NCBI RefSeq assembly: GCF_017811755.1
Contig: NZ_JADDJF010000006.1
Location: 1-64,000 of the forward strand
Source of the DNA: Pararhodobacter sp. SW119
GTDB lineage: Bacteria > Pseudomonadota > Alphaproteobacteria > Rhodobacterales > Rhodobacteraceae
Reading direction: 5' to 3'
DNA length: 64,000 nt
In this document: one piece after another, positions 1-64,000 of the stretch
Numbering within the stretch: the first letter of the stretch is position 1
How the letters are laid out: every line of letters begins with the position of its first letter
The notes under the pieces: generated by a model
Database searches by the model: none
What the model saw: the letters and a program-made list of their open reading frames with translations, nothing else
What the model was told of the DNA's origin: nothing
Translations under genes and position numbers: made by a program

Positions 1-13
1 CTCCGCTATCCAT
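1..13 (-). CDS. 5' end of a divergent gene cut by the window edge
   Basis: Only four codons (Met-Asp-Ser-Gly) are visible, read leftwards from an ATG at 13. The complement of 20-25 reads GGAGGG, six bases ahead of that ATG, which is the main reason to believe it. A LexA-type box lies 22 bases further upstream, so the missing gene may be DNA-damage inducible. The product cannot be named. Confidence 0.3.
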
Positions 14-34
14 ATGCATCCCTCCGACCTGCGT

Positions 35-49
35 GTTCGCTAAATGTTC
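35..49. promoter_or_regulatory. LexA (SOS) operator, GTTC-N7-GTTC
   Basis: GTTC at 35-38 and GTTC at 46-49 are separated by seven bases, the direct-repeat operator known for alphaproteobacterial LexA. A third near-copy, GTTA, follows at 57-60 with the same 11-base phase. The box lies between the divergent gene at the left edge and the small membrane protein at 100, so it could control either. Confidence 0.6.
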
Positions 50-99
50 ACACAAGGTTAGACAACGTTCAACACGCAAGGCAGACACCGCCAGAAACA

Positions 100-399
100 A
101 TGCGTTGGCGCGACAAAGCCCTTCTTTCCTTTCTGATATGGATCTTCGTCTACCCGGGGGTGCTGCTCGTGACCTCGGCGTTCGATTGGCTCGGCATCAA
201 TGTTGCGCTGTGGGCCGAGATCGGGATTTCGACGGCGCTGACGGTGCCATTCATCACCGTCTTCGCCGCGCCGCTGGTCGAGCGGACCGTCGCCGCCTCG
301 CGCGGCGAGACGGCCGCCGAACTCAAGATCGCGCAGGCGCGTGAAGCACCGGGGCCGGATCCGGAAGAGATCACGCCTGTGGTGCGTCCGAAAGCCTGA
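100..399 (+). CDS. Small two-helix inner-membrane protein, unknown function
   Basis: This is a 99-residue protein that I do not recognise. Two hydrophobic segments (about residues 8-27 and 35-57) make it a likely inner-membrane hairpin. A charged, proline-rich C-terminal tail of about 40 residues follows. It is convergent with rsmD, with only eight bases between the stops. A LexA-type box 50-65 bases upstream raises the possibility of SOS control, but that box may belong to the divergent gene on its left. The reading frame has ordinary high-GC3 codon use, which supports a real gene. Confidence 0.6.
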   Translation: MRWRDKALLSFLIWIFVYPGVLLVTSAFDWLGINVALWAEIGISTALTVPFITVFAAPLVERTVAASRGETAAELKIAQAREAPGPDPEEITPVVRPKA

Positions 400-407
400 G
401 ACGGAAT

Positions 408-980
408 TCAGCCCTCCGCCGCCCCGGCGTTGATCAGCGTCAGGTGCGCCGCGCCGTACCTGCGGCGGTCGAGCAGGGTGAACCCTTCGGGCGGCAGTTG
501 CGGCGTGGCCTCCTCCCAGACGATCAACGCACCGGGGGCCAGCCAGCCGCCCGCCCGTGCCGACGCCAGCGCCGCGGCGCCCAGGCCCTGCCCGTACGGC
601 GGGTCCAGGAACACGAGGTCGAACCCCGGCCCGCGGTTTTCCCCCAGATCGGTCGCGTCGCGCCGATAGAGCCGCGTCGCGCCCATCGCGCGCATCTTCT
701 CGACATTCGCGCGGATCAGCGCCCGCGCCGGGGCGCCGGTCTCGACGAAGGACACCTGCGCGGCCCCGCGCGACAGCGCCTCCAGCCCCAGCGCGCCGGT
801 CCCGGCGAAGAGGTCCAGCACCCGCGCCCCGCGCACCCGGTCGCCCTGACGGCCCTGGGTCAACAGGTTGAACAGCGCCTCACGCAGCCGGTCCGAGGAC
901 GGGCGCAGATGCGCGCCCGCATCGCCCGCCCCGACATCGGCCAGTTTCAGCCCGCGATGGGTGCCGCCGATGATCCGCAT
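408..980 (-). CDS. rsmD: 16S rRNA (guanine-966-N2)-methyltransferase RsmD
   Basis: RsmD methylates G966 of 16S rRNA using S-adenosylmethionine. The 190-residue protein shows the family signatures: an MRIIGG start, the RPSSDRLREALFN segment (26-38), the SAM-binding loop LDLFAGTGALGLEAL (55-69) and the catalytic DPPY (126-129). Length is normal for the family. It starts one base after the stop of the upstream flavoprotein gene on the same strand, so the two are probably co-transcribed. Confidence 0.95.
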   Translation of the reverse strand: MRIIGGTHRGLKLADVGAGDAGAHLRPSSDRLREALFNLLTQGRQGDRVRGARVLDLFAGTGALGLEALSRGAAQVSFVETGAPARALIRANVEKMRAMGATRLYRRDATDLGENRGPGFDLVFLDPPYGQGLGAAALASARAGGWLAPGALIVWEEATPQLPPEGFTLLDRRRYGAAHLTLINAGAAEG

Positions 981-981
981 C

Positions 982-2184
982 TCAGCGCAGAAGCGTCTTC
1001 AGGTCGACGCCCGGATCGGCCACCGCCGCCGGGTCGGGGGTGCGCCCGGCCTCCAGCAGGCGCTTGCCCAGCATGTAGGCGCGCGGGTCGTCGATGGCGT
1101 CCACGGCCAGGAACCTGTCGCCGACGAAATACCAGTGGCTGCGCCCCCCGTCGGTCGCCCGCACGATCACCCGGTCATAGCCGGTGTTCAGACCGGCGAT
1201 CTGCAGCTTGGTGTCGTACTGGTCGGACCAGAACCACGGCACCGGCGCGTAGGGCGCGTCCGCGCCCAGCATGTTCGCCGCCACCGCCTCGGCCTGGTCG
1301 ATGGCGTTCTGCACGCTTTCCAGACGTATCCGCGCGCCGCGAAACGCGAACGAGGCGCAGTCGCCCGCCGCCCAGATCCCCGGAGCCGAGGTTTGCCCCA
1401 GCGCATCGACCGCGATGCCGTTGTCGATCCGCAGCCCCGCCGTCTGCGCCAGCCCGACGGCGGGGGCGATGCCGATGCCGGTGATGACGAAATCGACCGC
1501 CAGCCGCTGCCCATCGGCCAGGTCGGCCCCGTCGACGCGCCCCGTGCCGGTCAGCCGCGCCAGTCCCACGCCCTCCAGCAGACGCACGCCGTGACGCAGA
1601 TGCAGGTCGCGCATTGCGTTCGATGTCTCGGGCGCGGCGACGCGCTGCAGGATGCGCGGCGCCGCCTCGATCAGCGTCACCTCCAGCCCGCGCAGGCGCG
1701 CGACTGCCGCCGCCTCCAGCCCGATGTAGCCGCCGCCGACGATCAGCACGTGCCGCCCGTGGACGAATTCCCTGGCCATCCGGTCGATATCGGCCAGCCG
1801 CCGCACCGGATAGACACCGTCCAGCCCGCCCCCCATCGCCGCCGGAAGCTGCCGCGGCTCGGCCCCCGTGGTCAGCGCCAGCTGGTCGTAGGGCAGCGCC
1901 TGGTCGCCCAGCCAGACCTGTTTCGTGGCCGGGTCGATGCGCGTCACCGGCTGGCCGAGGCGCAGGTCGATCCCGTGCTCGGCGTAGAAACTCTCGGGGC
2001 GCAGAAAGAGCCGCTCCAGCGCCAGCTCGCCCAGCAGGTATTTCTTTGACAGGGGCGGGCGCTGGTAGGGCGGCGCCGGCTCGTCGCCGATCAGCGTCAG
2101 CGGCCCGTCGAACCCCAGCGTGCGCAGTTTCGCCACCAGCGACGCGCCCGCCTGGCCCGCCCCGATTACCACGATTCCAGCCAT
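982..2184 (-). CDS. FAD/NAD(P)H ferredoxin reductase (rhodocoxin/putidaredoxin reductase type)
   Basis: This 400-residue flavoprotein should pass electrons from NAD(P)H through FAD to a ferredoxin. It has the N-terminal FAD dinucleotide fold (GAGQAG, 8-13), a second NAD-binding fold (GGGYIG, 150-155) and the C-terminal FAD motif AAGD (272-275). That architecture is typical of the ferredoxin reductases of P450 and dioxygenase systems. No ferredoxin or oxygenase gene lies nearby, so the partner is unknown. The frame stays open further upstream, but that part runs antisense to the peroxiredoxin gene. The ATG at 2184, directly before the GxGxxG fold, is the sensible start. Confidence 0.88.
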   Translation of the reverse strand: MAGIVVIGAGQAGASLVAKLRTLGFDGPLTLIGDEPAPPYQRPPLSKKYLLGELALERLFLRPESFYAEHGIDLRLGQPVTRIDPATKQVWLGDQALPYDQLALTTGAEPRQLPAAMGGGLDGVYPVRRLADIDRMAREFVHGRHVLIVGGGYIGLEAAAVARLRGLEVTLIEAAPRILQRVAAPETSNAMRDLHLRHGVRLLEGVGLARLTGTGRVDGADLADGQRLAVDFVITGIGIAPAVGLAQTAGLRIDNGIAVDALGQTSAPGIWAAGDCASFAFRGARIRLESVQNAIDQAEAVAANMLGADAPYAPVPWFWSDQYDTKLQIAGLNTGYDRVIVRATDGGRSHWYFVGDRFLAVDAIDDPRAYMLGKRLLEAGRTPDPAAVADPGVDLKTLLR

Positions 2185-2266
2185 CCGCCGCGCATCCCTC
2201 TGGTCGTTCTGCCGCGGCGACCCTATATCGCGGTCAGAGTCGAACGCAACGCACGAGGGAGAAGAC

Positions 2267-2752
2267 ATGACGCTTTCAAAAGGCGACCGCCTGCCCGACG
2301 CCACGCTGGTCCGCATGGGGGACGATGGCCCCGAACAGGTCCAGCTTTCCGAGGTTCTGAAGGGCCGCAAGGTGGTCCTGTTCGCCCTGCCCGGCGCGTT
2401 CACCGGGCCGTGCAGCAACGCGCATCTGCCCAGCTTCATCCGCACCGCCGAGGATTTCCGCGCCAAGGGCGTGGACGAGATCGTCTGCCTGTCGGTCAAC
2501 GACCCCTTCACGCAGAAGGCCTGGGCCAAGGACACTGGCGCCGACAAGGCGGGGATCAGCTTTCTGGGCGATGCCGACGGGTCCTTCACCAAGGGTCTGG
2601 GCATGGATTTCACCGCCCCGCATCTGGGCCTGGTCGGCCGGTCGAACCGTTATGCGCTGCTGCTCGATGACGGCGTAATCCAGGAAGCCAATGTCGACAA
2701 GCCCGGCGTCTTCGAGATCTCGTCCGGCGAGGCGCTGCTCGAAAAGATCTGA
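2267..2752 (+). CDS. Prx5-type peroxiredoxin (first of a tandem pair)
   Basis: This is a 161-residue thiol peroxidase of the Prx5/AhpE-like class that reduces hydrogen peroxide and organic peroxides. The peroxidatic cysteine is Cys49, in PGAFTGPC. That is a variant of the usual PGAFTPTC, with Gly-Pro in place of Pro-Thr. The start is the ATG at 2267, preceded by GGGAGAAG. It is followed 87 bases later by a paralogue. The reductant (glutaredoxin or thioredoxin) is not apparent from the neighbours. Confidence 0.9.
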   Translation: MTLSKGDRLPDATLVRMGDDGPEQVQLSEVLKGRKVVLFALPGAFTGPCSNAHLPSFIRTAEDFRAKGVDEIVCLSVNDPFTQKAWAKDTGADKAGISFLGDADGSFTKGLGMDFTAPHLGLVGRSNRYALLLDDGVIQEANVDKPGVFEISSGEALLEKI

Positions 2753-2839
2753 GCCGGCCGTCGCGGGCGGCTGACCCGGAGTCGGTCCGCCCGCACCCGC
2801 CCGCTCTGGCGTGATCGCGCATCAACGAAGGATCCCCCG

Positions 2840-3337
2840 ATGCTGAAACCCACCCTCTCGGTCGGGGCGACCCTGCCGGACGCGACGCTGTTGACCTTCG
2901 GACCGGAGGGGCCGCAAGAGATCCAACTGCGCGACAGGCTGCAGGGCCGGCGCGTCGTCCTTTTTGCGGTTCCCGGCGCCTTCACGCCGACCTGCGATTC
3001 GGCGCATCTGCCCAGCTTCATCCGCACCGCCGACGCCCTGCGCGCGAAGGGCGTGGACGAGATCATCTGCCTATCGGTCAACGACGTGCATGTGATGCGA
3101 TATTGGGGCGAGGTCTCGGGCGCCACTGCCGCCGGCATCACCATGGCCGCCGATCCCGCGGCCGAGTTCACCCGCGCCGTCGGTATGGATTTCTCCGCCC
3201 CCGCCGCGGGGATGTACGACCGCTCCAGACGCTACGCGATGCTGGTCGAGGATGGCGTGGTCCGCATCCTGCACATCGAGGAAAAGCGCGGCGTCTGCGA
3301 GATATCGGGCGGCGAGACCTTGCTCGACGCGCTCTGA
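2840..3337 (+). CDS. Prx5-type peroxiredoxin (second of a tandem pair)
   Basis: This 165-residue paralogue of the preceding gene shares the segments PGAFT..C..AHLPSFIRTA and ..CLSVND. It keeps the canonical PTxC peroxidatic context (Cys52 in PGAFTPTC). It has a further C-terminal cysteine, in GVCEISGG, that its neighbour lacks. The two copies have diverged considerably outside the active site, so the duplication is not recent. Different resolving chemistry or substrates are plausible but not shown. Confidence 0.9.
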   Translation: MLKPTLSVGATLPDATLLTFGPEGPQEIQLRDRLQGRRVVLFAVPGAFTPTCDSAHLPSFIRTADALRAKGVDEIICLSVNDVHVMRYWGEVSGATAAGITMAADPAAEFTRAVGMDFSAPAAGMYDRSRRYAMLVEDGVVRILHIEEKRGVCEISGGETLLDAL

Positions 3338-3353
3338 GCCCGCGCGGCGACGG

Positions 3354-3872
3354 TCAGGTCGTGTCGGCAAAGCCGGACGGAGACCCCGCCGCGCGCGGGA
3401 TAACGGTCATCGACCCGTCGGTTTCCAGCACGACCGAATGGACCTCGCTCAGATCCGACTTGCCGCTTGCGCGCAGCGCCGCGTCGACTTCCTCCCGCGT
3501 GACGCGCTGATGGCGAAGCGCCGCCTCCAGGTAGCGGCCGTCGTGGACCAGCAGCGTCGGCTCGGCCTTGATCATGTGCTGGAACCACGGCCACCGCACC
3601 GACAGCCAGGTGATCGCGTATTGCAGGCAGATCAGCAGCGCGAACGCGACGACGCCTTCCGCCAGCGGCACGCTGTCGGTCAGCAGCACCGTGGCCAGGG
3701 TCGACCCCAGCGCGACGGTCACGATCAGGTCGAAGGCGTTCATCTTGCTCAGCGTACGCTTACCGGAGCTGCGCAGCATGACGATCAGCACGGCATAGGC
3801 CGCGACGCCGACCACGACCACGCGGGCCAGTCCGAACCAGCTGTCGAAAAAGATCGGCTCGGTCATCGGCAA
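3354..3872 (-). CDS. DUF421 (YetF-like) membrane protein
   Basis: The 172-residue protein has two or three N-terminal hydrophobic helices (about residues 13-90). A small cytoplasmic C-terminal domain follows, with the segments KAEPTLLVHDGRYLEAAL and VTREEVDAALRASG. This is the layout of the DUF421/YetF family, whose biochemical role is poorly defined. It lies six bases beyond the TRAP large-permease stop on the same strand, so it may be co-transcribed with the transporter. It is convergent with the peroxiredoxin pair. Confidence 0.85.
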   Translation of the reverse strand: MPMTEPIFFDSWFGLARVVVVGVAAYAVLIVMLRSSGKRTLSKMNAFDLIVTVALGSTLATVLLTDSVPLAEGVVAFALLICLQYAITWLSVRWPWFQHMIKAEPTLLVHDGRYLEAALRHQRVTREEVDAALRASGKSDLSEVHSVVLETDGSMTVIPRAAGSPSGFADTT

Positions 3873-3878
3873 TCCCCC

Positions 3879-5168
3879 TCAGCGTACGACGGACGGCAGC
3901 CAGGTCACCAGCGGCGGGAACAGGATCAGCAGGCAGATCACCGCCAGGATCGGGATCAGGAACGGCAGCACCGCGACCACCACCTGCTCGAACCGCATCC
4001 CGGTGATTTCCACCAGCACGAACAGCACATTGCCGAAGGGTGGCGTGATGACCCCGACCGACAGCGTGACGACCATCAGCACGCCGAAGAAGAGCGGATC
4101 AATCCCCAGCATCTGCACCGTCAGCATGAAGATCGGGGTGAAGATCAGCACCGCCTCGACCACCGACATGAAACAGCCGATGACCAGGAAGAACAGCGCC
4201 ATCGCAAACAGCACGCCCGTCGGCGAGAGGTCCGCCCCGGCAAGCAGCATCGCCAGTTCCTGCGGGATGCGCAGCCGCACCAGCAGCCAGCCGTAGAAGG
4301 TGGCGATGGCGATGATGAACATGATGATCGCGGTAAACCGCACGGTCCGCGCGAAGACGTCCAGCAGGTCGCCCCAGCCGACATCGCGGTAGATCACCAG
4401 CCCCAACACCAGCGCATAGAGGCAGGCCATCGCCCCGGCCTCGGTCGGGGTGAAAAGGCCCGTCCAGATGCCGCCGACGATGATCAGCGGTGTCAGCAGA
4501 GGCGGCAGCGCGCGCCAGAAAAGCCGCGCCAGTTCCCGCAGCCCGGGCCGCGGCGTGCGCGGCATGTCGATCCAGAAGGACGCAATGAAGCAGGTCACCA
4601 TCAGCGCCGCGCCGAGGATCACCCCGGGCAGGATGCCGGCGACGAACAGCGCCGCAATCGACACGCCCGACAGCCAGCCATAGATGACCAACGCGATCGA
4701 CGGCGGAATGATCGGCGAGATGATCGAGGCCGCGCCGGTGATTCCCGCGGCAAAGCGCATCGGATAGCCACGCTCGCGCATCGCCTTGATCTCCAACTGG
4801 CCGATGCCCGCGACATCGGCCACCGCCGTCGCCGACATGCCGGCGAATATCATGCTGGCGACCACGTTCACATGGCCCAGCCCGCCGCGGATGAAGCCCA
4901 CGAGCGCGCTGGCGAAATCGAAGATCCGCCCGGTGACGGAGCCCGCGTTCATCATCGACGCGGCGAATATGAAGAACGGGATCGCCAGGATCGGAAAGTT
5001 GTTCAAGCCTCGCGCCATCTGCAGCGCGAACAGCTCTGCCGGGATCGCCTGCAGCCCGCCCTGCATGACCAGGACCGCGAGGCAGGTCAGCCCGATCGAC
5101 ACCGCGACCGGCACGCCCAGCGCGAACAGAAGGACCATCAGTCCGAGGAAGATGACGAGGTATTCCAT
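3879..5168 (-). CDS. dctM: TRAP transporter large permease DctM
   Basis: This 429-residue inner-membrane protein is the transport subunit of a tripartite ATP-independent periplasmic system, driven by a sodium or proton gradient. It has about a dozen hydrophobic helices and DctM-family segments such as ITGAASIISPIIPPSI and FTPTEAGAMACLYAL. The start at 5168 has GGAGGACGG in front and lies inside the 3' end of dctQ (31-base overlap), suggesting translational coupling. Substrate cannot be read from the sequence. Confidence 0.93.
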   Translation of the reverse strand: MEYLVIFLGLMVLLFALGVPVAVSIGLTCLAVLVMQGGLQAIPAELFALQMARGLNNFPILAIPFFIFAASMMNAGSVTGRIFDFASALVGFIRGGLGHVNVVASMIFAGMSATAVADVAGIGQLEIKAMRERGYPMRFAAGITGAASIISPIIPPSIALVIYGWLSGVSIAALFVAGILPGVILGAALMVTCFIASFWIDMPRTPRPGLRELARLFWRALPPLLTPLIIVGGIWTGLFTPTEAGAMACLYALVLGLVIYRDVGWGDLLDVFARTVRFTAIIMFIIAIATFYGWLLVRLRIPQELAMLLAGADLSPTGVLFAMALFFLVIGCFMSVVEAVLIFTPIFMLTVQMLGIDPLFFGVLMVVTLSVGVITPPFGNVLFVLVEITGMRFEQVVVAVLPFLIPILAVICLLILFPPLVTWLPSVVR

Positions 5169-5659
5169 CCGTCCTCCAGCATGGCCGGGCCGCGCATCAG
5201 CAGTCGGACAATGTGCAGCACGCTGAACATCGCCATCGCGCCGACGCCGACGACCAGCGCCAGGTACAGCCAGCTCAGGCTGATCCCGAGCGCGGTGGTG
5301 TGGTTGTTGGCGCTGACCTGCATCATCGACGCCGCACCCCAGACAATGACCGCAAAGAGCAGCAGCGCCGCCAGTTCGACGCCGATCGCCAGCACCCAGC
5401 GCGGACGCGGCGGCAGGCGCCGGGGCAGCACGTCGATGACGATATGCCCGCGCCGCGCCCAGACCGCCGCCGCGCCGAGCAGTGCCATCCACATCAGAAG
5501 GCCCGATCCCACCTCCTCGGACCAGGCGACCGAGATGCGCAGCACTTGGCGCGCCAGCACCGACCAGGCGATCACGCCGATCAGCGCCGCCATCATCGCC
5601 ATGGCGGCCAGTTCCATCGCGCGCGCCAGCGCCGTTTCGATCCGGTCGATCATCGGCAT
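5138..5659 (-). CDS. dctQ: TRAP transporter small permease DctQ
   Basis: This is a 173-residue four-helix membrane protein of the DctQ family, which scaffolds the DctM subunit. The family pattern WSEEVGSGLLMWMALLGAA with an RRGHI loop is present near residues 50-75. The ATG at 5659 is preferred; a second ATG six bases downstream is equally possible. It sits between dctP and dctM, as in most TRAP operons. Confidence 0.9.
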   Translation of the reverse strand: MPMIDRIETALARAMELAAMAMMAALIGVIAWSVLARQVLRISVAWSEEVGSGLLMWMALLGAAAVWARRGHIVIDVLPRRLPPRPRWVLAIGVELAALLLFAVIVWGAASMMQVSANNHTTALGISLSWLYLALVVGVGAMAMFSVLHIVRLLMRGPAMLEDGWNTSSSSSD

Positions 5660-5702
5660 ATCCCGAAAGGCCGGGGCGCGCATGCGCGCCCCGGCAAGGG
5701 CC

Positions 5703-6695
5703 TCAGTTCGAGGTGGCCGCGATCGCCGCCTCGATATCCTCGGCCACGCCCTCGGCCATCTCGGCCATGGCGCGGTCGACGGCCGGGGCCGCGGCCTCGC
5801 GGAACGGGGCCTGATCGACATCGATAAAGGTCATGCCGTTCTCGATCAGCGCGTTGCGATAGTAATCCTCTGCCTCCAGCTCGACCTCGATGCCGTGCTG
5901 GCGCGCCTCTTCGACGGCCTCGCGGATCATCGTCTGCTGGTCCTCGCTCAGCCCGTCCCACCAGCCGGCCGAGGCGATCCAGTGCCACGGGAACGACAAA
6001 TGCCCGGTGGTGATGATGTAGTCCTGCACCTCCCACATCTGGCGTGTGTAGGGGCCGGCCAGGCTGTTCTCATGCGCCTCGACCTGGCCGGTGCGCATCG
6101 CGAGGTAAATGTCCGGCGCCGGGATCACCACCGCCTGCACGCCCAGCGTCTCCCACACATCGACCCAGAGCGGGATCTGCGGCAGCCGCATGCGCAGCCC
6201 CTGCAGGTCCTCCGGCGTGTTGATCTCGCGCGACGAGGTCATGTGCCGGAAGCCGCGCATCTGCGGCCCGAAATAGACGACGCTGCCGCGCTCGCGCGCC
6301 TGGTCCTGCATCGCCTGCCCCGAGTCGGTCTGCATCAGGTAATGCTCAGCCGCCTCGAAGGTCGGGAACACGAACGGCACGGAAACCGCGTCGTATTCGG
6401 GGGCGTATTCCGACATGAACAGCCCGCCGGTCAGCGCCATCTGCGTCTGGCCCAGGTTCAGCAGTTGCAGCACGTCGGTTTCCGACCCCAACTGCCCGCC
6501 GAGGATGACATTGACCTCCATCTCGCCGCCCGACCGTTCGGCGACGATCTCGGCAAAGCGCTGCAGCGCCGCTTCTTCCGAGCCGCCGGGGCTCATGGTG
6601 TTGTGAATCTCGATCGTCTGCGCCGTGGCGTCGCCCAGCGTCATCGCGGCGGCAAGCAGGGTCCCGGCAATTCCGGGTGCGTATCTTGCAAGCAT
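5703..6695 (-). CDS. dctP: TRAP transporter periplasmic solute-binding protein DctP
   Basis: This 330-residue secreted protein binds the substrate for the DctQM permease. A signal peptide (about residues 1-25, ending near DATAQ) precedes the mature DctP fold. The conserved arginine-containing segment GLRMRLPQIPLWVDVWETLG is present. The start at 6695 follows a strong GGGAGGAA site. First gene of dctP-dctQ-dctM, transcribed away from a divergent PEP-mutase family gene. The ligand is probably a carboxylate, as for most of the family, but this is inference. Confidence 0.93.
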   Translation of the reverse strand: MLARYAPGIAGTLLAAAMTLGDATAQTIEIHNTMSPGGSEEAALQRFAEIVAERSGGEMEVNVILGGQLGSETDVLQLLNLGQTQMALTGGLFMSEYAPEYDAVSVPFVFPTFEAAEHYLMQTDSGQAMQDQARERGSVVYFGPQMRGFRHMTSSREINTPEDLQGLRMRLPQIPLWVDVWETLGVQAVVIPAPDIYLAMRTGQVEAHENSLAGPYTRQMWEVQDYIITTGHLSFPWHWIASAGWWDGLSEDQQTMIREAVEEARQHGIEVELEAEDYYRNALIENGMTFIDVDQAPFREAAAPAVDRAMAEMAEGVAEDIEAAIAATSN

Positions 6696-6858
6696 GTGTT
6701 CCTCCCGTCGTCTCCCTCGCGGGTGCCGGTTGCCGGCCCTCGCGCGGCTGCATCTTGGTCGGCGGCGGCGCCCGGCGCAACCCGTAATGGCGCGCCGCCT
6801 TGCCGCCACGCGCCCCGCGGTCTAGCCTGCCGCCGACCCGGAACCGGAGAGAGCCGCC

Positions 6859-7704
6859 ATGACCCCGCCCCCGACCCCCGCCAGCCGTCTGCGCGCGGCG
6901 CTGGCGCAGGAGGGCCTGCTTCTGCTGCCCTGCCCCTATGACGGGCTGTCGGCGCGGCTGGTCGCCCGCGCGGGGTTCCGCGCGGCCTTCATGGGCGGCT
7001 ACGCCGTCGCCGCCGGACGCTTCGGCTGGCCCGACATCGGCCTCGTCACGCCGACCGAGATGCTGGAGACCGCGCGCGCCATCATCCGCGCCTCGGACCT
7101 GCCGGTCCTCTGCGACGGCGACACCGGCTACGGGGGCGACGCCAACATCCGCCGCACCGTCCTCGACCTCGCGCAGGCCGGCGCGGCGGCGGTGATGATC
7201 GAGGATCAGACCTGGCCCAAGCGCTGCGGCCATATCGCCGGCAAGTCCGTCGTCCCCCGCGACGAGGCCGTGGCCCGCATCCGCGCCGCCGTCCGCGCCC
7301 GGCAGGAAACCGGCGATGCCATCCTGATCCTGGCGCGCACCGACGCCCGCGCGATCCACGGAATGGACGAGGCGCTGTCGCGCATCCGCGCCTTCGCCGA
7401 GGCCGGCGCCGACATGCTGTTCCTCGAAGCGCCCGAGACCGAGGCCGAGATGCGCGCCTTCACCGCCGCCACGCCGCTGCCGTGCCTGGCGAACATGCTG
7501 GAGGGCGGGCTGACCCCGCGCCTGTCGCCCGAGCGTCTGCAGGAACTGGGCTTCGCGATGGCCGCCTACCCGCTCGACCTGCTGGGCGCGGCTGCGCAGG
7601 CGATGGAGGACACCCTCGCCGCGCTCGGCACGCCCGACGGCCCGGCGCGCAAGTCGCACGCCGCGCTGCTGGACATCACCGGCTTCCGAACCGATCCGGC
7701 CTGA
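6859..7704 (+). CDS. Isocitrate lyase/PEP mutase family enzyme
   Basis: This is a 281-residue TIM-barrel lyase. The metal-binding CDGDTGYGG (85-93), the IEDQ strand (115-118) and the catalytic KRCGH loop (121-125) identify the isocitrate lyase/phosphoenolpyruvate mutase superfamily. Members of this size include 2-methylisocitrate lyase, oxaloacetate decarboxylase and carboxyvinyl-carboxyphosphonate mutase. The sequence alone does not choose between them. It is divergent from the TRAP dctPQM operon, with 163 bases between starts, so it may act on the imported acid. Confidence 0.85.
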   Translation: MTPPPTPASRLRAALAQEGLLLLPCPYDGLSARLVARAGFRAAFMGGYAVAAGRFGWPDIGLVTPTEMLETARAIIRASDLPVLCDGDTGYGGDANIRRTVLDLAQAGAAAVMIEDQTWPKRCGHIAGKSVVPRDEAVARIRAAVRARQETGDAILILARTDARAIHGMDEALSRIRAFAEAGADMLFLEAPETEAEMRAFTAATPLPCLANMLEGGLTPRLSPERLQELGFAMAAYPLDLLGAAAQAMEDTLAALGTPDGPARKSHAALLDITGFRTDPA

Positions 7705-8039
7705 AGGATTATCCCCGAACAGGCAAGTCCGGACCGGGCTCTCGCCAAGGCCCCAAGCCGACACCCGCGCGATGGCGGGAGGCACGAGGTCGCCGGTAAC
7801 CCCACCGCGCGTTTCTGCCGACTCGCCCGGCGCACCGGCCGGAAGGCGCCGGAAGACCCTCGAAGGGGCAAGATGGCCGCAAACTGCCATACGCTTGCCA
7901 TACGTTTGCCATACGCTTGCCATACACTTTCTGGCAGCCGGAATCCCAATAAAACAAGGCCCAGGCCCGCATTTTCCCGGTATGCGGCCAGCCCGGCCGC
8001 GCGCCGCGTCAAGCTTTCGTCAACCGATGCCCGACCGCC
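7705..8039. other. Gene-free gap between two convergent genes
   Basis: This 335-base gap holds no convincing gene. Its notable content is the 11-bp repeat array at 7885-7928 and a distal block, AAGCTTTCGTCAACCG, at 8011-8026. That block has counterparts beside the other two arrays of this window. No hairpin followed by a T-run was seen. Confidence 0.6.
7885..7928. repeat. 11-bp tandem repeat array 1 (TGCCATACGYY)
   Basis: Four head-to-tail units begin at 7885, 7896, 7907 and 7918. Each is TGCCATACG followed by CT or TT; the last is degenerate (TGCCATACACT). It lies 112 bases beyond the stop codon of the leftward pterin-dehydratase gene. The same unit forms arrays near 15055 and around 52931/55961. 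Confidence 0.9.
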
Positions 8040-8339
8040 TCAGCCCGCCAGCGCGTCGAACTTGCCGGCGAGCTTCAGGTCCAGTTCAGTCAGTCCGCCG
8101 GCATCATGGGTGGTCAGCGTCACCTCCACCCGGTTGTAGACATTGCTCCATTCCGGGTGGTGGTTCAGCTTCTCGGCCCAGAGCGCGGCGCGCGCCATGA
8201 AGCCGAACGCCTCGACGAAATCCTTGAACTTGAAAGTCTTTCCTATCGCGTCACGGTCGCCGTCATGCGACCAGCCGCGCCCGCCCAGGTCCGACAGTGC
8301 CTCGGTCCGCGCCGTCCCCGCCAGTTTCTCGACAGCCAT
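8040..8339 (-). CDS. phhB: 4a-hydroxytetrahydrobiopterin (pterin-4a-carbinolamine) dehydratase
   Basis: This is a 99-residue PCD/DCoH-family enzyme that recycles the pterin cofactor of aromatic amino-acid hydroxylases. The signature KLNHHPEW with downstream [20 protein letters not shown] is intact. The ATG at 8339 was chosen because GGAGG lies six bases before it; an ATG four codons earlier has no ribosome site. No phenylalanine hydroxylase gene is nearby, so the role could be a more general pterin one. Confidence 0.92.
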
Positions 8340-8355
8340 GCTATCCTCCATCCGT

Positions 8356-9525
8356 TCAGAATCTTGCGCCTCGCGCCGGCGCCTCGCCGCGCCGGAACGG
8401 CGCGAAGCTCTCCAGAAGGCGCATCTCGCTGCGCAACGCCGCGCCTTCCTCGCGCAGGTAATCGGCCACCGCCTGCCCGAACCTTTCGTCCGCGAACCAG
8501 TGCAGTGAGTGGACCTTTTCCGGCAGATACCCCCGCGCGAGCTTGTGTTCGCCCTGCGCCCCGGCCTCGACCCGGTTCAACCCATGGGCCAGCGCCCAGT
8601 CGATCGCCTGATAATAGCACAATTCGAAATGCAGGCAGGGGTGGTCTTCCAGGCAGCCCCAGTAGCGCCCGTAAAGCGTTGTCGCACCGATGAAATTCAG
8701 CGCACCCGCCACCGCCCTTCCGTCCCGCTCGGCCAGCACCAGCAGCACGTCGTCGCGCATCGTCTCGTGCGCCGCCTCGAAGAATTCCCGCGTCAGGTAC
8801 GGCCGCCCCCACTTGCGCGACCCGGTGTCCTGGTAGAACGCCCAGAACGCGTCCCAGTGCGCGGGCCGGATCCCGTCGCCCGTCAGCGCGCGGATCGTGC
8901 CCCCGAACCCCTGCGCGACCGCCCGTTCCTTGCGGATCGTCTTGCGCTTCCGGGACGAGAGGGAGGCCAGGAAACCCTCGAAATCTCCGAAACTCGCGTC
9001 CTGCCAATGATACTGCTGCGTGACCCGGTGCAGAAATCCCGCGGCCACGCCCGCCTGCGCCTCGGCCTCGGTGCAGAAGGTGACATGCGCCGATGACAGC
9101 CCGTTCTGCGCCGCCGCGTCGCGCAGCGCCTGCATCAAGGGGCCGCGCGCCACTTCTGCCCCCAGAAAGCGCCGCCCGGTCGCCGGGGTGAAGGGCACCG
9201 CCGACTGCAGCTTCGGATAATAGCGCCCCCCCGCCCGCGTCCAGGCATCGGCAAAGGCGTGGTCGAAGATGTATTCGCCCTGGCTGTGCGACTTGACGTA
9301 AAGGGGCGCGGCGCCGACCAGCTGCCCCTCGGCATCCCGCGCCAGCAGGTGCTGCGGCTGCCATCCGGTCCCCCGCCCGACCGAGCCCGAGCTTTCCAGC
9401 GCGCGCAGGAAGCGATGGGTGGTGAAGGGATCGACCGGTCGATCCCCGGCCGTCGGCACAAGCGCATCCCATTCCGCCGCCGGAATGGCCCCCAGACTGT
9501 CGATCACGCTGACTTGCACGCTCAC
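8356..9525 (-). CDS. FemAB-like/GNAT acyltransferase (COG3146, DUF482 type)
   Basis: This 389-residue protein resembles the DUF482/COG3146 family, often described as predicted peptidoglycan-type N-acyltransferases with a doubled GNAT fold. Recognisable segments are [12 protein letters not shown] near the middle and [24 protein letters not shown] in the C-terminal half. The substrate is unknown. It is followed 16 bases later by phhB on the same strand. No membrane segment or signal peptide is visible, so it should be cytoplasmic. Confidence 0.85.
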
Positions 9526-9593
9526 CCCTTCGGTATGACGGTGAAGCTGTGTGCCGCACGCCGCGTGTCAAGCCCGCGCCGCGCGGCGGTCGA

Positions 9594-10400
9594 TCATTCC
9601 CCGTCGTCTGCTGTGCCGGTCGCGGGCAGGGGCGGCAGGTACCCCTCGAAGGTGATGTTGTCGGCGACGCGACGTGCCACCGCCTCCTCCTCGGGCGAAC
9701 GGATCGTCCAGCTCAGCACCGGCACGCCGCGCGCCTTCAGTTCCGCCACGCGCGGCCGCGCCAGATCGTGCCAGTCGTGCGAGATGAAGCTGGCGCCCAC
9801 GTCGTCGAAAGACACGATCCGGGCCAGCGCCTTGCGTCCCGCCTCGATCGCCGGGTCCGCGTCGGCCGAGGGGGCATCCTTCTTCGGGAAGGCATAGGTT
9901 GTCAGCCCCCGCGGCACGTCCGGCGCGTGGCGCGCCATCGCCGCCATCGAATGCGGGTTGAACGACATCACCGCGACTGGCCCGCCATAGCCCCGCAACG
10001 CCGCCGCAGCCGCCTTTTCCAGGGCTTCGTCCACCGGACCCATCCCGCCCGACTGATCCTTGATCTCGACCAGCAGCGGCACGCGCCCCGCCACCAGCGC
10101 CAGCACATCGGCAAGGGTCGGGATGCCCCCGCCATCGGCCCCGTTCAGCGCGATCTGCGCCAGGTCGGCGGCGGCACGGCCCCGTACCGGACCGGCCTCC
10201 GCCGTCAGCCGATCCAGCGTGTCATCGTGAAAGACCATGGCGACCCCATCGGCCGACCCCTGCAAATCGATCTCGATCCCGTAGCCCGCCGCGACCGCGG
10301 CGGCGATGGCCGCGGTCGAATTCTCGGGGCGGCCGGGTCCGTGCAGCGCGCGATGGGCAATCGGCAGGTGCAGGAAGTCGCGGGGCAAGGCGGGCGGCAT
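9594..10400 (-). CDS. ugpQ: Glycerophosphodiester phosphodiesterase
   Basis: This 268-residue GDPD-family enzyme hydrolyses deacylated phospholipids to glycerol-3-phosphate and an alcohol. It shows the family pattern: IAHRALHGPGRPENS near residue 14, then an acidic EIDLQ strand with the FHDDTLDRLT loop, and a VLSWTI strand near the C-terminus. There is no signal peptide, so a cytoplasmic role is likely. Its ATG overlaps the stop of the RidA gene by one base (TGATG), implying coupled translation. Confidence 0.9.
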   Translation of the reverse strand: MPPALPRDFLHLPIAHRALHGPGRPENSTAAIAAAVAAGYGIEIDLQGSADGVAMVFHDDTLDRLTAEAGPVRGRAAADLAQIALNGADGGGIPTLADVLALVAGRVPLLVEIKDQSGGMGPVDEALEKAAAAALRGYGGPVAVMSFNPHSMAAMARHAPDVPRGLTTYAFPKKDAPSADADPAIEAGRKALARIVSFDDVGASFISHDWHDLARPRVAELKARGVPVLSWTIRSPEEEAVARRVADNITFEGYLPPLPATGTADDGE

Positions 10401-10864
10401 CAGGCCAGCTCGAAGATCGCCTCGATCTCGACCGCGACGCCCAGCGGCAACGAGACCGTCCCCACGGCCGAGCGCGCATGGCGCCCCGCCTCGCCCATGA
10501 TCTCGACCAGCAGGTCCGAGGCCCCGTTGACCACCTTCGGCTGCTCGGTGAAGTCGGGCGTGCAGTTGACGAAGCCGGTCAGCTTCACCACCCGCTTGAG
10601 CCGCGAGAAATCGCTGCCGCAGGCCGCGCGCGCCTGCGCCAGCAGCGACAGCGCACAGGTCCGCGCGGCGGCGGCGCCCTCCTCGGTGCTCAGCGACTCG
10701 CCCAGCTTGCCCTTGATCAGACCCGACGGGCCCTGGCTGATCTGCCCCGAGACATAGACCATGCCGCCGGCCAGAACGAAGGGGACGTAATTCGCCGCGG
10801 GGGCGGGCGCGTCGGGCAGGGTCAGGCCAAGCTCGGCAAGGCGGGTGTCGATCGGATGGGTCAT
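10400..10864 (-). CDS. RidA/YjgF-family enamine/imine deaminase-like protein
   Basis: This 154-residue protein is of the larger RidA subgroup (segments YVSGQISQGP and GVAVEIEAIFELA). RidA proteins hydrolyse reactive enamine/imine intermediates from PLP enzymes. The ATG at 10864 is taken as start because the family begins close to the ITHPID-like segment; the frame remains open upstream without a ribosome site. First gene of a leftward run with ugpQ. Confidence 0.88.
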   Translation of the reverse strand: MTHPIDTRLAELGLTLPDAPAPAANYVPFVLAGGMVYVSGQISQGPSGLIKGKLGESLSTEEGAAAARTCALSLLAQARAACGSDFSRLKRVVKLTGFVNCTPDFTEQPKVVNGASDLLVEIMGEAGRHARSAVGTVSLPLGVAVEIEAIFELA

Positions 10865-11001
10865 GGCGCGTTCCTCTGGTTGTCTGTCGGTGCGACAGTA
10901 ATCACAGCGAAAGCCGCACGGCAATCCGGCTGCGCGCTCCCACCGCTTGACATTCCCGCCCGCCTCGTGCCGCCTTGGCCGCCACAGGCGGAGGGATGGA
11001 A

Positions 11002-11451
11002 ATGGCCGAGGTCCGGTTCAAGCGCGTCGACGGCAACGCCGATCTGCCGCTGCCCGCCTACGCGACCGAAGGCGCGGCGGGGCTGGATCTGCGCGCCTTC
11101 CTGCCCGGGGGGGCGGTGGACTTCGCGCCGGGCGATTTTCACCTGATCCCCACCGGCTTTTGCGTCGAACTGCCGCCGGGAACGGAAATGCAGATCCGCC
11201 CACGGTCCGGACTGGCGCTGAAGCATGGCTTCATCCTGCCCAACAGCCCCGGCACGGTCGACGCCGACTATCGCGGCGAGGTCATGGTGGGCCTGATGTA
11301 TCTGGGCAAGGACCGGTTCACCATCGCGCACGGCGACCGCATCGCCCAGGCGGTGATCGCGGATCTGCGCCGCTATGCGGTCGTCGAGGCCGAAACCCTG
11401 ACCGACACCGCGCGCGGCAGCGGCGGCTTCGGGTCCACCGGGCTGTCCTGA
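11002..11451 (+). CDS. dut: Deoxyuridine 5'-triphosphate nucleotidohydrolase (dUTPase)
   Basis: This is a 149-residue homotrimeric dUTPase that converts dUTP to dUMP, keeping uracil out of DNA and feeding dTMP synthesis. The five motifs are present: AAGLDLRA, RPRSGLALKHG, GTVDADYRGE, RIAQAVI and the C-terminal GSGGFGSTG loop. The ATG at 11002 is chosen because GGAGGG lies six bases before it; the ATG at 10996 abuts that site. It precedes trpC, not its more usual coaBC neighbour. Confidence 0.95.
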   Translation: MAEVRFKRVDGNADLPLPAYATEGAAGLDLRAFLPGGAVDFAPGDFHLIPTGFCVELPPGTEMQIRPRSGLALKHGFILPNSPGTVDADYRGEVMVGLMYLGKDRFTIAHGDRIAQAVIADLRRYAVVEAETLTDTARGSGGFGSTGLS

Positions 11452-11600
11452 ACCCGTTGGCGCGAACCGGGCAGGCTCAGCCGCCGATCGCGTGAGAGAC
11501 GAAACGCGCATGCTTGTCTTGCGCGATCCTTACTTCCGGCCGCGCGCCCGCTTCCCTTCGTCATCGCACCGCGATAGTCAGAGGCGAAGGAGACGCGCCC

Positions 11601-12410
11601 ATGTCCACCGTTCTTGACAAGATCATCGCCTACAAGCGCGAGGAGGTCGCCGCCGGCAAGGCCGAGACCCCGCTCGACGCGATGGAGACCCGCGCCCGCG
11701 CCGCCGGCGCCCCGCGCGGCTTTCGCGCGGCGCTGCACCACGCCGCCGTCAACGGCTACGGCCTGATCGCCGAGATCAAGAAGGCCAGCCCCTCCAAGGG
11801 GCTGATCCGCGCCGATTTCGACCCCGCAACCTTGGCCCGCGCCTATGCCGAAGGCGGCGCCACGTGCCTCTCGGTGCTGACCGACGGGCCCAGCTTCCAG
11901 GGCGCGGACGACCATCTGGTGCAGGCCCGCGCCGCCGTCGACCTGCCGGTCCTGCGCAAGGATTTCCTGCACGACCCCTGGCAGGTGGTGCAGGCGCGCG
12001 CGCTCGGGGCGGACTGCATCCTGATCATCATGGCCGCGGTCGACGACACCCAGGCGGGCGAACTGGAGGCCGCTGCCACCGCCTGGAACATGGACGTCCT
12101 GATCGAGGTGCACAACGAGGCCGAGCTTGAACGCGCCGCGCGGCTGAAATCGCCCCTCCTCGGTATCAACAACCGCGACCTGAAGACCTTCGAGGTCACG
12201 CTCGATACCACCCGCCGCCTCGCCCGGCTGGTCCCCGACGACCGGATCATCGTCAGCGAAAGCGGCCTGCACACGCCGCAGGACCTCGCCGATCTCGCGA
12301 TCTACGGTGCGCGCTGCTTCCTGATCGGCGAAAGCCTCATGCGGCAGGCCGATGTGGCCGCGGCGACGCGCGCCCTTCTGGCCAATCCGCTGACCGCCGA
12401 CGGCGCCTGA
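11601..12410 (+). CDS. trpC: Indole-3-glycerol phosphate synthase
   Basis: This 269-residue TIM-barrel enzyme of tryptophan synthesis closes the indole ring of CdRP. The signature [10 protein letters not shown] and the strands [23 protein letters not shown] and [14 protein letters not shown] are intact. An AAGGAGACG ribosome site precedes the ATG at 11601. It heads trpC-moaC-moeA-lexA. In many Rhodobacterales trpG and trpD lie immediately upstream, whereas here dut does, suggesting a local rearrangement. Confidence 0.95.
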
Positions 12411-12413
12411 GCC

Positions 12414-12899
12414 ATGCCGGAACTGACCCATTTTGACGCCGAAGGCCGCGCCCATATGGTCGACGTCGGCGGCAAGGAGGTCACCGCGCGCACCGCGGTC
12501 GCCTCGGGCCATGTCCGGATGCGGCCTGAAACGCTCGCCCATGTCACCACCGGCACGGCGAAGAAGGGCGATGTGCTGGGCGTGGCGCGGCTGGCCGGGA
12601 TCATGGCCGCCAAGCGCTGCGCCGACCTGATCCCGCTCTGCCATCCGCTGCCGCTCAGCCATGTCGCCGTCGACCTGACCCCGGACGCCGCCCTGCCCGG
12701 AATCCGCATCACCGCCGAGGTGCGCACCACCGGCCGCACCGGGGTCGAGATGGAGGCACTGACCGCCGTCTCGGTCGCGGCGCTCACCGTCTACGACATG
12801 CTCAAGGCGGTCGAGAAGACGATGGAGATCGGCGCCATCGCCGTCGACCGGAAAGAGGGCGGAAAGTCCGGCCCCTACACGCGCGAGGGTGCGCCGTGA
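12414..12899 (+). CDS. moaC: Cyclic pyranopterin monophosphate synthase MoaC
   Basis: This 161-residue enzyme makes cyclic pyranopterin monophosphate in molybdenum-cofactor synthesis. It contains the conserved blocks [30 protein letters not shown] and [20 protein letters not shown]. It begins three bases after the trpC stop, and its own TGA overlaps the GTG start of moeA, so it is part of a tight operon. The downstream coxL product is a molybdoenzyme type, a plausible user of the cofactor. Confidence 0.95.
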
Positions 12900-14068
12900 T
12901 CCCGGTCGAGGAGGCGCTGGCGCGGGTCTTCGCGCTGTGCCACCCGCTGGCGACCGAGTCGGTGCCGCTGGCGCAGGCCGCAGGCCGCGTCCTTGCCCAG
13001 CCGGAACGGGCGCAGCGCGACCAGCCGCCCTTTGCCGCCGCGGCGATGGACGGCTACGCGGTCGCCGGGGATACCGGCCCCAGCCAGCGCCTGCGGGTCA
13101 TCGGCGAAGCCCCCGCCGGGCGCAGCTTCGACAACCCGCTCGCCGCGGGCGAGGCGGTGCGCATCTTCACCGGCGCGCCGGTGCCCCCCGGCGCAACCCG
13201 CGTGGTCATCCAGGAGGACGTGGACCGCGACGGCGACTGGATCACCTTGAAGGCCGGGCTCGACGCCGCCACGCACATCCGTCCCGCCGGTGGCGATTTC
13301 CGCGCCGGCGACGCGCTTTCGGCCCCGCGGCGCCTGCGCCCGGTCGATCTGGCGCAGCTGGCGGCGATGAACGTCGACCGCGTCACCGTCACCCGCCGCC
13401 CTGTCGTCGCCATCATCGCCACCGGCGACGAGCTGGTCATGCCGGGCGAAGACCCGCGCCCCGACCAGATCGTCGCATCCAACAGCTTCGCGCTGAAGGC
13501 GCTGGTGGAGGCCGAGGGCGCCGAGGGGCGCATCCTGCCCATCGCCCGCGACGACGCCGCGCATCTGCGCGCGGTGCTGGATCTGGCGCGCGGCGCGGAT
13601 GCCATCGTGACCACCGGCGGCGCCTCGGTCGGCGATCACGACCTCGTCGCCCCGGTGACCCGCGAGCTTGGCGCCGAACCCGCCTTCTGGCGGATCGCCA
13701 TGCGGCCGGGCAAACCCCTGATGGCGGGCCGGCTGTTCGAGGCCCTGATGCTGGGGCTGCCGGGCAACCCGGTGTCCTCCATCGTCTGCGCGCATCTCTT
13801 CCTGCTGCCGGCGCTGCGCGCCATGCTGGGCCTGGGCGCCTGGCCCGCCCCGACGCAGGAGGCCGCGCTCGCCGAGGCGGTGCCCGAAAACGGCCCCCGC
13901 GCGCATTACATGCGCGCCAGGCTCGAACCGGGGTCGCGGATCCGGCCCTTCGCGCGGCAGGATTCCTCGTTGATGACCGTCCTGGGCGAGGCCGACGCCC
14001 TGCTCATCCGCCCGATACGCGACCCCGCCCGCCCCGAGGGCCACCCCGTCCGGTACATTCCGCTCTGA
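12896..14068 (+). CDS. moeA: Molybdopterin molybdenumtransferase MoeA
   Basis: This is a 390-residue MoeA, which inserts molybdate into adenylylated molybdopterin. Domains appear in order: the N-terminal MoeA_N region (AAAMDGYAV near 45), the MoCF-biosynthesis domain ([33 protein letters not shown]) and the C-terminal MoeA_C domain. The GTG start overlaps the moaC stop (GTGA). Confidence 0.95.
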
Positions 14069-14071
14069 TGG

Positions 14072-14100
14072 TTGACTTTTGACGGGAACAAGGGTAGAAC
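14072..14100 (+). promoter_or_regulatory. Predicted lexA promoter
   Basis: TTGACT (14072-14077) and TAGAAC (14095-14100) are 17 bases apart and lie directly upstream of lexA. The -10 element overlaps the LexA operator, as expected for an autorepressed promoter. It is assigned by eye only. Confidence 0.45.
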
Positions 14101-14111
14101 CTTAGCGGAAC
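14086..14111. promoter_or_regulatory. Double overlapping LexA operator
   Basis: GAAC occurs at 14086, 14097 and 14108, each separated by exactly seven bases. This gives two overlapping GAAC-N7-GAAC boxes, the reverse complement of GTTC-N7-GTTC. It lies 44 bases before the lexA ATG, consistent with autorepression. Confidence 0.8.
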
Positions 14112-14154
14112 GTTTAAGGTCTCTCGCCGCATCGTCACCGAAGGGATTTACCCC

Positions 14155-14847
14155 ATGCTGACCCGCAAGCAGCTGGAGCTGCTGGAATTCATCGATACGC
14201 GCATGAAGCGCGATGGCGTGCCCCCCTCCTTCGACGAGATGAAGGAGGCGCTGCAACTGCGGTCCAAATCCGGGATTCACCGGCTGATCACCGCTTTGGA
14301 AGAGCGTGGCTTCATCCGCCGCTTGCCGCATCGCGCCCGCGCGATCGAGGTCATTCGCATGCCGGAAACCACCGACCGCCGCTTCGCCCCCCGGGTGATC
14401 GAAGGCGGCGGCCGCAGCATCGGCGCACCGCCGCGCGGCGCGATGCCGGTCGAGGCCGCGCATTCAATGGAACTGCCGGTCATGGGCCGGATCGCCGCCG
14501 GCACGCCGATCGAGGCGATCTCGGAAGTCTCGCATCATATCGCGGTGCCGGGCTCGATGCTTTCCGGGCAGGGCCAGCACTACGCGCTCGAGGTGCGTGG
14601 CGATTCGATGATCGAAGCCGGGATCAACGACGGCGACATCGTGGTCATCCGCGAACAGTCGAACGCCGACAATGGCGATATCGTCGTCGCCCTCGTCGAC
14701 GGGCAGGAAGCGACGCTCAAGCGCTTTCGCCGGATGCGTGGGATGATCGCCCTGGAAGCCGCCAACGCGGCTTACGAGACCCGCATCCTGCGCGATGACC
14801 AGGTGCAGGTCCAGGGCCGGCTGGTCGGACTGATCCGCAGCTACTGA
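14155..14847 (+). CDS. lexA: LexA repressor, SOS response
   Basis: This 230-residue self-cleaving repressor of the DNA-damage regulon has an N-terminal winged helix (residues 1-70, recognition region near SKSGIHRLI), a linker, and the peptidase S24 domain. The cleavage site Ala115-Gly116 lies in GRIAAGTP. The catalytic Ser151 is in GDSM and Lys189 in ATLKRF. All autoproteolysis residues are intact. Two overlapping LexA boxes precede it, so it represses itself. It follows moeA but probably has its own promoter. Confidence 0.97.
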
Positions 14848-15254
14848 CCCGACCGGCGCGCCGCGCGCCCAATGCCAGCGTCTTGTGCAAGCCGCTCGTG
14901 CGAGCGCCCGGTGCTATCGTGGACCGCGCAGGTCGCAATCTCCTCTCAGCGACCTTCCCGCCGGGCGCCCGCTTGCCCGCGCGGGATGAAGGTCTCGTCC
15001 AAGCCCGCCCCGTGTTCCGAACCGCCCGCCCCATACCGGTCCGCAGCGGCAATCTGCCAGCCATCTGCCATACGTTTGCCATACGCCTGCCATACGTTTG
15101 CCAGCACCCCCGAAGCGTCGCGCAGCGGGCGAAACCACGCCACCGGCGCCCTTCTTCGCACCCCTGATCCAAAGCTTTCATTGCGGTTAATTTTGAAATT
15201 TTCTCGCCTCTTATCTGATACTTGCGCGAAGGTCCAACCTTGGACCCTCCCCCC
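14848..15254. other. Gene-free gap between lexA and pccR
   Basis: This 407-base gap between convergent genes shows no credible coding frame. It contains repeat array 2 (15055-15109), then the block AAAGCTTTCATTGCGGTTAA at 15171-15190, and an AT-richer stretch near 15185-15230 just beyond the pccR stop. No clear intrinsic terminator was identified. Confidence 0.6.
15055..15109. repeat. 11-bp tandem repeat array 2 (TGCCATACGYY)
   Basis: Five units start at 15055, 15066, 15077, 15088 and 15099, exactly 11 bases apart. The three inner units read TGCCATACG plus TT or CC. The outer two are degenerate (TGCCAGCC.. and TGCCAGCA..). The array ends 145 bases beyond the pccR stop codon, the same placement as the other arrays relative to a leftward gene. 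Confidence 0.9.
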
Positions 15255-16661
15255 TCAGACCCGCGACGGCGCCTGAATCGAATACGGCAGCACACCCCGC
15301 CGATCCGGATCGACAAGCAACTCCAACTCCAACGGCGGCACCGACCGCTGATGACACTCAGGCCGCGCACAGATCCGGCAGGAAATGCCGATCGGCTCGA
15401 ACGCCTTGGGATTCCCCAGATCCATGTCATCGGCATAGACCAACGCGTCCGCATGCCGAATCTCGCATCCCAGCCCGATCGCATAGCGCCGTACGGGCGC
15501 CCGGAATGATCCTCCTGGCTTGGAAACGTCGCGCGCCAGACAGAAGTATCGCACCCCATCCGGCGTCTCGGCCAGTTGCCGCAAAAACCGACCCGGCGTC
15601 TCGAACGCCCGATGAACGTTCCACAGCGGACAGGCCCCCCCGTAGCGCGCGAACTGCAACAGCGTCGAGGAGTGGCGCTTGGTGATCGTCCCGGCCTGGT
15701 CGACGCGCACGAAGAAGAAAGGCACCCCCTTCGCCCCAGGCCGCTGCAACGTCGACAACCGGTGCGCCACCTGTTCGATCGACGCACCGAACCTGTCGGC
15801 CAGCATTTCCAGATCATGGCGCGTCTCTTTCGCCGCGGCCAGGAACGCCCGGTAAGGCATGATCGCGGCCCCGGCAAAATAGTTGGCCAGTCCGATCTTG
15901 GCGATGTCCCGCGCGGCATCCGTGCGAAACCGCGCCAGATCGAGCGTCGCCTCCAGCAGTTCGTTCTGCGTCAGCAGGGCGATCTGATGCAGCATCTGGA
16001 ACCGACGCGTCGCCACTGATGCCGTCCGGGAAAGACCCAGAACCCGGGACTGCGGGTCAAACGCGCGGAGCGTGTCCGACTCCGTCTCGACCATGGTTAT
16101 CTTGTGCTGCTCGAGCACGCGCAGCGCATGGCGATCGACACTTCCGGACGACAATGCGAAATGCTCGCCGGCCCGATCGACCGCGTCGATATAGTTGTCG
16201 CAGTAATGAAAGAAGTCGCGGACCTCGTCCCAGGGCGACGCCTGCAGAACACGATCTTCGCGCCCCAGCGCTTCATCGAGCGACGCGAGACGTTCGTGGA
16301 CCTGCCGGTAGGCGTGATGCAATGCCAGCAACGCCCGCGCGACCCCCGGCGCGTTTGCCGCAACCAAGCGAAGATCGGCCAGTCCCGGCGCGGGAGTCGG
16401 GAAAACCGGATCGGCCAGCGCCTCGCGCATGTCCGAGACCATTCGCTCGCTGTCGCCGGAAGAAAGTTCGGTGACATCCGTGCCGAACTCACGCGCCAAG
16501 GCCAGCAATACTGTGGTCGAGACCGGGCGGTTGTTGTTCTCCATCTGGTTCAAATAGGGCAGCGACACCCCCATCCGGCCAGCGAACTCTTTCTGGGTCA
16601 ACTGCAGTCGGGCGCGTATCTCGCGCAGCTTCGCCCCGGCATAGAGCTTCTGGACGGGCAT
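15255..16661 (-). CDS. pccR: Short-chain fatty acyl-CoA regulator PccR (ScfR family)
   Basis: This is a 468-residue regulator of the ScfR family. PccR controls propionyl-CoA carboxylase expression in Rhodobacter sphaeroides and senses propionyl-CoA. It has an N-terminal Xre/Cro HTH (about residues 8-63), a central IrrE/ImmA-like segment whose peptidase HExxH is replaced (MLHQIALLTQNE), and the C-terminal DUF2083 domain with cysteines in CRICARPECH. The ATG at 16661 directly precedes the HTH; upstream extension is antisense-like. A TTTGCAAA palindrome lies 36 bases upstream of the start, and more lie before pccB. Confidence 0.9.
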   Translation of the reverse strand: MPVQKLYAGAKLREIRARLQLTQKEFAGRMGVSLPYLNQMENNNRPVSTTVLLALAREFGTDVTELSSGDSERMVSDMREALADPVFPTPAPGLADLRLVAANAPGVARALLALHHAYRQVHERLASLDEALGREDRVLQASPWDEVRDFFHYCDNYIDAVDRAGEHFALSSGSVDRHALRVLEQHKITMVETESDTLRAFDPQSRVLGLSRTASVATRRFQMLHQIALLTQNELLEATLDLARFRTDAARDIAKIGLANYFAGAAIMPYRAFLAAAKETRHDLEMLADRFGASIEQVAHRLSTLQRPGAKGVPFFFVRVDQAGTITKRHSSTLLQFARYGGACPLWNVHRAFETPGRFLRQLAETPDGVRYFCLARDVSKPGGSFRAPVRRYAIGLGCEIRHADALVYADDMDLGNPKAFEPIGISCRICARPECHQRSVPPLELELLVDPDRRGVLPYSIQAPSRV

Positions 16662-16675
16662 GGTTGGCCTCTCGG

Positions 16676-16704
16676 TTTGCACGCTGGCCCGCCAGCTTTG
16701 CAAA
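16676..16704. promoter_or_regulatory. Putative PccR site(s) upstream of pccR
   Basis: A perfect TTTGCAAA palindrome occurs at 16697-16704 and a half-matching TTTGCACG at 16676-16683. As I recall, TTTGCAAA is the core of the reported ScfR/PccR motif. Its position in the short gap between the MFS gene and pccR suggests autoregulation. Confidence 0.55.
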
Positions 16705-16735
16705 CCCGACCCGCCAAGTCCACGACCTTGTATCT

Positions 16736-17944
16736 TCAGGCGCCGATCTGTTGCGCGCGCCGGATCACGTAGAGGATCGCAATGACCGACGCTATGCTGC
16801 AACTGAGCATGATCAGCACGAGCGGCCAAGGCGTCGAACCGGGCGTCAACATTGCCCCCGCCAAACCCGAGAGGACAGCGCCCCCCCCTATCATGATTGC
16901 GCCGCCCAACCCCGACGCGGTCCCGGCAAGATGGGGACGCACCGACAGCATCCCGGCGGTCGCATTGGGAAGCGCCATGCCGTTTCCGAACCCGACGAAG
17001 AAAAAGAAGCCGAAGAAAACCTCGGCAGTCGCGAGCCCTGCCGCCAGCAGCACCGCCATCATCACCAGGCCGCTTGTCGTCGCGAGCGTCCCGAACAGCA
17101 CCATCCGGTTTACGCCGATGCGAACCGAATAGCGCCCCGAGCAGAAGTTCCCCAACGCATAGCCGACAGCGGTCACGCCGAAATAAACCCCCAGCCAAGT
17201 CGGGCTCAAGCCATAGATCTCGGACCCGACGAAGGGGGCGCCGCCCAGGTAGGCAAAGAACACACCGGAGGACAGACTTGCGGAGAGGACATATCCCCAG
17301 AACCGCGGAGACGCGAAAAGCGCTGGATAGTCCCGAAACTGATCCCGGAAACTTGCATGCCGACTGACCGAGGTCTCACCGAGATCGACCCAGGTCAGCG
17401 CCATCACCAGCAGGCCTGCCACCATCAGCAGCGCGAAGTTCGCCTTCCAGCCAAACGCCTCGTCCAGCATCCCGCCCACGAACGGACCCAGCATCGGCAC
17501 GATCGACATCCCCATCGTCAGATATCCGATCATGGACGCGGCGCGCGCCTCGTCCACCATGTCGCGGGCGATCGCGCGGCTGAGTACCATGCCGGTGGCG
17601 ATCACGGATTGCGCCGTCCGGCACAGCAGGAAGACCTCGGCGCTTGTCGCAAGAAGCGTGCCGAGGCTGGCGATTGCGAAGAGTGCCATCGACACCAGCA
17701 GAAGCCGCCGCCGGCCATAGCGATCCGACAGCGGCCCCACGATGACCTGCAACAGGGCACTCGCCCCCAGATACAGCGAGACCGAAAGCTGCATCACCGC
17801 GTAATCCACCTGGAAGTAGGCCGCCATGTTGGGCAGCGACGGCAGGAAGATGTTCATCGACAACGCCGAGAGTCCTGCGATCAGGATCAATGTCGAAAGA
17901 TGCGGTGGGGTTCTGCGGTCCAGATACCGCGTAGCGGGCGCCAT
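16736..17944 (-). CDS. MFS transporter, Bcr/CflA drug-efflux type
   Basis: This 402-residue, 12-helix major-facilitator protein resembles the Bcr/CflA drug/H+ antiporters. Features are the LSMNIFLPSLPNMAAYF first helix, the GPLSDRYGRRRLLL loop 2-3 and RAIARDMV after helix 4. AGGTG lies eight bases before the ATG at 17944; an ATG two codons earlier is also possible. It is inserted between pccR and pccB, which are directly divergent in some relatives. A link to short-chain acids is possible but unproven. Confidence 0.9.
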   Translation of the reverse strand: MAPATRYLDRRTPPHLSTLILIAGLSALSMNIFLPSLPNMAAYFQVDYAVMQLSVSLYLGASALLQVIVGPLSDRYGRRRLLLVSMALFAIASLGTLLATSAEVFLLCRTAQSVIATGMVLSRAIARDMVDEARAASMIGYLTMGMSIVPMLGPFVGGMLDEAFGWKANFALLMVAGLLVMALTWVDLGETSVSRHASFRDQFRDYPALFASPRFWGYVLSASLSSGVFFAYLGGAPFVGSEIYGLSPTWLGVYFGVTAVGYALGNFCSGRYSVRIGVNRMVLFGTLATTSGLVMMAVLLAAGLATAEVFFGFFFFVGFGNGMALPNATAGMLSVRPHLAGTASGLGGAIMIGGGAVLSGLAGAMLTPGSTPWPLVLIMLSCSIASVIAILYVIRRAQQIGA

Positions 17945-18251
17945 CGTCATTTCACCTGTGTAGGATCACGCCGAGGCGGAGTCCAGTGGCACCCGTTTAT
18001 AGCGATGCGAGAGGAAATTGGAGTCACGAGGGAGAAAGGGAAATCCAGAATCCGAAAAGCGCGGGTACAGGGCAGTTCCTTCTGCACTGCAGCTGCGCGC
18101 ATGATGCTTTTGGTCCCTCCTGTCTGATCCTGAAATTTGCAGGTTTTCTATTTGCATTCCGGCTCCGCAATCACATTTGCAAATTTTCCGAATTCTGCTT
18201 CCCTTGGTCGTCCTCACCTCCTAGTTTCGCACGCCAACGGAGGAGGGCGCC
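17945..18251. other. Divergent promoter region between the MFS gene and pccB
   Basis: This 307-base region has no convincing gene. It is AT-richer than its surroundings from about 18115 onward. It contains the TTTGC-type sites listed separately and a strong GGAGGAGGG ribosome site before pccB. Confidence 0.55.
18136..18183. promoter_or_regulatory. Putative PccR-binding region of the pccB promoter
   Basis: TTTGCAGG (18136-18143), TTTGCATT (18151-18158) and a perfect TTTGCAAA palindrome (18176-18183) cluster 69-116 bases before the pccB start. The same octamer lies in front of pccR. The spacing differs from a strict TTTGCAAA-N4-TTTGCAAA arrangement, so only the last site is a confident match. 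Confidence 0.55.
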
Positions 18252-19784
18252 ATGAAGGACATTCTCAGCGAGCTCGAGTCGCGCCGACAGTCGGCTAGGC
18301 TCGGCGGCGGCGAGCGCCGGATTGCTGCGCAGCACGCCAAAGGCAAGCTCACGGCGCGCGAGCGGGTCGAGTTGCTGCTCGACGAAGGATCGTTCGAGGA
18401 GTTCGATACCTTCGTCGCCCATCGCTGCACCGATTTCAGGATGGAGCAGGACCGGCCCTATGGTGACGGGGTGGTTACCGGATGGGGCACGATCAACGGC
18501 CGTCAAGTCTATGTCTTCAGCCAGGACTTCACGGTCTTCGGCGGCTCGCTTTCCGAAACCCACGCGCAGAAGATCTGCAAGATCATGGACATGGCAATCC
18601 AGAACGGTGCGCCAGTGATCGGTCTCAACGACTCAGGCGGTGCCCGCATTCAGGAAGGGGTGGCCTCGCTGGCAGGCTATGCCGATGTCTTTCAGCGAAA
18701 TATCCTGGCCTCGGGCGTGATCCCGCAGATCAGCGTCATCATGGGGCCCTGCGCTGGCGGCGCGGTCTATTCACCCGCGATGACCGATTTCATCTTCATG
18801 GTGCGCGATACCTCCTACATGTTCGTGACCGGACCAGACGTCGTAAAGACCGTCACGAACGAGGTCGTCACGGCCGAGGAACTTGGCGGCGCTTCCACCC
18901 ACACGCGAAAATCCTCTGTCGCTGATGGCGCATTCGAGAATGATGTCGAGGCATTGATCGAGGTGCGTCGCCTCGTGGATTTCCTGCCGCTTTCGAATCG
19001 TGAAAAACCGCCGACGCGGCCCTTCTTCGACACGCCAAGGCGGGTCGAGGACAGTCTTGACACACTGGTGCCCGATAACCCGAACCAGCCCTACGACATG
19101 AAGGAGCTGATCCTGAAGGTCGCGGACGAAAGCGATTTTTACGAGATTCAATCGGAGTTCGCCAAGAACATCATCACCGGCTTCATCCGACTGGAGGGTC
19201 AGACCGTGGGTGTGGTGGCCAACCAGCCGATGGTGCTCGCCGGCTGCCTCGACATCGACTCGAGCCGCAAGGCCGCGCGCTTCGTTCGCTTCTGCGATGC
19301 CTTCGAGATCCCGATCCTGACCTTCGTCGATGTGCCCGGCTTTCTCCCCGGGACCGGACAGGAATACGGCGGCATCATCAAGCACGGCGCAAAGCTTCTC
19401 TTCGCCTATGGAGAGGCGACAGTGCCCAAGGTCACGGTGATCATCCGCAAGGCCTACGGCGGAGCCTATGATGTGATGTCCTCCAAGCACCTGCGAGGCG
19501 ATTTCAACTATGCATGGCCCACAGCCGAAGTCGCCGTGATGGGCGCGAAAGGCGCGGTCGAGATCCTCTACCGCAGCGAGCTGGGTGACTCTGAGAAAAT
19601 CGCCGCCCGCGTGAAGGATTATGAAGATCGCTTCGCCAATCCTTTCGTCGCCGCCGAGAAAGGTTTCATCGACGAAGTGATCATGCCGCATTCGACCCGG
19701 CGCCGCATCTGCCGCGCGTTCGCTTCGCTGCGCATGAAGAAGTTGAGCAACCCATGGAAAAAACACGACAACATCCCTCTATGA
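18252..19784 (+). CDS. pccB: Propionyl-CoA carboxylase beta (carboxyltransferase) subunit
   Basis: This 510-residue carboxyltransferase moves CO2 from biotin on PccA to propionyl-CoA, giving methylmalonyl-CoA. Two crotonase-like halves are visible: the N-half with [12 protein letters not shown] and [16 protein letters not shown], and the C-half with [26 protein letters not shown] and [15 protein letters not shown]. Length is typical. GGAGGAGGG precedes the ATG. It is the first gene of the propionate module and lies under putative PccR sites. Confidence 0.97.
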
Positions 19785-19974
19785 CCCAGCGACGCGACCG
19801 GATAGGCACAGAACGCAAAGACAGTGGCGCAAAGACGCGCGGAATCTGGCAACGCGTCATAGAATCGGCTATTGTCCCGTGCAGCGCTGTGCCGCCCGAG
19901 GGCGCGCACAAAGGTCATCGGCGGGGCGCGTGGCACCCTTCCCGCCAGAAAAACGACACGAGCAGGAGCGAAAC

Positions 19975-20109
19975 ATGTCGAAACTCACCCTCACCGGCGT
20001 CATTGCCGTCCTCGGCCTCACTTTCCTTGCTGGCTGCCAGCAGCCGGCGCCTCAGCCCGAGCCGGTCCAGCCGATCTACATGGAGCCGGTGCGCGGAAAG
20101 ACGGGCTGA
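19975..20109 (+). CDS. Tiny lipoprotein between pccB and pccA
   Basis: This 44-residue protein has a lipoprotein signal peptide with lipobox LAGC (Cys at about residue 19) and a short proline/glutamine-rich mature part (QQPAPQPEPVQPIY). AGGAG lies before the ATG. Function unknown. Location inside the propionate locus suggests co-expression with pccB. Confidence 0.7.
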   Translation: MSKLTLTGVIAVLGLTFLAGCQQPAPQPEPVQPIYMEPVRGKTG

Positions 20110-20190
20110 TCCTCTCACGCCCGACATGAGCGGGGCGGGGCGTCTGAGCGCCCTGCCCCTTTCTGTTGCTCCGGTCCTCAGGTGGTCCCC

Positions 20191-20577
20191 ATGCTGAAGC
20201 ATCGCGGCTTCCCGGGGCGCCTGCCGAGCACGGACTTTCAGTTCGTTATCCGACGCGCGAACAAGGATGGCGCAACACCCCTGATCGCGCGAAAGCGATT
20301 TGCCGACCGCCGGCCGGCGGACCGCCGCGCCGACAGCGCCTTTCTTGCTGCGCTTTGGGAACATTTCGGCGAGGACCCCTTCGAGCGCGGCAATCTGGAC
20401 GCCGGGCGCCTATCCTGGTTGTTCGGCCGCGAGGTCATCCCGGCCGAGGACCCCTTCGATCCTTGCGACTATGAAGCCATCCTGCGGATTGACCTGAGCG
20501 TAGCCCGCCGGTCCTTTCCGCATGTCTTCGACGCACCTGATCCCGAGGTCACCCGACCGGAAGAGGACGAACAGTGA
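20191..20577 (+). CDS. Conserved-looking hypothetical protein in the pcc locus
   Basis: This 128-residue acidic soluble protein is not recognised. It has an arginine-rich N-terminal third (RKRFADRRPADRRAD), then LSWLFGREVIPAEDPFDPCDYEAIL and an acidic tail. A GTG three codons before the ATG at 20191 could also start translation. No signal peptide or membrane helix. It lies on the same strand as pccB and pccA and shares their codon usage. Confidence 0.65.
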   Translation: MLKHRGFPGRLPSTDFQFVIRRANKDGATPLIARKRFADRRPADRRADSAFLAALWEHFGEDPFERGNLDAGRLSWLFGREVIPAEDPFDPCDYEAILRIDLSVARRSFPHVFDAPDPEVTRPEEDEQ

Positions 20578-20704
20578 CCCCCGTATGCGCGACAGATCGG
20601 CGGCAATCCGCCAACGCGCGGCGCACCGTAGTAACCGGGTGGAACTGCAGGGCGTTTGGTGCGTTTCGTGACCAATACTCATTCCTACAGGAGGTCTGGA
20701 ATTC

Positions 20705-20905
20705 ATGTCGAAAACATTTGTACTTGCGTGTGCCGTCTTGGTCGCTCTGGCCGGCTGTGGTAGGACACTTGGCGAGCAGGCGCTCTATGGCGGCGGCGCC
20801 GGCGCGCTCGGCTCCGCTGCATTGGGCGGCGATCCACTCACCGGTGCAGCGATTGGGGCCGGGGGCAACATCCTATACTGTCAGACCAACCCAGGTCGCT
20901 GCTGA
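20705..20905 (+). CDS. Small glycine-zipper lipoprotein in the pcc locus
   Basis: This 66-residue lipoprotein has a signal peptide with lipobox LAGC (Cys about residue 18). The mature part is glycine-rich (GGGAGALGSAALGG, GAAIGAGG), like glycine-zipper envelope proteins, with two further cysteines near the end. ACAGGAGGT precedes the ATG. An intrinsic terminator follows within 40 bases. It is a second lipoprotein between pccB and pccA; role unknown. Confidence 0.75.
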   Translation: MSKTFVLACAVLVALAGCGRTLGEQALYGGGAGALGSAALGGDPLTGAAIGAGGNILYCQTNPGRC

Positions 20906-20939
20906 CGACACCCCCGACAAGGTTGTGGCGTTACGCATT

Positions 20940-20976
20940 ACGCCGCCCGTGGTCTTCGCGCCGCGGGCGGCGTTTT
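20940..20976 (+). terminator. Intrinsic terminator between the lipoprotein gene and pccA
   Basis: A 10-bp perfect stem (ACGCCGCCCG/CGGGCGGCGT, 20940-20949 and 20964-20973) with a 14-base loop is followed by a T-run (20973-20976). It lies 35 bases after the lipoprotein stop and 40 bases before pccA. Confidence 0.8.
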
Positions 20977-21016
20977 CATTGTCCTACAGACCTCCTGCGC
21001 GACACGAAGGCAGCGA

Positions 21017-23020
21017 ATGTTCAACAAGATCCTGATCGCGAACCGGGGCGAGATCGCCTGCCGGGTCATCAAGTCTGCCCGGCAGATGGGCATCAAGACA
21101 GTGGCGATCTATTCCGACGCCGACAGGCATGCGCTGCATGTCCGAATGGCGGACGAAGCGGTGCACATCGGCCCGGCCCCGGCCAACCAGTCCTACATCG
21201 TGATCGACAAGGTGATGGATGCGGTTCGAAGGACCGGCGCGCAGGCCGTTCATCCTGGTTACGGGTTTCTCTCCGAAAACATGCGATTTGCCGAGGCCCT
21301 CGAGGCCGAGGGAGTCGCGTTCATTGGACCGCCCTCAAAGGCGATCGAGGCGATGGGCGACAAGATCACCTCGAAGAAGATTGCATCAGAAGCCGGCGTC
21401 AGCACGGTTCCCGGTTACATGGGCCTCATCTCGGATGCGGAGGATGCGGTCAAGATCAGCGGCCAGGTCGGCTACCCGGTGATGATCAAGGCCAGCGCCG
21501 GCGGCGGCGGGAAAGGCATGCGCATCGCCTGGACCGACGACGAAGCGCGCGAAGGCTTCCAGTCTTCCAAGAACGAGGCGGCGAGCAGCTTCGGCGACGA
21601 TCGCATCTTCATCGAGAAGTTCGTGACGCAACCGCGCCACATCGAGATCCAGGTGCTGGCCGACCAGCATGGGAACTGCGTCTACCTATTCGAGCGTGAG
21701 TGTTCGATCCAGCGACGCAACCAGAAGGTCATCGAGGAAGCACCGTCGCCGTTTCTGGACGACGCCACGCGCAAGGCGATGGGCGACCAGGCCGTCGCGC
21801 TGGCCCAGGCGGTGGGCTACACAAGTGCCGGCACGGTCGAATTCATCGTGGATGGCGAGCGGAACTTCTATTTCCTAGAAATGAACACCCGGCTCCAGGT
21901 CGAGCATCCGGTGACCGAGCTCATCACCGGTGTCGACCTTGTCGAACAGATGATCCGAGTCGCTGCGGGCGAGAAACTGCCCTTCCGCCAGGAAGACCTG
22001 ACGATCAACGGCTGGGCGATGGAAAGCCGCCTTTACGCCGAGGACCCCTACCGTAACTTCCTGCCCTCCATCGGACGGCTCGTGCGCTACCGGCCGCCGG
22101 TCGAAGGCACCACGCCGACCGGGGGCGTCGTGCGCAACGATACCGGCGTTTTCGAGGGCGGCGAAATCAGCATGTATTATGACCCGATGATCGCCAAGCT
22201 GTGCACCTGGGGCCGGGACCGGGCCCAGGCGATCGAGGAAATGCGCCTCGCGCTCGACACTTTCGAGGTCGAAGGGATCGGGCACAACCTGCCCTTCTGC
22301 TCGGCGGTGATGGATCACCCGAAATTCGCTGCCGGCGACATGACGACCGCCTTCATCGCCGAAGAATTTCCCGACGGCTTCAAGGGTGTGGCGCTGCCGG
22401 CGACGGCTCTCCGCCGAGTGGCCGCGGCTGCGGCGGCGATGAACAGGGTCGCCGAGATCCGCCGAACGCGCGTTTCCGGCCGGATGGACAACCACGAGCG
22501 CAAGGTCGGCGACGATTGGGTCGTCGATGCGCAAGGCGAAAGCATCGCGCTGAAGATCCGCGCCGATCGTGCCGGCGCCACTGTCGAGTTTGCCGACGGC
22601 GGATCGGTCCGCGTCGAATCCGACTGGGTGCCCGGCCAATCGCTGGCGCGCCTGCTGATCGATGGCGAACCGCTGGTGATCAAGGTCGCCAGGACGACGG
22701 GCGGGTACCGCGTGCGGCTGCGTGGCGCCGACCTGAAGGTGCATGTTCGCACGCCACGGCAGGCGGAACTCGCCGCGCTGATGCCGACGAAGCTGCCGCC
22801 CGATACGTCCAGGATGCTGCTCTGCCCGATGCCGGGACTGATGGTGAAGTTGAACGTCAGCGAAGGTGACGAGGTCTATGAGGGCCAGGCCCTGTGCACG
22901 GTCGAGGCGATGAAGATGGAAAACATCCTGCGCGCCGAGCGCCAGAGCGTGGTCCGCAAGATCAATGCCGAGGTCGGCGGCAGCCTTTCCGTCGACGACA
23001 TCATAATGGAGTTCGAATGA
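21017..23020 (+). CDS. pccA: Propionyl-CoA carboxylase alpha subunit (biotin carboxylase + BCCP)
   Basis: The 667-residue subunit carboxylates its own biotin using ATP and bicarbonate, and presents it to PccB. Order of domains: biotin-carboxylase N-domain (ANRGEIACRVI), ATP-grasp (KASAGGGGKGMR near 157-168, EMNTRLQVEHPVTE), C-domain, BT linker and biotinyl domain. Lys633 in EAMKMEN is the biotinylation site. It is separated from the upstream lipoprotein by an intrinsic terminator, so it may need its own promoter or read-through. Confidence 0.97.
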   Translation: MFNKILIANRGEIACRVIKSARQMGIKTVAIYSDADRHALHVRMADEAVHIGPAPANQSYIVIDKVMDAVRRTGAQAVHPGYGFLSENMRFAEALEAEGVAFIGPPSKAIEAMGDKITSKKIASEAGVSTVPGYMGLISDAEDAVKISGQVGYPVMIKASAGGGGKGMRIAWTDDEAREGFQSSKNEAASSFGDDRIFIEKFVTQPRHIEIQVLADQHGNCVYLFERECSIQRRNQKVIEEAPSPFLDDATRKAMGDQAVALAQAVGYTSAGTVEFIVDGERNFYFLEMNTRLQVEHPVTELITGVDLVEQMIRVAAGEKLPFRQEDLTINGWAMESRLYAEDPYRNFLPSIGRLVRYRPPVEGTTPTGGVVRNDTGVFEGGEISMYYDPMIAKLCTWGRDRAQAIEEMRLALDTFEVEGIGHNLPFCSAVMDHPKFAAGDMTTAFIAEEFPDGFKGVALPATALRRVAAAAAAMNRVAEIRRTRVSGRMDNHERKVGDDWVVDAQGESIALKIRADRAGATVEFADGGSVRVESDWVPGQSLARLLIDGEPLVIKVARTTGGYRVRLRGADLKVHVRTPRQAELAALMPTKLPPDTSRMLLCPMPGLMVKLNVSEGDEVYEGQALCTVEAMKMENILRAERQSVVRKINAEVGGSLSVDDIIMEFE

Positions 23021-23045
23021 GGACCGCGCGCGAGGTCAGTCGATG

Positions 23046-23555
23046 TCAGTTGCGGCCGGATGGCAGGCGGTCCAGCATCTCCTCGCGGCGGAGGGGAAAC
23101 TTGTCGATCGACGCAGTGATCTCGCGCACATCGCGTGGCGCCGGGCGGCGCTGCTTGACCTCGCCGTCCTTGCCGATGATCGCGAACATGAAGCCCCGTG
23201 GCCGAAGCCGCTGGCGCAGCGCGCTGCCCGAATCGCGGCTACTGTCGTACAGGACCACCACGTCGCGCTCGAAGAGCTCGTCCGCGCGCGCCTCGATGTC
23301 GCGCATTTGCCGCAGGAAGGAGGGGTCGTTAGGCGTGTCGGCCATGACTGCGAGGATCCGCCACTCCCAGAGCAACTCTTCCGGGTCGATCTCGCTTGCC
23401 TCGAGGATGCGCAGACCTTCGATTTCGGACTCGAGCACCTCGGTCGCCGGGTCGTCCAACTGGTCGGTCGTGGCCGTAGCCGGGAGCGCCAACAGCACCA
23501 GCAGGCTGGCAAGCGCCACCGCACTGACACGCAATGTTCTTTTGGGAAGGGTCAT
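23046..23555 (-). CDS. DUF4174 secreted protein, antisense within the propionate cluster
   Basis: This 169-residue protein has a cleavable signal peptide (about residues 1-28, ending ATA). A thioredoxin-fold-like DUF4174 domain follows, with segments ILAVMADTPNDPSFLRQM, DVVVLYDSS and GFMFAIIGKDGEVK. Function unknown; periplasmic or exported. The ATG at 23555 follows GGAGAC. It is oriented against pccA and the mutase between which it lies, with a 25-base convergent gap to pccA. Confidence 0.8.
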   Translation of the reverse strand: MTLPKRTLRVSAVALASLLVLLALPATATTDQLDDPATEVLESEIEGLRILEASEIDPEELLWEWRILAVMADTPNDPSFLRQMRDIEARADELFERDVVVLYDSSRDSGSALRQRLRPRGFMFAIIGKDGEVKQRRPAPRDVREITASIDKFPLRREEMLDRLPSGRN

Positions 23556-23666
23556 GTCGTCTCCTATCGACCCAGATATAGGCGCTTGCGGGCGAAAAAC
23601 ACCAGACTTGAGCGATGACTTTGCCGCGTCACGGCGGCGCGGCGCAACCGAAACGAGGGCGCAGGC

Positions 23667-25817
23667 ATGAGCGAACGCAAGAACGGATTGGCCGACTGGC
23701 GGGCGCTGGCCCAGAAGGACCTCAAGGGGCGCGACCCCGAAAGCCTGACCTGGCAGACACTTGAGGGCATCCCCGTCAAGCCGCTCTACACCGAGGCCGA
23801 CCTGGAAGGACTGGACCATCTGGACACTGTGCCGGGGATTGCCCCCTTTACCCGCGGAGTGCGGGCCACGATGTACGCCGGGCGGCCCTGGACGATCCGC
23901 CAGTATGCGGGTTTTTCAACCGCCGAGGAATCGAACGCGTTCTACCGGAAGGCGCTGGCTGCCGGACAGCAGGGCGTGTCGGTCGCTTTCGACCTTGCCA
24001 CGCATCGTGGCTACGACAGCGACCATCCGCGGGTCGAAGGTGACGTCGGCAAGGCCGGCGTCGCCATAGACTCGGTCGAAGACATGAAGATCCTCTTTGA
24101 CGGCATTCCGCTGGACCAGGTCAGCGTGTCGATGACGATGAACGGCGCGGTCATTCCGATCCTTGCGAATTTCATCGTCACAGGCGAAGAACAGGGCGTC
24201 GATCGCAAGCAGCTTTCAGGGACCATCCAGAACGACATCCTGAAGGAATTCATGGTCCGCAACACCTACATCTTTCCGCCCGAGGCCTCGATGCGGATCG
24301 TGGCCGACATCATCGAATACACCGCGAACGAGATGCCGCGCTTCAATTCAATCTCGATCTCCGGCTACCACATGCAGGAGGCAGGCGCGAACCTCGTGCA
24401 GGAGCTTGCCTTCACCCTCGCCGACGGGCGCGAATACGTCCGCGCCGCGATCCATCGTGGCATGGATGTGGATGCCTTCGCCGGCAGGCTGAGCTTCTTT
24501 TTCGCGATCGGCATGAACTTCTTCATGGAAGCCGCAAAGCTGCGCGCCGCACGGCTTCTCTGGCACCGGATCATGTCTGAATTCGAACCGAAAAGGCCGC
24601 AAAGCCTGATGCTGCGGACGCACTGCCAGACATCGGGCGTCAGCCTCGCCGAACAGGATCCCTACAACAACGTGGTCCGCACCGCGTACGAGGCGCTCTC
24701 GGCCGTGCTGGGCGGGACCCAGTCACTACACACCAACGCGCTCGACGAAGCCATCGCCCTGCCCACCGACTTCTCGGCCCGGATCGCCCGCAACACCCAG
24801 CTGATCCTGCAGGAAGAAACCGGCATAACCCATGTCGTCGATCCGCTGGCCGGCAGCTACTATGTCGAAAAACTGACAGCCGACCTGGCTGAAAAGGCCT
24901 GGGAACTGATCGAGGAAGTCGAGGAACTTGGAGGCATGACAAAGGCGGTCGCCACCGGTATGCCGAAGCTCAGGATCGAGGAGACCGCCGCGCGCCGTCA
25001 GGCCCTGATCGACCGCGGCGAGGACGTTATCGTCGGGGTCAACAAGTACCGCAAGGACAAGGAAGACCCGATCGACATCCTCGACATCGACAACGCCAAG
25101 GTGCGCGAGTCGCAGATCGCGCGGCTGGAAAGGATGCGGGCCAGCCGCGATCAGGCCGCCTGCGACGCCGCGCTGGCCGAGGTCGAACGCCGCGCGCGCG
25201 AGGGCGGCAATCTGCTCGAGGCCGCGGTCGAAGCCGCGCGCGTCCGCGTCAGCGTGGGGGAGATCAGCATGGCGATGGAAACGGTCTTCGGCCGCCACCG
25301 GGCCGAAGTGAAGACCTTGGCCGGCGTCTACGGCGCGGCCTACGCGGGCGACGAGGATTTCGCCGCCATTCAGCAGGAAGTAGCCGATTTCGCCGAAGCC
25401 GAGGGACGCAGGCCCCGCATGCTGGTCGTCAAGATGGGTCAGGACGGGCACGACCGCGGCGCCAAGGTCATTGCGACCGCCTTCGCCGACATCGGCTTCG
25501 ATGTCGATGTCGGCCCGCTCTTCCAGACGCCCGAGGAAGCGGCGCAGGACGCCATTGACAACGACGTGCATGTCGTCGGCATCTCCAGCCAGGCGGCCGG
25601 GCACAGGACGCTGGCGCCGAAGCTGATACAGGCGCTGAAGGAACAGGGCGCCGGCGACATCCTTGTCATCTGCGGCGGTGTCATCCCGCAGCAGGATTAT
25701 GCCTTCCTGCGCGATCAGGGCGTCAAGGCGATATTCGGTCCCGGCACCAACATCCCCGATGCCGCCCGCAACATCCTGCATCTCATCCGCGACACGCGCG
25801 CGGGCCACACGGCGTAG
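23667..25817 (+). CDS. scpA: Methylmalonyl-CoA mutase
   Basis: This 716-residue adenosylcobalamin enzyme isomerises methylmalonyl-CoA to succinyl-CoA. It is a single-chain type with the catalytic TIM barrel ([39 protein letters not shown]) followed by a C-terminal B12 domain. GQDGHDRG supplies the cobalt-ligand His at about residue 595. Together with pccA and pccB it completes entry of propionyl-CoA to the TCA cycle. The epimerase gene was not recognised in the window. Confidence 0.96.
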
Positions 25818-26001
25818 GGCGCAGCGCGTATTCGGTCCTTACAGGTGAAATCTTCGGCCCGCACGGCGTTCTCTACGATACCGGAGAAGGGCCGGCCCCT
25901 GCCAGGCGTCATGATGCTGACCCGGCGCCGTACCCGACCCCGATCCCTTGGCGCGCAGCGCGTTCCGCGCCATGATACGCGAAAGCTTGCAGGAGGCCAC
26001 G

Positions 26002-26619
26002 ATGCTCCAGTTCGATCATCTGGCGATCGCCGCCGAGTCCCTTTCCGACGGCGTCGCCTCGGTCGAGGACGCGCTGGGGGTGCCTCTCGCCCCGGGGGGG
26101 ATGCACCCCAGCATGGGCACGCATAATCGCCTGCTCGCGCTAGGGCCCGGCGAATACCTTGAGGTCATCGCCATCGACCCCGAGGCCGCCCGGCCCGGCC
26201 GCCCCCGCTGGTTCGGGCTCGACGACTTTCGCGGTGCGCCACGGCCCTGCGCCTGGGTCGCGCGCGGAGACGACCTCGCATCGGCATTGGCCTTGTCGCC
26301 GTCAGGCGCCGGCGTCGTGCATCCGCTGGCCCGCGGCGATTTCCGTTGGGAGATGGCGATCCCCGAGACCGGCCTTCTGCCCTTCCATGGGCTCTTTCCG
26401 GCGCTGATCTCCTGGAAGGGCACGGCGCATCCCGCCGACGTGCTGCCCGATCGCGGCGTCCGCTTGCGGCGGCTGGTCCTCAGCCACCCCGACGGTCCCG
26501 CCCTGCGCGCCGCAGTCGCGCCCCTGATCGACGAATCCCGCCTGACCATCACGCTCGGGGCCCGGCCCCATCTGGCGGCGGATTTCGACACGCCGCACGG
26601 CACGCGGGTCCTGGCATGA
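26002..26619 (+). CDS. VOC/glyoxalase-like domain protein
   Basis: This 205-residue protein resembles the glyoxalase_3-like (vicinal oxygen chelate) family. It opens with FDHLAIAAESL, followed by GGMHPSMGTHNRLLALGPGEYLEVIAI, where His and Glu residues are candidate metal ligands. Substrate unknown. AGGAGG precedes the ATG at 26002. Its stop overlaps the ATG of the next gene (ATGA), implying coupling. Confidence 0.8.
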   Translation: MLQFDHLAIAAESLSDGVASVEDALGVPLAPGGMHPSMGTHNRLLALGPGEYLEVIAIDPEAARPGRPRWFGLDDFRGAPRPCAWVARGDDLASALALSPSGAGVVHPLARGDFRWEMAIPETGLLPFHGLFPALISWKGTAHPADVLPDRGVRLRRLVLSHPDGPALRAAVAPLIDESRLTITLGARPHLAADFDTPHGTRVLA

Positions 26620-27140
26620 TACGCCCGGCCCGGCGTGAGGACGCGGACGCGATTGCAGGGCTCTGGAATCCTATCATCCGCGACACCGACATCACCTTCA
26701 ATCCGGTCGAGAAGACGCCCCTCGAAGTCGCCGCGCTCATCGCCGAACGCCATACCGCCGATCTCGCCTTCCTGGTGGCCGAGCAGGACTGCGAGATTCT
26801 CGGCTTTGCCGGCTATGCCCAGTTCCGCGGCGGCCAGGGCTACGCACGCACGATGGAGCATTCGGTGAACCTTGTGCCCGGCGCACGCGGCAAGGGGCTG
26901 GGCCGCGCACTGATGCGCGCGCTGGAGGATCACGCGATCGCCCGCTCCCGCCGCACGCTGATCGGCGCCATCACCGCGACAAACCTTGCCAGCTTGGATT
27001 TTCATTGCCGGCTCGGCTTTGCCGAAGTGGGCCGGATCGCACAGGCCGGGTGGAAGTTCGGACGCTACCACGATCTTGTGTTCATGCAGAAATTGCTCGA
27101 TCCGCCGGATGGGCAAGGCCAACAGGCTGCGCTAGACTGA
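26616..27140 (+). CDS. GNAT acetyltransferase, phosphinothricin/methionine-sulfoximine type
   Basis: This 174-residue GNAT acetyltransferase resembles the bar/pat-like proteins that acetylate phosphinothricin or methionine sulfoximine. Segments include IWNPIIRDT-like residues near 17-25, YAQFRGGQGYARTMEHSV and the acetyl-CoA loop PGARGKGLGRALM. It ends LASLDFHCRLGFAEVG. The real substrate is not known. Translationally coupled to the VOC gene. Confidence 0.83.
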   Translation: MIRPARREDADAIAGLWNPIIRDTDITFNPVEKTPLEVAALIAERHTADLAFLVAEQDCEILGFAGYAQFRGGQGYARTMEHSVNLVPGARGKGLGRALMRALEDHAIARSRRTLIGAITATNLASLDFHCRLGFAEVGRIAQAGWKFGRYHDLVFMQKLLDPPDGQGQQAALD

Positions 27141-27144
27141 CGTG

Positions 27145-27828
27145 ATGTCGATCTGGACACGCATCTCGGCCGCGCTGGCCGCCCTGCGCGACGGTGAGCC
27201 GCTGAGCGCCGTCTTCGACCGCCTGCGCGCCCCGCCTGAGCGATCCGTCGCCTTCACCATCGGCGTGATCGCGTTGGGGGCGAAGCTGGCCAAGGCCGAC
27301 GGGACAGTGACCCGGGGCGAGGTCGCCATGTTTCGCGCAATCTTCACCATCCCGCCCAGCGAGGAAGCGAACGCGGCGCGCGTCTTCAACCTTGCCCGTC
27401 AGGACGTGGCCGGCTTCGACGCCTATGCCCGCAAGATTGCGGCGATGTTCCCGGCCGGCGACCCGGTGCTGCGCGACCTGCTGGAGGGGCTTTTCCACGT
27501 GGCCATCGCCGACGGTGACTTTCACCCGGCGGAGGAGGAATTCCTGCACGAGGTCGCGCGCATCTTCGGCCTGACCGATGCCTGTTTCCGCGCGCTCAAG
27601 GCCCGTGTCGTGCCGGGGACGGACCCCGACCCGATGGCGGTGCTCGAATTGCCGCCCACCGCCAGCCTCGACGACGCGCGCAGCGCTTTCCGCCGCATGG
27701 TGCGCGAATCCCATCCCGACGCGCTACGCGCGCGCGGCCTGCCCGAAGAAGCAGTGCGCGTCGCCGAGTCGCGCCTGAAGGCGCTCAACTCCGCGTGGGA
27801 GGCCGTCCAGGCCCGGCACGCGGCTTGA
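27145..27828 (+). CDS. TerB/DjlA-like co-chaperone with a C-terminal J domain
   Basis: In this 227-residue protein a TerB-like helical domain (about residues 30-145) is followed by a short J domain carrying HPD (in ESHPDALRARG), which should stimulate DnaK. The layout resembles DjlA but without the N-terminal membrane anchor, so it is probably cytosolic. The ATG at 27145 is preferred over a GTG one codon earlier. It follows the GNAT gene by four bases. Confidence 0.82.
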   Translation: MSIWTRISAALAALRDGEPLSAVFDRLRAPPERSVAFTIGVIALGAKLAKADGTVTRGEVAMFRAIFTIPPSEEANAARVFNLARQDVAGFDAYARKIAAMFPAGDPVLRDLLEGLFHVAIADGDFHPAEEEFLHEVARIFGLTDACFRALKARVVPGTDPDPMAVLELPPTASLDDARSAFRRMVRESHPDALRARGLPEEAVRVAESRLKALNSAWEAVQARHAA

Positions 27829-27874
27829 AGCGGGCGCGCCTGCGCCCCAGATCTGATGCAGGAGGATTCGCTCG

Positions 27875-28225
27875 ATGACCTGCTTTTCCGCCCGTTCCCC
27901 CGCGCCCCGAACCCCCGTCTTACGCGCGCTGCCGCTACTGCTCGGCCTCTCTCTGGCCGTGACCTCACCCGCCCTGGCCCAGGAACAGGATCAGCAAGGG
28001 GACCCGCCGACCGCGCAACAACGGTTCGAGGAACTGATCGACCGCCTGATGGGCCGGTTGGAACCCGGTTTCGAATCCCTGGGCGATATGCTCGGCGATC
28101 TGAGCGGCTGGCACGCGCCCGAGATCCTGCCCAACGGCGACATCCTGATCCGCCGCCGCGATCAGCCGCCCGAGCCGCCGCCCACCGAAGACGATCCGCC
28201 GGTCACCGACCCGCTGGAACTGTGA
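27875..28225 (+). CDS. Small exported protein, unknown function
   Basis: The 116-residue protein has a signal peptide (about 1-36, ending SPALAQ). A helical part (RFEELIDRLMGRLEPGFESLGDML), HAPEILPNGDILIRRR and a Pro/Asp-rich tail follow. Relatives in this order are sometimes mislabelled AAA+ ATPase, but no ATPase motif exists. GGAGG lies nine bases before the ATG. Its last 64 bases overlap, antisense, the end of the Ppx/GppA gene. Confidence 0.7.
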   Translation: MTCFSARSPAPRTPVLRALPLLLGLSLAVTSPALAQEQDQQGDPPTAQQRFEELIDRLMGRLEPGFESLGDMLGDLSGWHAPEILPNGDILIRRRDQPPEPPPTEDDPPVTDPLEL

Positions 28226-29814
28226 ACCCCATTCTGAGCCGCGCTCATGGCGCGGGCGATTCGCACCTTGGGCGCCACGCCAAGGGTCTTTGCCAGCGCG
28301 GCGAAGCGCTGCTGCGCGACCTCGCCGAAAAGCGCTTGCAATTCGTGCCGCAGGACCAGTTCCAGCACCTTCTTCTTGGGATAGAAACGCAGCTCGCCCG
28401 CCGATTCCGGCCCGCCGATTGACAGCATCGCCCCGAAACGCATCGCCCGGCCCAGCATGATCGAATGCCGGATCTCGTCCTCGTCGAGCAGCGTCAGCAG
28501 CGGGGTCAGGCGGCTGTCGGCGCCGGCGTTCTTGTAGCGGTTCATCAGCGCCAGCCCCAGATAGACCCGGCCCTTGTGGTCCAGCCCCCCCAGATTGGCG
28601 CGCGTGGCGGTGTCGAAGCAACTTTCGGCCCGGTAATCGGGATGCGCGCGCCAATTGACATCGTGCAGCAGGCAGGCCGCCCGGACCAGCCGCAGCCGTT
28701 CCGGGCTGGCATTGCGATAGAGCGGCATCAGGAATTGATAGAGCTTGCGCCCGAAGCCGGGCAAGCGGGCGTTCGCCGCCTCGTTGAACCGGCAAGCCTC
28801 GATCAGCGGGTCGCGGCTGCGCAGCGCGTCGGGCATCTGCTCGAACAGGATCCCCTCGCGGATGCCGTAGCTCGACACGTAGATCGTCTTCGGGCGGAAC
28901 ACGCTCAGGAGTTGCCGCAGCACGACCGTCGCCAGCGGCACCAGCGACAAACGCTCGGGCGAGGTGCCGGTCGCGGTGCGCAGTTTCTTCAGGTCCTGAT
29001 CGGCCAGCCAGTCGATCGTCTTGCGGATCGATTTCGGCGTCATCTCGTATTCGTGCAGCACCGTCAGCGGATACCCGCGACGCTCCATGTCCAGCCGCGC
29101 CAGCGCCCGCCATGACCCGCCGACCAGATAGAGCGCCTGGTAGCTGGTGCCGTCGAATTCCTGCTTCAACTCCTTCAGCGTCTCGGCGATATGCGCCTTC
29201 AGCCCCTTCTTGCCGCCCGGCACCATCTGCAGGCGGAACGGCCCCAGTGCCGAGGTCACGCGCCGGCCGACCGTGTTGTCGCCGATCTCGGCCAGTTCCA
29301 TCGACGAGCCGCCCAGGTCGCAGACCAGCCCGCGCGCGCCGGGCCAGCCCAGCAGCACCCCCTGCGCCGACAGCCGGGCCTCCTCGGTGCCGTCGATCAC
29401 CAGCATCTCGATCCCGGTCGCGGCCTCGACCTCGGCCTTGAACTCGGGTCCGTCCGCGGCCTCGCGCACCGCGGCGGTGGCCACCATGGTCAGGCTGGTC
29501 AGGTGCATCTCGCGCGCCAAGAGCGCGAAGCGCTTGATCGAGGCGAGCGCGCGGGCCCGGCCCTCGGTGTTCAGCATGCCCGATTGCGACATGCCGCGCC
29601 CCAGGCCGCACATGATCTTTTCGTTGAAGAAGTACGCGGGCGAGCGGGCGGCACCGTCGAAGACCACCATCCGGACCGAGTTCGAACCGACATCAATCAC
29701 GCCGACTCGTTCCAGCGCCCGTGCTGAAGGGTCCTGAAACAGCGGTCGTCCGAAAAAGCCACGGAACGGGGTGCCGACCTGTGCGGCGGTTGCGGTGTCG
29801 CCGTCGCCGTCCAT
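28162..29814 (-). CDS. Ppx/GppA family phosphatase (exopolyphosphatase)
   Basis: This 550-residue protein has the ASKHA ATPase fold of exopolyphosphatase/guanosine-pentaphosphatase: GVIDVGSNSVRMVVFDG (about 38-54) and DLGGSSMELAEIG (about 168-180). An HD-type helical C-half includes ACLLHDVNWRAHPDYR. It probably degrades polyphosphate or pppGpp. The last 20 residues are a Ser/Gly tail produced by reading antisense through the neighbouring exported-protein gene. Confidence 0.88.
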   Translation of the reverse strand: MDGDGDTATAAQVGTPFRGFFGRPLFQDPSARALERVGVIDVGSNSVRMVVFDGAARSPAYFFNEKIMCGLGRGMSQSGMLNTEGRARALASIKRFALLAREMHLTSLTMVATAAVREAADGPEFKAEVEAATGIEMLVIDGTEEARLSAQGVLLGWPGARGLVCDLGGSSMELAEIGDNTVGRRVTSALGPFRLQMVPGGKKGLKAHIAETLKELKQEFDGTSYQALYLVGGSWRALARLDMERRGYPLTVLHEYEMTPKSIRKTIDWLADQDLKKLRTATGTSPERLSLVPLATVVLRQLLSVFRPKTIYVSSYGIREGILFEQMPDALRSRDPLIEACRFNEAANARLPGFGRKLYQFLMPLYRNASPERLRLVRAACLLHDVNWRAHPDYRAESCFDTATRANLGGLDHKGRVYLGLALMNRYKNAGADSRLTPLLTLLDEDEIRHSIMLGRAMRFGAMLSIGGPESAGELRFYPKKKVLELVLRHELQALFGEVAQQRFAALAKTLGVAPKVRIARAMSAAQNGVHSSSGSVTGGSSSVGGGSGG

Positions 29815-30035
29815 GCTGCGAATCCCCCGTGGCCGTCGCGGGGCACTCTAAGCGCCGCGCGGCGAAAGCGTCAATCGCGCCAATCGGTCGCAACCGATGT
29901 TCCCGCCGCCCGCCGTTCGTGCCGTCGCGTCGAATCCGCTTGACCGCCGCCGTCGCCCCGGCGAAGCCCGGATCATCGCCTTCACCGCCCGCGGCGACCG
30001 AAACCCCCGCGGCCGACACAGATCAGAGGACCACG

Positions 30036-30752
30036 ATGACCCCGGAGACCGACACCGAACAGAGCCTGACGGACACGCTGCGCGGCGTGACCACCGCAAC
30101 GCTGACCACGGTTCTGCTGAAGAAGGGGCTGCGCAACGTCTGGATGCGCGGCACCGTCCCGCTGACCCCCGGCCAGCCGCGGATCGTCGGACGCGCCTTC
30201 ACCCTGCGCTTCGTCCCGGCGCGCGAGGATCTGGCGACCCCGGCGAGCTGGTCCTCGCCGATCTCGACCCGCGCCGCGATCGAGGCGATGCCGGCGGGCT
30301 GCGTCTGCGTGGCCGACGCGATGGGCGTGACCGATGCGGGGATATTCGGTGACATCCTCTGCGCCCGGATGGTGAAGCGCAGCGTCGCCGCGCTGGTCAC
30401 CGACGGGGTGGTGCGCGATGCCGAGGGCGTGCGCGGCACCGGCTTGCCGGTCTGGTGCAGCGGCGTCGCCGCGCCCCCCTCGGTCGCCGGCCTGACCTTC
30501 GTGAACTGGCAGGAACCCGTCGGCTGCGGCGGCGTCGCGGTCTTTCCCGGCGACATGGTCGTGATCGACGAGGATGGCGCCGTGCTGATCCCCGCCGACC
30601 TGGTCGCCGCGGTGGCCGAGGAAGCGGTGGAACAGGAACGCCTGGAAGGCTGGATCATGTCCCAGGTCGAGGCCGGCGTACCGCTGCCCGGCCTCTATCC
30701 TGCCAATGCCGAGAACAAGGCCCGGTACGAGGCGTTCAAGGCCGGCAAGTGA
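30036..30752 (+). CDS. RraA-like protein (HMG/CHA aldolase or regulator of RNase activity)
   Basis: This 238-residue protein belongs to the RraA/4-hydroxy-4-methyl-2-oxoglutarate aldolase family. Family residues are visible in DAMGVTDAGIFGDILCARMVKR and the DGVVRDAEGV loop, followed by PGDMVVIDEDGAVLIP. Most such alphaproteobacterial proteins are more likely small-acid aldolases or decarboxylases than RNase E regulators. Convergent with a ThDP-dependent enzyme, from which it is separated by a perfect palindrome. Confidence 0.85.
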   Translation: MTPETDTEQSLTDTLRGVTTATLTTVLLKKGLRNVWMRGTVPLTPGQPRIVGRAFTLRFVPAREDLATPASWSSPISTRAAIEAMPAGCVCVADAMGVTDAGIFGDILCARMVKRSVAALVTDGVVRDAEGVRGTGLPVWCSGVAAPPSVAGLTFVNWQEPVGCGGVAVFPGDMVVIDEDGAVLIPADLVAAVAEEAVEQERLEGWIMSQVEAGVPLPGLYPANAENKARYEAFKAGK

Positions 30753-30816
30753 CACCGCGCGGCGACCCCGCGGCGACCTGGCCGCGGATCGCCGCCAGGC
30801 CCGAGGGGATGCAAGC

Positions 30817-30846
30817 GCCAAGGCGCACAAAATTGTGCGCCTTGGC
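30817..30846. terminator. Perfect 14-bp palindromic hairpin between convergent genes
   Basis: GCCAAGGCGCACAA and its exact complement are separated by two A residues. It lies 64 bases after the rraA-like stop and 106 bases beyond the stop of the ThDP-enzyme gene. There is no T-run on either strand, so it may be a bidirectional, Rho-assisted stop or an RNA-stabilising hairpin, not a classical terminator. Confidence 0.5.
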
Positions 30847-30952
30847 AAATACCTGGAATCATTACACGAACAGGCGCCGTTAACCGTAGCGAAACCTTTG
30901 GTCGGGGGCGCAAACCGCGAGTACTGGCCAACGCGCCCTTTCAGCGTGCCGG

Positions 30953-32581
30953 TCAGAGCCGCATGCGTGGCACGTCGTGCGGGTCCAGCCGCAATTCGAT
31001 CAGCAGCGGGCGGCTGCGGCTTTCGATCGCGGCCAGCGCGGCGTCCAGATCCTCGGTCGATTGCACGCACATCCCCTGTCCGCCCAGCGCGGTGGCGACA
31101 TCGGCGAAGGAGGGCCATTCGAACTGCGCCAGTCCGGGGTCCATGCCGCGATCCAGAAACTGGATATGCTCGGCCCCATAGGCGCTGTCATTGGCGACGA
31201 TGACGATCATGTCCAGCCCCAGCCGGACGGCGGTGTTGAACTCGTTCACCCCGCCCATCATGAAGCCGCCATCGCCGGTGAAATGCACCACGGGCACGCC
31301 GGGGCAGGCGATGCCGGCGCCGATCGCCTCCTGCAAGCCCAGTCCGATCGAGCCGAAATTCGCCGTCACCAGAAACCGCTTCGGATGCGGGGCCGAGATG
31401 CGGCACCAGACCTCGGTCATGAACCGCCCGCCATCGGTGGTCAGGATGCGATCCTTGGGCAGCACCTCCTCCAGCCGGTCCAGCACGTGGACGTAGTTGA
31501 CATGCCCCGTGCCCGCCTTGCCGGCGGCCTCTGTCGGATGGGCGGTCAGCGCGGCGCTGTCCAGTTCGGCGGTGAAGCCGCTGGGCGCGATCTCGGCCTC
31601 GTCCAGCCAGTGGACGATGTTGTCGGCAGTCAGCGCGGCATCGGCGACCAGCGCGGCGTCGGGGTGCAGGTTGCGCCCGATGGCGGCGGGGTCGTCGTTG
31701 ACCTGCACGATGCGCTTGCCCTTCATCAGCTTGCCGCGGTCGGTGGTGAAGGAATGCAGGCTGGCGCCAAAGGCGATGACGCAATCGGCCTTGGCGATGG
31801 CGTCATAGGCCGCCGGCGTGCTCAGCGTACCGAAGATGTCCATGTTGTAGGCGTGGTCGTTGAACAGCCCCTTGGCCTTCAGCGTGGTGGCCAGCGGCGC
31901 CTCCAGCCGGTCGGCCAGCCGTATCAGCTGCTCGCGCGCCCCGGTCGCGCCGCCCCCGGCCAGGATCACCGGTCGCCGGGCCGAGGCGATCATGCCGATG
32001 GCCTGGTCCAGGTCGTCGCCCTCGGGCACATAGGCCGGGGTGGTGAAGACCGGATGCACGACCTTGCGATGCGTCACTTCCTGCCACATGAAATCCGCCG
32101 GCATGTTCAGCACGATGGGCCGCCGCTCGACCCGCGCGCGGTAGAAGGCATGGGCGACATCCTCCGCCGCGGTCTGCGGGGTGCGCATCTGCTCGAACCC
32201 GGCGCCGGTCACCGTCACCACCTCGCGCTGGTCAATGTTCTGCAGATTCTGCGGGTTGATCACCGGCGTGTCGCCGGCCAGCAGCACCATCGGGATATGC
32301 CCGCGCGCGCCCTCGGCCAGCGCCGTGACGCAGTTGGTCAGCCCCGGCCCGTGGGTGACCGTCGCCGCGCCCACCTTGCCCGTGACATGCGTCCAGGCCA
32401 GCGCCATCAGGACCGAGCTGCCCTCGAACGCGGCGGGCACGAAGGTGCCGCCGCCGGCGCGCACGTAGTGATCGACCATGAAGAGGTTGGCATCGCCCAT
32501 CAGGCCGAACATCGTCTCGATGTCGTGGTCCAGCACGCTTTGCGCGATGGACTGGTAGACATGGGTTTTCGCCTCGGACAT
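30953..32581 (-). CDS. Thiamine-diphosphate enzyme of the acetolactate synthase family
   Basis: This 542-residue protein has the three-domain ThDP layout: the N-terminal Pyr domain with FVPAAFEGSSVLMALAW, the central domain (ILAGGGATGAREQL) and the C-terminal PP domain with GDGGFMMGGVNEFNTAVR...NDSAYG, the Mg-ThDP motif. It could be an acetolactate synthase-like, oxalyl-CoA-like or sulfo/keto-acid decarboxylase. No regulatory ilvN subunit is adjacent, so a catabolic role is more likely. A GGGAGG site precedes the ATG at 32581. Confidence 0.85.
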   Translation of the reverse strand: MSEAKTHVYQSIAQSVLDHDIETMFGLMGDANLFMVDHYVRAGGGTFVPAAFEGSSVLMALAWTHVTGKVGAATVTHGPGLTNCVTALAEGARGHIPMVLLAGDTPVINPQNLQNIDQREVVTVTGAGFEQMRTPQTAAEDVAHAFYRARVERRPIVLNMPADFMWQEVTHRKVVHPVFTTPAYVPEGDDLDQAIGMIASARRPVILAGGGATGAREQLIRLADRLEAPLATTLKAKGLFNDHAYNMDIFGTLSTPAAYDAIAKADCVIAFGASLHSFTTDRGKLMKGKRIVQVNDDPAAIGRNLHPDAALVADAALTADNIVHWLDEAEIAPSGFTAELDSAALTAHPTEAAGKAGTGHVNYVHVLDRLEEVLPKDRILTTDGGRFMTEVWCRISAPHPKRFLVTANFGSIGLGLQEAIGAGIACPGVPVVHFTGDGGFMMGGVNEFNTAVRLGLDMIVIVANDSAYGAEHIQFLDRGMDPGLAQFEWPSFADVATALGGQGMCVQSTEDLDAALAAIESRSRPLLIELRLDPHDVPRMRL

Positions 32582-32829
32582 GTCGCTGCCTCCCGTTGCT
32601 GGTGCCGCCGGCGGGCGCGGCGTTCGCCCAGGTCCATGTTCGGGCCGGAAGCCGGCGCGGGTCAAGCCGTCTGGCCTGGCCCCCGGCCTTGCTGCCCGCC
32701 GATACTTCGTTGCCGCATCGCGCGCAACGTCATGACGTGATCCCGAAGTTCCCCGCGACGCTCGCCAGCGGCGTTGCGGCAGCGCCGGATTTCCGCTAGA
32801 TCGCGCCCGGAACCCAACGGGAAACCACC

Positions 32830-34146
32830 ATGTCCGCGCCGCGAAAACTCTTCATCAAGACCTATGGCTGTCAGATGAACGTCTACGACAGCGAGCGCAT
32901 GGCCGAGGCCCTGGGCGCGTCGGGCTACGTCACCACCGAACGCGCCGAAGACGCCGACATGATCCTGCTGAACACCTGCCATATCAGGGAAAAGGCGTCG
33001 GAGAAGGTGTTTTCGGAACTGGGCCGCCTGAAGCCCCTGAAGGCCGCGAACCCGGACCTGAAGATCGGCGTCGCCGGCTGCGTCGCCCAGGCCGAGGGCG
33101 CCGAGATCCTGCGCCGCGCGCCCGTCGTCGACCTTGTCGTCGGCCCCCAGACCTACCACCGCCTGCCGGCGATGGAGGCCGAGATCCGCAAGGGCAAACG
33201 CGCCCTCGACACCGATTTCCCGGCCGAGGACAAGTTCGACCACCTGCCCCGTACCCGCCCGAAGCGCGGCCCCACCGCCTTTCTGACCGTGCAGGAAGGC
33301 TGCGACAAGTTCTGCGCCTTCTGCGTCGTCCCCTATACCCGCGGCGCCGAGGTCAGCCGCCCCGCCGACCGCCTTCTGGGCGAGGCGCGCGACCTGGTGG
33401 AGCGCGGCGTGCGCGAAATAACCCTTCTGGGGCAGAACGTTAACGCCTATCACGGTGCCGGCCCCGATGGCGACTGGTCGCTGGCGCGGCTGGTCCGCGA
33501 ACTGGCGCGGATCGACGGGTTGGAGCGCATTCGCTACACGACCTCGCATCCCAACGACATGTCCGACGACCTGATCGCCGCGCATGGCGAGGAGGCGAAA
33601 CTCATGCCATATCTGCACCTGCCGGTGCAGTCCGGCTCGGATCGCATCCTGAAGGCGATGAACCGCAAGCACACCGCCGACAGCTACCTGCGCCTGATCG
33701 AGCGTCTGCGCCGCGCCCGCCCCGACCTGCTGCTGTCGGGCGATTTCATCGTCGGCTTCCCGGTCGAGACCGAGGCGGATTTCCAGGCGACGATGGCGCT
33801 GGTTCGCGCGGTGAATTATGGTCAGGCCTATTCTTTCAAATACTCCGCCCGCCCCGGCACCCCCGCCGCCGAGCGCCCGCAACTGCCGACCGAGGTGCTG
33901 GACGACCGTCTCCAGCGCCTGCAGGCGCTGCTTTCCGACCAGCAGCGCGCCGCGCAGGAAGCGATGGTGGGGCGGGAAGTGGGGGTTCTGTTCGAGAAGC
34001 CGGGCCGGATGCCGGGCCAGATGGTCGGCAAGTCCGACCACCTGCACGCCGTGCATGTCACCGCCCCCGACCAGGCGGCGGGCGATATCCGCCGCGTGCG
34101 CATCACCGCAAGCGCCGCGAATTCACTGGCCGGTGAGTTGGTCTGA
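32830..34146 (+). CDS. miaB: tRNA-2-methylthio-N6-dimethylallyladenosine synthase MiaB
   Basis: This 438-residue radical-SAM methylthiotransferase modifies A37 of tRNAs reading UNN codons. The N-terminal UPF0004 domain has its three cluster cysteines ([25 protein letters not shown]). The radical-SAM domain has CDKFCAFC (about 158-165), and a C-terminal TRAM domain follows. First gene of the conserved miaB-phoH-ybeY-corC-lnt run. Length is normal. Confidence 0.97.
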
Positions 34147-34444
34147 GCGCGTGGCGCGCAGCAGCGAATCACACCATGGCCACTGCTGGAAAGGCCGGAT
34201 CACCCCCGTTTTCCGCCAGGTGATGCCCTCGCGCACAAGCCTGGCGGGCGGCGCGCTCGGTCCAGCACGTGGGCGTAACCGTCAGGTGTGACCCGGGCGC
34301 AGCATCTTGCGGTTGAATCGCCCTCAGAGCCGCCGATTTTGTAACGATCTGGCGAAATCGACGAATCCACGCTTGCCAGACCGCCTCCGCCTTGGCAGGC
34401 TGAATCCATGCCATGCCGGCACCCAATCTATGCAGGAGATCTGT

Positions 34445-35446
34445 TTGGGCATCAGCGCGCTGACCCCCCCGCTCAACACCGGCGACCCCTTGCGCACAGA
34501 GCTTGAATTCGCCGACAACCGCTTGCTGATCGATCTTTGCGGCGAACACGACCGCAACCTTGCGCGGCTCGAGAGTGAGCTGGGGGTGCAGATCCTGCGA
34601 CGCGGCAACCATCTTCAGATCATGGGCGAAGCGGCGGCGCGCGAGCGCGCGGTCGAGACGCTGCAGGCGCTCTATTCCCGTCTGGCCGAGGGGCGCTCGC
34701 TGGAGGCGGGCGACATCGACGGGGCGATTCGCCTGGGCGCCGATCCGGTCGGGCGCGAGACGCAGCTGGAGATGTTCCGCACCGGCACCATCGAGATCCG
34801 AACCCGCAAGAAGAACGTGATCCCGCGCACCAAGGCGCAGCAGGACTACACGCGCGCGCTGTTCGAGCATCCGCTGAACTTCGGCATCGGGCCGGCGGGC
34901 ACCGGCAAGACCTACATCGCCGTGGCCGCCGCCGTGCACATGTTCGCCGAGGGTCATGTCGACCGGATCATCCTGTCGCGCCCCGCGGTCGAGGCCGGCG
35001 AGCGGCTGGGCTTCCTGCCCGGAGACATGCGCGAGAAGATCGACCCCTACATGCAGCCGCTCTACGACGCGCTCAACGACTTCCTGCCCGGCCGGCAACT
35101 CGCCAAGCTGATGGAGGAGCGGCGGATCGAGATCGCGCCGCTGGCCTTCATGCGCGGGCGCACGCTGGCCAACGCCTTCGTCGTGCTGGACGAGGCGCAG
35201 AACGCGACCGAGATGCAGATGAAGATGTTCCTCACGCGTCTGGGCGAGGGATCGAACATGGTCGTCACCGGCGACCGCAGCCAGGTCGATCTGCCGCGCG
35301 GCATGCCCAGCGGGCTGGCCGCGGCCGAGCGTATCCTCAAAGACGTCAAGGGCGTGGGGTTCAGCTATTTCACCTCTGCCGACGTCGTCCGCCACCCGCT
35401 GGTTGCGCGGATCATCGAGGCCTACGAGCGAGACGAGCATCGCTGA
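34445..35446 (+). CDS. phoH: PhoH-family ATPase (YbeZ-like)
   Basis: This 333-residue PhoH ATPase works with YbeY in rRNA/RNA maturation. Walker A is GPAGTGKT (149-156); Walker B is VVLDEAQN. The TTG at 34445 is chosen because AGGAG lies six bases before it and the protein then begins MGISALTPP, close to relatives. The in-frame ATG at 34430 has no ribosome site. The 298-base gap after miaB shows nothing else recognisable. Confidence 0.93.
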
Positions 35447-35448
35447 CA

Positions 35449-35976
35449 GTGCCCGTCGAGCTGAATGTCGAAGACACGCGCTGGGGGGACCTGGTGCCGC
35501 TGGCGGACGCCGCCGTCGACGCGACCCTGCGCCACCTCGGCCACGACCCGACGGGGTTCGCAGTCAGCGTGCTGGCCTGCGACGACACGCGCATCCGGGC
35601 GCTGAACGCGCGCTTCCGCGGGCAGGACAAGGCGACGAACGTCCTTTCCTGGCCGGCCGAGGATCTGTCGTCGGACATCGACGGCGCAAACCCCGCACCG
35701 CCCGACCCCGGCGCGCCCGACGACCCGGTCGAGTTGGGCGATATCGCCCTTGCGCACGAGACTTGCGCGCGCGAAGCCGCCGAGCAGGGCAAGCGGCTGA
35801 AGGATCACGCCACGCATCTGGTCGTCCACTCGGTGCTGCATCTTCTGGGCTACGATCACGAACGACCTGCCGATGCCCACTTGATGGAGGAAACCGAAAC
35901 CTTGATACTTGCACAGATGGGGATTGCAGACCCATATGCGGGACTGGACGGGCCGATTGACGGCACCGAACCTTGA
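35449..35976 (+). CDS. ybeY: Endoribonuclease/rRNA maturation factor YbeY
   Basis: This 175-residue zinc-dependent endoribonuclease is needed for 16S rRNA 3' maturation. The zinc triad His127, His131 and His137 lies in HSVLHLLGYDH; the preceding RALNARFRGQDKATNVLSWP block is intact. It starts at a GTG two bases after the phoH stop. Longer than E. coli YbeY owing to an acidic/proline insertion near residues 75-95. Confidence 0.95.
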   Translation: MPVELNVEDTRWGDLVPLADAAVDATLRHLGHDPTGFAVSVLACDDTRIRALNARFRGQDKATNVLSWPAEDLSSDIDGANPAPPDPGAPDDPVELGDIALAHETCAREAAEQGKRLKDHATHLVVHSVLHLLGYDHERPADAHLMEETETLILAQMGIADPYAGLDGPIDGTEP

Positions 35977-35997
35977 TAATGATTTCGGAAAGGACCG

Positions 35998-36906
35998 ATG
36001 ACCGATTCCAATGCCGGCTCTGACGCGGCGCGAAGCGCGCCGGACGAGCCGGACTCTTCGCCCGACGGGAATGGCCAACGGGGGCTGTTCAGTCGCCTGA
36101 TCGATGCGCTCGCCGTCTCCGATTCCAACTCCGACAGCAACGGCAGCCTGGCGCGGAGCCTTCGGCAGGTTCTGCCGGGGCTGGCCAACCTGCGCCGCCT
36201 GCGGGTCGAGGATGTCTCCGTCCCCAAGGCCGAGATCGTCGCCGTGCCGCTGGACATCTCGCGCGACGAACTGGTCGCCGTCTTTCGCGAAAGCGGTTTC
36301 TCGCGCATGCCGGTCTATGCCGAAACACTCGACAAGCCCGTCGGCTTGCTGCTGCTCAAGGATCTGGTCCTGCGACAGGGGTTCGAGCTTCAGGGCGAGG
36401 ACATGGCGCTCGAGGATCTTCTGCGGCCGCTTCTGTTCGTGCCGCCGTCGATGCCGCTCCTCGTCTTGCTGCAGAAGATGCAGACCGAACGCACCCACAT
36501 GGCGCTGATGATCGACGAATACGGCGGCGTCGACGGCCTGGTGACCATCGAGGATATCCTGGAACAGGTCGTGGGCGAGATCGACGACGAACACGACACC
36601 GAGGACGAGGTGCTCTGCCTGGAGGAAAAGCCCGGTGTGTGGCTCGTCCAGGCCCGCGCGCAGCTCGAGGATGTGGCGTCCGAGACCGGGTTCAACCTGG
36701 CCGAAGGCGTCGATGACGAGGATGTCGACACGCTGGGCGGGCTGGTCTTTGTACTGCTGGGCCGGGTGCCGGTACGCGGCGAGGTGATCCCCCATCCGGC
36801 CGGTCTGGACATCGAGGTGCTGGACGCGGACCCGCGACGCATCAAGCGGCTGCGACTTTCCGCGTCGGGCGCGGCCGGACCGCTGACCGCCAAGGCCGCG
36901 CTTTGA
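35998..36906 (+). CDS. CorC/HlyC-type CBS-domain protein
   Basis: This 302-residue cytosolic protein has a polar N-terminus, then a CBS-domain pair (about 70-190: VPKAEIVAVPLDI, EYGGVDGLVTIEDILEQVVGEI) and a C-terminal CorC_HlyC domain (about 215-285: LGGLVFVLLGRVP). Relatives are linked to magnesium/cobalt efflux or are called hemolysin-like. It has no membrane DUF21 domain. It lies between ybeY and lnt as in most alphaproteobacteria. Confidence 0.9.
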   Translation: MTDSNAGSDAARSAPDEPDSSPDGNGQRGLFSRLIDALAVSDSNSDSNGSLARSLRQVLPGLANLRRLRVEDVSVPKAEIVAVPLDISRDELVAVFRESGFSRMPVYAETLDKPVGLLLLKDLVLRQGFELQGEDMALEDLLRPLLFVPPSMPLLVLLQKMQTERTHMALMIDEYGGVDGLVTIEDILEQVVGEIDDEHDTEDEVLCLEEKPGVWLVQARAQLEDVASETGFNLAEGVDDEDVDTLGGLVFVLLGRVPVRGEVIPHPAGLDIEVLDADPRRIKRLRLSASGAAGPLTAKAAL

Positions 36907-36910
36907 GCCA

Positions 36911-38476
36911 GTGCCCGCGCTGACCGACCGCCTGCGCAGCCATCCGCGCGCACCGCTGGCCGCGGCGGCCATCGCCGGGGCGGCCTGCGCGCTGGGACAG
37001 GCGCCCTGGGGCTGGTGGTGGCTGAGCGTGCCGGCGCTCGCGGCGGTGCTGGCACTGCTGGCGGGGGCCCCGCACGCGCGCGGCGCCTTCCTGCGCGGCT
37101 GGCTCGCCGGGGCGGCGAGTTTCATGGCCGCGATGGCTTGGATCGTCGAGCCCTTCCTGATCGACCCCTGGACGCATGGCTGGCTGGCGCCCTTCGCGCT
37201 GGTGCTTTTGCCCGGTGGGCTGGCGCTTTTCTGGGGCGCTGCGGCGGCCTTCGCGGCCTGGGCGGCGCAGGGCTGGACGGCGCGTCTGGCGCTGCTCGTG
37301 CCCGCGCTTCTGGCCGGCGAGGCGTTGCGCGGCCATGTCCTGACCGGCTTTCCCTGGGCGATGCTGGGGCATGTCTGGATCGACACGCCCGCCGGGCAGA
37401 TCGCGGCCTGGACGGGCGCGCTGGGGCTGGGGCTGCTGACCCTGTCGCTGGCCGCGCTTCTGGCGCTCGCCGGTCGCAAGGCCACCACCCGACCGGGCCT
37501 GGCCGCCCTTGCGGCGCTGCTGGCCACGGCGCTGCTGGCCGGCGCCTGGAGCGTCGGGGCCGCGCGACTGGCCGGTCCCGCGCCCGAACCGCGCGACCTG
37601 CGCCTGCGGCTGGTGCAGCCCAATGCCGCGCAGGATCTGAAATGGGATGCCGAGCACGCGCGCCGCTTCTTCTTTCGCCATCTCGACCTGACCGCGGCGC
37701 CCGCCGACGATGGCCGCGCGCCCGACCTGGTACTCTGGTCCGAAACCGCGGTGCCGTTTCTTCTGGATCGACCCGGTGATGGCCTGCTGATGGCGGCCGA
37801 GGCCGCCGGCGGCGCGCCGCTGCTGCTGGGCATCCAGCGCAGCGAAGTCTCGGCGGGCGGTGGCGTCGACTATTTCAACAGCCTGGCCGTCCTCGATGCC
37901 GAGGGCCAGCCGGTCGCCGTCTACAACAAGCACCACCTGGTGCCCTTCGGCGAGTATGTCCCGGTGCTTGGCCGCTTCGCTGACCGGCCGGGCATGGGCT
38001 GGCTCTCGGGCCTCGCGTCGCAGGTGCTGCTGGGCTATTCGGCGGGGCCCGGGCCGGTGCTGCTGGACCTAGGCGCGGCGGGCCGGGTGCTGCCGCTGAT
38101 CTGCTACGAGGCGATCTTTCCGGCCAACCTGCGTGGCACCGACCGCCCCGACTGGATCGTGCAGATCACCAACGACGCCTGGTTCGGCGCGCGGGTCGGC
38201 CCGTTCCAGCACCTGGCGCAGGCGCGGCTCAGGGCGATCGAACAGGGGTTGCCGCTGGTGCGCGCGGCCAACACCGGGGTCAGCGCGGTGATCGACGCGC
38301 GCGGCCGGATCGTCGCCAGCCTCGGCATGGGCCGGGCGGGAACGGTCGACGCCGACCTGCCGGGCGCGCTGCCCGAAACCACCTATGCGCGTATCGGCGA
38401 CGCGCCATGGCATGCCGCGCTCGCCCTGATTGTGCTGGCGGCGGGCGGATCGAGGCTGCGGCGACGCGGCCATTGA
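36911..38476 (+). CDS. lnt: Apolipoprotein N-acyltransferase Lnt
   Basis: This 521-residue inner-membrane enzyme adds the third acyl chain to lipoproteins. Several N-terminal helices (about 1-220) are followed by a periplasmic nitrilase-like domain with catalytic Glu278 (WSETAVPF), Lys340 (YNKHHLVPFGEY) and Cys398 (PLICYEAIFP). All three are present. A GTG start four bases after the corC-like stop is used. It would process the small lipoproteins of the pcc locus. Confidence 0.95.
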   Translation: MPALTDRLRSHPRAPLAAAAIAGAACALGQAPWGWWWLSVPALAAVLALLAGAPHARGAFLRGWLAGAASFMAAMAWIVEPFLIDPWTHGWLAPFALVLLPGGLALFWGAAAAFAAWAAQGWTARLALLVPALLAGEALRGHVLTGFPWAMLGHVWIDTPAGQIAAWTGALGLGLLTLSLAALLALAGRKATTRPGLAALAALLATALLAGAWSVGAARLAGPAPEPRDLRLRLVQPNAAQDLKWDAEHARRFFFRHLDLTAAPADDGRAPDLVLWSETAVPFLLDRPGDGLLMAAEAAGGAPLLLGIQRSEVSAGGGVDYFNSLAVLDAEGQPVAVYNKHHLVPFGEYVPVLGRFADRPGMGWLSGLASQVLLGYSAGPGPVLLDLGAAGRVLPLICYEAIFPANLRGTDRPDWIVQITNDAWFGARVGPFQHLAQARLRAIEQGLPLVRAANTGVSAVIDARGRIVASLGMGRAGTVDADLPGALPETTYARIGDAPWHAALALIVLAAGGSRLRRRGH

Positions 38477-38501
38477 CGCCGCCCGGTGAAGGGGCTAGGC
38501 G
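38473..38501 (+). promoter_or_regulatory. Possible metK promoter
   Basis: TTGACG (38473-38478), 17 bases, then TAGGCG (38496-38501) would place the transcript start close to 38508, just before the riboswitch at 38511. The -10 match is weak. Confidence 0.35.
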
Positions 38502-38510
38502 CTGTCGACC

Positions 38511-38554
38511 CGTCACAACGGCTTCCTGGCGTGACGGATGTATTCAGTGGAGCA
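38511..38554 (+). promoter_or_regulatory. SAM/SAH riboswitch controlling metK
   Basis: A 6-bp stem CGTCAC/GTGACG (38511-38516 and 38531-38536) encloses the loop AACGGCTTCCTGGC. A short linker and GGAGCA (38549-38554) follow. The loop segment GCTTC can pair with GGAGC to form an H-type pseudoknot that sequesters the ribosome site of metK. This matches the SAM/SAH riboswitch class, known upstream of metK in Rhodobacterales, in both sequence and placement. Confidence 0.9.
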
Positions 38555-38561
38555 CCCTCGC

Positions 38562-39746
38562 ATGAGCCGACAGGACTACATCTTCACCTCGGAATCGGTT
38601 TCCGAGGGGCACCCGGACAAGGTCTGCGACCGAATCTCGGATGCCGTACTCGACTACCTTTTGGGCATCGACGCCAATGCGCGCGTCGCCTGCGAGGCTT
38701 TCGCCACCTCGGGACTGGTCGTGATCGGGGGCGAAATCGGCCTGCCGGCCAGCGGCGACCGGCCCGGCTCCGAACGTCTGAAGGACGTGATGGGGCGCAT
38801 CCCGCAGATTGCGCGCGACTGCATCAAGGAAATCGGCTACGAGCAGGAGAAGTTCCACTGGAACACCTGCCACGTGCTGAACTTCCTGCACGAGCAGTCC
38901 GTCGACATCGCCCAGGGGGTCGAGCGCGAAGGCGCCGGCGACCAAGGGATCATGTTCGGCTACGCCGTCGACGAGACGCCCGATCTGATGCCGGCGCCGA
39001 TCCTCTATGCGCACGCGATCCTGAAGCGGCTGGCAGAGGCGCGCAAGGCGGGCGACCTGGCCATGCTGGGACCGGATGCCAAAAGCCAGCTCTCGATCCG
39101 CTACGTGGACGGCCGGCCGGTCGAGGTGACGCAGCTTGTCGTCTCGCACCAGCATCTGGATCCGCATCTGTCCAGCGACGACGTCAAGGCGATCGTGAAA
39201 CCCTATGTCGAGGAGGTCGTGCCCGCCGGCTGGATCAACGGCGGCACCGAGTGGCACATCAACCCGACCGGCAAGTTCCTGATCGGGGGACCGGATGGCG
39301 ACGCCGGACTAACCGGGCGCAAGATCATCGTCGACACCTATGGCGGCGCCGCGCCGCATGGTGGCGGGGCGTTTTCCGGCAAGGACCCGACCAAGGTCGA
39401 CCGTTCGGCGGCCTATGCGGCGCGCTACCTGGCCAAGAACGTCGTCGCCGCCGGACTGGCGCAACGCTGCACGCTGCAGCTGAGCTATGCGATCGGGGTG
39501 GCGCGTCCGCTGTCGATCTATGTCGACACGCATGGTACCGGCAAGGCGCCCGACGCCGAGATCGAGCGCGCGGTGGCCCGCGCGATGGACCTGACGCCGC
39601 GCGGCATTCGCGAGAAGCTGGAGCTGAACCGGCCGATCTATGCGCGCACCGCCGCCTATGGCCATTTCGGCCGCGCACCCGAAGCCGACGGCGGTTTCGC
39701 CTGGGAAAAGACCGACCTCGCCGATACGCTGGCGAAGGACCTGTGA
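38562..39746 (+). CDS. metK: S-adenosylmethionine synthetase
   Basis: This 394-residue enzyme makes SAM from methionine and ATP. The signatures GHPDKVCD (about 15-22), [10 protein letters not shown] and [16 protein letters not shown] are intact. The ATG at 38562 follows the riboswitch and its GGAG; an in-frame ATG at 38538 lies inside the riboswitch and is rejected. Translation should fall when SAM or SAH binds the leader RNA. Its TGA overlaps a possible GTG start of trmB. Confidence 0.97.
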
Positions 39747-40537
39747 CAGGGGGGCCGCCTCGGGGGGCATCGAGCCCCCGCTCGGCGGCCTTGTCGCGCC
39801 CGGCCGCGCCGGAGGGGACCGACCGCGAGGGTGGAGGTGCGGCGGCCGATCCCTTGGGACGCGCGCCGCGCAACTTCTATGGCCGCACCCATGGCAAGAC
39901 GCTGCGCCCGAGCCAGAAGCGCTACCTTGCCGAGGACCTGCCACGCTACCGGCTGAACCACGTCACGATCGACGAGAACCCGGAGCGGACGGAACTCGAT
40001 CTGGCGGCGCTGCCCGGGTCCGGCCCGATCTGGCTGGAGGTGGGCTTCGGCGGCGGCGAGCATCTGGTGCACATGGCGCAGCAGAACCCCGGCGTGCGGC
40101 TGATCGGCTGCGAGCCCTTCGTCAACGGTGTGGCCATGTGCCTCGGGCGGCTGCACCGGGCCCCGGCGCCGAATGTCGCGATCCATCCCGGCGACGTGCG
40201 CGATCTGCTGGACGTGCTGCCCGCGGGTTGCCTCCACAAGGTCTTCCTGCTCTATCCCGACCCCTGGCCCAAGGCGCGCCATCACCGCCGCCGGTTCGTG
40301 ACGCCCGAACATCTGCGCCCGCTGGCCCGCGCCTGCGCAGCGGGCGCCGAGTTCCGCCTGGCGACCGACATTCCCGACTATGTCCGCCAGGCGCTGGAAG
40401 AGGTCCTGCGCGCCGGGTTCGACCTGGTGGCGCAGGAGCCGCGCGGCTGGGACGACTGGATCACCACCCGCTACGAGGCCAAGGCCCTGCGCGAAGACCG
40501 CACGCCGCATTACCTGACCTTTCGCCGCACCGGTTGA
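39743..40537 (+). CDS. trmB: tRNA (guanine-46-N7)-methyltransferase TrmB
   Basis: This SAM-dependent enzyme forms m7G46 in tRNA. Recognisable blocks are [13 protein letters not shown], the SAM site [22 protein letters not shown] and [18 protein letters not shown]. The start is uncertain. GTG at 39743 overlaps the metK stop and gives 264 residues. However, the first 16 codons form a strong hairpin, and TTG codons at 39791 or 39854 would give the more usual shorter protein. Confidence 0.9.
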
Positions 40538-40600
40538 GGCGGCTTTGCCTTTGCAGCGAAACCCGTTATACGGGCGCACGCATCCTGCTGGAGCCTGGAA

Positions 40601-41299
40601 ATGGCCGCCGATCTTGCCTCGACCGTGATCAAGCCGCTGCATCGCGAGGGATACAAGTTCCTGGCGATCTTCGCCGCGGCGACGCTGGTGCTGTTCCTGA
40701 TCTGGCAGCCGCTGGGCTGGATCGGGCTGGGCCTGACGGTCTGGTGCTACTACTTCTTCCGCGACCCCGATCGCGTGACCCCGATCCGCGACGGGCTGTT
40801 CGTCAGCCCCGCCGACGGCATCGTCTCGGCCATCGAACCGGCGCTGCCGCCGGCCGAACTGGGCCTCGACCCCGTCCCGCTGACGCGCATCAGCGTCTTC
40901 ATGAACGTCTTCGACTGCCATGTGAACCGCCTGCCGATCGGCGGGACGATCCTGGCGGTCGCCTATCGGCCGGGCAAGTTTCTCAACGCCTCGCTCGACA
41001 AGGCGAGCGAGGACAACGAGCGCAACGCACTGGCGGTGGAACTGCCCGATGGCCGCCGGATCGCCGTGGTGCAGATCGCGGGTCTGGTCGCGCGCCGCAT
41101 CCTGTGCGACGTGCAGCCGGGCGACGAGATGGAGACCGGCCAGCGCTTCGGCATGATCCGCTTCGGCTCGCGCGTCGATGTCTACCTGCCCGACGGGATC
41201 GCGCCGCTGGTCGCCGCCGGCCAGGGGACGATCGCGGGCGAGACCGTTCTCGCCGATCTCTCCGCGTCCGAGGATCCACGCCTGGGCGTGGTACGCTGA
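40601..41299 (+). CDS. psd: Phosphatidylserine decarboxylase proenzyme (short type)
   Basis: This 232-residue membrane-associated enzyme converts phosphatidylserine to phosphatidylethanolamine. It is the short PSD-A form. Self-cleavage is expected between Gly189 and Ser190 (in RFGSRVDVY), giving the pyruvoyl group. An N-terminal hydrophobic stretch (about 20-50) anchors it. pssA follows five bases downstream, so the two successive pathway steps are in one operon. Confidence 0.95.
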
Positions 41300-41303
41300 C
41301 GCG

Positions 41304-42131
41304 ATGTCCGGTTCCGGCCCCGACGACGACACCAGCGACCCGCGGACGACCGCGACGCCGGCAGCCGGGCCCGCCGACCCGCCCCCGGACGATACGGGCG
41401 AGGCCGCGGCGGACCGGCGCAGCCTGCCGCTTCTGCATCTTCTGCCCAACCTCGTCACGCTGCTGGGCCTCTGCGCCGGGCTGACCTCGATCCGCTATGT
41501 CCTCGACGGACGATACGAGATCGCGGCGGGCCTGATCGTGCTGGCCGCCATCATGGACGGGATGGACGGGCTGGTGGCTCGGCGGCTCAATGCCGCCAGC
41601 CACTTCGGGGCCGAGCTTGATTCGCTCTCGGATTTCGTCTGCTTCGGGGTGGCGCCGGGGGTCTTCATCTACCATTTCGCGCTGACCGACCTGCCGGGCA
41701 TGGGCTGGCTGGCGGTGCTGCTCTACATCCTCTGCGCCTGCCTGCGGCTGGCCCGGTTCAACGTGATGCGCAACGCGCCGCCACCGCCGGGCCGGGCGCA
41801 TTTCGTCGGCGTCCCGGCGCCGGCCGGGGCGATGCTGGCGCTTCTGCCGGTCTACATGACGCTGGCCGGCTGGGTCGACCTGCGCGCCTTTTCGGCGCCG
41901 ATTGCCGTCTACCTGGCCATCGTCGGGCTGCTGATGATCTCGCGCCTGCCGACGCTCGCGCTCAAGGGGTTGCGGGTGCCGCGCAACCGTGCGGTCTTCG
42001 TCATGCTGGGCGTCGCGGTCTTCGCCGGCTTCGCGGTGGTGCGGCCCTGGGCGCTTCTGGCGCTGGCCGACCTTGCCTATCTGGCGGTGATCGCGCAGGC
42101 CGCCTGGGTCCACCGCCGCCGCCTGGCCTGA
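41304..42131 (+). CDS. pssA: CDP-diacylglycerol-serine O-phosphatidyltransferase
   Basis: This 275-residue integral membrane enzyme makes phosphatidylserine from CDP-diacylglycerol and serine. The CDP-alcohol phosphotransferase motif DG-x2-AR-x8-G-x3-D-x3-D is intact (DGLVARRL...FGAELDSLSD). Multiple helices follow. A Pro/Asp-rich N-terminal tail of about 35 residues is unusual in length. It feeds the adjacent psd. Confidence 0.94.
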   Translation: MSGSGPDDDTSDPRTTATPAAGPADPPPDDTGEAAADRRSLPLLHLLPNLVTLLGLCAGLTSIRYVLDGRYEIAAGLIVLAAIMDGMDGLVARRLNAASHFGAELDSLSDFVCFGVAPGVFIYHFALTDLPGMGWLAVLLYILCACLRLARFNVMRNAPPPPGRAHFVGVPAPAGAMLALLPVYMTLAGWVDLRAFSAPIAVYLAIVGLLMISRLPTLALKGLRVPRNRAVFVMLGVAVFAGFAVVRPWALLALADLAYLAVIAQAAWVHRRRLA

Positions 42132-42198
42132 CCGCGGCGCCGCCGGCCCGGCAGAAACCGGCCCCCGCCCTTGACCTTTGCGCCCGGCGACCCCTTAT

Positions 42199-42211
42199 CT
42201 TTCACTGAAAG
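42199..42211. promoter_or_regulatory. Palindrome upstream of sodB
   Basis: CTTTCA-C-TGAAAG is a perfect 13-base palindrome 23 bases before the sodB ATG. It could be an operator in the leader or promoter. It does not match the Irr or Fur consensus well enough to name. Confidence 0.3.
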
Positions 42212-42234
42212 CGAAACCAACAACGGGGGAAACC

Positions 42235-42834
42235 ATGTCTTTCACGCTTCCTGACCTGCCCTATGCGCACGATGCACTCGCCGACCTCGGCATGAGCCGC
42301 GAGACGCTGGAATACCACCACGACATCCACCACAAGGCCTATGTCGACAACGGCAACAAGGCGATTTCCGGGACCGAGTGGGACGGCAAGTCGGTCGAGG
42401 AGATCGTCAAGGGGACCTACAAGGCCGGCGCCGTGGCGCAGTCGGGGATCTTCAACAACGCCAGCCAGCACTGGAACCACAGCCAGTTCTGGCAATGGAT
42501 GGCCCCCGGCGACAAGGCGATGCCCGGCGCGCTGGAAAAGGCCCTGACCGAGGCGTTCGGGTCGGTCGACAAGTTCAAGGAAGAGTTTTCCGCCGCCGGC
42601 GCCGGCCAGTTCGGCTCGGGCTGGGCGTGGCTGGTCAAGGATACCGACGGCAGCCTGAAGGTCACCAAGACCGAGAACGGCGTCAACCCGCTCTGCTTCG
42701 GCCAGACAGCACTTCTGGGCTGCGACGTGTGGGAGCACAGCTACTACATCGACTTCCGTAACAAGCGGCCGGCGTATCTGTCGAATTTCCTCGACAAGCT
42801 GGTCAACTGGGAAGCCGTCGCCGCGCGTCTGTGA
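42235..42834 (+). CDS. sodB: Superoxide dismutase, iron type
   Basis: This 199-residue cytosolic dismutase converts superoxide to oxygen and peroxide. Metal ligands are visible in EYHHDIHHKAY, NNASQHWNHSQFW and GCDVWEHSYYIDF. The residues around the metal (AQSGIFNNASQHWNH, GCDVWEH) fit the Fe/cambialistic group. GGGGGAAA precedes the ATG at 42235. The stop overlaps the GTG start of the next gene. Confidence 0.95.
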   Translation: MSFTLPDLPYAHDALADLGMSRETLEYHHDIHHKAYVDNGNKAISGTEWDGKSVEEIVKGTYKAGAVAQSGIFNNASQHWNHSQFWQWMAPGDKAMPGALEKALTEAFGSVDKFKEEFSAAGAGQFGSGWAWLVKDTDGSLKVTKTENGVNPLCFGQTALLGCDVWEHSYYIDFRNKRPAYLSNFLDKLVNWEAVAARL

Positions 42835-44510
42835 CGACGACGCCGGACATCGTGGCGCGGGGCCAGGGCGCCGCGCCGGTCTGGACTTCGCTACCTGCAC
42901 TCATTGCGGCGGTCGCTCTGGCGGCCGCCGTTTTTCGTTTCCTCCCGGCCCCTGCGGCGGCGCTGCTCTGCCTCGCCCTGGGTTTCCTCATGGCGCTGCC
43001 CGGTGCGGCGGACGCGGCGGTCCGGCGCGGCCATGACCTGCGGCGTTACACCGATGCAAGCCTGCTGCGCCGGCTTCGCCAAGGGGGCGTCTGGCGCGTG
43101 CTCTGGCCCAGCGCTCTGGGAACCGGGCTGGCTGCCCTGCTCCTCGTGCGGCTGGCTGCGGGCGGGCCGTGGGTGTGGCTGACGACGCTGGCCGCGGTGC
43201 CCGCGGCACTTCTGCCGATGGCCGCGCTGCAGGCGATCGCCGCGCGCGAAATGGCGGGCGTGCATCGCGGCGCAACGCAGCGCCATGTGGCGCAACTCGT
43301 GGCGTCCGTCGTGGTCCTGGTCCTGTCGATACTCCTCGGCATGGGACAGGGGCTGTCCGATCCCACAGCGCCGACCGCCGACAGCGCCCTGATCCAGCAA
43401 CTTTTCGCCCTGCATCGCCTCTGGGCGGGGGTCGAGGCCTGGCTCTGGTCCGAGGCCGCGGCGCTGGGTCTGCTGCCGCCCTGGCTGGCCGCCGGCCTTG
43501 CCGCCGCGGCGACCGGCGCGACCGGCTGGGCGGCGGCGGCGCTGACCCTTGCCGTACGCCTGCCCCCGGACGACCGCCTCCGCGCCCTTGCAACGGCGTC
43601 GGATGCCCCGGCGCCGCCAGCCGCGTCGCGCGCGGCCCTCGGCGCCGCGGCGCTGCTGGCCATCGCGGTCGTCGCAGGCGCCCATTGGGCCGAGTCGCGC
43701 CTCGGCGCGCTGCCTGTCCCGGATCGCCCCGTCTCGCGCCTGCAGACCGCCGCCGAGATCATCGGGGATCGGGCCTTCGTCCCCGGAACCTACGCCGAGG
43801 TCGTCGCGGCCCGGGATCGCACGCGCGCCCTCGATGCCTCGGGCCGGGCGCGGATCGCTGCGCAGATTGACGCCGGCTTCGATGCGATGCACGGCAATGT
43901 CGATACCTTTCTCGATGCCTATTACAGCCTGCCCGCCGAATACCTGCGCCTCGTCGATCTGGGCCTCGGCTGGGCCTCGGGACAGGGGGCAGAGCGGTTG
44001 CAACGCCGCCTCGACGCGCGCCTGATCTCGGCGCTCGACGCCGACACCCATCTGGCCCCGGTCCTGGACAGCGTCGTCCTTCTTGGGCACCAGATGGCCG
44101 AAAGCGACCGGCAGGTGGCGGCGCTGATCGACGCGCGCCGCCTCTCCGGCGTCAATCCCGGCCTTCTGCGGATCGAGGGCGCGCATGCCGATTTCCCGCC
44201 GCGCCCGGCTCTCCCCTCGGACGGGCTCAGCACGACGCTGCAGACCCGCCTTGGGGCCAGCGCGGCGACCGGCGCCGTCGCGGGCTGGATCACCCACCGC
44301 ATCATGCGCCGTCTGGCCGCGCGCGGGGCGCTCCGCCTCGCCGCGCGCGGCCTGCTCGCCACGGTCCCGCTGGCCGGTGCCGCGGCGGCGATCGGCGCCG
44401 ACCAGGCCCTGCTTATGGCCGAGGAGCGCCGCAACCGCGCCGGGTTCCGCGCGGAGATCGAAGCCGCGCTCGACGCGCAGCGCGCCGAGTTGCACGGCCT
44501 TCTCGACTGA
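42831..44510 (+). CDS. Multi-pass membrane protein, unknown function
   Basis: The 559-residue protein is not recognised. There are about six hydrophobic segments in the first half (around residues 18-65, 85-135, 155-175, 210-240 and 270-290). A soluble, helical region of about 190 residues (300-490) follows, and then a further hydrophobic Ala-rich pair near 470-530. The GTG start overlaps the sodB stop (GTGA), so it is translationally coupled to sodB. No transporter or enzyme motif was identified. Confidence 0.75.
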   Translation: MTTTPDIVARGQGAAPVWTSLPALIAAVALAAAVFRFLPAPAAALLCLALGFLMALPGAADAAVRRGHDLRRYTDASLLRRLRQGGVWRVLWPSALGTGLAALLLVRLAAGGPWVWLTTLAAVPAALLPMAALQAIAAREMAGVHRGATQRHVAQLVASVVVLVLSILLGMGQGLSDPTAPTADSALIQQLFALHRLWAGVEAWLWSEAAALGLLPPWLAAGLAAAATGATGWAAAALTLAVRLPPDDRLRALATASDAPAPPAASRAALGAAALLAIAVVAGAHWAESRLGALPVPDRPVSRLQTAAEIIGDRAFVPGTYAEVVAARDRTRALDASGRARIAAQIDAGFDAMHGNVDTFLDAYYSLPAEYLRLVDLGLGWASGQGAERLQRRLDARLISALDADTHLAPVLDSVVLLGHQMAESDRQVAALIDARRLSGVNPGLLRIEGAHADFPPRPALPSDGLSTTLQTRLGASAATGAVAGWITHRIMRRLAARGALRLAARGLLATVPLAGAAAAIGADQALLMAEERRNRAGFRAEIEAALDAQRAELHGLLD

Positions 44511-44632
44511 TCCCTTCCGCTGGCGACAGGACACCCCGCGCATCCGCATACAGCTCCGGCGCGCCCGCGAAGGTGGTTTAAATCAGGTTAACAAAAAATA
44601 CGAAGCCGTTCCGATTCAGCCACTTGACCCCT

Positions 44633-44649
44633 CTGCGCAATTTGCGCAG
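44633..44649. promoter_or_regulatory. Perfect 17-base palindrome upstream of the pyrC-like gene
   Basis: CTGCGCAA-T-TTGCGCAG lies four bases after a -35-like TTGACC (44624-44629) in the 270-base gap before the dihydroorotase-like gene. The position suggests a repressor operator; the regulator is unknown. Confidence 0.4.
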
Positions 44650-44780
44650 CCGCCCCGTTCCGCCCTTCCGGCGCCTTCCGCCCCGGTTGTCCCCACGCAA
44701 AATCCGGCCCGCTTGGGGAGTGGCGCGCGCCCCCACCGCCCGCTATAACCCGCCGGCAACGGACAAGCGGCGGGACCTGC

Positions 44781-46058
44781 ATGACGCTTCATTTCGTGAA
44801 CGCAAGGCTGATCGACCCCGAGGCGCAGACCGACGCCCCCGGCACCCTGACGGTCGAAAAGTGCCGCATCATGGCCCGCGACACCGCGCCGCCCGACGGG
44901 GCCGAGGTCATCGACTGCGCCGGCAAGTGCCTGGCCCCCGGCCTCGTCGACTGGGGCGTGCAGGTCGGCGAGCCCGGCGCGCGCCACAAGGAAAGCTTCC
45001 GCTCGGCCGGGCGGGCGGCGGCCGCCGGCGGCGTCACCACGCTGATCGCCCGCCCCGACACCACCCCCGCCATCGACACGCCCGAGGTGCTGGAATTCGT
45101 CCGCCGCCGCGCCGCCGCCGAAACCCCCGTCAACATCCGCCACATGGCCACCCTGACCCGCGCCCGCGAGGGACGCGAGATGGTCGAGCTGGGCTTCCTG
45201 CTCGACGCCTGCGCGCTGGCCTTCACCGATGGCGACCGCGTCGTGCGCGACACCCGCGTCCTGTCGCGCTGCCTGACCTATGCCCGCGGCCTCGGCGCGC
45301 TGGTCGTCGGCCACCCGCAGGACCCGGGCCTCAGCGCCGGGTCGGCCGCCACCTCGGGCAAGTTCGCCAGCCTCCGCGGCCTGCCCGGCGTCTCGCCCAT
45401 GGCCGAGCGCATGGGCTTCGACCGCGACATCGGCTTGGTCGAGATGACCGGTGCGCGCTACCACGCCGACCAGATCACCTGCGCGCGCACCCTGCCGGCG
45501 CTGGAACGCGCCAAGGCCAACGGCTTCGACGTCACCGCCGGCGTCTCGATCCACCACCTGACGCTGAACGAATTCGACGTCGGCGACTACCGCACCTTCT
45601 TCAAGTTGACCCCGCCCCTGCGGTCCGAGGATGACCGCCTGGCCGTGGTGCAGGCGGTGGCCGACGGGGTGATCGACGTCATCGCCTCCTTCCACACCCC
45701 GCAGGACGAGGAATCGAAGCGCCTGCCGTTCGAGGAAGCCGCCCCCGGCGCCGTCGGCCTGCAGACGCTCCTGCCCGCGGCGATGCGGCTCTACCACGCC
45801 GACGCGCTCAGCCTGCCGCAACTCTGGCGCGCCATGTCGCTGAACCCCGCGCAGCGGCTGGGGCTGGACTGCGGGCGCCTCGCCCCCGGCGCGCCCGCCG
45901 ACCTCGTGCTCTTCGACCCTGACGCGCCCTTCATCCTCGACCGCTTCACGCTGCGCTCGAAGTCCCGCAACACCCCATTCGACGGCGCGCGGATGGAGGG
46001 GCGGGTGCTGGGCACCTGGGTCGCCGGCCAACCCATCCACGCGCGGGAGGATGCCTGA
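44781..46058 (+). CDS. pyrC: Dihydroorotase-like protein lacking metal-binding histidines
   Basis: This 425-residue amidohydrolase-fold protein is of the dihydroorotase family. It aligns well overall (GVTTLIARPDTTP, DPGLSAGSAATSGK, SKSRNTPFDG). However, the active-site DxHxHxREPG has become D57-WGVQVGEPG, losing both histidines. The usual ATDHAPH has become SFHTPQDEESK. It is therefore probably a non-catalytic PyrC-like subunit that supports aspartate transcarbamoylase. No pyrB lies next to it in this window. Its stop overlaps the plsY start. Confidence 0.85.
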   Translation: MTLHFVNARLIDPEAQTDAPGTLTVEKCRIMARDTAPPDGAEVIDCAGKCLAPGLVDWGVQVGEPGARHKESFRSAGRAAAAGGVTTLIARPDTTPAIDTPEVLEFVRRRAAAETPVNIRHMATLTRAREGREMVELGFLLDACALAFTDGDRVVRDTRVLSRCLTYARGLGALVVGHPQDPGLSAGSAATSGKFASLRGLPGVSPMAERMGFDRDIGLVEMTGARYHADQITCARTLPALERAKANGFDVTAGVSIHHLTLNEFDVGDYRTFFKLTPPLRSEDDRLAVVQAVADGVIDVIASFHTPQDEESKRLPFEEAAPGAVGLQTLLPAAMRLYHADALSLPQLWRAMSLNPAQRLGLDCGRLAPGAPADLVLFDPDAPFILDRFTLRSKSRNTPFDGARMEGRVLGTWVAGQPIHAREDA

Positions 46059-46687
46059 TGCTCCCCGCGCTGGAAACCGCGCCGCTGATCCTGATGCTGA
46101 TCGCGGTCGCCGCCTACCTGCTCGGGTCGGTCCCATTTGGCGTGGTCATCACCCGTATGCTGGGGCTGGGCGACCTGCGGGCGATCGGATCGGGCAACAT
46201 CGGCGCCACGAACGTCCTGCGCACCGGCAACAAGGGCGCGGCGCTGGCGACCTTGTTGCTCGATGCCGGCAAGGGCGGCATCGCGGTCCTGATCGCGCGC
46301 GCCGTGGCGGGCGAGGATGCGGCGCAACTGGCCGCGCTGGCGTCGTTCCTTGGTCACCTCTTCCCGGTCTGGCTGGGCTTTCGCGGCGGCAAGGGGGTTG
46401 CGACCTTCCTCGGCACGCTTCTGGCGCTGGCCTGGCCGGTTGGCCTTCTGGCCTGCGCGACCTGGGCGGCGGTGGCCGCGATCAGCCGGATCTCGTCGCT
46501 CTCGGCACTGGTCGCCGCCGCCGCCACACCGCTCTGGCTCCTCCTCCTCGACCGGGCCGAGGCCGTGGCGCTCTGCGTGGCACTGGCCGCGCTGGTATTC
46601 GTTCGCCACGGCGAGAATATCGCCCGCCTGCGCGCCGGGACCGAGCCACGCATCGGTGCGCGCAAGCCCGATACACGCAAGAGTTGA
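46058..46687 (+). CDS. plsY: Acyl-phosphate:glycerol-3-phosphate acyltransferase PlsY
   Basis: This 209-residue inner-membrane enzyme makes lysophosphatidate from acyl-phosphate and glycerol-3-phosphate. PlsY motifs are present: LLGSVPFGVVITR, GSGNIGATNVLRTGNKGAA and FRGGKGVATFLG. The ATG shares one base with the pyrC-like stop (TGATG). gpsA, encoded at 56 kb, would supply its glycerol-3-phosphate. Confidence 0.95.
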   Translation: MLPALETAPLILMLIAVAAYLLGSVPFGVVITRMLGLGDLRAIGSGNIGATNVLRTGNKGAALATLLLDAGKGGIAVLIARAVAGEDAAQLAALASFLGHLFPVWLGFRGGKGVATFLGTLLALAWPVGLLACATWAAVAAISRISSLSALVAAAATPLWLLLLDRAEAVALCVALAALVFVRHGENIARLRAGTEPRIGARKPDTRKS

Positions 46688-46705
46688 AAAGCCACACGCA
46701 ATGCG

Positions 46706-46721
46706 TTAACCTGAAATTAAC
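46706..46721. promoter_or_regulatory. CtrA-type box TTAA-N7-TTAAC
   Basis: TTAA at 46706-46709 and TTAAC at 46717-46721 are separated by exactly seven bases, matching the full CtrA consensus of alphaproteobacteria. It lies 73-88 bases upstream of the small membrane protein start at 46794. Confidence 0.55.
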
Positions 46722-46793
46722 GGTCGGGCAGCACGCTCGGGTCGGACGGCGCCCAGTCTCTCTGCGGCTCCGTCGATTCGGTAAGGAGCGGAC

Positions 46794-46988
46794 ATGGCAG
46801 CGGCTATCGTGATGCTTGGTTTTGGCGCGGGTGTGACCCTGGCGGTCGTGGCCTGGCTGGTCACCGCGTCGCTGCTGCTGACGGTCATCGCCTACCCGCT
46901 GGGAGGCATGCTGGGCTGCCTGCTGGCGGGCACCGCGATCGCCCTCTGCCGCGCACGCGCCGAGGGCGCGACGGCAAAGCCGTCCTGA
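46794..46988 (+). CDS. Small two-helix membrane protein under a CtrA-type box
   Basis: This 64-residue protein has two hydrophobic helices (about 3-30 and 32-53) and a short basic tail (CRARAEGATAKPS). Not recognised. AAGGAG lies before the ATG. A full CtrA consensus site sits in its upstream region, suggesting cell-cycle or motility-linked expression. It is convergent with the flavoprotein gene at 47037. Confidence 0.6.
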   Translation: MAAAIVMLGFGAGVTLAVVAWLVTASLLLTVIAYPLGGMLGCLLAGTAIALCRARAEGATAKPS

Positions 46989-47036
46989 GCCGCGCTGCCT
47001 TTCCTGCCGACCCCGTAAATCCGACAGCGTGAAACC

Positions 47037-49079
47037 CTACCAGCGCAGTCCCATGCGCAGCGCGTCGTAGATCCCGGCATGGACATTGCGTGACGCCACC
47101 GCGTCGCCGATCCGGTAGAGCATGAACCTACCCTCGGCATTCACTTCGGGCAGGATCGGTCCCTCGGTGCGGATCAGCGCGGCGTAATCGACCTGGCCCA
47201 GATTGCGCGATTGCGTCTTCAGCGCGAAGTAGAGCGTGTCGTTCGGCGCCGTCCCGTGTTCGGTGACGACCTGGTCGACCTCGCGCGTTTCGTTCCAGCC
47301 GGGCAGGAAGTCCGATCCCAGGCGCGCGCGGATCCGGTTGCCCGCCCGTTCCAGCGCCACGACGCGGGTGTTGATCGTCACGCGCACGCCGTGGGCCTGG
47401 AACGCCGCCATGTAGGGCGCGTGGTTCAGCCCGCCGATATCGGGCGCGAAGAAGCGCTCGGGGCTGACCAGTTCCACCCTTGCGCCGCCGCGCGCCAGCA
47501 CCTCGGCCGCGCTCATGCCCGCATGCCCGCCGCCGTCGTCGTAGACCAGCACCTCGGCCCCCGGCCGCACGCCGCCGGACAGCACGTCCCAGCTTGACGT
47601 CGCCAGATCGTCGCCGGCCTCCAGCGGCGGGTTCTGCGGCAGCCCGCCGGTGGCGATGATGACCACCTCGGGGTCCAGGTCCAGAACCTCCGCTTCCTCG
47701 GCCCAGATGTCGTAGCGGATCGCCACGCCCAGACGGTCCAGTTCGGCCAGCCGCCAGTCGACGATCCCGCTCAATTCGCGCCGGCGCGGGTTCTTGACCA
47801 GCAGGTTGATCTGCCCGCCGGCCTGCGCTCCCGCCTCCAACACCTGCACTTCGTGTCCGCGCTCGGCGGCGACGCGCGCGGCCTCCAGCCCCGCCGGCCC
47901 GGCCCCCACGACGACCACGCGGCACGGCTTGGCGGCTTTCGGGATGACATGCGGGATCGTCGCCTCGCGGCCGGTTGCGGCGTTGTGGATGCAGAGCGCC
48001 TCGCCCCCTTCGTAGATGCGGTCCAGGCAATATGTCGCGCCGACGCAGGGGCGGATGCGGTGCTCGGCCCCACGGGCGACCTGCGCCACGATATGCGGGT
48101 CCGCCAGATGCGCGCGGGTCATGCCGACCATGTCCAGCTTGCCCGCGGCGATGGCGTGGCGGGCGGTGGCGACGTCGCTGATCCGGGCGGCGTGAAAGAC
48201 CGGGAACTTCGTCGCCGCGCGCACCTCGCCCGCGAAATCCAGATGCGGGGCCGAGGGCATGCCGTGGATCGGAATCACCTGCGCCAGCGCCGCGTCGGTC
48301 TCGATATGCCCGCGGATCAGGTTGATGAAGTCGAACTTGCCGCTGGCGGCGATGCGCCGCGCGATCTCCACCCCCTCCTCGCGGCTCAGGCCCTTCTCCC
48401 AGTCCTCGTCCGCGACCATGCGGATGCCGACGATGAAATCCGGCCCCACCGCCGCGCGCACCGCGTCGATCACCGCCCAGGTGAAGCGCAGGCGGTTCTC
48501 CAGGCTGCCGCCCCAGTTATCGTCGCGGTGGTTGGTCGCGGGCGACCAGAAGCTGTCCATCAGGTGCCCGTAGGCCTCGAACTCGATCCCGTCGAGGCCG
48601 GCTTCCTGCATGCGTTGCGCGGCCGCGGCATAATCCGCGACGATCCGCGCGATGTCCCAATCCTCGGCCTCCTTGGGGAAGGCGCGGTGGGCGGGTTCGC
48701 GCACCGGGCTCGCCGACAGGACCGGCAGCCAGTCGCCCCGGTTCCAGCCCGTTCGTCGGCCCAGATGCGTCAGCTGGATCATCACCGCGCAGCCTTCGGC
48801 GTGGCAATCCTCGGCCAGCCGCGCCAGCCCGGGCACGATCTCGTCCCGGTAGGCCTGCAGGTTGCCGAAGGCGGCGGGACTGTCGGGCGCGACCAGCGCC
48901 GAGCCGGCGGTCATGGTCAGCGCCATCCCGCCGCGCGCCTTCTCGCGGTGGTAGAGCCGGTAGCGCTCGCCGGCCAGCCCGTCCTCGGCATAGGCGGGCT
49001 CGTGCGCGGTCGACATCACCCGATTCTTCAGCACCAGGTGCTTCAGCCGGTAGGGTTGCAGCAGCGGGTCGTGGCTCAT
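47037..49079 (-). CDS. Old-Yellow-Enzyme/trimethylamine-dehydrogenase-like flavoprotein (demethylase type)
   Basis: The 680-residue protein has an N-terminal FMN TIM barrel (about 1-370: LKNRVMSTAHEP, IQLTHLGRR), then cysteines in RPCVGATYC and EALC that may bind a 4Fe-4S cluster. A C-terminal NAD/FAD dinucleotide domain follows (VVVGAGPAGLEAARVA, about 395). This is the layout of TMADH, dimethylglycine demethylase and N-methylproline demethylase. The substrate is likely a methylated amine, possibly DgcA/StcD-like, but is not proven. An inverted repeat lies upstream. Confidence 0.85.
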   Translation of the reverse strand: MSHDPLLQPYRLKHLVLKNRVMSTAHEPAYAEDGLAGERYRLYHREKARGGMALTMTAGSALVAPDSPAAFGNLQAYRDEIVPGLARLAEDCHAEGCAVMIQLTHLGRRTGWNRGDWLPVLSASPVREPAHRAFPKEAEDWDIARIVADYAAAAQRMQEAGLDGIEFEAYGHLMDSFWSPATNHRDDNWGGSLENRLRFTWAVIDAVRAAVGPDFIVGIRMVADEDWEKGLSREEGVEIARRIAASGKFDFINLIRGHIETDAALAQVIPIHGMPSAPHLDFAGEVRAATKFPVFHAARISDVATARHAIAAGKLDMVGMTRAHLADPHIVAQVARGAEHRIRPCVGATYCLDRIYEGGEALCIHNAATGREATIPHVIPKAAKPCRVVVVGAGPAGLEAARVAAERGHEVQVLEAGAQAGGQINLLVKNPRRRELSGIVDWRLAELDRLGVAIRYDIWAEEAEVLDLDPEVVIIATGGLPQNPPLEAGDDLATSSWDVLSGGVRPGAEVLVYDDGGGHAGMSAAEVLARGGARVELVSPERFFAPDIGGLNHAPYMAAFQAHGVRVTINTRVVALERAGNRIRARLGSDFLPGWNETREVDQVVTEHGTAPNDTLYFALKTQSRNLGQVDYAALIRTEGPILPEVNAEGRFMLYRIGDAVASRNVHAGIYDALRMGLRW

Positions 49080-49205
49080 GGGGCAGGCTCGGGAACAGGG
49101 GGGTGGGACGGACGATTCTCGGCACCGGCCGGGTCGGTGTCAAGCCGCCCCTGACCCGTCCTCGGGCCCGGTGCGCGCATGCGCGCAATCGATCAATGCG
49201 CTGAA

Positions 49206-49227
49206 ATCACGCCAATAAAGTCGTGAT
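49206..49227. promoter_or_regulatory. Inverted repeat upstream of the demethylase-like gene
   Basis: ATCACG (49206-49211) and CGTGAT (49222-49227) are separated by an AT-rich 10-base spacer, 127 bases upstream of the flavoprotein ATG. The symmetry suits a dimeric regulator; none can be named. Confidence 0.3.
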
Positions 49228-49289
49228 GAAAATCCAATCTTAACTCTTTCCGCGGGCGCCGCCGGCCAGCCGCCCACCCCGGATCGGCG

Positions 49290-50720
49290 TCAGAGGCCCT
49301 TGGCACGGTAGCTGGCCGCCACCTTGTCGATCGCCACGATATAGGCGGCGGTGCGCAGGTCGTGGACGTCGTCGCGGCCATGCCAGACCTCGCGCATCGA
49401 CTGGTAGGCCGTGCGCATCGTGTCATCGAGGCCCGAGCGCACCAGCGCCAACTCGTCCGCGCCCTGCAGGTAGCGCTTCTTGAAATCCGGGGCCAGTTCC
49501 CAGCCTAGGCCCTTGTCGGCCGACAGCCGCTCCAACTCCTCGATCAGCGCCAGCGCATGCGCTTCCTCGTTGCGGCGCTGCATCCGGCCGAAGCGGATAT
49601 GGCTCAGGTTCTTGACCCATTCGAAATAGCTGACCGTGACGCCGCCGGCATTGGCGTACATGTCGGGGATGATCACCACGCCCTTGTCCTTCAGGATCTC
49701 GTCGGCGCCGGCGGTGATCGGACCGTTGGCGGCCTCGATGATCAGCGGCGCCTGGATGCGCGCGGCGTTGCCCAGATGGATCACGCCCTCCAGCGCGGCG
49801 GGGATCAGGATGTCGCACTCGGCCTCCAGCAGCGCACCGCCCTCCTCGTGATAGCTGGCGCCGGCGAAGTCGCGCACGCCGCCGGTCTGCACGATGTGCT
49901 GGCGCAGGGCCTCGATATCCAGCCCGTCGTCGTTGGTCACCGCGCCGTCACGCTCGATCACCGCGATGATCTTCGAGCCGTCCTCCTCGGACAGGAACTT
50001 GGCGGCGTGGAAGCCGACGTTGCCCAGGCCCTGCACGATGACCCGCTTGCCGTCCAGCGATCCCGTCAGCTTCGCCACCTTCACGTCGTCGGGGTGGCGG
50101 AAGAATTCGCGCAGCGCGTATTGCACGCCGCGGCCCGTGGCCTCCACCCGGCCCTTGATGCCGCCGGCATTCAGCGGCTTGCCGGTGACGCAGGCGCGGG
50201 CGTTGATGTCGGTGGTGTTCATCCGCGCGTACTGGTCGGCGATCCAGGCCATCTCGCGCTCGCCGGTGCCCATGTCGGGGGCGGGGACGTTCTGGGCGGG
50301 GTGGATCAGGTCGCGCTTGGCCAGCTCGTAGGCGAAGCGGCGGGTTATCTGCTCCAGCTCGTGCTCCTCGTACTTGCGCGGGTCGATCCGCAAGCCGCCC
50401 TTCGATCCGCCGAACGGCGTTTCGACCAGCGCGCATTTGTAGGTCATCAGCGCCGCCAGCGCCTCGACCTCGTCCTGGTGAACCTCGGGGGCGTAGCGGA
50501 TGCCGCCCTTGACCGGTTCCATATGTTCGGAATGAACCGAACGATAGCCGGTGAAGGTCTCGATCCGGCCGCGCAGCCGCACGCCGAAGCGCACCGTGTA
50601 GGTGGCGTTGCAGACCCGGATCTTTTCGGCCAGGCCGGGCGACAGGTCCATCAGCGCCACGGCGCGGTTGAACATGATGTCGACGCTCTCGCGGAAGCTC
50701 GGTTCGTTCTGTTGCAGCAT
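49290..50720 (-). CDS. gdhA: Glutamate dehydrogenase (NAD(P)-dependent)
   Basis: This 476-residue enzyme interconverts glutamate and 2-oxoglutarate. The substrate site YKCALVETPFGGSKGG, the signature VPAPDMGTGEREM and the Rossmann loop VQGLGNVGFHAAKF are intact. Its sequence type (Glu/Leu/Phe/Val dehydrogenase, gudB/rocG-like length plus an N-terminal stretch) suggests a catabolic role. The upstream 199 bases contain an AT-rich promoter with a direct repeat of TTTCAAAA..CGCT. Confidence 0.9.
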   Translation of the reverse strand: MLQQNEPSFRESVDIMFNRAVALMDLSPGLAEKIRVCNATYTVRFGVRLRGRIETFTGYRSVHSEHMEPVKGGIRYAPEVHQDEVEALAALMTYKCALVETPFGGSKGGLRIDPRKYEEHELEQITRRFAYELAKRDLIHPAQNVPAPDMGTGEREMAWIADQYARMNTTDINARACVTGKPLNAGGIKGRVEATGRGVQYALREFFRHPDDVKVAKLTGSLDGKRVIVQGLGNVGFHAAKFLSEEDGSKIIAVIERDGAVTNDDGLDIEALRQHIVQTGGVRDFAGASYHEEGGALLEAECDILIPAALEGVIHLGNAARIQAPLIIEAANGPITAGADEILKDKGVVIIPDMYANAGGVTVSYFEWVKNLSHIRFGRMQRRNEEAHALALIEELERLSADKGLGWELAPDFKKRYLQGADELALVRSGLDDTMRTAYQSMREVWHGRDDVHDLRTAAYIVAIDKVAASYRAKGL

Positions 50721-50919
50721 GGTATCGTCCCGCCCTGTTTCCTGGCCGACTCTGCGGCCGCATGTCGCACCTCACCCTAGCCGGTCCCGCCGCACTTTTC
50801 AAAACGCTTCTTTTTTCTGCGGTTTGTTTCAAAAAAGCGCTCGCCTTCCGGCTTGCGGGCGGATGACCGCGGCGCCGAACTGCGCTATTGCGCGGGCAGG
50901 CAGCGGGGGGCAGGCGGCG

Positions 50920-51366
50920 ATGATCAGGCGGGCGGAACGGGGCGATCTGGCGGCAATCATCCGGCTTCTGGCCGACGACCCGCTGGGCCGCCTGCGCGAG
51001 GATGCGCGCGACCCGGTGCCGCCCGCCTATCTCGCGGCGTTCGAGGCGATCGACCGCGACTCCAACCAGTTGCTCGCCGTGGTCGAGGAGGACGGCCTGA
51101 TCGTCGGCTGCCTGCAACTGACCTTCATCCCGGGCCTGTCGCGGCAGGGCATGTGGCGCGGGCAGATCGAAAGCGTGCGCGTCGCGCGATCGCACCGCGG
51201 GCGCGGGCTGGGGCGCAAGATCTTCGACTGGGCGATCGCCGCCTGCCGCGCGCGCCGCTGCGGGCTGGTGCAGCTGACCACCGACAAGTCCCGCGCCGAG
51301 GCGCACGCCTTCTACGCCGCACTGGGCTTCACCGCCAGCCACGAGGGGCTGAAGCTGACGCTGTGA
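50920..51366 (+). CDS. GNAT-family N-acetyltransferase
   Basis: This 148-residue GNAT acetyltransferase shows the acetyl-CoA loop VARSHRGRGLGRKIFDWAI and the terminal LTTDKSRAEAHAFYAALGF. The segments LQLTFIPGLSRQGMWRGQIESV precede it. Substrate unknown. Divergent from gdhA. Confidence 0.87.
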   Translation: MIRRAERGDLAAIIRLLADDPLGRLREDARDPVPPAYLAAFEAIDRDSNQLLAVVEEDGLIVGCLQLTFIPGLSRQGMWRGQIESVRVARSHRGRGLGRKIFDWAIAACRARRCGLVQLTTDKSRAEAHAFYAALGFTASHEGLKLTL

Positions 51367-51503
51367 ACCCCGCCGCGCCGGGTCGCAGACCCGTGGGGTC
51401 AGCCGGTCGGGGGGCTTTGCCGCGCGCGCGATGAAGGTTACTGCCCTCTTCTGTCAGCAGTCCCAGCCTTACAGCCCGTACCGAGACAAGAAGGAGAGAT
51501 CCG

Positions 51504-52103
51504 ATGCCCATCCTCTACCACGCGCCGCAGTCGCGTTCGTCCACGCTGGCGGCCCTCGTCGAAGAACTGGCCGCCGATATCGAGATCCGCGAGGTGACGA
51601 TCCCGCGCCAGGACGGCTCGGGCGGTCCCGACCCGCGCAATCCGCATCCCGAAAAGAAGGTCCCCTACCTTGTCGACGGCGACGAACATATCCGCGAGCG
51701 GGGCGCGATCATCCTCTACCTGACGGACAGGTATCCCGACGCAAGGCTCGGCCCGCTGCCCGGCGAACCGGGTCGCGGCGCCTACCTGTCGTGGCTTTTC
51801 TACTACCAGTCGGTGATGGAGCCGGTGATCATCCTGCACTGGGCAGAGATCAGCCACCCGGCGCTGACCGCGACGCTGCGCGATTTCGACACGATGATCG
51901 CGCAGCTGACCGAGGCGCTGCAACGGGGGCCGTATCTGCTGGGTGAGCGGTTCAGCGCGGCGGACCTGCTCTGCACCAGCCCGTTCCTGTGGTTTCCGGA
52001 TCTGCTGCCCGACAACCCGCTTCTGAAGGACTGGGTGAAGCGCTGCAGCGAGCGGCCGTCGCAGCAACGGATCATCGCACGCGAGAAGCAGGGCGCGGCC
52101 TAG
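51504..52103 (+). CDS. Glutathione S-transferase family protein
   Basis: This 199-residue cytosolic GST has a thioredoxin-fold N-domain starting ILYHAPQSRSS, where a serine is the likely catalytic residue. The glutathione-binding KKVPYLVDGD...ERGAIILYLTDRYP follows, then the helical C-domain with YLLGERFSAADLL. AAGGAGAG precedes the ATG. The neighbouring leftward tetR gene is convergent. Role in detoxification is probable but unspecific. Confidence 0.9.
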   Translation: MPILYHAPQSRSSTLAALVEELAADIEIREVTIPRQDGSGGPDPRNPHPEKKVPYLVDGDEHIRERGAIILYLTDRYPDARLGPLPGEPGRGAYLSWLFYYQSVMEPVIILHWAEISHPALTATLRDFDTMIAQLTEALQRGPYLLGERFSAADLLCTSPFLWFPDLLPDNPLLKDWVKRCSERPSQQRIIAREKQGAA

Positions 52104-52144
52104 GCCCGCGACCCGGCGCCGGCGGGCCGCTTCAGGCGGTCCGC

Positions 52145-52735
52145 TCAGGCCCCCACCGCCTTGCGGACCATGTCGACATAGATGTCCTCGACCTGATCGC
52201 GGCTCAGGCGTCCGCCCTCGCGGAACCAGGTGTTGACGCCGGTCAGCATCGCGATCAGGGCCATCGTCGCCAGCCGCGTGTCGGGCAGGCGCATCGCGCC
52301 CTCGGCCTGGCCCTGGCGCAGGATCGCCTCCAATTCGCCCTCGTAGCGGCGGCGCAGGGCTTCCAGCGCGGCGAAGTTGCCGGGGGTGAGGTTGCGCAAC
52401 TCCATGTAGGATACGAAGACCGCGTCGGCGCGCGCGGCGTGAAAGCGGATGTGGAAGCGCGCGAAATGCTCCAGCCGCGACAGCGCGTCGCCGGCCGGCG
52501 GGCGGCTTTCGGCCCAGGCGGTCAGCAGGTCCTCCATATGGCCGCGCATCAGCTCGAACAGCAGCCCCTGCTTGTCGCTGATGTACTGGTAAAGCGCGCC
52601 GGCCTGCACGCCCACCTCGGCGGCGATCTGGCGCATCGACACCGCCGCATAGCCGTGACGCGCGAACAGCCGCAGCGCCGCCGCGCGCAGGCGCGGGCCG
52701 GTGATCTCGGCACGGGAACCGGGTTTGCGGGCCAT
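52145..52735 (-). CDS. TetR-family transcriptional regulator
   Basis: This 196-residue repressor has an N-terminal HTH (RLRAAALRLFARHGYAAVSMRQIAAEVGVQAGALYQYISDK region, about 15-55) and a ligand-binding helical domain. A short inverted repeat lies just ahead of its start codon, so it probably represses itself. The controlled genes are not clear; gst is convergent and no divergent partner is adjacent. The next sequence upstream is the split repeat array carrying the mobile element. Confidence 0.9.
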   Translation of the reverse strand: MARKPGSRAEITGPRLRAAALRLFARHGYAAVSMRQIAAEVGVQAGALYQYISDKQGLLFELMRGHMEDLLTAWAESRPPAGDALSRLEHFARFHIRFHAARADAVFVSYMELRNLTPGNFAALEALRRRYEGELEAILRQGQAEGAMRLPDTRLATMALIAMLTGVNTWFREGGRLSRDQVEDIYVDMVRKAVGA

Positions 52736-52749
52736 GCCGCAGTTTCGAC

Positions 52750-52763
52750 TGAACGGGCGTTCA
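52750..52763. promoter_or_regulatory. Putative TetR operator
   Basis: TGAACG-GG-CGTTCA is a perfect 6-2-6 palindrome located 15-28 bases upstream of the tetR ATG. Position and symmetry suit an autorepressor operator. Confidence 0.5.
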
Positions 52764-52930
52764 ATTCAACCCCGCGTCAGGCCCGAGTCCACCCCGCGAG
52801 CGGGCGCTTTCGGGCAATATTATGCTTAAGCATATTCCCCAATCCTGCCACATGCCCCCCGCAACCGCCCCGCGCGCGGGCGGGCGAAGGGTGCGGCCAA
52901 GGCCCGCCAAACGTCGTTTTCGGGCCAAAG

Positions 52931-52943
52931 TGCCATACGTTTG
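52931..52943. repeat. 11-bp tandem repeat array 3, left fragment
   Basis: One unit, TGCCATACGTT, plus TG remains left of the mobile element. The array continues beyond the right end at 55961. Joining the two flanks after removing one target duplication restores a regular five-unit array. Confidence 0.9.
52936..52943. repeat. Left target-site duplication TACGTTTG
   Basis: TACGTTTG here is repeated exactly at 55955-55962, immediately outside the right inverted repeat. The eight-base length fits IS1/IS1595-type insertion. Confidence 0.9.
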
Positions 52944-52962
52944 GGTAGTGGGTCAGTTTGAA
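52944..52962. repeat. Left terminal inverted repeat (IRL)
   Basis: GGTAGTGGGTCAGTTTGAA matches the complement of the right end at all 19 positions. Confidence 0.93.
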
Positions 52963-53030
52963 ATGTGACGGTTACAGTGCATTGTAAGGTTCCGTTTGCG
53001 CTGCGCCCCGCCAGGCCCCATATTGAGGGC

Positions 53031-53255
53031 ATGACAGACAAGCCCAAGAGACCCCGCGACGCGAACCAGTTGGCCAAGCACATTGTGGACCTGGCGACAG
53101 GGGATGTGCTGCCAGAAAAAGAAAAAGACCCCTCCGCTGTCGAAAGGGGTCTTAAAGGCGGATCAAAGGGCGGGAAAGCGCGGGCTAGTCGCATGACCGC
53201 TGAGGAAAGATCAGAGGCGTCACGCCGGGCTGCTCAATCTCGCTGGTCTCGATAG
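53031..53255 (+). CDS. Passenger gene: small basic KGG-type protein
   Basis: The 74-residue, strongly basic protein contains GLKGGSKGGKARA and ends in TAEERSEASRRAAQSRWSR, resembling KGG/histone-H1-like small proteins. It may bind nucleic acid. Start at the ATG 53031 after TTGAGGGC. Its last 71 bases overlap, antisense, the end of the winged-helix gene, an arrangement that suggests compaction inside the element. Confidence 0.65.
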   Translation: MTDKPKRPRDANQLAKHIVDLATGDVLPEKEKDPSAVERGLKGGSKGGKARASRMTAEERSEASRRAAQSRWSR

Positions 53256-53703
53256 CCGCATCTTTTTCATCCTGCTTTTTTCCGAAACTGCGCCCCGGAT
53301 ACCACTCCCTGAGCGCCCACTTGCCGCGCTGAAGGCTTACGATATCCCCCACTTGCTTTTGTCGGCGGTTGAGAATTGACCCTACGCTGTTTGTTTTGTT
53401 TCCCGTCAGCAGCAGCCCCCCGGCTTCCATAGCCTCGACTAGATCAGCAGGTGACATGGGCTTGCGCTTGTTTGCGAGGATAATCTTTGCAGCGTCGTGA
53501 ACCTTCATGCCGAGAAAAGGGTTTTCCCCGTTCGGCTCGTGCGCGTCGCGACGGGGCTGAGGTTCGCGATCCTGAGCTTCGTTGGCGACGGAAAGCCCCG
53601 CCATGTGCCGAAGGTTTCGGATTGTCCTATCCAGCTCATCCCGCTTGGCCTCTAGGTCGGCGATGACCGCAGCGTAGTGATTTTCATCGATTTGGCTTGT
53701 CAT
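53185..53703 (-). CDS. Passenger gene: predicted HARE-like winged-helix protein
   Basis: In this 172-residue protein an N-terminal coiled coil (about 8-35) and polar linker lead to a winged-helix region (about 66-133: VHDAAKIILANKRKPMSPADLVEAM, then KWALREW). The latter resembles the HARE-HTH/HB1 fold seen in restriction-modification and chromatin-linked proteins. The assignment is by pattern only. It reads toward the left end and overlaps the KGG gene. Confidence 0.6.
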   Translation of the reverse strand: MTSQIDENHYAAVIADLEAKRDELDRTIRNLRHMAGLSVANEAQDREPQPRRDAHEPNGENPFLGMKVHDAAKIILANKRKPMSPADLVEAMEAGGLLLTGNKTNSVGSILNRRQKQVGDIVSLQRGKWALREWYPGRSFGKKQDEKDAAIETSEIEQPGVTPLIFPQRSCD

Positions 53704-53853
53704 GGTGGCCCTCCTCAAGTATAAGAGCCGCATGCGGACGCTTATGCAGCCCGCATGCGACATGCCCCAATCGCTTAGGTTTTGGAGCGGTTCACTTTCT
53801 TGGCGGACCCATCTTTCTAAACCTCTCGCGATCTGGCCCGGTAAGGCATTTCA

Positions 53854-53878
53854 ACCCGCAGCGTTCCTAGCGCTGCGG
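53854..53878 (+). terminator. Terminator-like hairpin upstream of the transposase
   Basis: CCCGCAGCG and CGCTGCGGG pair perfectly around a 7-base loop and are followed by TCTCTTG. Positioned before the transposase promoter, it could block transcription entering from the host and so limit transposition. Confidence 0.5.
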
Positions 53879-53974
53879 GTCTCTTGTTGCCTGATCCCCT
53901 CGCCGCGTTCAAGCAGAAAAACTACAAAGCAAGCAGGTTCTGCAAATATTCTGCGTTATTGGCGCATTTTTCTC

Positions 53975-54002
53975 TTGAAACTGACCGAATGCGTAGGCTA
54001 AT
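53975..54002 (+). promoter_or_regulatory. Putative transposase promoter
   Basis: TTGAAA (53975-53980) and GCTAAT (53997-54002) are 16 bases apart. A transcript would begin around 54009, only a base or two before the ATG at 54011. Confidence 0.4.
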
Positions 54003-54010
54003 GTTGGGTC

Positions 54011-54898
54011 ATGAACAAGCTAGATAACAAAACCCGCACATTGATCTTGCGCTTGCTTTGCGAGGGGAACAGCATCCGAGCCACTTCGCGAATCGCTGAT
54101 GTAAGCAAGAACACCGTAAACAAGCTGCTGATCGACGCGGGTAAGGCGTGTGCGGACTATCACGACGCTAACGTTCGTAACGTTCGCGCTTCGCTGGTTC
54201 AGTGCGATGAGATTTGGTCGTTCACTTACGCCAAGGAAAAGAACGTGGCTAAGGCGAAGGCCGCGCCCGAGGATGCTGGCGATACTTGGACCTGGACCGC
54301 GCTGGACAGCGAAAGCAAGCTGATCGTGTCATATCTGGTCGGCGGCCGTGACAGCGAGTACGCGACGGCCTTCATGGACGATCTGCGTGACCGTCTTGCG
54401 AACCGCGTCCAGTTGACCACAGACGGGCACAAGGCATACCTCGAAGCCGTCGAGGGCGCGTTCGGTGCTGACGTGGACTATGCGCAGTTGGTGAAATTGT
54501 ACGGCGAACCCACAGGCCAGAAGGGGCACGAGCGCAAGTATTCGCCTTCGGAATGCACCGGAACTAAAAAGCGTCTGATCGAAGGCCAGCCGGTCAAGGA
54601 ACTGGTCAGCACGTCGCATGTCGAGCGGCAAAACCTGACGATGCGGATGCACATGCGCCGCTTCACCAGGTTGACTAACGCCTTTTCCAAGAAGGTTGAA
54701 AACCACGCGCACGCCGTGGCGCTTCACTTCATGTTCTACAACTTCTGTCGCATCCACCAAACGCTACGCGTCACGCCTGCTATGGCTTCCGGGCTGACTG
54801 ATCGGCTTTGGGATATCGCTGATCTGGTGGCGCTGGTCGAAGCTGCCGAGCCTTCCCCGGCTAAGCGCGGGCCGTACAAGAAGCGGCTGCCTGCTTGA
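54011..54898 (+). CDS. DDE transposase, IS1/IS1595-like
   Basis: This 295-residue transposase has an N-terminal HTH (about 10-45: RATSRIADVSKNTVNKLL), then the catalytic core with Asp66 (VQCDEIWSF), Asp138 (TTDGHKAY) and Glu205 (SHVERQNLTMRMHMRRF). These are placed as a DDE triad. The RMHMRRFTRLTNAFSKK block is typical of proteins usually labelled IS1-family transposase. The 8-bp target duplication agrees. It reads as a single uninterrupted frame, so the enzyme looks functional. No good ribosome site precedes the ATG. Confidence 0.93.
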   Translation: MNKLDNKTRTLILRLLCEGNSIRATSRIADVSKNTVNKLLIDAGKACADYHDANVRNVRASLVQCDEIWSFTYAKEKNVAKAKAAPEDAGDTWTWTALDSESKLIVSYLVGGRDSEYATAFMDDLRDRLANRVQLTTDGHKAYLEAVEGAFGADVDYAQLVKLYGEPTGQKGHERKYSPSECTGTKKRLIEGQPVKELVSTSHVERQNLTMRMHMRRFTRLTNAFSKKVENHAHAVALHFMFYNFCRIHQTLRVTPAMASGLTDRLWDIADLVALVEAAEPSPAKRGPYKKRLPA

Positions 54899-54952
54899 CT
54901 TTATGTCATCTCTGTTTATGCCGATCTGGTGTCAGATGCAGGGAAGGGAGCG

Positions 54953-55261
54953 ATGGCTCTAACAAACAAAGACGCGTCTATTGTCCTGGGAATGATTGCT
55001 AGAGGAGACAAGCAGCACAACATCGCGGCTTGGTTCGGCGAGAACCAAGCGCGTATTGTGGAGGTAGAAAAGGGATCTCACGGCTCGCTACCACTAGCCC
55101 CAGCCGCTGACTTGCCGCCGAAAGGTTCGCCCGGTCCGAAAGGTCGACGCGTAAGGGGGGTTGCCGGCAGGGCATTAGCGGCCATAGAGGCTGGCGACGT
55201 AGATGGAGCCAAAAAGCTTCTTCAAGACGGGATCGCCGCTTTCGACAAGCACGAAACCTGA
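54953..55261 (+). CDS. Passenger gene: small HTH-like protein
   Basis: This 102-residue protein has an N-terminal helix-turn-helix-like part (VLGMIARGDKQHNIAAWFG, about 9-27), then a basic Pro/Gly linker (PPKGSPGPKGRRVRG) and a C-terminal helix pair. AAGGGAG precedes the ATG at 54953. Function unknown; it could regulate the element. Its 3' end overlaps the methyltransferase gene by 40 bases in convergent orientation. Confidence 0.65.
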   Translation: MALTNKDASIVLGMIARGDKQHNIAAWFGENQARIVEVEKGSHGSLPLAPAADLPPKGSPGPKGRRVRGVAGRALAAIEAGDVDGAKKLLQDGIAAFDKHET

Positions 55262-55920
55262 TAGTCGCCGTCGCGCTCTAAGTTCCTGCGGCATGGCGGT
55301 ATCCAAACCACCTTGGTTGCTTGTTCTTTGGCCTCAAGATCCCAGACGAACCACCCGTATCCGGTCGCGGTGGACGCCTTTGGGTCAACTCGGCCTTTGA
55401 CCATCGGTACTCTTTCACAAAATTGGGCAAACAAGGCAGGCGGCGCATTTCGGAAAACTCGCTCGTATCGCCCGACACTTTCCAGAAATACCGTTCGGGC
55501 CAGGATCGCCACGCCTTTCCGCGCGACCGACAGCGCTCTGGCAACAAAATCCTCCGCTATGCGGAATGGTGGGTTTGTTATAACCCAATCATGCGAGCCT
55601 ACCTCGTAGGGGAAGGTCAGAAAATTACGGATCTCATTTGATCCATAAGGGTAGGCATCAAATCCGTCGACGTGGGCGAAATATTCTCGAAGAGGCCCGG
55701 ACATGTAGCCTCTGCCGCACGCTGGCTCTAGGCACGTTGCGTCGCGTACCCTATCTAAACCAATCACATGCTCCACAAGGGCGCGTGTAGCCCAGGGCGG
55801 CGTGGGAAAATCGTCAGCGCTGTTTAGCGGTTCGCGGCGCTGAGCCATCACTGCGTGGGACATGTTTTGCATCAGGAACCCTCCAGCCTCTCGCGCAACT
55901 GAATCAGAGTTCTTTCGCAT
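55222..55920 (-). CDS. Passenger gene: adenine-type DNA methyltransferase
   Basis: The 232-residue SAM-dependent methyltransferase has motif I EPACGRG (65-71) and motif IV NPPF (116-119), which indicate amino-group (N6-adenine-type) methylation. It resembles small phage and plasmid methyltransferases; there is no obvious separate target-recognition domain or partner nuclease. The ATG at 55920 is used; the frame extends ten codons further, into the terminal repeat. It reads inward from the right end. Confidence 0.8.
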   Translation of the reverse strand: MRKNSDSVAREAGGFLMQNMSHAVMAQRREPLNSADDFPTPPWATRALVEHVIGLDRVRDATCLEPACGRGYMSGPLREYFAHVDGFDAYPYGSNEIRNFLTFPYEVGSHDWVITNPPFRIAEDFVARALSVARKGVAILARTVFLESVGRYERVFRNAPPALFAQFCERVPMVKGRVDPKASTATGYGWFVWDLEAKEQATKVVWIPPCRRNLERDGDYQVSCLSKAAIPS

Positions 55921-55935
55921 TGTGAATCCCGAAAA

Positions 55936-55954
55936 TTCAAACTGACCCACTACC
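55936..55954. repeat. Right terminal inverted repeat (IRR)
   Basis: This is the exact complement of the left end over 19 bases. It is followed directly by the target duplication TACGTTTG. Confidence 0.93.
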
Positions 55955-55962
55955 TACGTTTG
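55955..55962. repeat. Right target-site duplication TACGTTTG
   Basis: Identical to 52936-52943. It contributes the first bases of the resumed 11-bp array. Confidence 0.9.
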
Positions 55963-56004
55963 CCATACGCTTGCCATACGCCTGCCATACGCTTGCCAGC
56001 AGGC
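55961..56004. repeat. 11-bp tandem repeat array 3, right fragment
   Basis: Units start at 55961, 55972, 55983 and 55994; the last is the degenerate TGCCAGCAGG. It lies 108 bases beyond the gpsA stop. The distal block GGTTTTCGTTAACCG follows at 56078-56092. Confidence 0.9.
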
Positions 56005-56111
56005 AAAAGTCGCGTGTTTTCAGCGCTCTGTCCGAAAATCGCCCGTGCCGCGCCGCCCCCCGCCGCGCGCCCCCGCAGGTTTTCGTTAACCGCCCGCCGT
56101 GGGCCGCGCCG

Positions 56112-57077
56112 TCACTCCCGCTCGCGCTTCAGCGGCCGGCTGAGCAGCAACTCGACCGCGTCCGCCAGCGTCACCTTCCCGTCGACCAGCGCCGCCACCA
56201 TCGCCGTGACCGGCAGCGCATCCGCCGGCGCCGCCGCAGCCAGCGCGCGGGCGGTCGCCACCCCCTCGACCGTCGCGCCGGCCTCGGGCGGGCGGCCCGC
56301 GCCCAGCGCCAGCCCGTGGCGATAGTTGCGCGACTTCTCCGAGGTGCAGGTCAGCACCAGATCGCCCAGCCCCGACAGGCCGTGCAGCGTCTCGCTATCG
56401 GCCCCGCGCGCCTCGGCGTGGCGGGTCATCTCGGCGAAACCGCGGGTCATCAGCGCCGCCCGCGCGCTTTCCCCCAGGCCCGCGCCGATGCTGACCCCGG
56501 CGGCGATGGCGATGACGTTCTTCAACGCCCCGCCCATCTGCGCGCCGGTCAGATCCCCGGTCAGGTAAAGCCGCAGGCTTCGTGTCGACAGCGCCTCCTG
56601 CAGCGCCTCGGCGCCCGGCGCGGTGGCGGCCAGGGTCAGCGCCGTGGGCTTGCCGCGCGCGATGTCGGCGGCAAAGCTGGGCCCGGTCAGCACCGCCACC
56701 CGCGCCCCCGGCAGGACATCCGCAATCACTTCGGTCGGCAGCAGGCCGGTGCCCAGTTCGACCCCCTTGCAGCAGGCGACCAGCGTGCAGCCGGCCAGCC
56801 GCTCCGCCTGCGCCTGCAGCACCTCGCGCAGCCGCTGCGTGGGCACGGCCAGCAGCACGATTTCCCTTGCTGCATTGGCGATATCCGCGGTCGGGACCAC
56901 CCCCGGCGGCAGCCGCACACCGGGCAGACGCGCGCGGTTCTCGCGCCCCTCGGCCATCTCGGCCGCCGCGGCCGGGTCGCGCAGCCACAGCGCCACCTCG
57001 CGCCCGGCGGCGGCCTGCGCCACCGCCAGCGCCGTGCCGAAAGCGCCCGCGCCGATCACCCCGATCCGTTCCGCCAT
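56112..57077 (-). CDS. gpsA: Glycerol-3-phosphate dehydrogenase [NAD(P)+]
   Basis: This 321-residue enzyme reduces dihydroxyacetone phosphate to glycerol-3-phosphate for phospholipid synthesis. The NAD-binding [10 protein letters not shown] (9-18), [17 protein letters not shown], the catalytic-lysine segment [13 protein letters not shown] and [19 protein letters not shown] are intact. It is divergent from pncB. It supplies plsY, psd and pssA products encoded elsewhere in the window. Confidence 0.96.
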
Positions 57078-57198
57078 CGCGCGCTCCTCCTTCGCTGTCT
57101 ATCGGGGCCGCGGACCGGCACTGTCAAGCCGCGCCCCCTTTGCGCCCGCCGCGCACTGTCTATACTCTGCCGTCAACGCCCTGAACGGAGCCCGCCCG

Positions 57199-58491
57199 AT
57201 GGTCGATATCGCCAACCGTGTGCACAACCACAACTGGAAGATCGACCCGATCGTGCGTTCGCTGATCGACAACGACTTCTACAAGCTTCTGATGTGCCAG
57301 TCGGTCTTTCGCAACCGGCCGGACACGCAGGTCACCTTCAGCCTGATCAACCGCAGCAAGCAGATCCGCCTGACCGAACTGATCGACGAGGGCGAGTTGC
57401 GCGAACAGCTCGACCATGTCCGCTCGCTCCGCCTGACGCGGGGGGAAAGCACCTGGATGCGGGGCAACACCTTCTACGGCCAGCGGCAGATGTTCCGCCC
57501 CGATTTCATGGAATGGTTCGAAAACCTGCGCCTGCCGCCCTACCACCTGGAAAAGCGCGACGGCCAGTACGAGCTGACCTTCGAAGGCCCCTGGCCCGAG
57601 GTCATGCTGTGGGAAATCCCGGCGCTGGCGGTCCTGATGGAGCTGCGCTCGCGCGCGGTTCTCAAGGACATGGGCTATTTCGAGCTGCAGGTTCTCTACG
57701 CCCGCGCCATGGCCCGGGTCTGGGAAAAGGTCGAACGCCTGCGCCAGCTCGACGGCCTGCGGCTGGCCGATTTCGGCACGCGGCGGCGGCATTCCTACCT
57801 CTGGCAGGAATGGTGTGTCCAGGCCCTGGTCGAGGGGCTGGGCCCGGCCTTCATCGGCACCTCGAACTGCCGCATCGCGCTGCGCCGCGACCTGGAGGCG
57901 ATCGGCACCAACGCGCACGAGTTGCCGATGGTCCACGCCGCGCTCGCCCGCACCGACGAGGAACTTGCCGAGGCGCCCTACCGCGTGCTGGCCGACTGGC
58001 ACGAGGAGCATTCGGGCAACCTGCGCATCATCCTGCCCGACACCTTCGGCACCGAGGGCTTCCTGAAACGCGCGCCCGAATGGCTGACCGGCTGGACCGG
58101 CGTGCGCGTCGATTCCGGCGATCCCGCCACCGGCGCCGAAACCGCCATCCGCTGGTGGCAGGCGCACGGCGAGGACCCGCGCGAGAAGCTGATCATCTTC
58201 TCCGACGGGCTGGATGTCGACCGGATCGAAACCCTGCACGCCCAGTTCCGCGGGCGGGTCAAGGTCAGCTTCGGCTGGGGCACGTTGCTGACCAACGACT
58301 TCCGGGGGCTGGCGCCGGGCGATGGGCTGGCGCCCTTCAGCCTTGTCTGCAAGGCGGTCGCGGCGGACGGACGGCCGACTGTCAAGCTGTCGGACAACCC
58401 CAACAAGGCAATGGGCCCCGAGGCCGAGATCGAACGCTACAAGCGCGTCTTCGGCGTCGGCGCGCAGGAGGCGCTGGAGGTCGTGGTCTGA
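57199..58491 (+). CDS. pncB: Nicotinate phosphoribosyltransferase
   Basis: This 430-residue enzyme of NAD salvage forms nicotinate mononucleotide from nicotinate and PRPP. Characteristic segments are [53 protein letters not shown] and [13 protein letters not shown]. The ATG at 57199 begins MVDIANRV; upstream the frame runs antisense to gpsA. Confidence 0.95.
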
Positions 58492-58504
58492 CCGCCTGTC
58501 GCGC

Positions 58505-59167
58505 CTAGCTTAGCCGCCGCGCGCTCCAGGCGAAGGCGGCCAGCGCGCCGGCGGCGAACCCGCCGGCATGCGCCTCCCAGGCCATCTGCCAGCCGACCAG
58601 CCAGGCCGACAGCACGTTCAGCGCCATCAGCGCCAGCGCCAGCACGGCGATGCCGGTGCGCGGCTGCCCGGTCTGCCGTTCCCCCTCGGCGATCAGCACC
58701 AGAAGCGCGCCGGCGACGCCGAAAAGCGCCCCGGACGCGCCAACCATCGGCTGGCCCAGCGGCCCGAAGGCGGCAAAGGCCAGCCCGCCGCCCAGGGTCG
58801 ACGCCGCCAGCACCAGCACCAGCCCGGCCTGCCCCATCCGCACCCGCACCGCCGCCCCCAGGCCGATCAGCGCGATCACGTTGGTCGCCAGATGCGTGAA
58901 CCCCGCGTGCAGCAGCGCATGGCTGACGAACATCGTGACCGGCTGCAGCGCGTAGTTGCCCTCCCACCCCGCGCGGACCAGCCCGGCCCAGAACCCGCCG
59001 TTGAGATAGGCCATCATCCGCCAGCGCGCCGACCCCCAGAGCCCACGCTCGGCCCCGATCAGCGCCAGTTCGACGGAGATGCAAAGAAGCGCCAGCGCCA
59101 GCACCAGCCAGTGCCGCCGCAGTCGGGCGGTCACGGGCGTTCGGGCGGGGGACGGCGCGCGCGTCAT
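58505..59167 (-). CDS. Rhomboid-family intramembrane serine protease
   Basis: The 220-residue, roughly six- to seven-helix membrane protein carries the catalytic serine in GASGALFG and the histidine in HAGGFAAGA, the rhomboid dyad. A Trp-Arg-containing L1-like loop ([17 protein letters not shown]) is present. The frame extends upstream, but the ATG at 59167 gives a standard length. Substrates are unknown. Convergent with pncB by a short gap and divergent from lepA. Confidence 0.87.
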
Positions 59168-59255
59168 GCGCGAGCCTTGCCGCGCCGGCCGGGCAAAGGC
59201 AAGCACCGATGCCTGCCCATTGACCGCCCCGCGATTCCGCCGCATATGCGGCCCC

Positions 59256-61055
<1,800 letters not shown>

Positions 61056-61290
61056 CCGCGCAGCAAGCCTAACTTTCTTCACCGCGCAAGCGTAACCCGG
61101 TCGAACTCGACGCCGGCGGGGCCGCGTACCGTCCGGTCTAGCCCCTTCGCGCCAAGCATGGCATGTCGCTGATCCGTGCGGGAAGCCTGCGTTACCCGCA
61201 CGACGTTCCGCCCTCCGATCAAGCCTCTTGCCGAACCGATCTCGTTGTCGCAGTCTGGCCCGGAAAAGCGAACGATCCGGGGAGGGGTTG

Positions 61291-61782
<492 letters not shown>

Positions 61783-61856
61783 GCCGCGCAACCCGTCAGC
61801 ATTGCCGGGGATTTTCAGAACCATCGGTTCAGCATCTGGACCACAGGGAGGACAGC

Positions 61857-64000
61857 ATGCCCAAGGACATCGAGGCGCAAGGCGGCATCGGCGCGAGCAC
61901 CAAGCGACGCGAGGATATCCGGTTCCTGACCGGGAACGGCCGGTATACCGACGACATCAACCTGCGCGGACAGGCCTATGTGCATTTCCTGCGCTCGGAC
62001 ATGGCGCACGGGCGGATCAACGGTCTCGACACCGCCGCCGCCGATGCCATGCCGGGCGTCATCCGAATCTTCACCGCCAAGGATTTCGAGGGTGTGGGCG
62101 GCCTGCCCTGCGGCTGGCAGGTGACCGACCGCCACGGCCAGCCCATGCAGGAACCCAAGCACCCGGTCCTGGCCGAGGGCAAGGTGCGCCATGTCGGCGA
62201 TCCGATCGCCGCGGTGGTGGCCGAGACGCCCGATGCCGCGCGCGACGCCGCCGAGGCGATCGTCTTCGACATCGACGAACTGCCCGCCGTCATCGACATG
62301 AAGGCCGCGCTGGCCGAGGGCGCGACCAAGGTCCATGACGACCTGTCCTCGAACCTCTGCTACGACTGGGGCTTCGTCGAGGAGAACCGCGAGGCGGTCA
62401 ACGAGGCCTTCACCAAGGCCGCGCATGTCACGCGGCTGGATCTGGTCAACAACCGGCTGGTCGCCAACCCGATGGAGCCGCGCGTCGCTGTCGGCGATTA
62501 CGACGCGTGGAACGACCAATCGACGCTGTACACCACCAGCCAGAACCCGCATGTGATCCGGCTGCTGATGGGGGCTTTCGTGCTGGGCATCCCCGAGCAC
62601 AAGCTGCGCGTCGTCGCCCCGGACGTGGGCGGCGGGTTCGGCTCCAAGATCTTCCACTATGCCGAGGAAGCGTTCTGCACCTTCGCGGCGCGGCAACTGA
62701 AGCGCCCGGTGAAGTGGACCTCCTCGCGCGCCGAGGCGTTCCTGTCGGACGCCCATGGCCGCGACCATGTGACCACAATCGAACTGGCGCTGGACGCGGA
62801 CCACAAGTTCGCCGCGATCCGGACCGAAACCCGCGCCAACATGGGCGCCTATCTGTCCACCTTCGCGCCCTCGGTGCCGACCTGGCTGCATGGCGTGCTG
62901 ATGGCCGGCAACTACACCACGCCGCTGATCTACGTGAACGTGAAGGCGGTCTTCACCAACACCATACCCGTCGATGCCTACCGCGGCGCCGGCCGGCCCG
63001 AGGCGACCTTCCAGCTGGAACGCGTGATCGACAAGGCCGCGCGCGAACTGGGCGTCGACCCGGTGGAACTGCGGCGCAAGAACTTCATCAAGCCGGAGCA
63101 GTTCCCGTACCAGACGCCGGTCGCGGTGGTCTACGATACCGGCAACTACCACGCGACGATGGACAAGCTGCTGGAGATCTCCGACCACGCGGGCTTTGCT
63201 GCGCGCGCCGAGACGTCGAAGGCGAATGGCAAGCTCAGAGGTTTCGGCATCGCGCATTACATCGAGGCCTGCGGCATCGCGCCCTCGAACCTGGTGGGCC
63301 AATTGGGCGCCCGCGCTGGGCTTTATGAAAGCGCGACGGTGCGGGTCAACGCCACGGGATCGATCAGCGTCTACACCGGCAGCCACAGCCACGGGCAGGG
63401 GCACGAGACGACCTTCGCCCAGGTGGTGGCCGAGATGATCGGGATCGACGCGGGGCAGGTGGAAATCCATCACGGCGACACGTCGAACACGCCGATGGGG
63501 ATGGGGACCTATGGCTCGCGCAGCCTTGCCGTGGGCGGGTCGGCCATCGTGAAGGCCACCAACAAGATCATCGACAAGGCCAAGAAGATCGCCGCGCATC
63601 TGCTGGAGGCGTCGGAGGCCGATATCGAACTGAAGGACGGCAAGTTCGCGGTCGCGGGCACAGACAAGTCCGTGGACTGGGCCGGCGTGACGCTGGCCGC
63701 CTACGTGCCGCACAACTACCCGCTCGAAAGCCTTGAGCCGGGGTTGGAGGAAACCGCCTTCTACGACCCGTCGAACTTCACCTACCCGTCGGGGGGCTAT
63801 GGCTGCGAGGTCGAGGTCGACCCCGAGACCGGCAAGGTGGAGATCCTCGCCTTCTCGGCCGCCGACGATTTCGGCAACATCGTCAACCCGATGATCGTCG
63901 ACGGTCAGGTCCAGGGCGGGCTGGCGCAGGGGATCGGCCAGGCGCTGCTGGAAAACTGCACCTACGACGAGAACGGGCAACTCCTCTCGGCCTCGTACAT
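61857..64000 (+). CDS. coxL: CO dehydrogenase-type large subunit, form II (partial)
   Basis: The first 714 codons are present; the gene runs off the right end (family members are about 780-800 residues). The molybdenum-subunit fold is clear ([47 protein letters not shown]). The active-site loop is AYRGAGR (374-380), as in form II enzymes, not the AYxCSFR of genuine CO dehydrogenases. The true substrate is therefore unproven. GGGAGGAC precedes the ATG at 61857. The molybdenum cofactor could come from moaC and moeA. Confidence 0.92.

Follow-up and report, generated by a model that had tools for sequence, protein, structure and literature searches.

The DNA analyzed (the window, 64,000 nucleotides) contains a mobile element at positions 52944-55954, the two ends of which, 52944-52962 and 55936-55954, are complementary at 19 of 19 positions. 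The features of the element and of its borders are as follows.

52936..52943, strand not applicable: left copy of the target-site duplication, 8 bp, TACGTTTG
52944..52962, plus strand: left terminal inverted repeat, GGTAGTGGGTCAGTTTGAA; 68 other delimited elements have ends of this type
53031..53255, plus strand: KGG protein, 74 aa, core accessory gene of this IS1 lineage
53185..53703, minus strand: HARE cargo; the ORF is open to 53763, with a likely ATG at 53703; Pfam PF05066, E 9.9e-10
53854..53880, plus strand: terminator-like hairpin of 12 pairs between the cargo and the transposase gene (consensus match only)
53975..53986, plus strand: end-like 12-bp sequence TTGAAACTGACC, a candidate operator, beginning 36 bp ahead of the start codon of the transposase
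54011..54898, plus strand: IS1-family DDE transposase, 295 aa, single ORF (Pfam/NCBIfam; at least 571 relatives confirmed)
54953..55261, plus strand: small HTH-like protein; the ORF opens at 54929
55222..55872, minus strand: DNA methyltransferase of phage type; the ORF is open to 55950; phrog_799
55936..55954, minus strand: right terminal inverted repeat
55955..55962, strand not applicable: right copy of the target-site duplication, 8 bp, TACGTTTG, exact

A sequence-only reading had described a bounded mobile element with five ORFs and, as payload, a DNA methyltransferase and a HARE-like winged-helix protein. This description held: the 19-bp ends are perfect, the 8-bp duplication is exact, all five ORFs are present, both payload genes are on board, and the HARE domain is recognized by its Pfam profile. 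In addition, the site is empty in two genus-mates (L195 and L196), where the flanking genes TetR and gpsA adjoin without the element, separated by a gap of 33 bp and 192 bp, respectively. By its ends, transposase, and empty site, the element with its enclosed passengers conforms to a transporter insertion sequence (tIS), a term used in passages of a published account for IS derivatives with passenger genes (PMC9330008).

Transposase family and element sample

The transposase is, by its profile matches, a member of the IS1 family. It matched Pfam DDE_Tnp_IS1 (PF03400) with 35.8 bits, above the cut-off of 24.1, and the NCBIfam IS1 model with an E value of 2.2e-18 and 66.9 bits, below the cut-off of 100; three plasmid records contain relatives that carry the annotation IS1 family transposase. 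The sequence-only reading had instead drawn a comparison with IS1595, and no IS1595/ISXO2 model of Pfam or NCBIfam was listed for this protein at E values up to 1. Those tIS that belong to the IS1595 family use a different transposase. Members of the IS1 family have short inverted ends that start with GG and generate target duplications of about 8 to 10 bp; accordingly, ends beginning with GGT are present here, and a perfect 8-bp duplication was found in 62 of a non-redundant set of 69 elements sharing such ends, the window's included. Classical IS1, of about 0.77 kb, encodes InsA and InsB with a frameshift and is without cargo, whereas the window's element has a single 295-aa transposase ORF with no InsA/InsB frameshift arrangement, the KGG accessory gene, and cargo, the lineage ranging from 1.9 to 4.4 kb in length. 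Since single-ORF IS1 members exist, the missing InsA/InsB distinguishes the element from classical IS1 but does not place it outside the family.

The 69 elements were derived from 112 loci. Of these, 71 passed two limits, a minimum of 17/20 matches between the end repeats and a length below 5 kb, and the duplicates L059 and L107 were removed; the window's own element (L001) is included, and the target duplication was not used as a filter. The other 41 loci were dropped, apparently because of contig ends, short flanks, or unconvincing ends; some had long flanks (for example, L051, L074, L091, and L097), and one, L003, is the window's own copy again. The 80 loci taken from the search that confirmed at least 571 relatives were the best by transposase identity and are thus no random sample. 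The genome sets used for the different searches overlap in part, the L172 element being that of L041 and the L178 element that of L039.

KGG gene and cargo slots

Comparison of the 69 elements revealed a common core, namely, (i) two ends of about 19 bp of the type GGTAGTG..TCA.TTTGAA, (ii) a KGG gene of about 65 to 80 codons towards the left end, and (iii) an IS1 transposase (about 295 aa), the gene of which is preceded by a conserved upstream block of its own. In 69/69 elements, the KGG gene precedes the transposase gene and is read from the same strand, and it is thus, judged by this distribution, a core gene of the lineage and not a passenger as had been read from the window. The KGG profile scan covered these 69 elements only; by tblastn, KGG was also seen in many of the 41 dropped loci. 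In a separate phylum sample, KGG accompanied 6/6 transposases of 53 to 71% identity and was found with 0/6 of 31 to 48% identity, two of which (L188 and L192) had less than 2 kb upstream. A search of 244 genomes with KGG only returned 16 matches in 12 genomes. Fourteen of these include the N-terminal domain; 10 of the 14 sit with a transposase of this type (two from the window's own genome and one identical to L041), and 2 more adjoin a left end alone. Its conservation suggests a role of KGG in the element; searches of Pfam, PDB, and NCBIfam gave no match that accounts for this role. One record names the protein "histone H1". In open-licence papers, we met no description of KGG-bearing IS1 elements.

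Two intervals of the element receive cargo. Slot 1, from KGG to the upstream block of the transposase, contains an ORF of at least 115 aa in 67/69 elements (none in L089 and L094), and its contents differ even between near-identical transposases. Slot 2, which extends from the transposase stop codon to the right end, is used in a minority of elements, with an ORF of this size in 15/69, the window's included. Clustering assigned toxin-antitoxin or anti-phage-like cargo to 34/69 elements, the defence-type kinds being RosmerTA, PD-Lambda-2B-like, Abi, SocA, PemK, ATPase, and methyltransferase; the cargo of 35/69 elements falls outside the assigned defence or toxin-antitoxin families, or of 29 if STAND-type ATPases are counted as defence. 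RosmerTA genes lie side by side in L083 (RmrA, E 5.7e-134; RmrT, E 9.5e-29), and L090 has an RmrT match (E 3.3e-11); by clustering, an RmrA-type protein is present in 11 elements, in 6 of which it has an RmrT-type neighbour. For PD-Lambda-2, the best match of the representative was the B model, and its 160-aa partner matched nothing. PADLOC matched 258 families in the cargo, the top family in 15/126 ORFs, and 21 families with one member each in 126 flank ORFs; the matches (ATPases, HTH/M78 proteins) are partly domain-level and to redundant models. The RES/Xre toxin-antitoxin genes by the Acidiphilium copy (L114) were rejected as cargo, as they sit at and beyond the right end.

Placed on the transposase tree, 10 cargo labels need 35 changes, which speaks for turnover of the cargo; the mean for shuffled labels is 46.2, and cargo is thus more clustered than expected by chance and not random on the tree. 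The transposases of L105 and L111 are only about 0.03 per site apart, yet their cargo is RosmerTA in one and a KGG-P63C protein in the other; the KGG motif is present in all 8 P63C cargo ORFs. For 100 pairs of elements whose transposase genes have a DNA identity of 78% or more, homology on the transposase side begins at a median of 36 bp upstream of the gene, and 0/100 pairs showed an unbroken single alignment from KGG to the transposase. The end-like sequence before the transposase gene occurs in 18/21 elements with GGGTCA ends (1.95 expected) and in 3/48 of the remaining elements (3.9 expected). A sigma-70 consensus scan returned no promoter in the window's element.

HARE protein and methyltransferase as apparently separate passengers

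The slot 1 cargo of the window's element combines a HARE winged-helix domain with a long helix predicted at the N terminus. The sole other carrier found is L042, with a homologue of 69% identity, and the window's HARE protein had no match in 393 other genomes of the family. The window's element and L042 form one alignment (73%) through KGG, HARE, and transposase that resumes only for the last 22 bp, which places the HTH and methyltransferase genes exactly in slot 2. An alternative is that the HARE protein is not cargo but a regulator of transposition, with winged-helix proteins replacing one another at this position. By sequence reading, slot 1 holds a coiled-coil and winged-helix-like protein in 7/69 elements (L001, L037, L042, L045, L069, L076, and L101), and the L042 transposase groups with those of L041 and L045 and not with the window's, though KGG and HARE are common to both. 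However, 62/69 elements are without such a protein by the same reading, and HARE occupies the slot that elsewhere holds RosmerTA and others; we regard a regulatory function as quite unlikely. The model of the L037 cargo (pLDDT 67) looks winged-helix, its PDB matches being mostly to winged-helix domains and none below E 0.016; the AlphaFold model of the HARE protein had a mean pLDDT of 54 (two sequences) and was set aside. We rejected winged-helix cargo as one family: the HARE profile matched only L001 and L042, and single-sequence hhalign of L037, L045, L068, and L076 against the HARE protein gave probabilities below 1%. The sequences of KGG, the methyltransferase, and HARE had no informative matches in PDB.

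The methyltransferase, putatively of adenine type by the motifs noted in the sequence-only reading, matched phrog_799, annotated as "DNA methyltransferase", with an E value of 3.1e-52, and its closest matches in a phage collection were Sinorhizobium and Rhizobium phage proteins with 51 to 53% identity (52.3% for phiLM21 and 53.4% for RHph_Y25). Its start is probably the ATG near 55872 and not the GTG inside the repeat, because several relatives align only from about residue 20 to 30. In another genome (L141), an HTH gene (63%) is convergent with a methyltransferase gene (64%) near a tRNA-Ser at a contig end, with no HARE gene beside the pair as far as the contig end shows. By these relatives, the HTH-methyltransferase pair is of phage or integrative-element type and also occurs in phage-like or integrative contexts; here, unlike in the phages, the methyltransferase is carried by an IS-type element and is convergent with a small HTH gene. 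Viral contigs gave one distant methyltransferase match. A relative is present in 25/393 other genomes of the family, and only one (L137/L140) of 19 such loci, inspected over at most about 1.5 kb of flanking DNA, has an end of this type.

Two further readings concern the pair. One is chance capture, in which the transposase used a new right end beyond phage-derived DNA that is now neutral freight. The pair occupies exactly the interval from the transposase stop to the right end, it has one carrier among 69, and unrelated ORFs fill slot 2 elsewhere; however, both ORFs are open, and the preservation of the pair at 63 to 64% identity in another genome suggests selection on it, which makes capture of neutral DNA somewhat unlikely. 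The other is an anti-restriction or host-modification function, the enzyme protecting the element, or a linked phage or plasmid, from restriction through methylation of host and element DNA. The rhizobial phage relatives and the tRNA-Ser next to the L141 pair would fit, as would the five proteins of the element, in which no nuclease domain was found, so that the element does not itself hold a restriction-modification system. An IS, however, transposes inside cells and is not itself exposed to the restriction of incoming DNA, and none of the other 68 elements has a close methyltransferase relative; this function thus seems unlikely.

The sequence-only reading had proposed a DNA mark that is written by the methyltransferase and read by the HARE protein and that would time transposition or protect incoming copies. 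Both genes are in one element, and a second right end of this type (L140, genome G242) has a distant methyltransferase (33%) just inside, adjoining what may be a winged helix of the Mrr_N type (E 0.0054, below the cut-off), so that a similar combination may recur. Against this, (i) L042 has HARE without the methyltransferase, (ii) L141 has the HTH-methyltransferase pair without HARE within its contig, (iii) HARE is in none of the family genomes of which 25 hold a methyltransferase relative, (iv) all but one of the 19 methyltransferase loci lack an end of this type, and (v) GATC and GANTC are not enriched in ends or promoters. We counted these motifs in the ends, in the 80 bp inside the ends, and over 100 bp immediately upstream of the transposase gene, in comparison with shuffled expectation. 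GATC was found 0 times in the ends of the 69 elements, 17 times before the transposase gene (23.6 expected), and just inside the ends 29 times on the right (17.3 expected) and 23 times on the left (19.7 expected); with the exception of GATC inside the right end, both motifs were near or below expectation. The Dam-controlled IS10 and IS50, by contrast, have GATC in their ends and transposase promoters. A Dam- or CcrM-type switch is thus not indicated and was rejected. Since HARE and the methyltransferase are not co-conserved, a write-and-read mark is not supported, and we consider it very improbable; the two look like independent passengers. Apart from the window's own copies, none of the 112 loci matched this methyltransferase. 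These results come close to the lack of co-conservation between passengers and transposase that would have refuted that proposal. Neither HARE, which had no PADLOC match, nor the window's methyltransferase is itself a known defence protein.

A probable lineage of small cargo carriers

Taken together, these comparisons make it likely that the element belongs to a discrete IS1 lineage of transporter type, with a dedicated accessory gene and cassette-like defence or addiction cargo. In this lineage, the transposase would move the unit and give rise to the 8-bp duplication; perhaps with KGG, it would bind the ends and the end-like operator before its own gene, and expression would stay low. The contents of slot 1 change largely independently of the transposase. 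HARE and the methyltransferase would act separately, and cargo that benefits the host or punishes loss of the element would allow the element to persist.

Known systems share parts of this organization. A tIS likewise has IS ends and a transposase enclosing passenger genes, but in the present case cargo is a property of the entire lineage, as are an invariant accessory gene and slot borders that recur between elements. For the Tn3 family, passages of one account describe a transposon module with varied toxin-antitoxin pairs at a set position (PMC7157771), a likeness to the present lineage; the transposase (about 1,000 aa in Tn3) is unrelated, no resolvase was seen here, and the window's element is much smaller. 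Variable defence cargo beside conserved transposition genes is also a feature of Tn7-like and other defence-cargo carriers, from which the element differs in its size of about 3 kb and its single transposase, with no targeting proteins seen.

A more far-reaching reading, which we hold as possible rather than probable, is that this IS1 clade consists of miniature defence carriers, with KGG as a dedicated second transposition protein and the KGG-transposase interval as a true cassette slot. If so, KGG would, like InsA in IS1, act as a repressor or as a partner that binds the ends; one- or two-gene defence or addiction modules would be exchanged at fixed borders; and coiled-coil/winged-helix proteins such as HARE would be undescribed one-gene immune or addiction systems. 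In some copies, the coiled-coil/winged-helix proteins look like the sole genes of slot 1.

With these results, a family of small proteins that has no name in Pfam gains a genomic home, and toxin-antitoxin and defence-like genes are seen to be exchangeable at a recurrent slot of some very small bacterial transposons. Mainly in Alphaproteobacteria, transposons of this kind could disperse such genes independently of large islands, and uncharacterized proteins encoded in the slot are now candidate new defence systems.

Borders and relatives of the element

Four features of the window are relevant to the element or were noted alongside it.

52944-55954, the element (L001), enclosed by perfect 19-bp inverted repeats
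53854-53880, a hairpin
55955-55998, the insertion point, an 11-bp tandem repeat (TACGCTTGCCA) in four copies
24567-24661, minus strand, a tRNA called by ARAGORN with an atypical four-base anticodon (ggca), likely a miscall

The element lies between a TetR-like gene and gpsA (gene names read from ORFs), with the exact 8-bp duplication TACGTTTG on both sides. The borders of the mobile unit proposed in the sequence-only reading were thus reproduced, and two genus-mates, L195 and L196, lack the element at this site. In these loci, whose gpsA genes are 82% and 81% identical to that of the window, TetR adjoins gpsA and the flank matches are 33 and 192 bp apart, respectively. The window's own genome (G000) contains one full copy of the element. 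A second, different IS1 copy with the small basic protein gene KGG was observed at G000:C115:1-2469 (L143, L174); its left end is of the GTGTCTCA type, and it is cut by the contig start.

The transposase is of the IS1 type: it matched Pfam DDE_Tnp_IS1 above the cut-off and the NCBIfam IS1 model below that model's equivalog cut-off, no IS1595 model of Pfam or NCBIfam matched, and three plasmid records label its relatives as IS1 family transposases. A scan of GTDB contigs retrieved at least 571 confirmed relatives, the best 80 of which were kept; their titles were mostly Alphaproteobacteria or its genera, with a few other groups. Of 112 loci in which a script delimited the ends, 71 had at least 17 of 20 end matches and a length under 5 kb. 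Removal of two duplicates left 69 elements, including that of the window, with lengths of 1,947 to 4,416 bp (median, 2,946 bp) and a perfect 8-bp duplication in 62. GATC was mildly over-represented in the 80 bp inside their right ends (29 sites versus 17.3 expected).

The KGG gene and the region upstream of the transposase

The KGG gene had been listed among the genes carried besides the transposase. A KGG profile search placed it in all 69 elements, upstream of the transposase and on the same strand, and we therefore consider it a core gene. Twelve residues were invariant among 31 aligned KGG proteins. The protein is named histone H1 in one plasmid record. Searching 244 order-level genomes with KGG only gave 16 matches in 12 genomes. 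Two were KGG motifs within long ORFs, and 14 covered the N-terminal domain. Ten of these 14 accompany a transposase of the lineage type; two of the ten belong to the window's own genome, one is broken, and L172 and L041 are one element. Two others, L163 and L165, have a left end beside KGG and no transposase within the fetched 12 kb and are decayed or non-autonomous derivatives; L170 has neither transposase nor end, and in L175 part of the domain is present, close to an end-like sequence.

The transposase was matched in 21 of 349 phylum-level genomes, from which 12 places were fetched (ten nearly full-length and two partial from distant genomes, leaving out other fragments and already-known copies). 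All six loci with transposases 53 to 71% identical had KGG, ends (18 to 20 of 20 matches) and a perfect 8-bp duplication, with transposase and KGG both broken in L184, whereas KGG was found in none of the six with transposases 31 to 48% identical, two of which (L188 and L192) offered under 2 kb upstream. Of 12 plasmid records with a transposase match, five were examined; KGG was present in four (transposases 62 to 70% identical) and was not found beside the 32% identical transposase of L117. By this distribution, KGG marks out one discrete section of the IS1 family.

A conserved block, ATGCTTGAC...AAGTTCATAT, precedes the transposase gene. In 18 of the 21 elements with GGGTCA ends it contains a match to the element's own end (1.95 expected), mostly at -54/-53 or -28; in the other 48 elements, 3 end-like matches were found versus 3.9 expected. 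In the window, TTGAAACTGACC begins 36 bp before the transposase start codon, and a consensus scan of the element found no sigma-70 promoter. The own-end match suggests self-repression, in which the transposase or KGG would repress transposase expression via the end-like sequence. The hairpin at 53854-53880 may insulate the transposase gene.

Cargo slots and their turnover

The KGG-transposase interval (slot 1) is 397 to 2,323 bp long. An ORF of 115 aa or more is present there in 67 of the 69 elements, the exceptions being L089 and L094. The gap between the matched transposase end and the right end is at most 60 bp in 40 elements and exceeds 150 bp in 26; this space (slot 2) holds such an ORF in 15. 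Among 100 pairs of elements sharing 78% or more transposase DNA identity, transposase-side homology starts a median of 36 bp upstream of the gene, and none aligned unbroken from KGG to the transposase. The alignment is unbroken for L001 and the Marivita element L042 (73%, under this threshold), because both carry the HARE winged-helix gene. Cargo differs despite closely related transposases in L105/L111, L054/L056, L085/L098 and L041/L042. Ten cargo labels (from clustering, with the winged-helix label assigned by eye and "other" as one of the ten) required 35 changes on the transposase tree, where 9 is the least possible and the shuffled mean was 46.2, none of 200 shuffles giving so low a number; cargo is thus clustered on the tree yet quick to turn over.

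The cargo scan comprised 126 ORFs, each 115 aa or longer. The counts overlap, since HTH/ImmA proteins match several models. Among the first 25 families listed for each database, Pfam families were HTH_3 (23), ImmA/IrrE peptidase (20), P63C (8), nSTAND1 (7), AAA_16 (7), NYN (4), Abi_2 (4), SocA (3), N6/N4 methylase (2) and HARE (2); PADLOC models were RmrA (11 to 15 members each), PD-Lambda-2_B (15), capP (11), RmrT (4), PD-T4-5 (4) and AbiD (4); and NCBIfam gave HigA (13) and SocA (3). Cluster representatives confirmed RosmerTA (L083), an RmrT-like partner (L090), PD-Lambda-2_B (L046), PD-T4-5/AbiD (L098), a HEC-04/OLD-like ATPase (L112), a type II methyltransferase (L100), PemK (L103) and SocA (L095). 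The STAND representative matched PADLOC weakly, and the P63C representative and the partner of PD-Lambda-2_B had no PADLOC match. By cluster, toxin-antitoxin or defence-like cargo occurs in 34 of the 69 elements, or 40 if STAND ATPases are counted. A control set of 126 from the 304 ORFs flanking these elements matched 21 PADLOC families, each with one member. In one cargo cluster, whose representative is of the P63C type, all eight ORFs have a KGG motif near the N terminus (L050, L053, L066, L070, L075, L085, L088 and L111), so that the motif of the core protein is fused to cargo.

The window's cargo and the lineage

The methyltransferase and the HARE protein had been proposed to write and read a mark that times transposition or protects incoming copies. 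The only homologue found of the HARE protein (69% identical) is in L042, which has no cargo in slot 2. In slot 2 of the window, the HTH and methyltransferase genes are convergent. Of 393 other genomes of the family, 25 have a relative of the methyltransferase, and its closest relatives among the phage proteins searched are 51 to 53% identical. One of 19 methyltransferase loci (flanks up to about 1.5 kb) lies just inside a lineage-type end (L137/L140, 33%). L140:81-1190 covers the right end of a further element of this kind. The divergent methyltransferase lies 166 bp inside that end, beside a gene for a possible Mrr_N-like winged-helix protein, and the rest of the element lies beyond the contig start. 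In L141 the HTH-methyltransferase pair recurs (63/64% identity) at a distance of 173 bp from tRNA-Ser, and the contig ends within the methyltransferase gene; tRNA genes are a usual border of integrated elements. The HARE gene in L042 and the methyltransferase relatives and pair in other contexts thus point to separate histories of the two cargo parts. Their pairing looks incidental; the earlier observation itself is sound and its emphasis misplaced.

No prior description of this KGG-bearing IS1 lineage was found in the open-licence papers searched, ISfinder being outside this search. The element reveals a coherent IS1 lineage whose members bear cargo and share a dedicated accessory gene; their cassette-like slot is rich in predicted defence-like and addiction genes.
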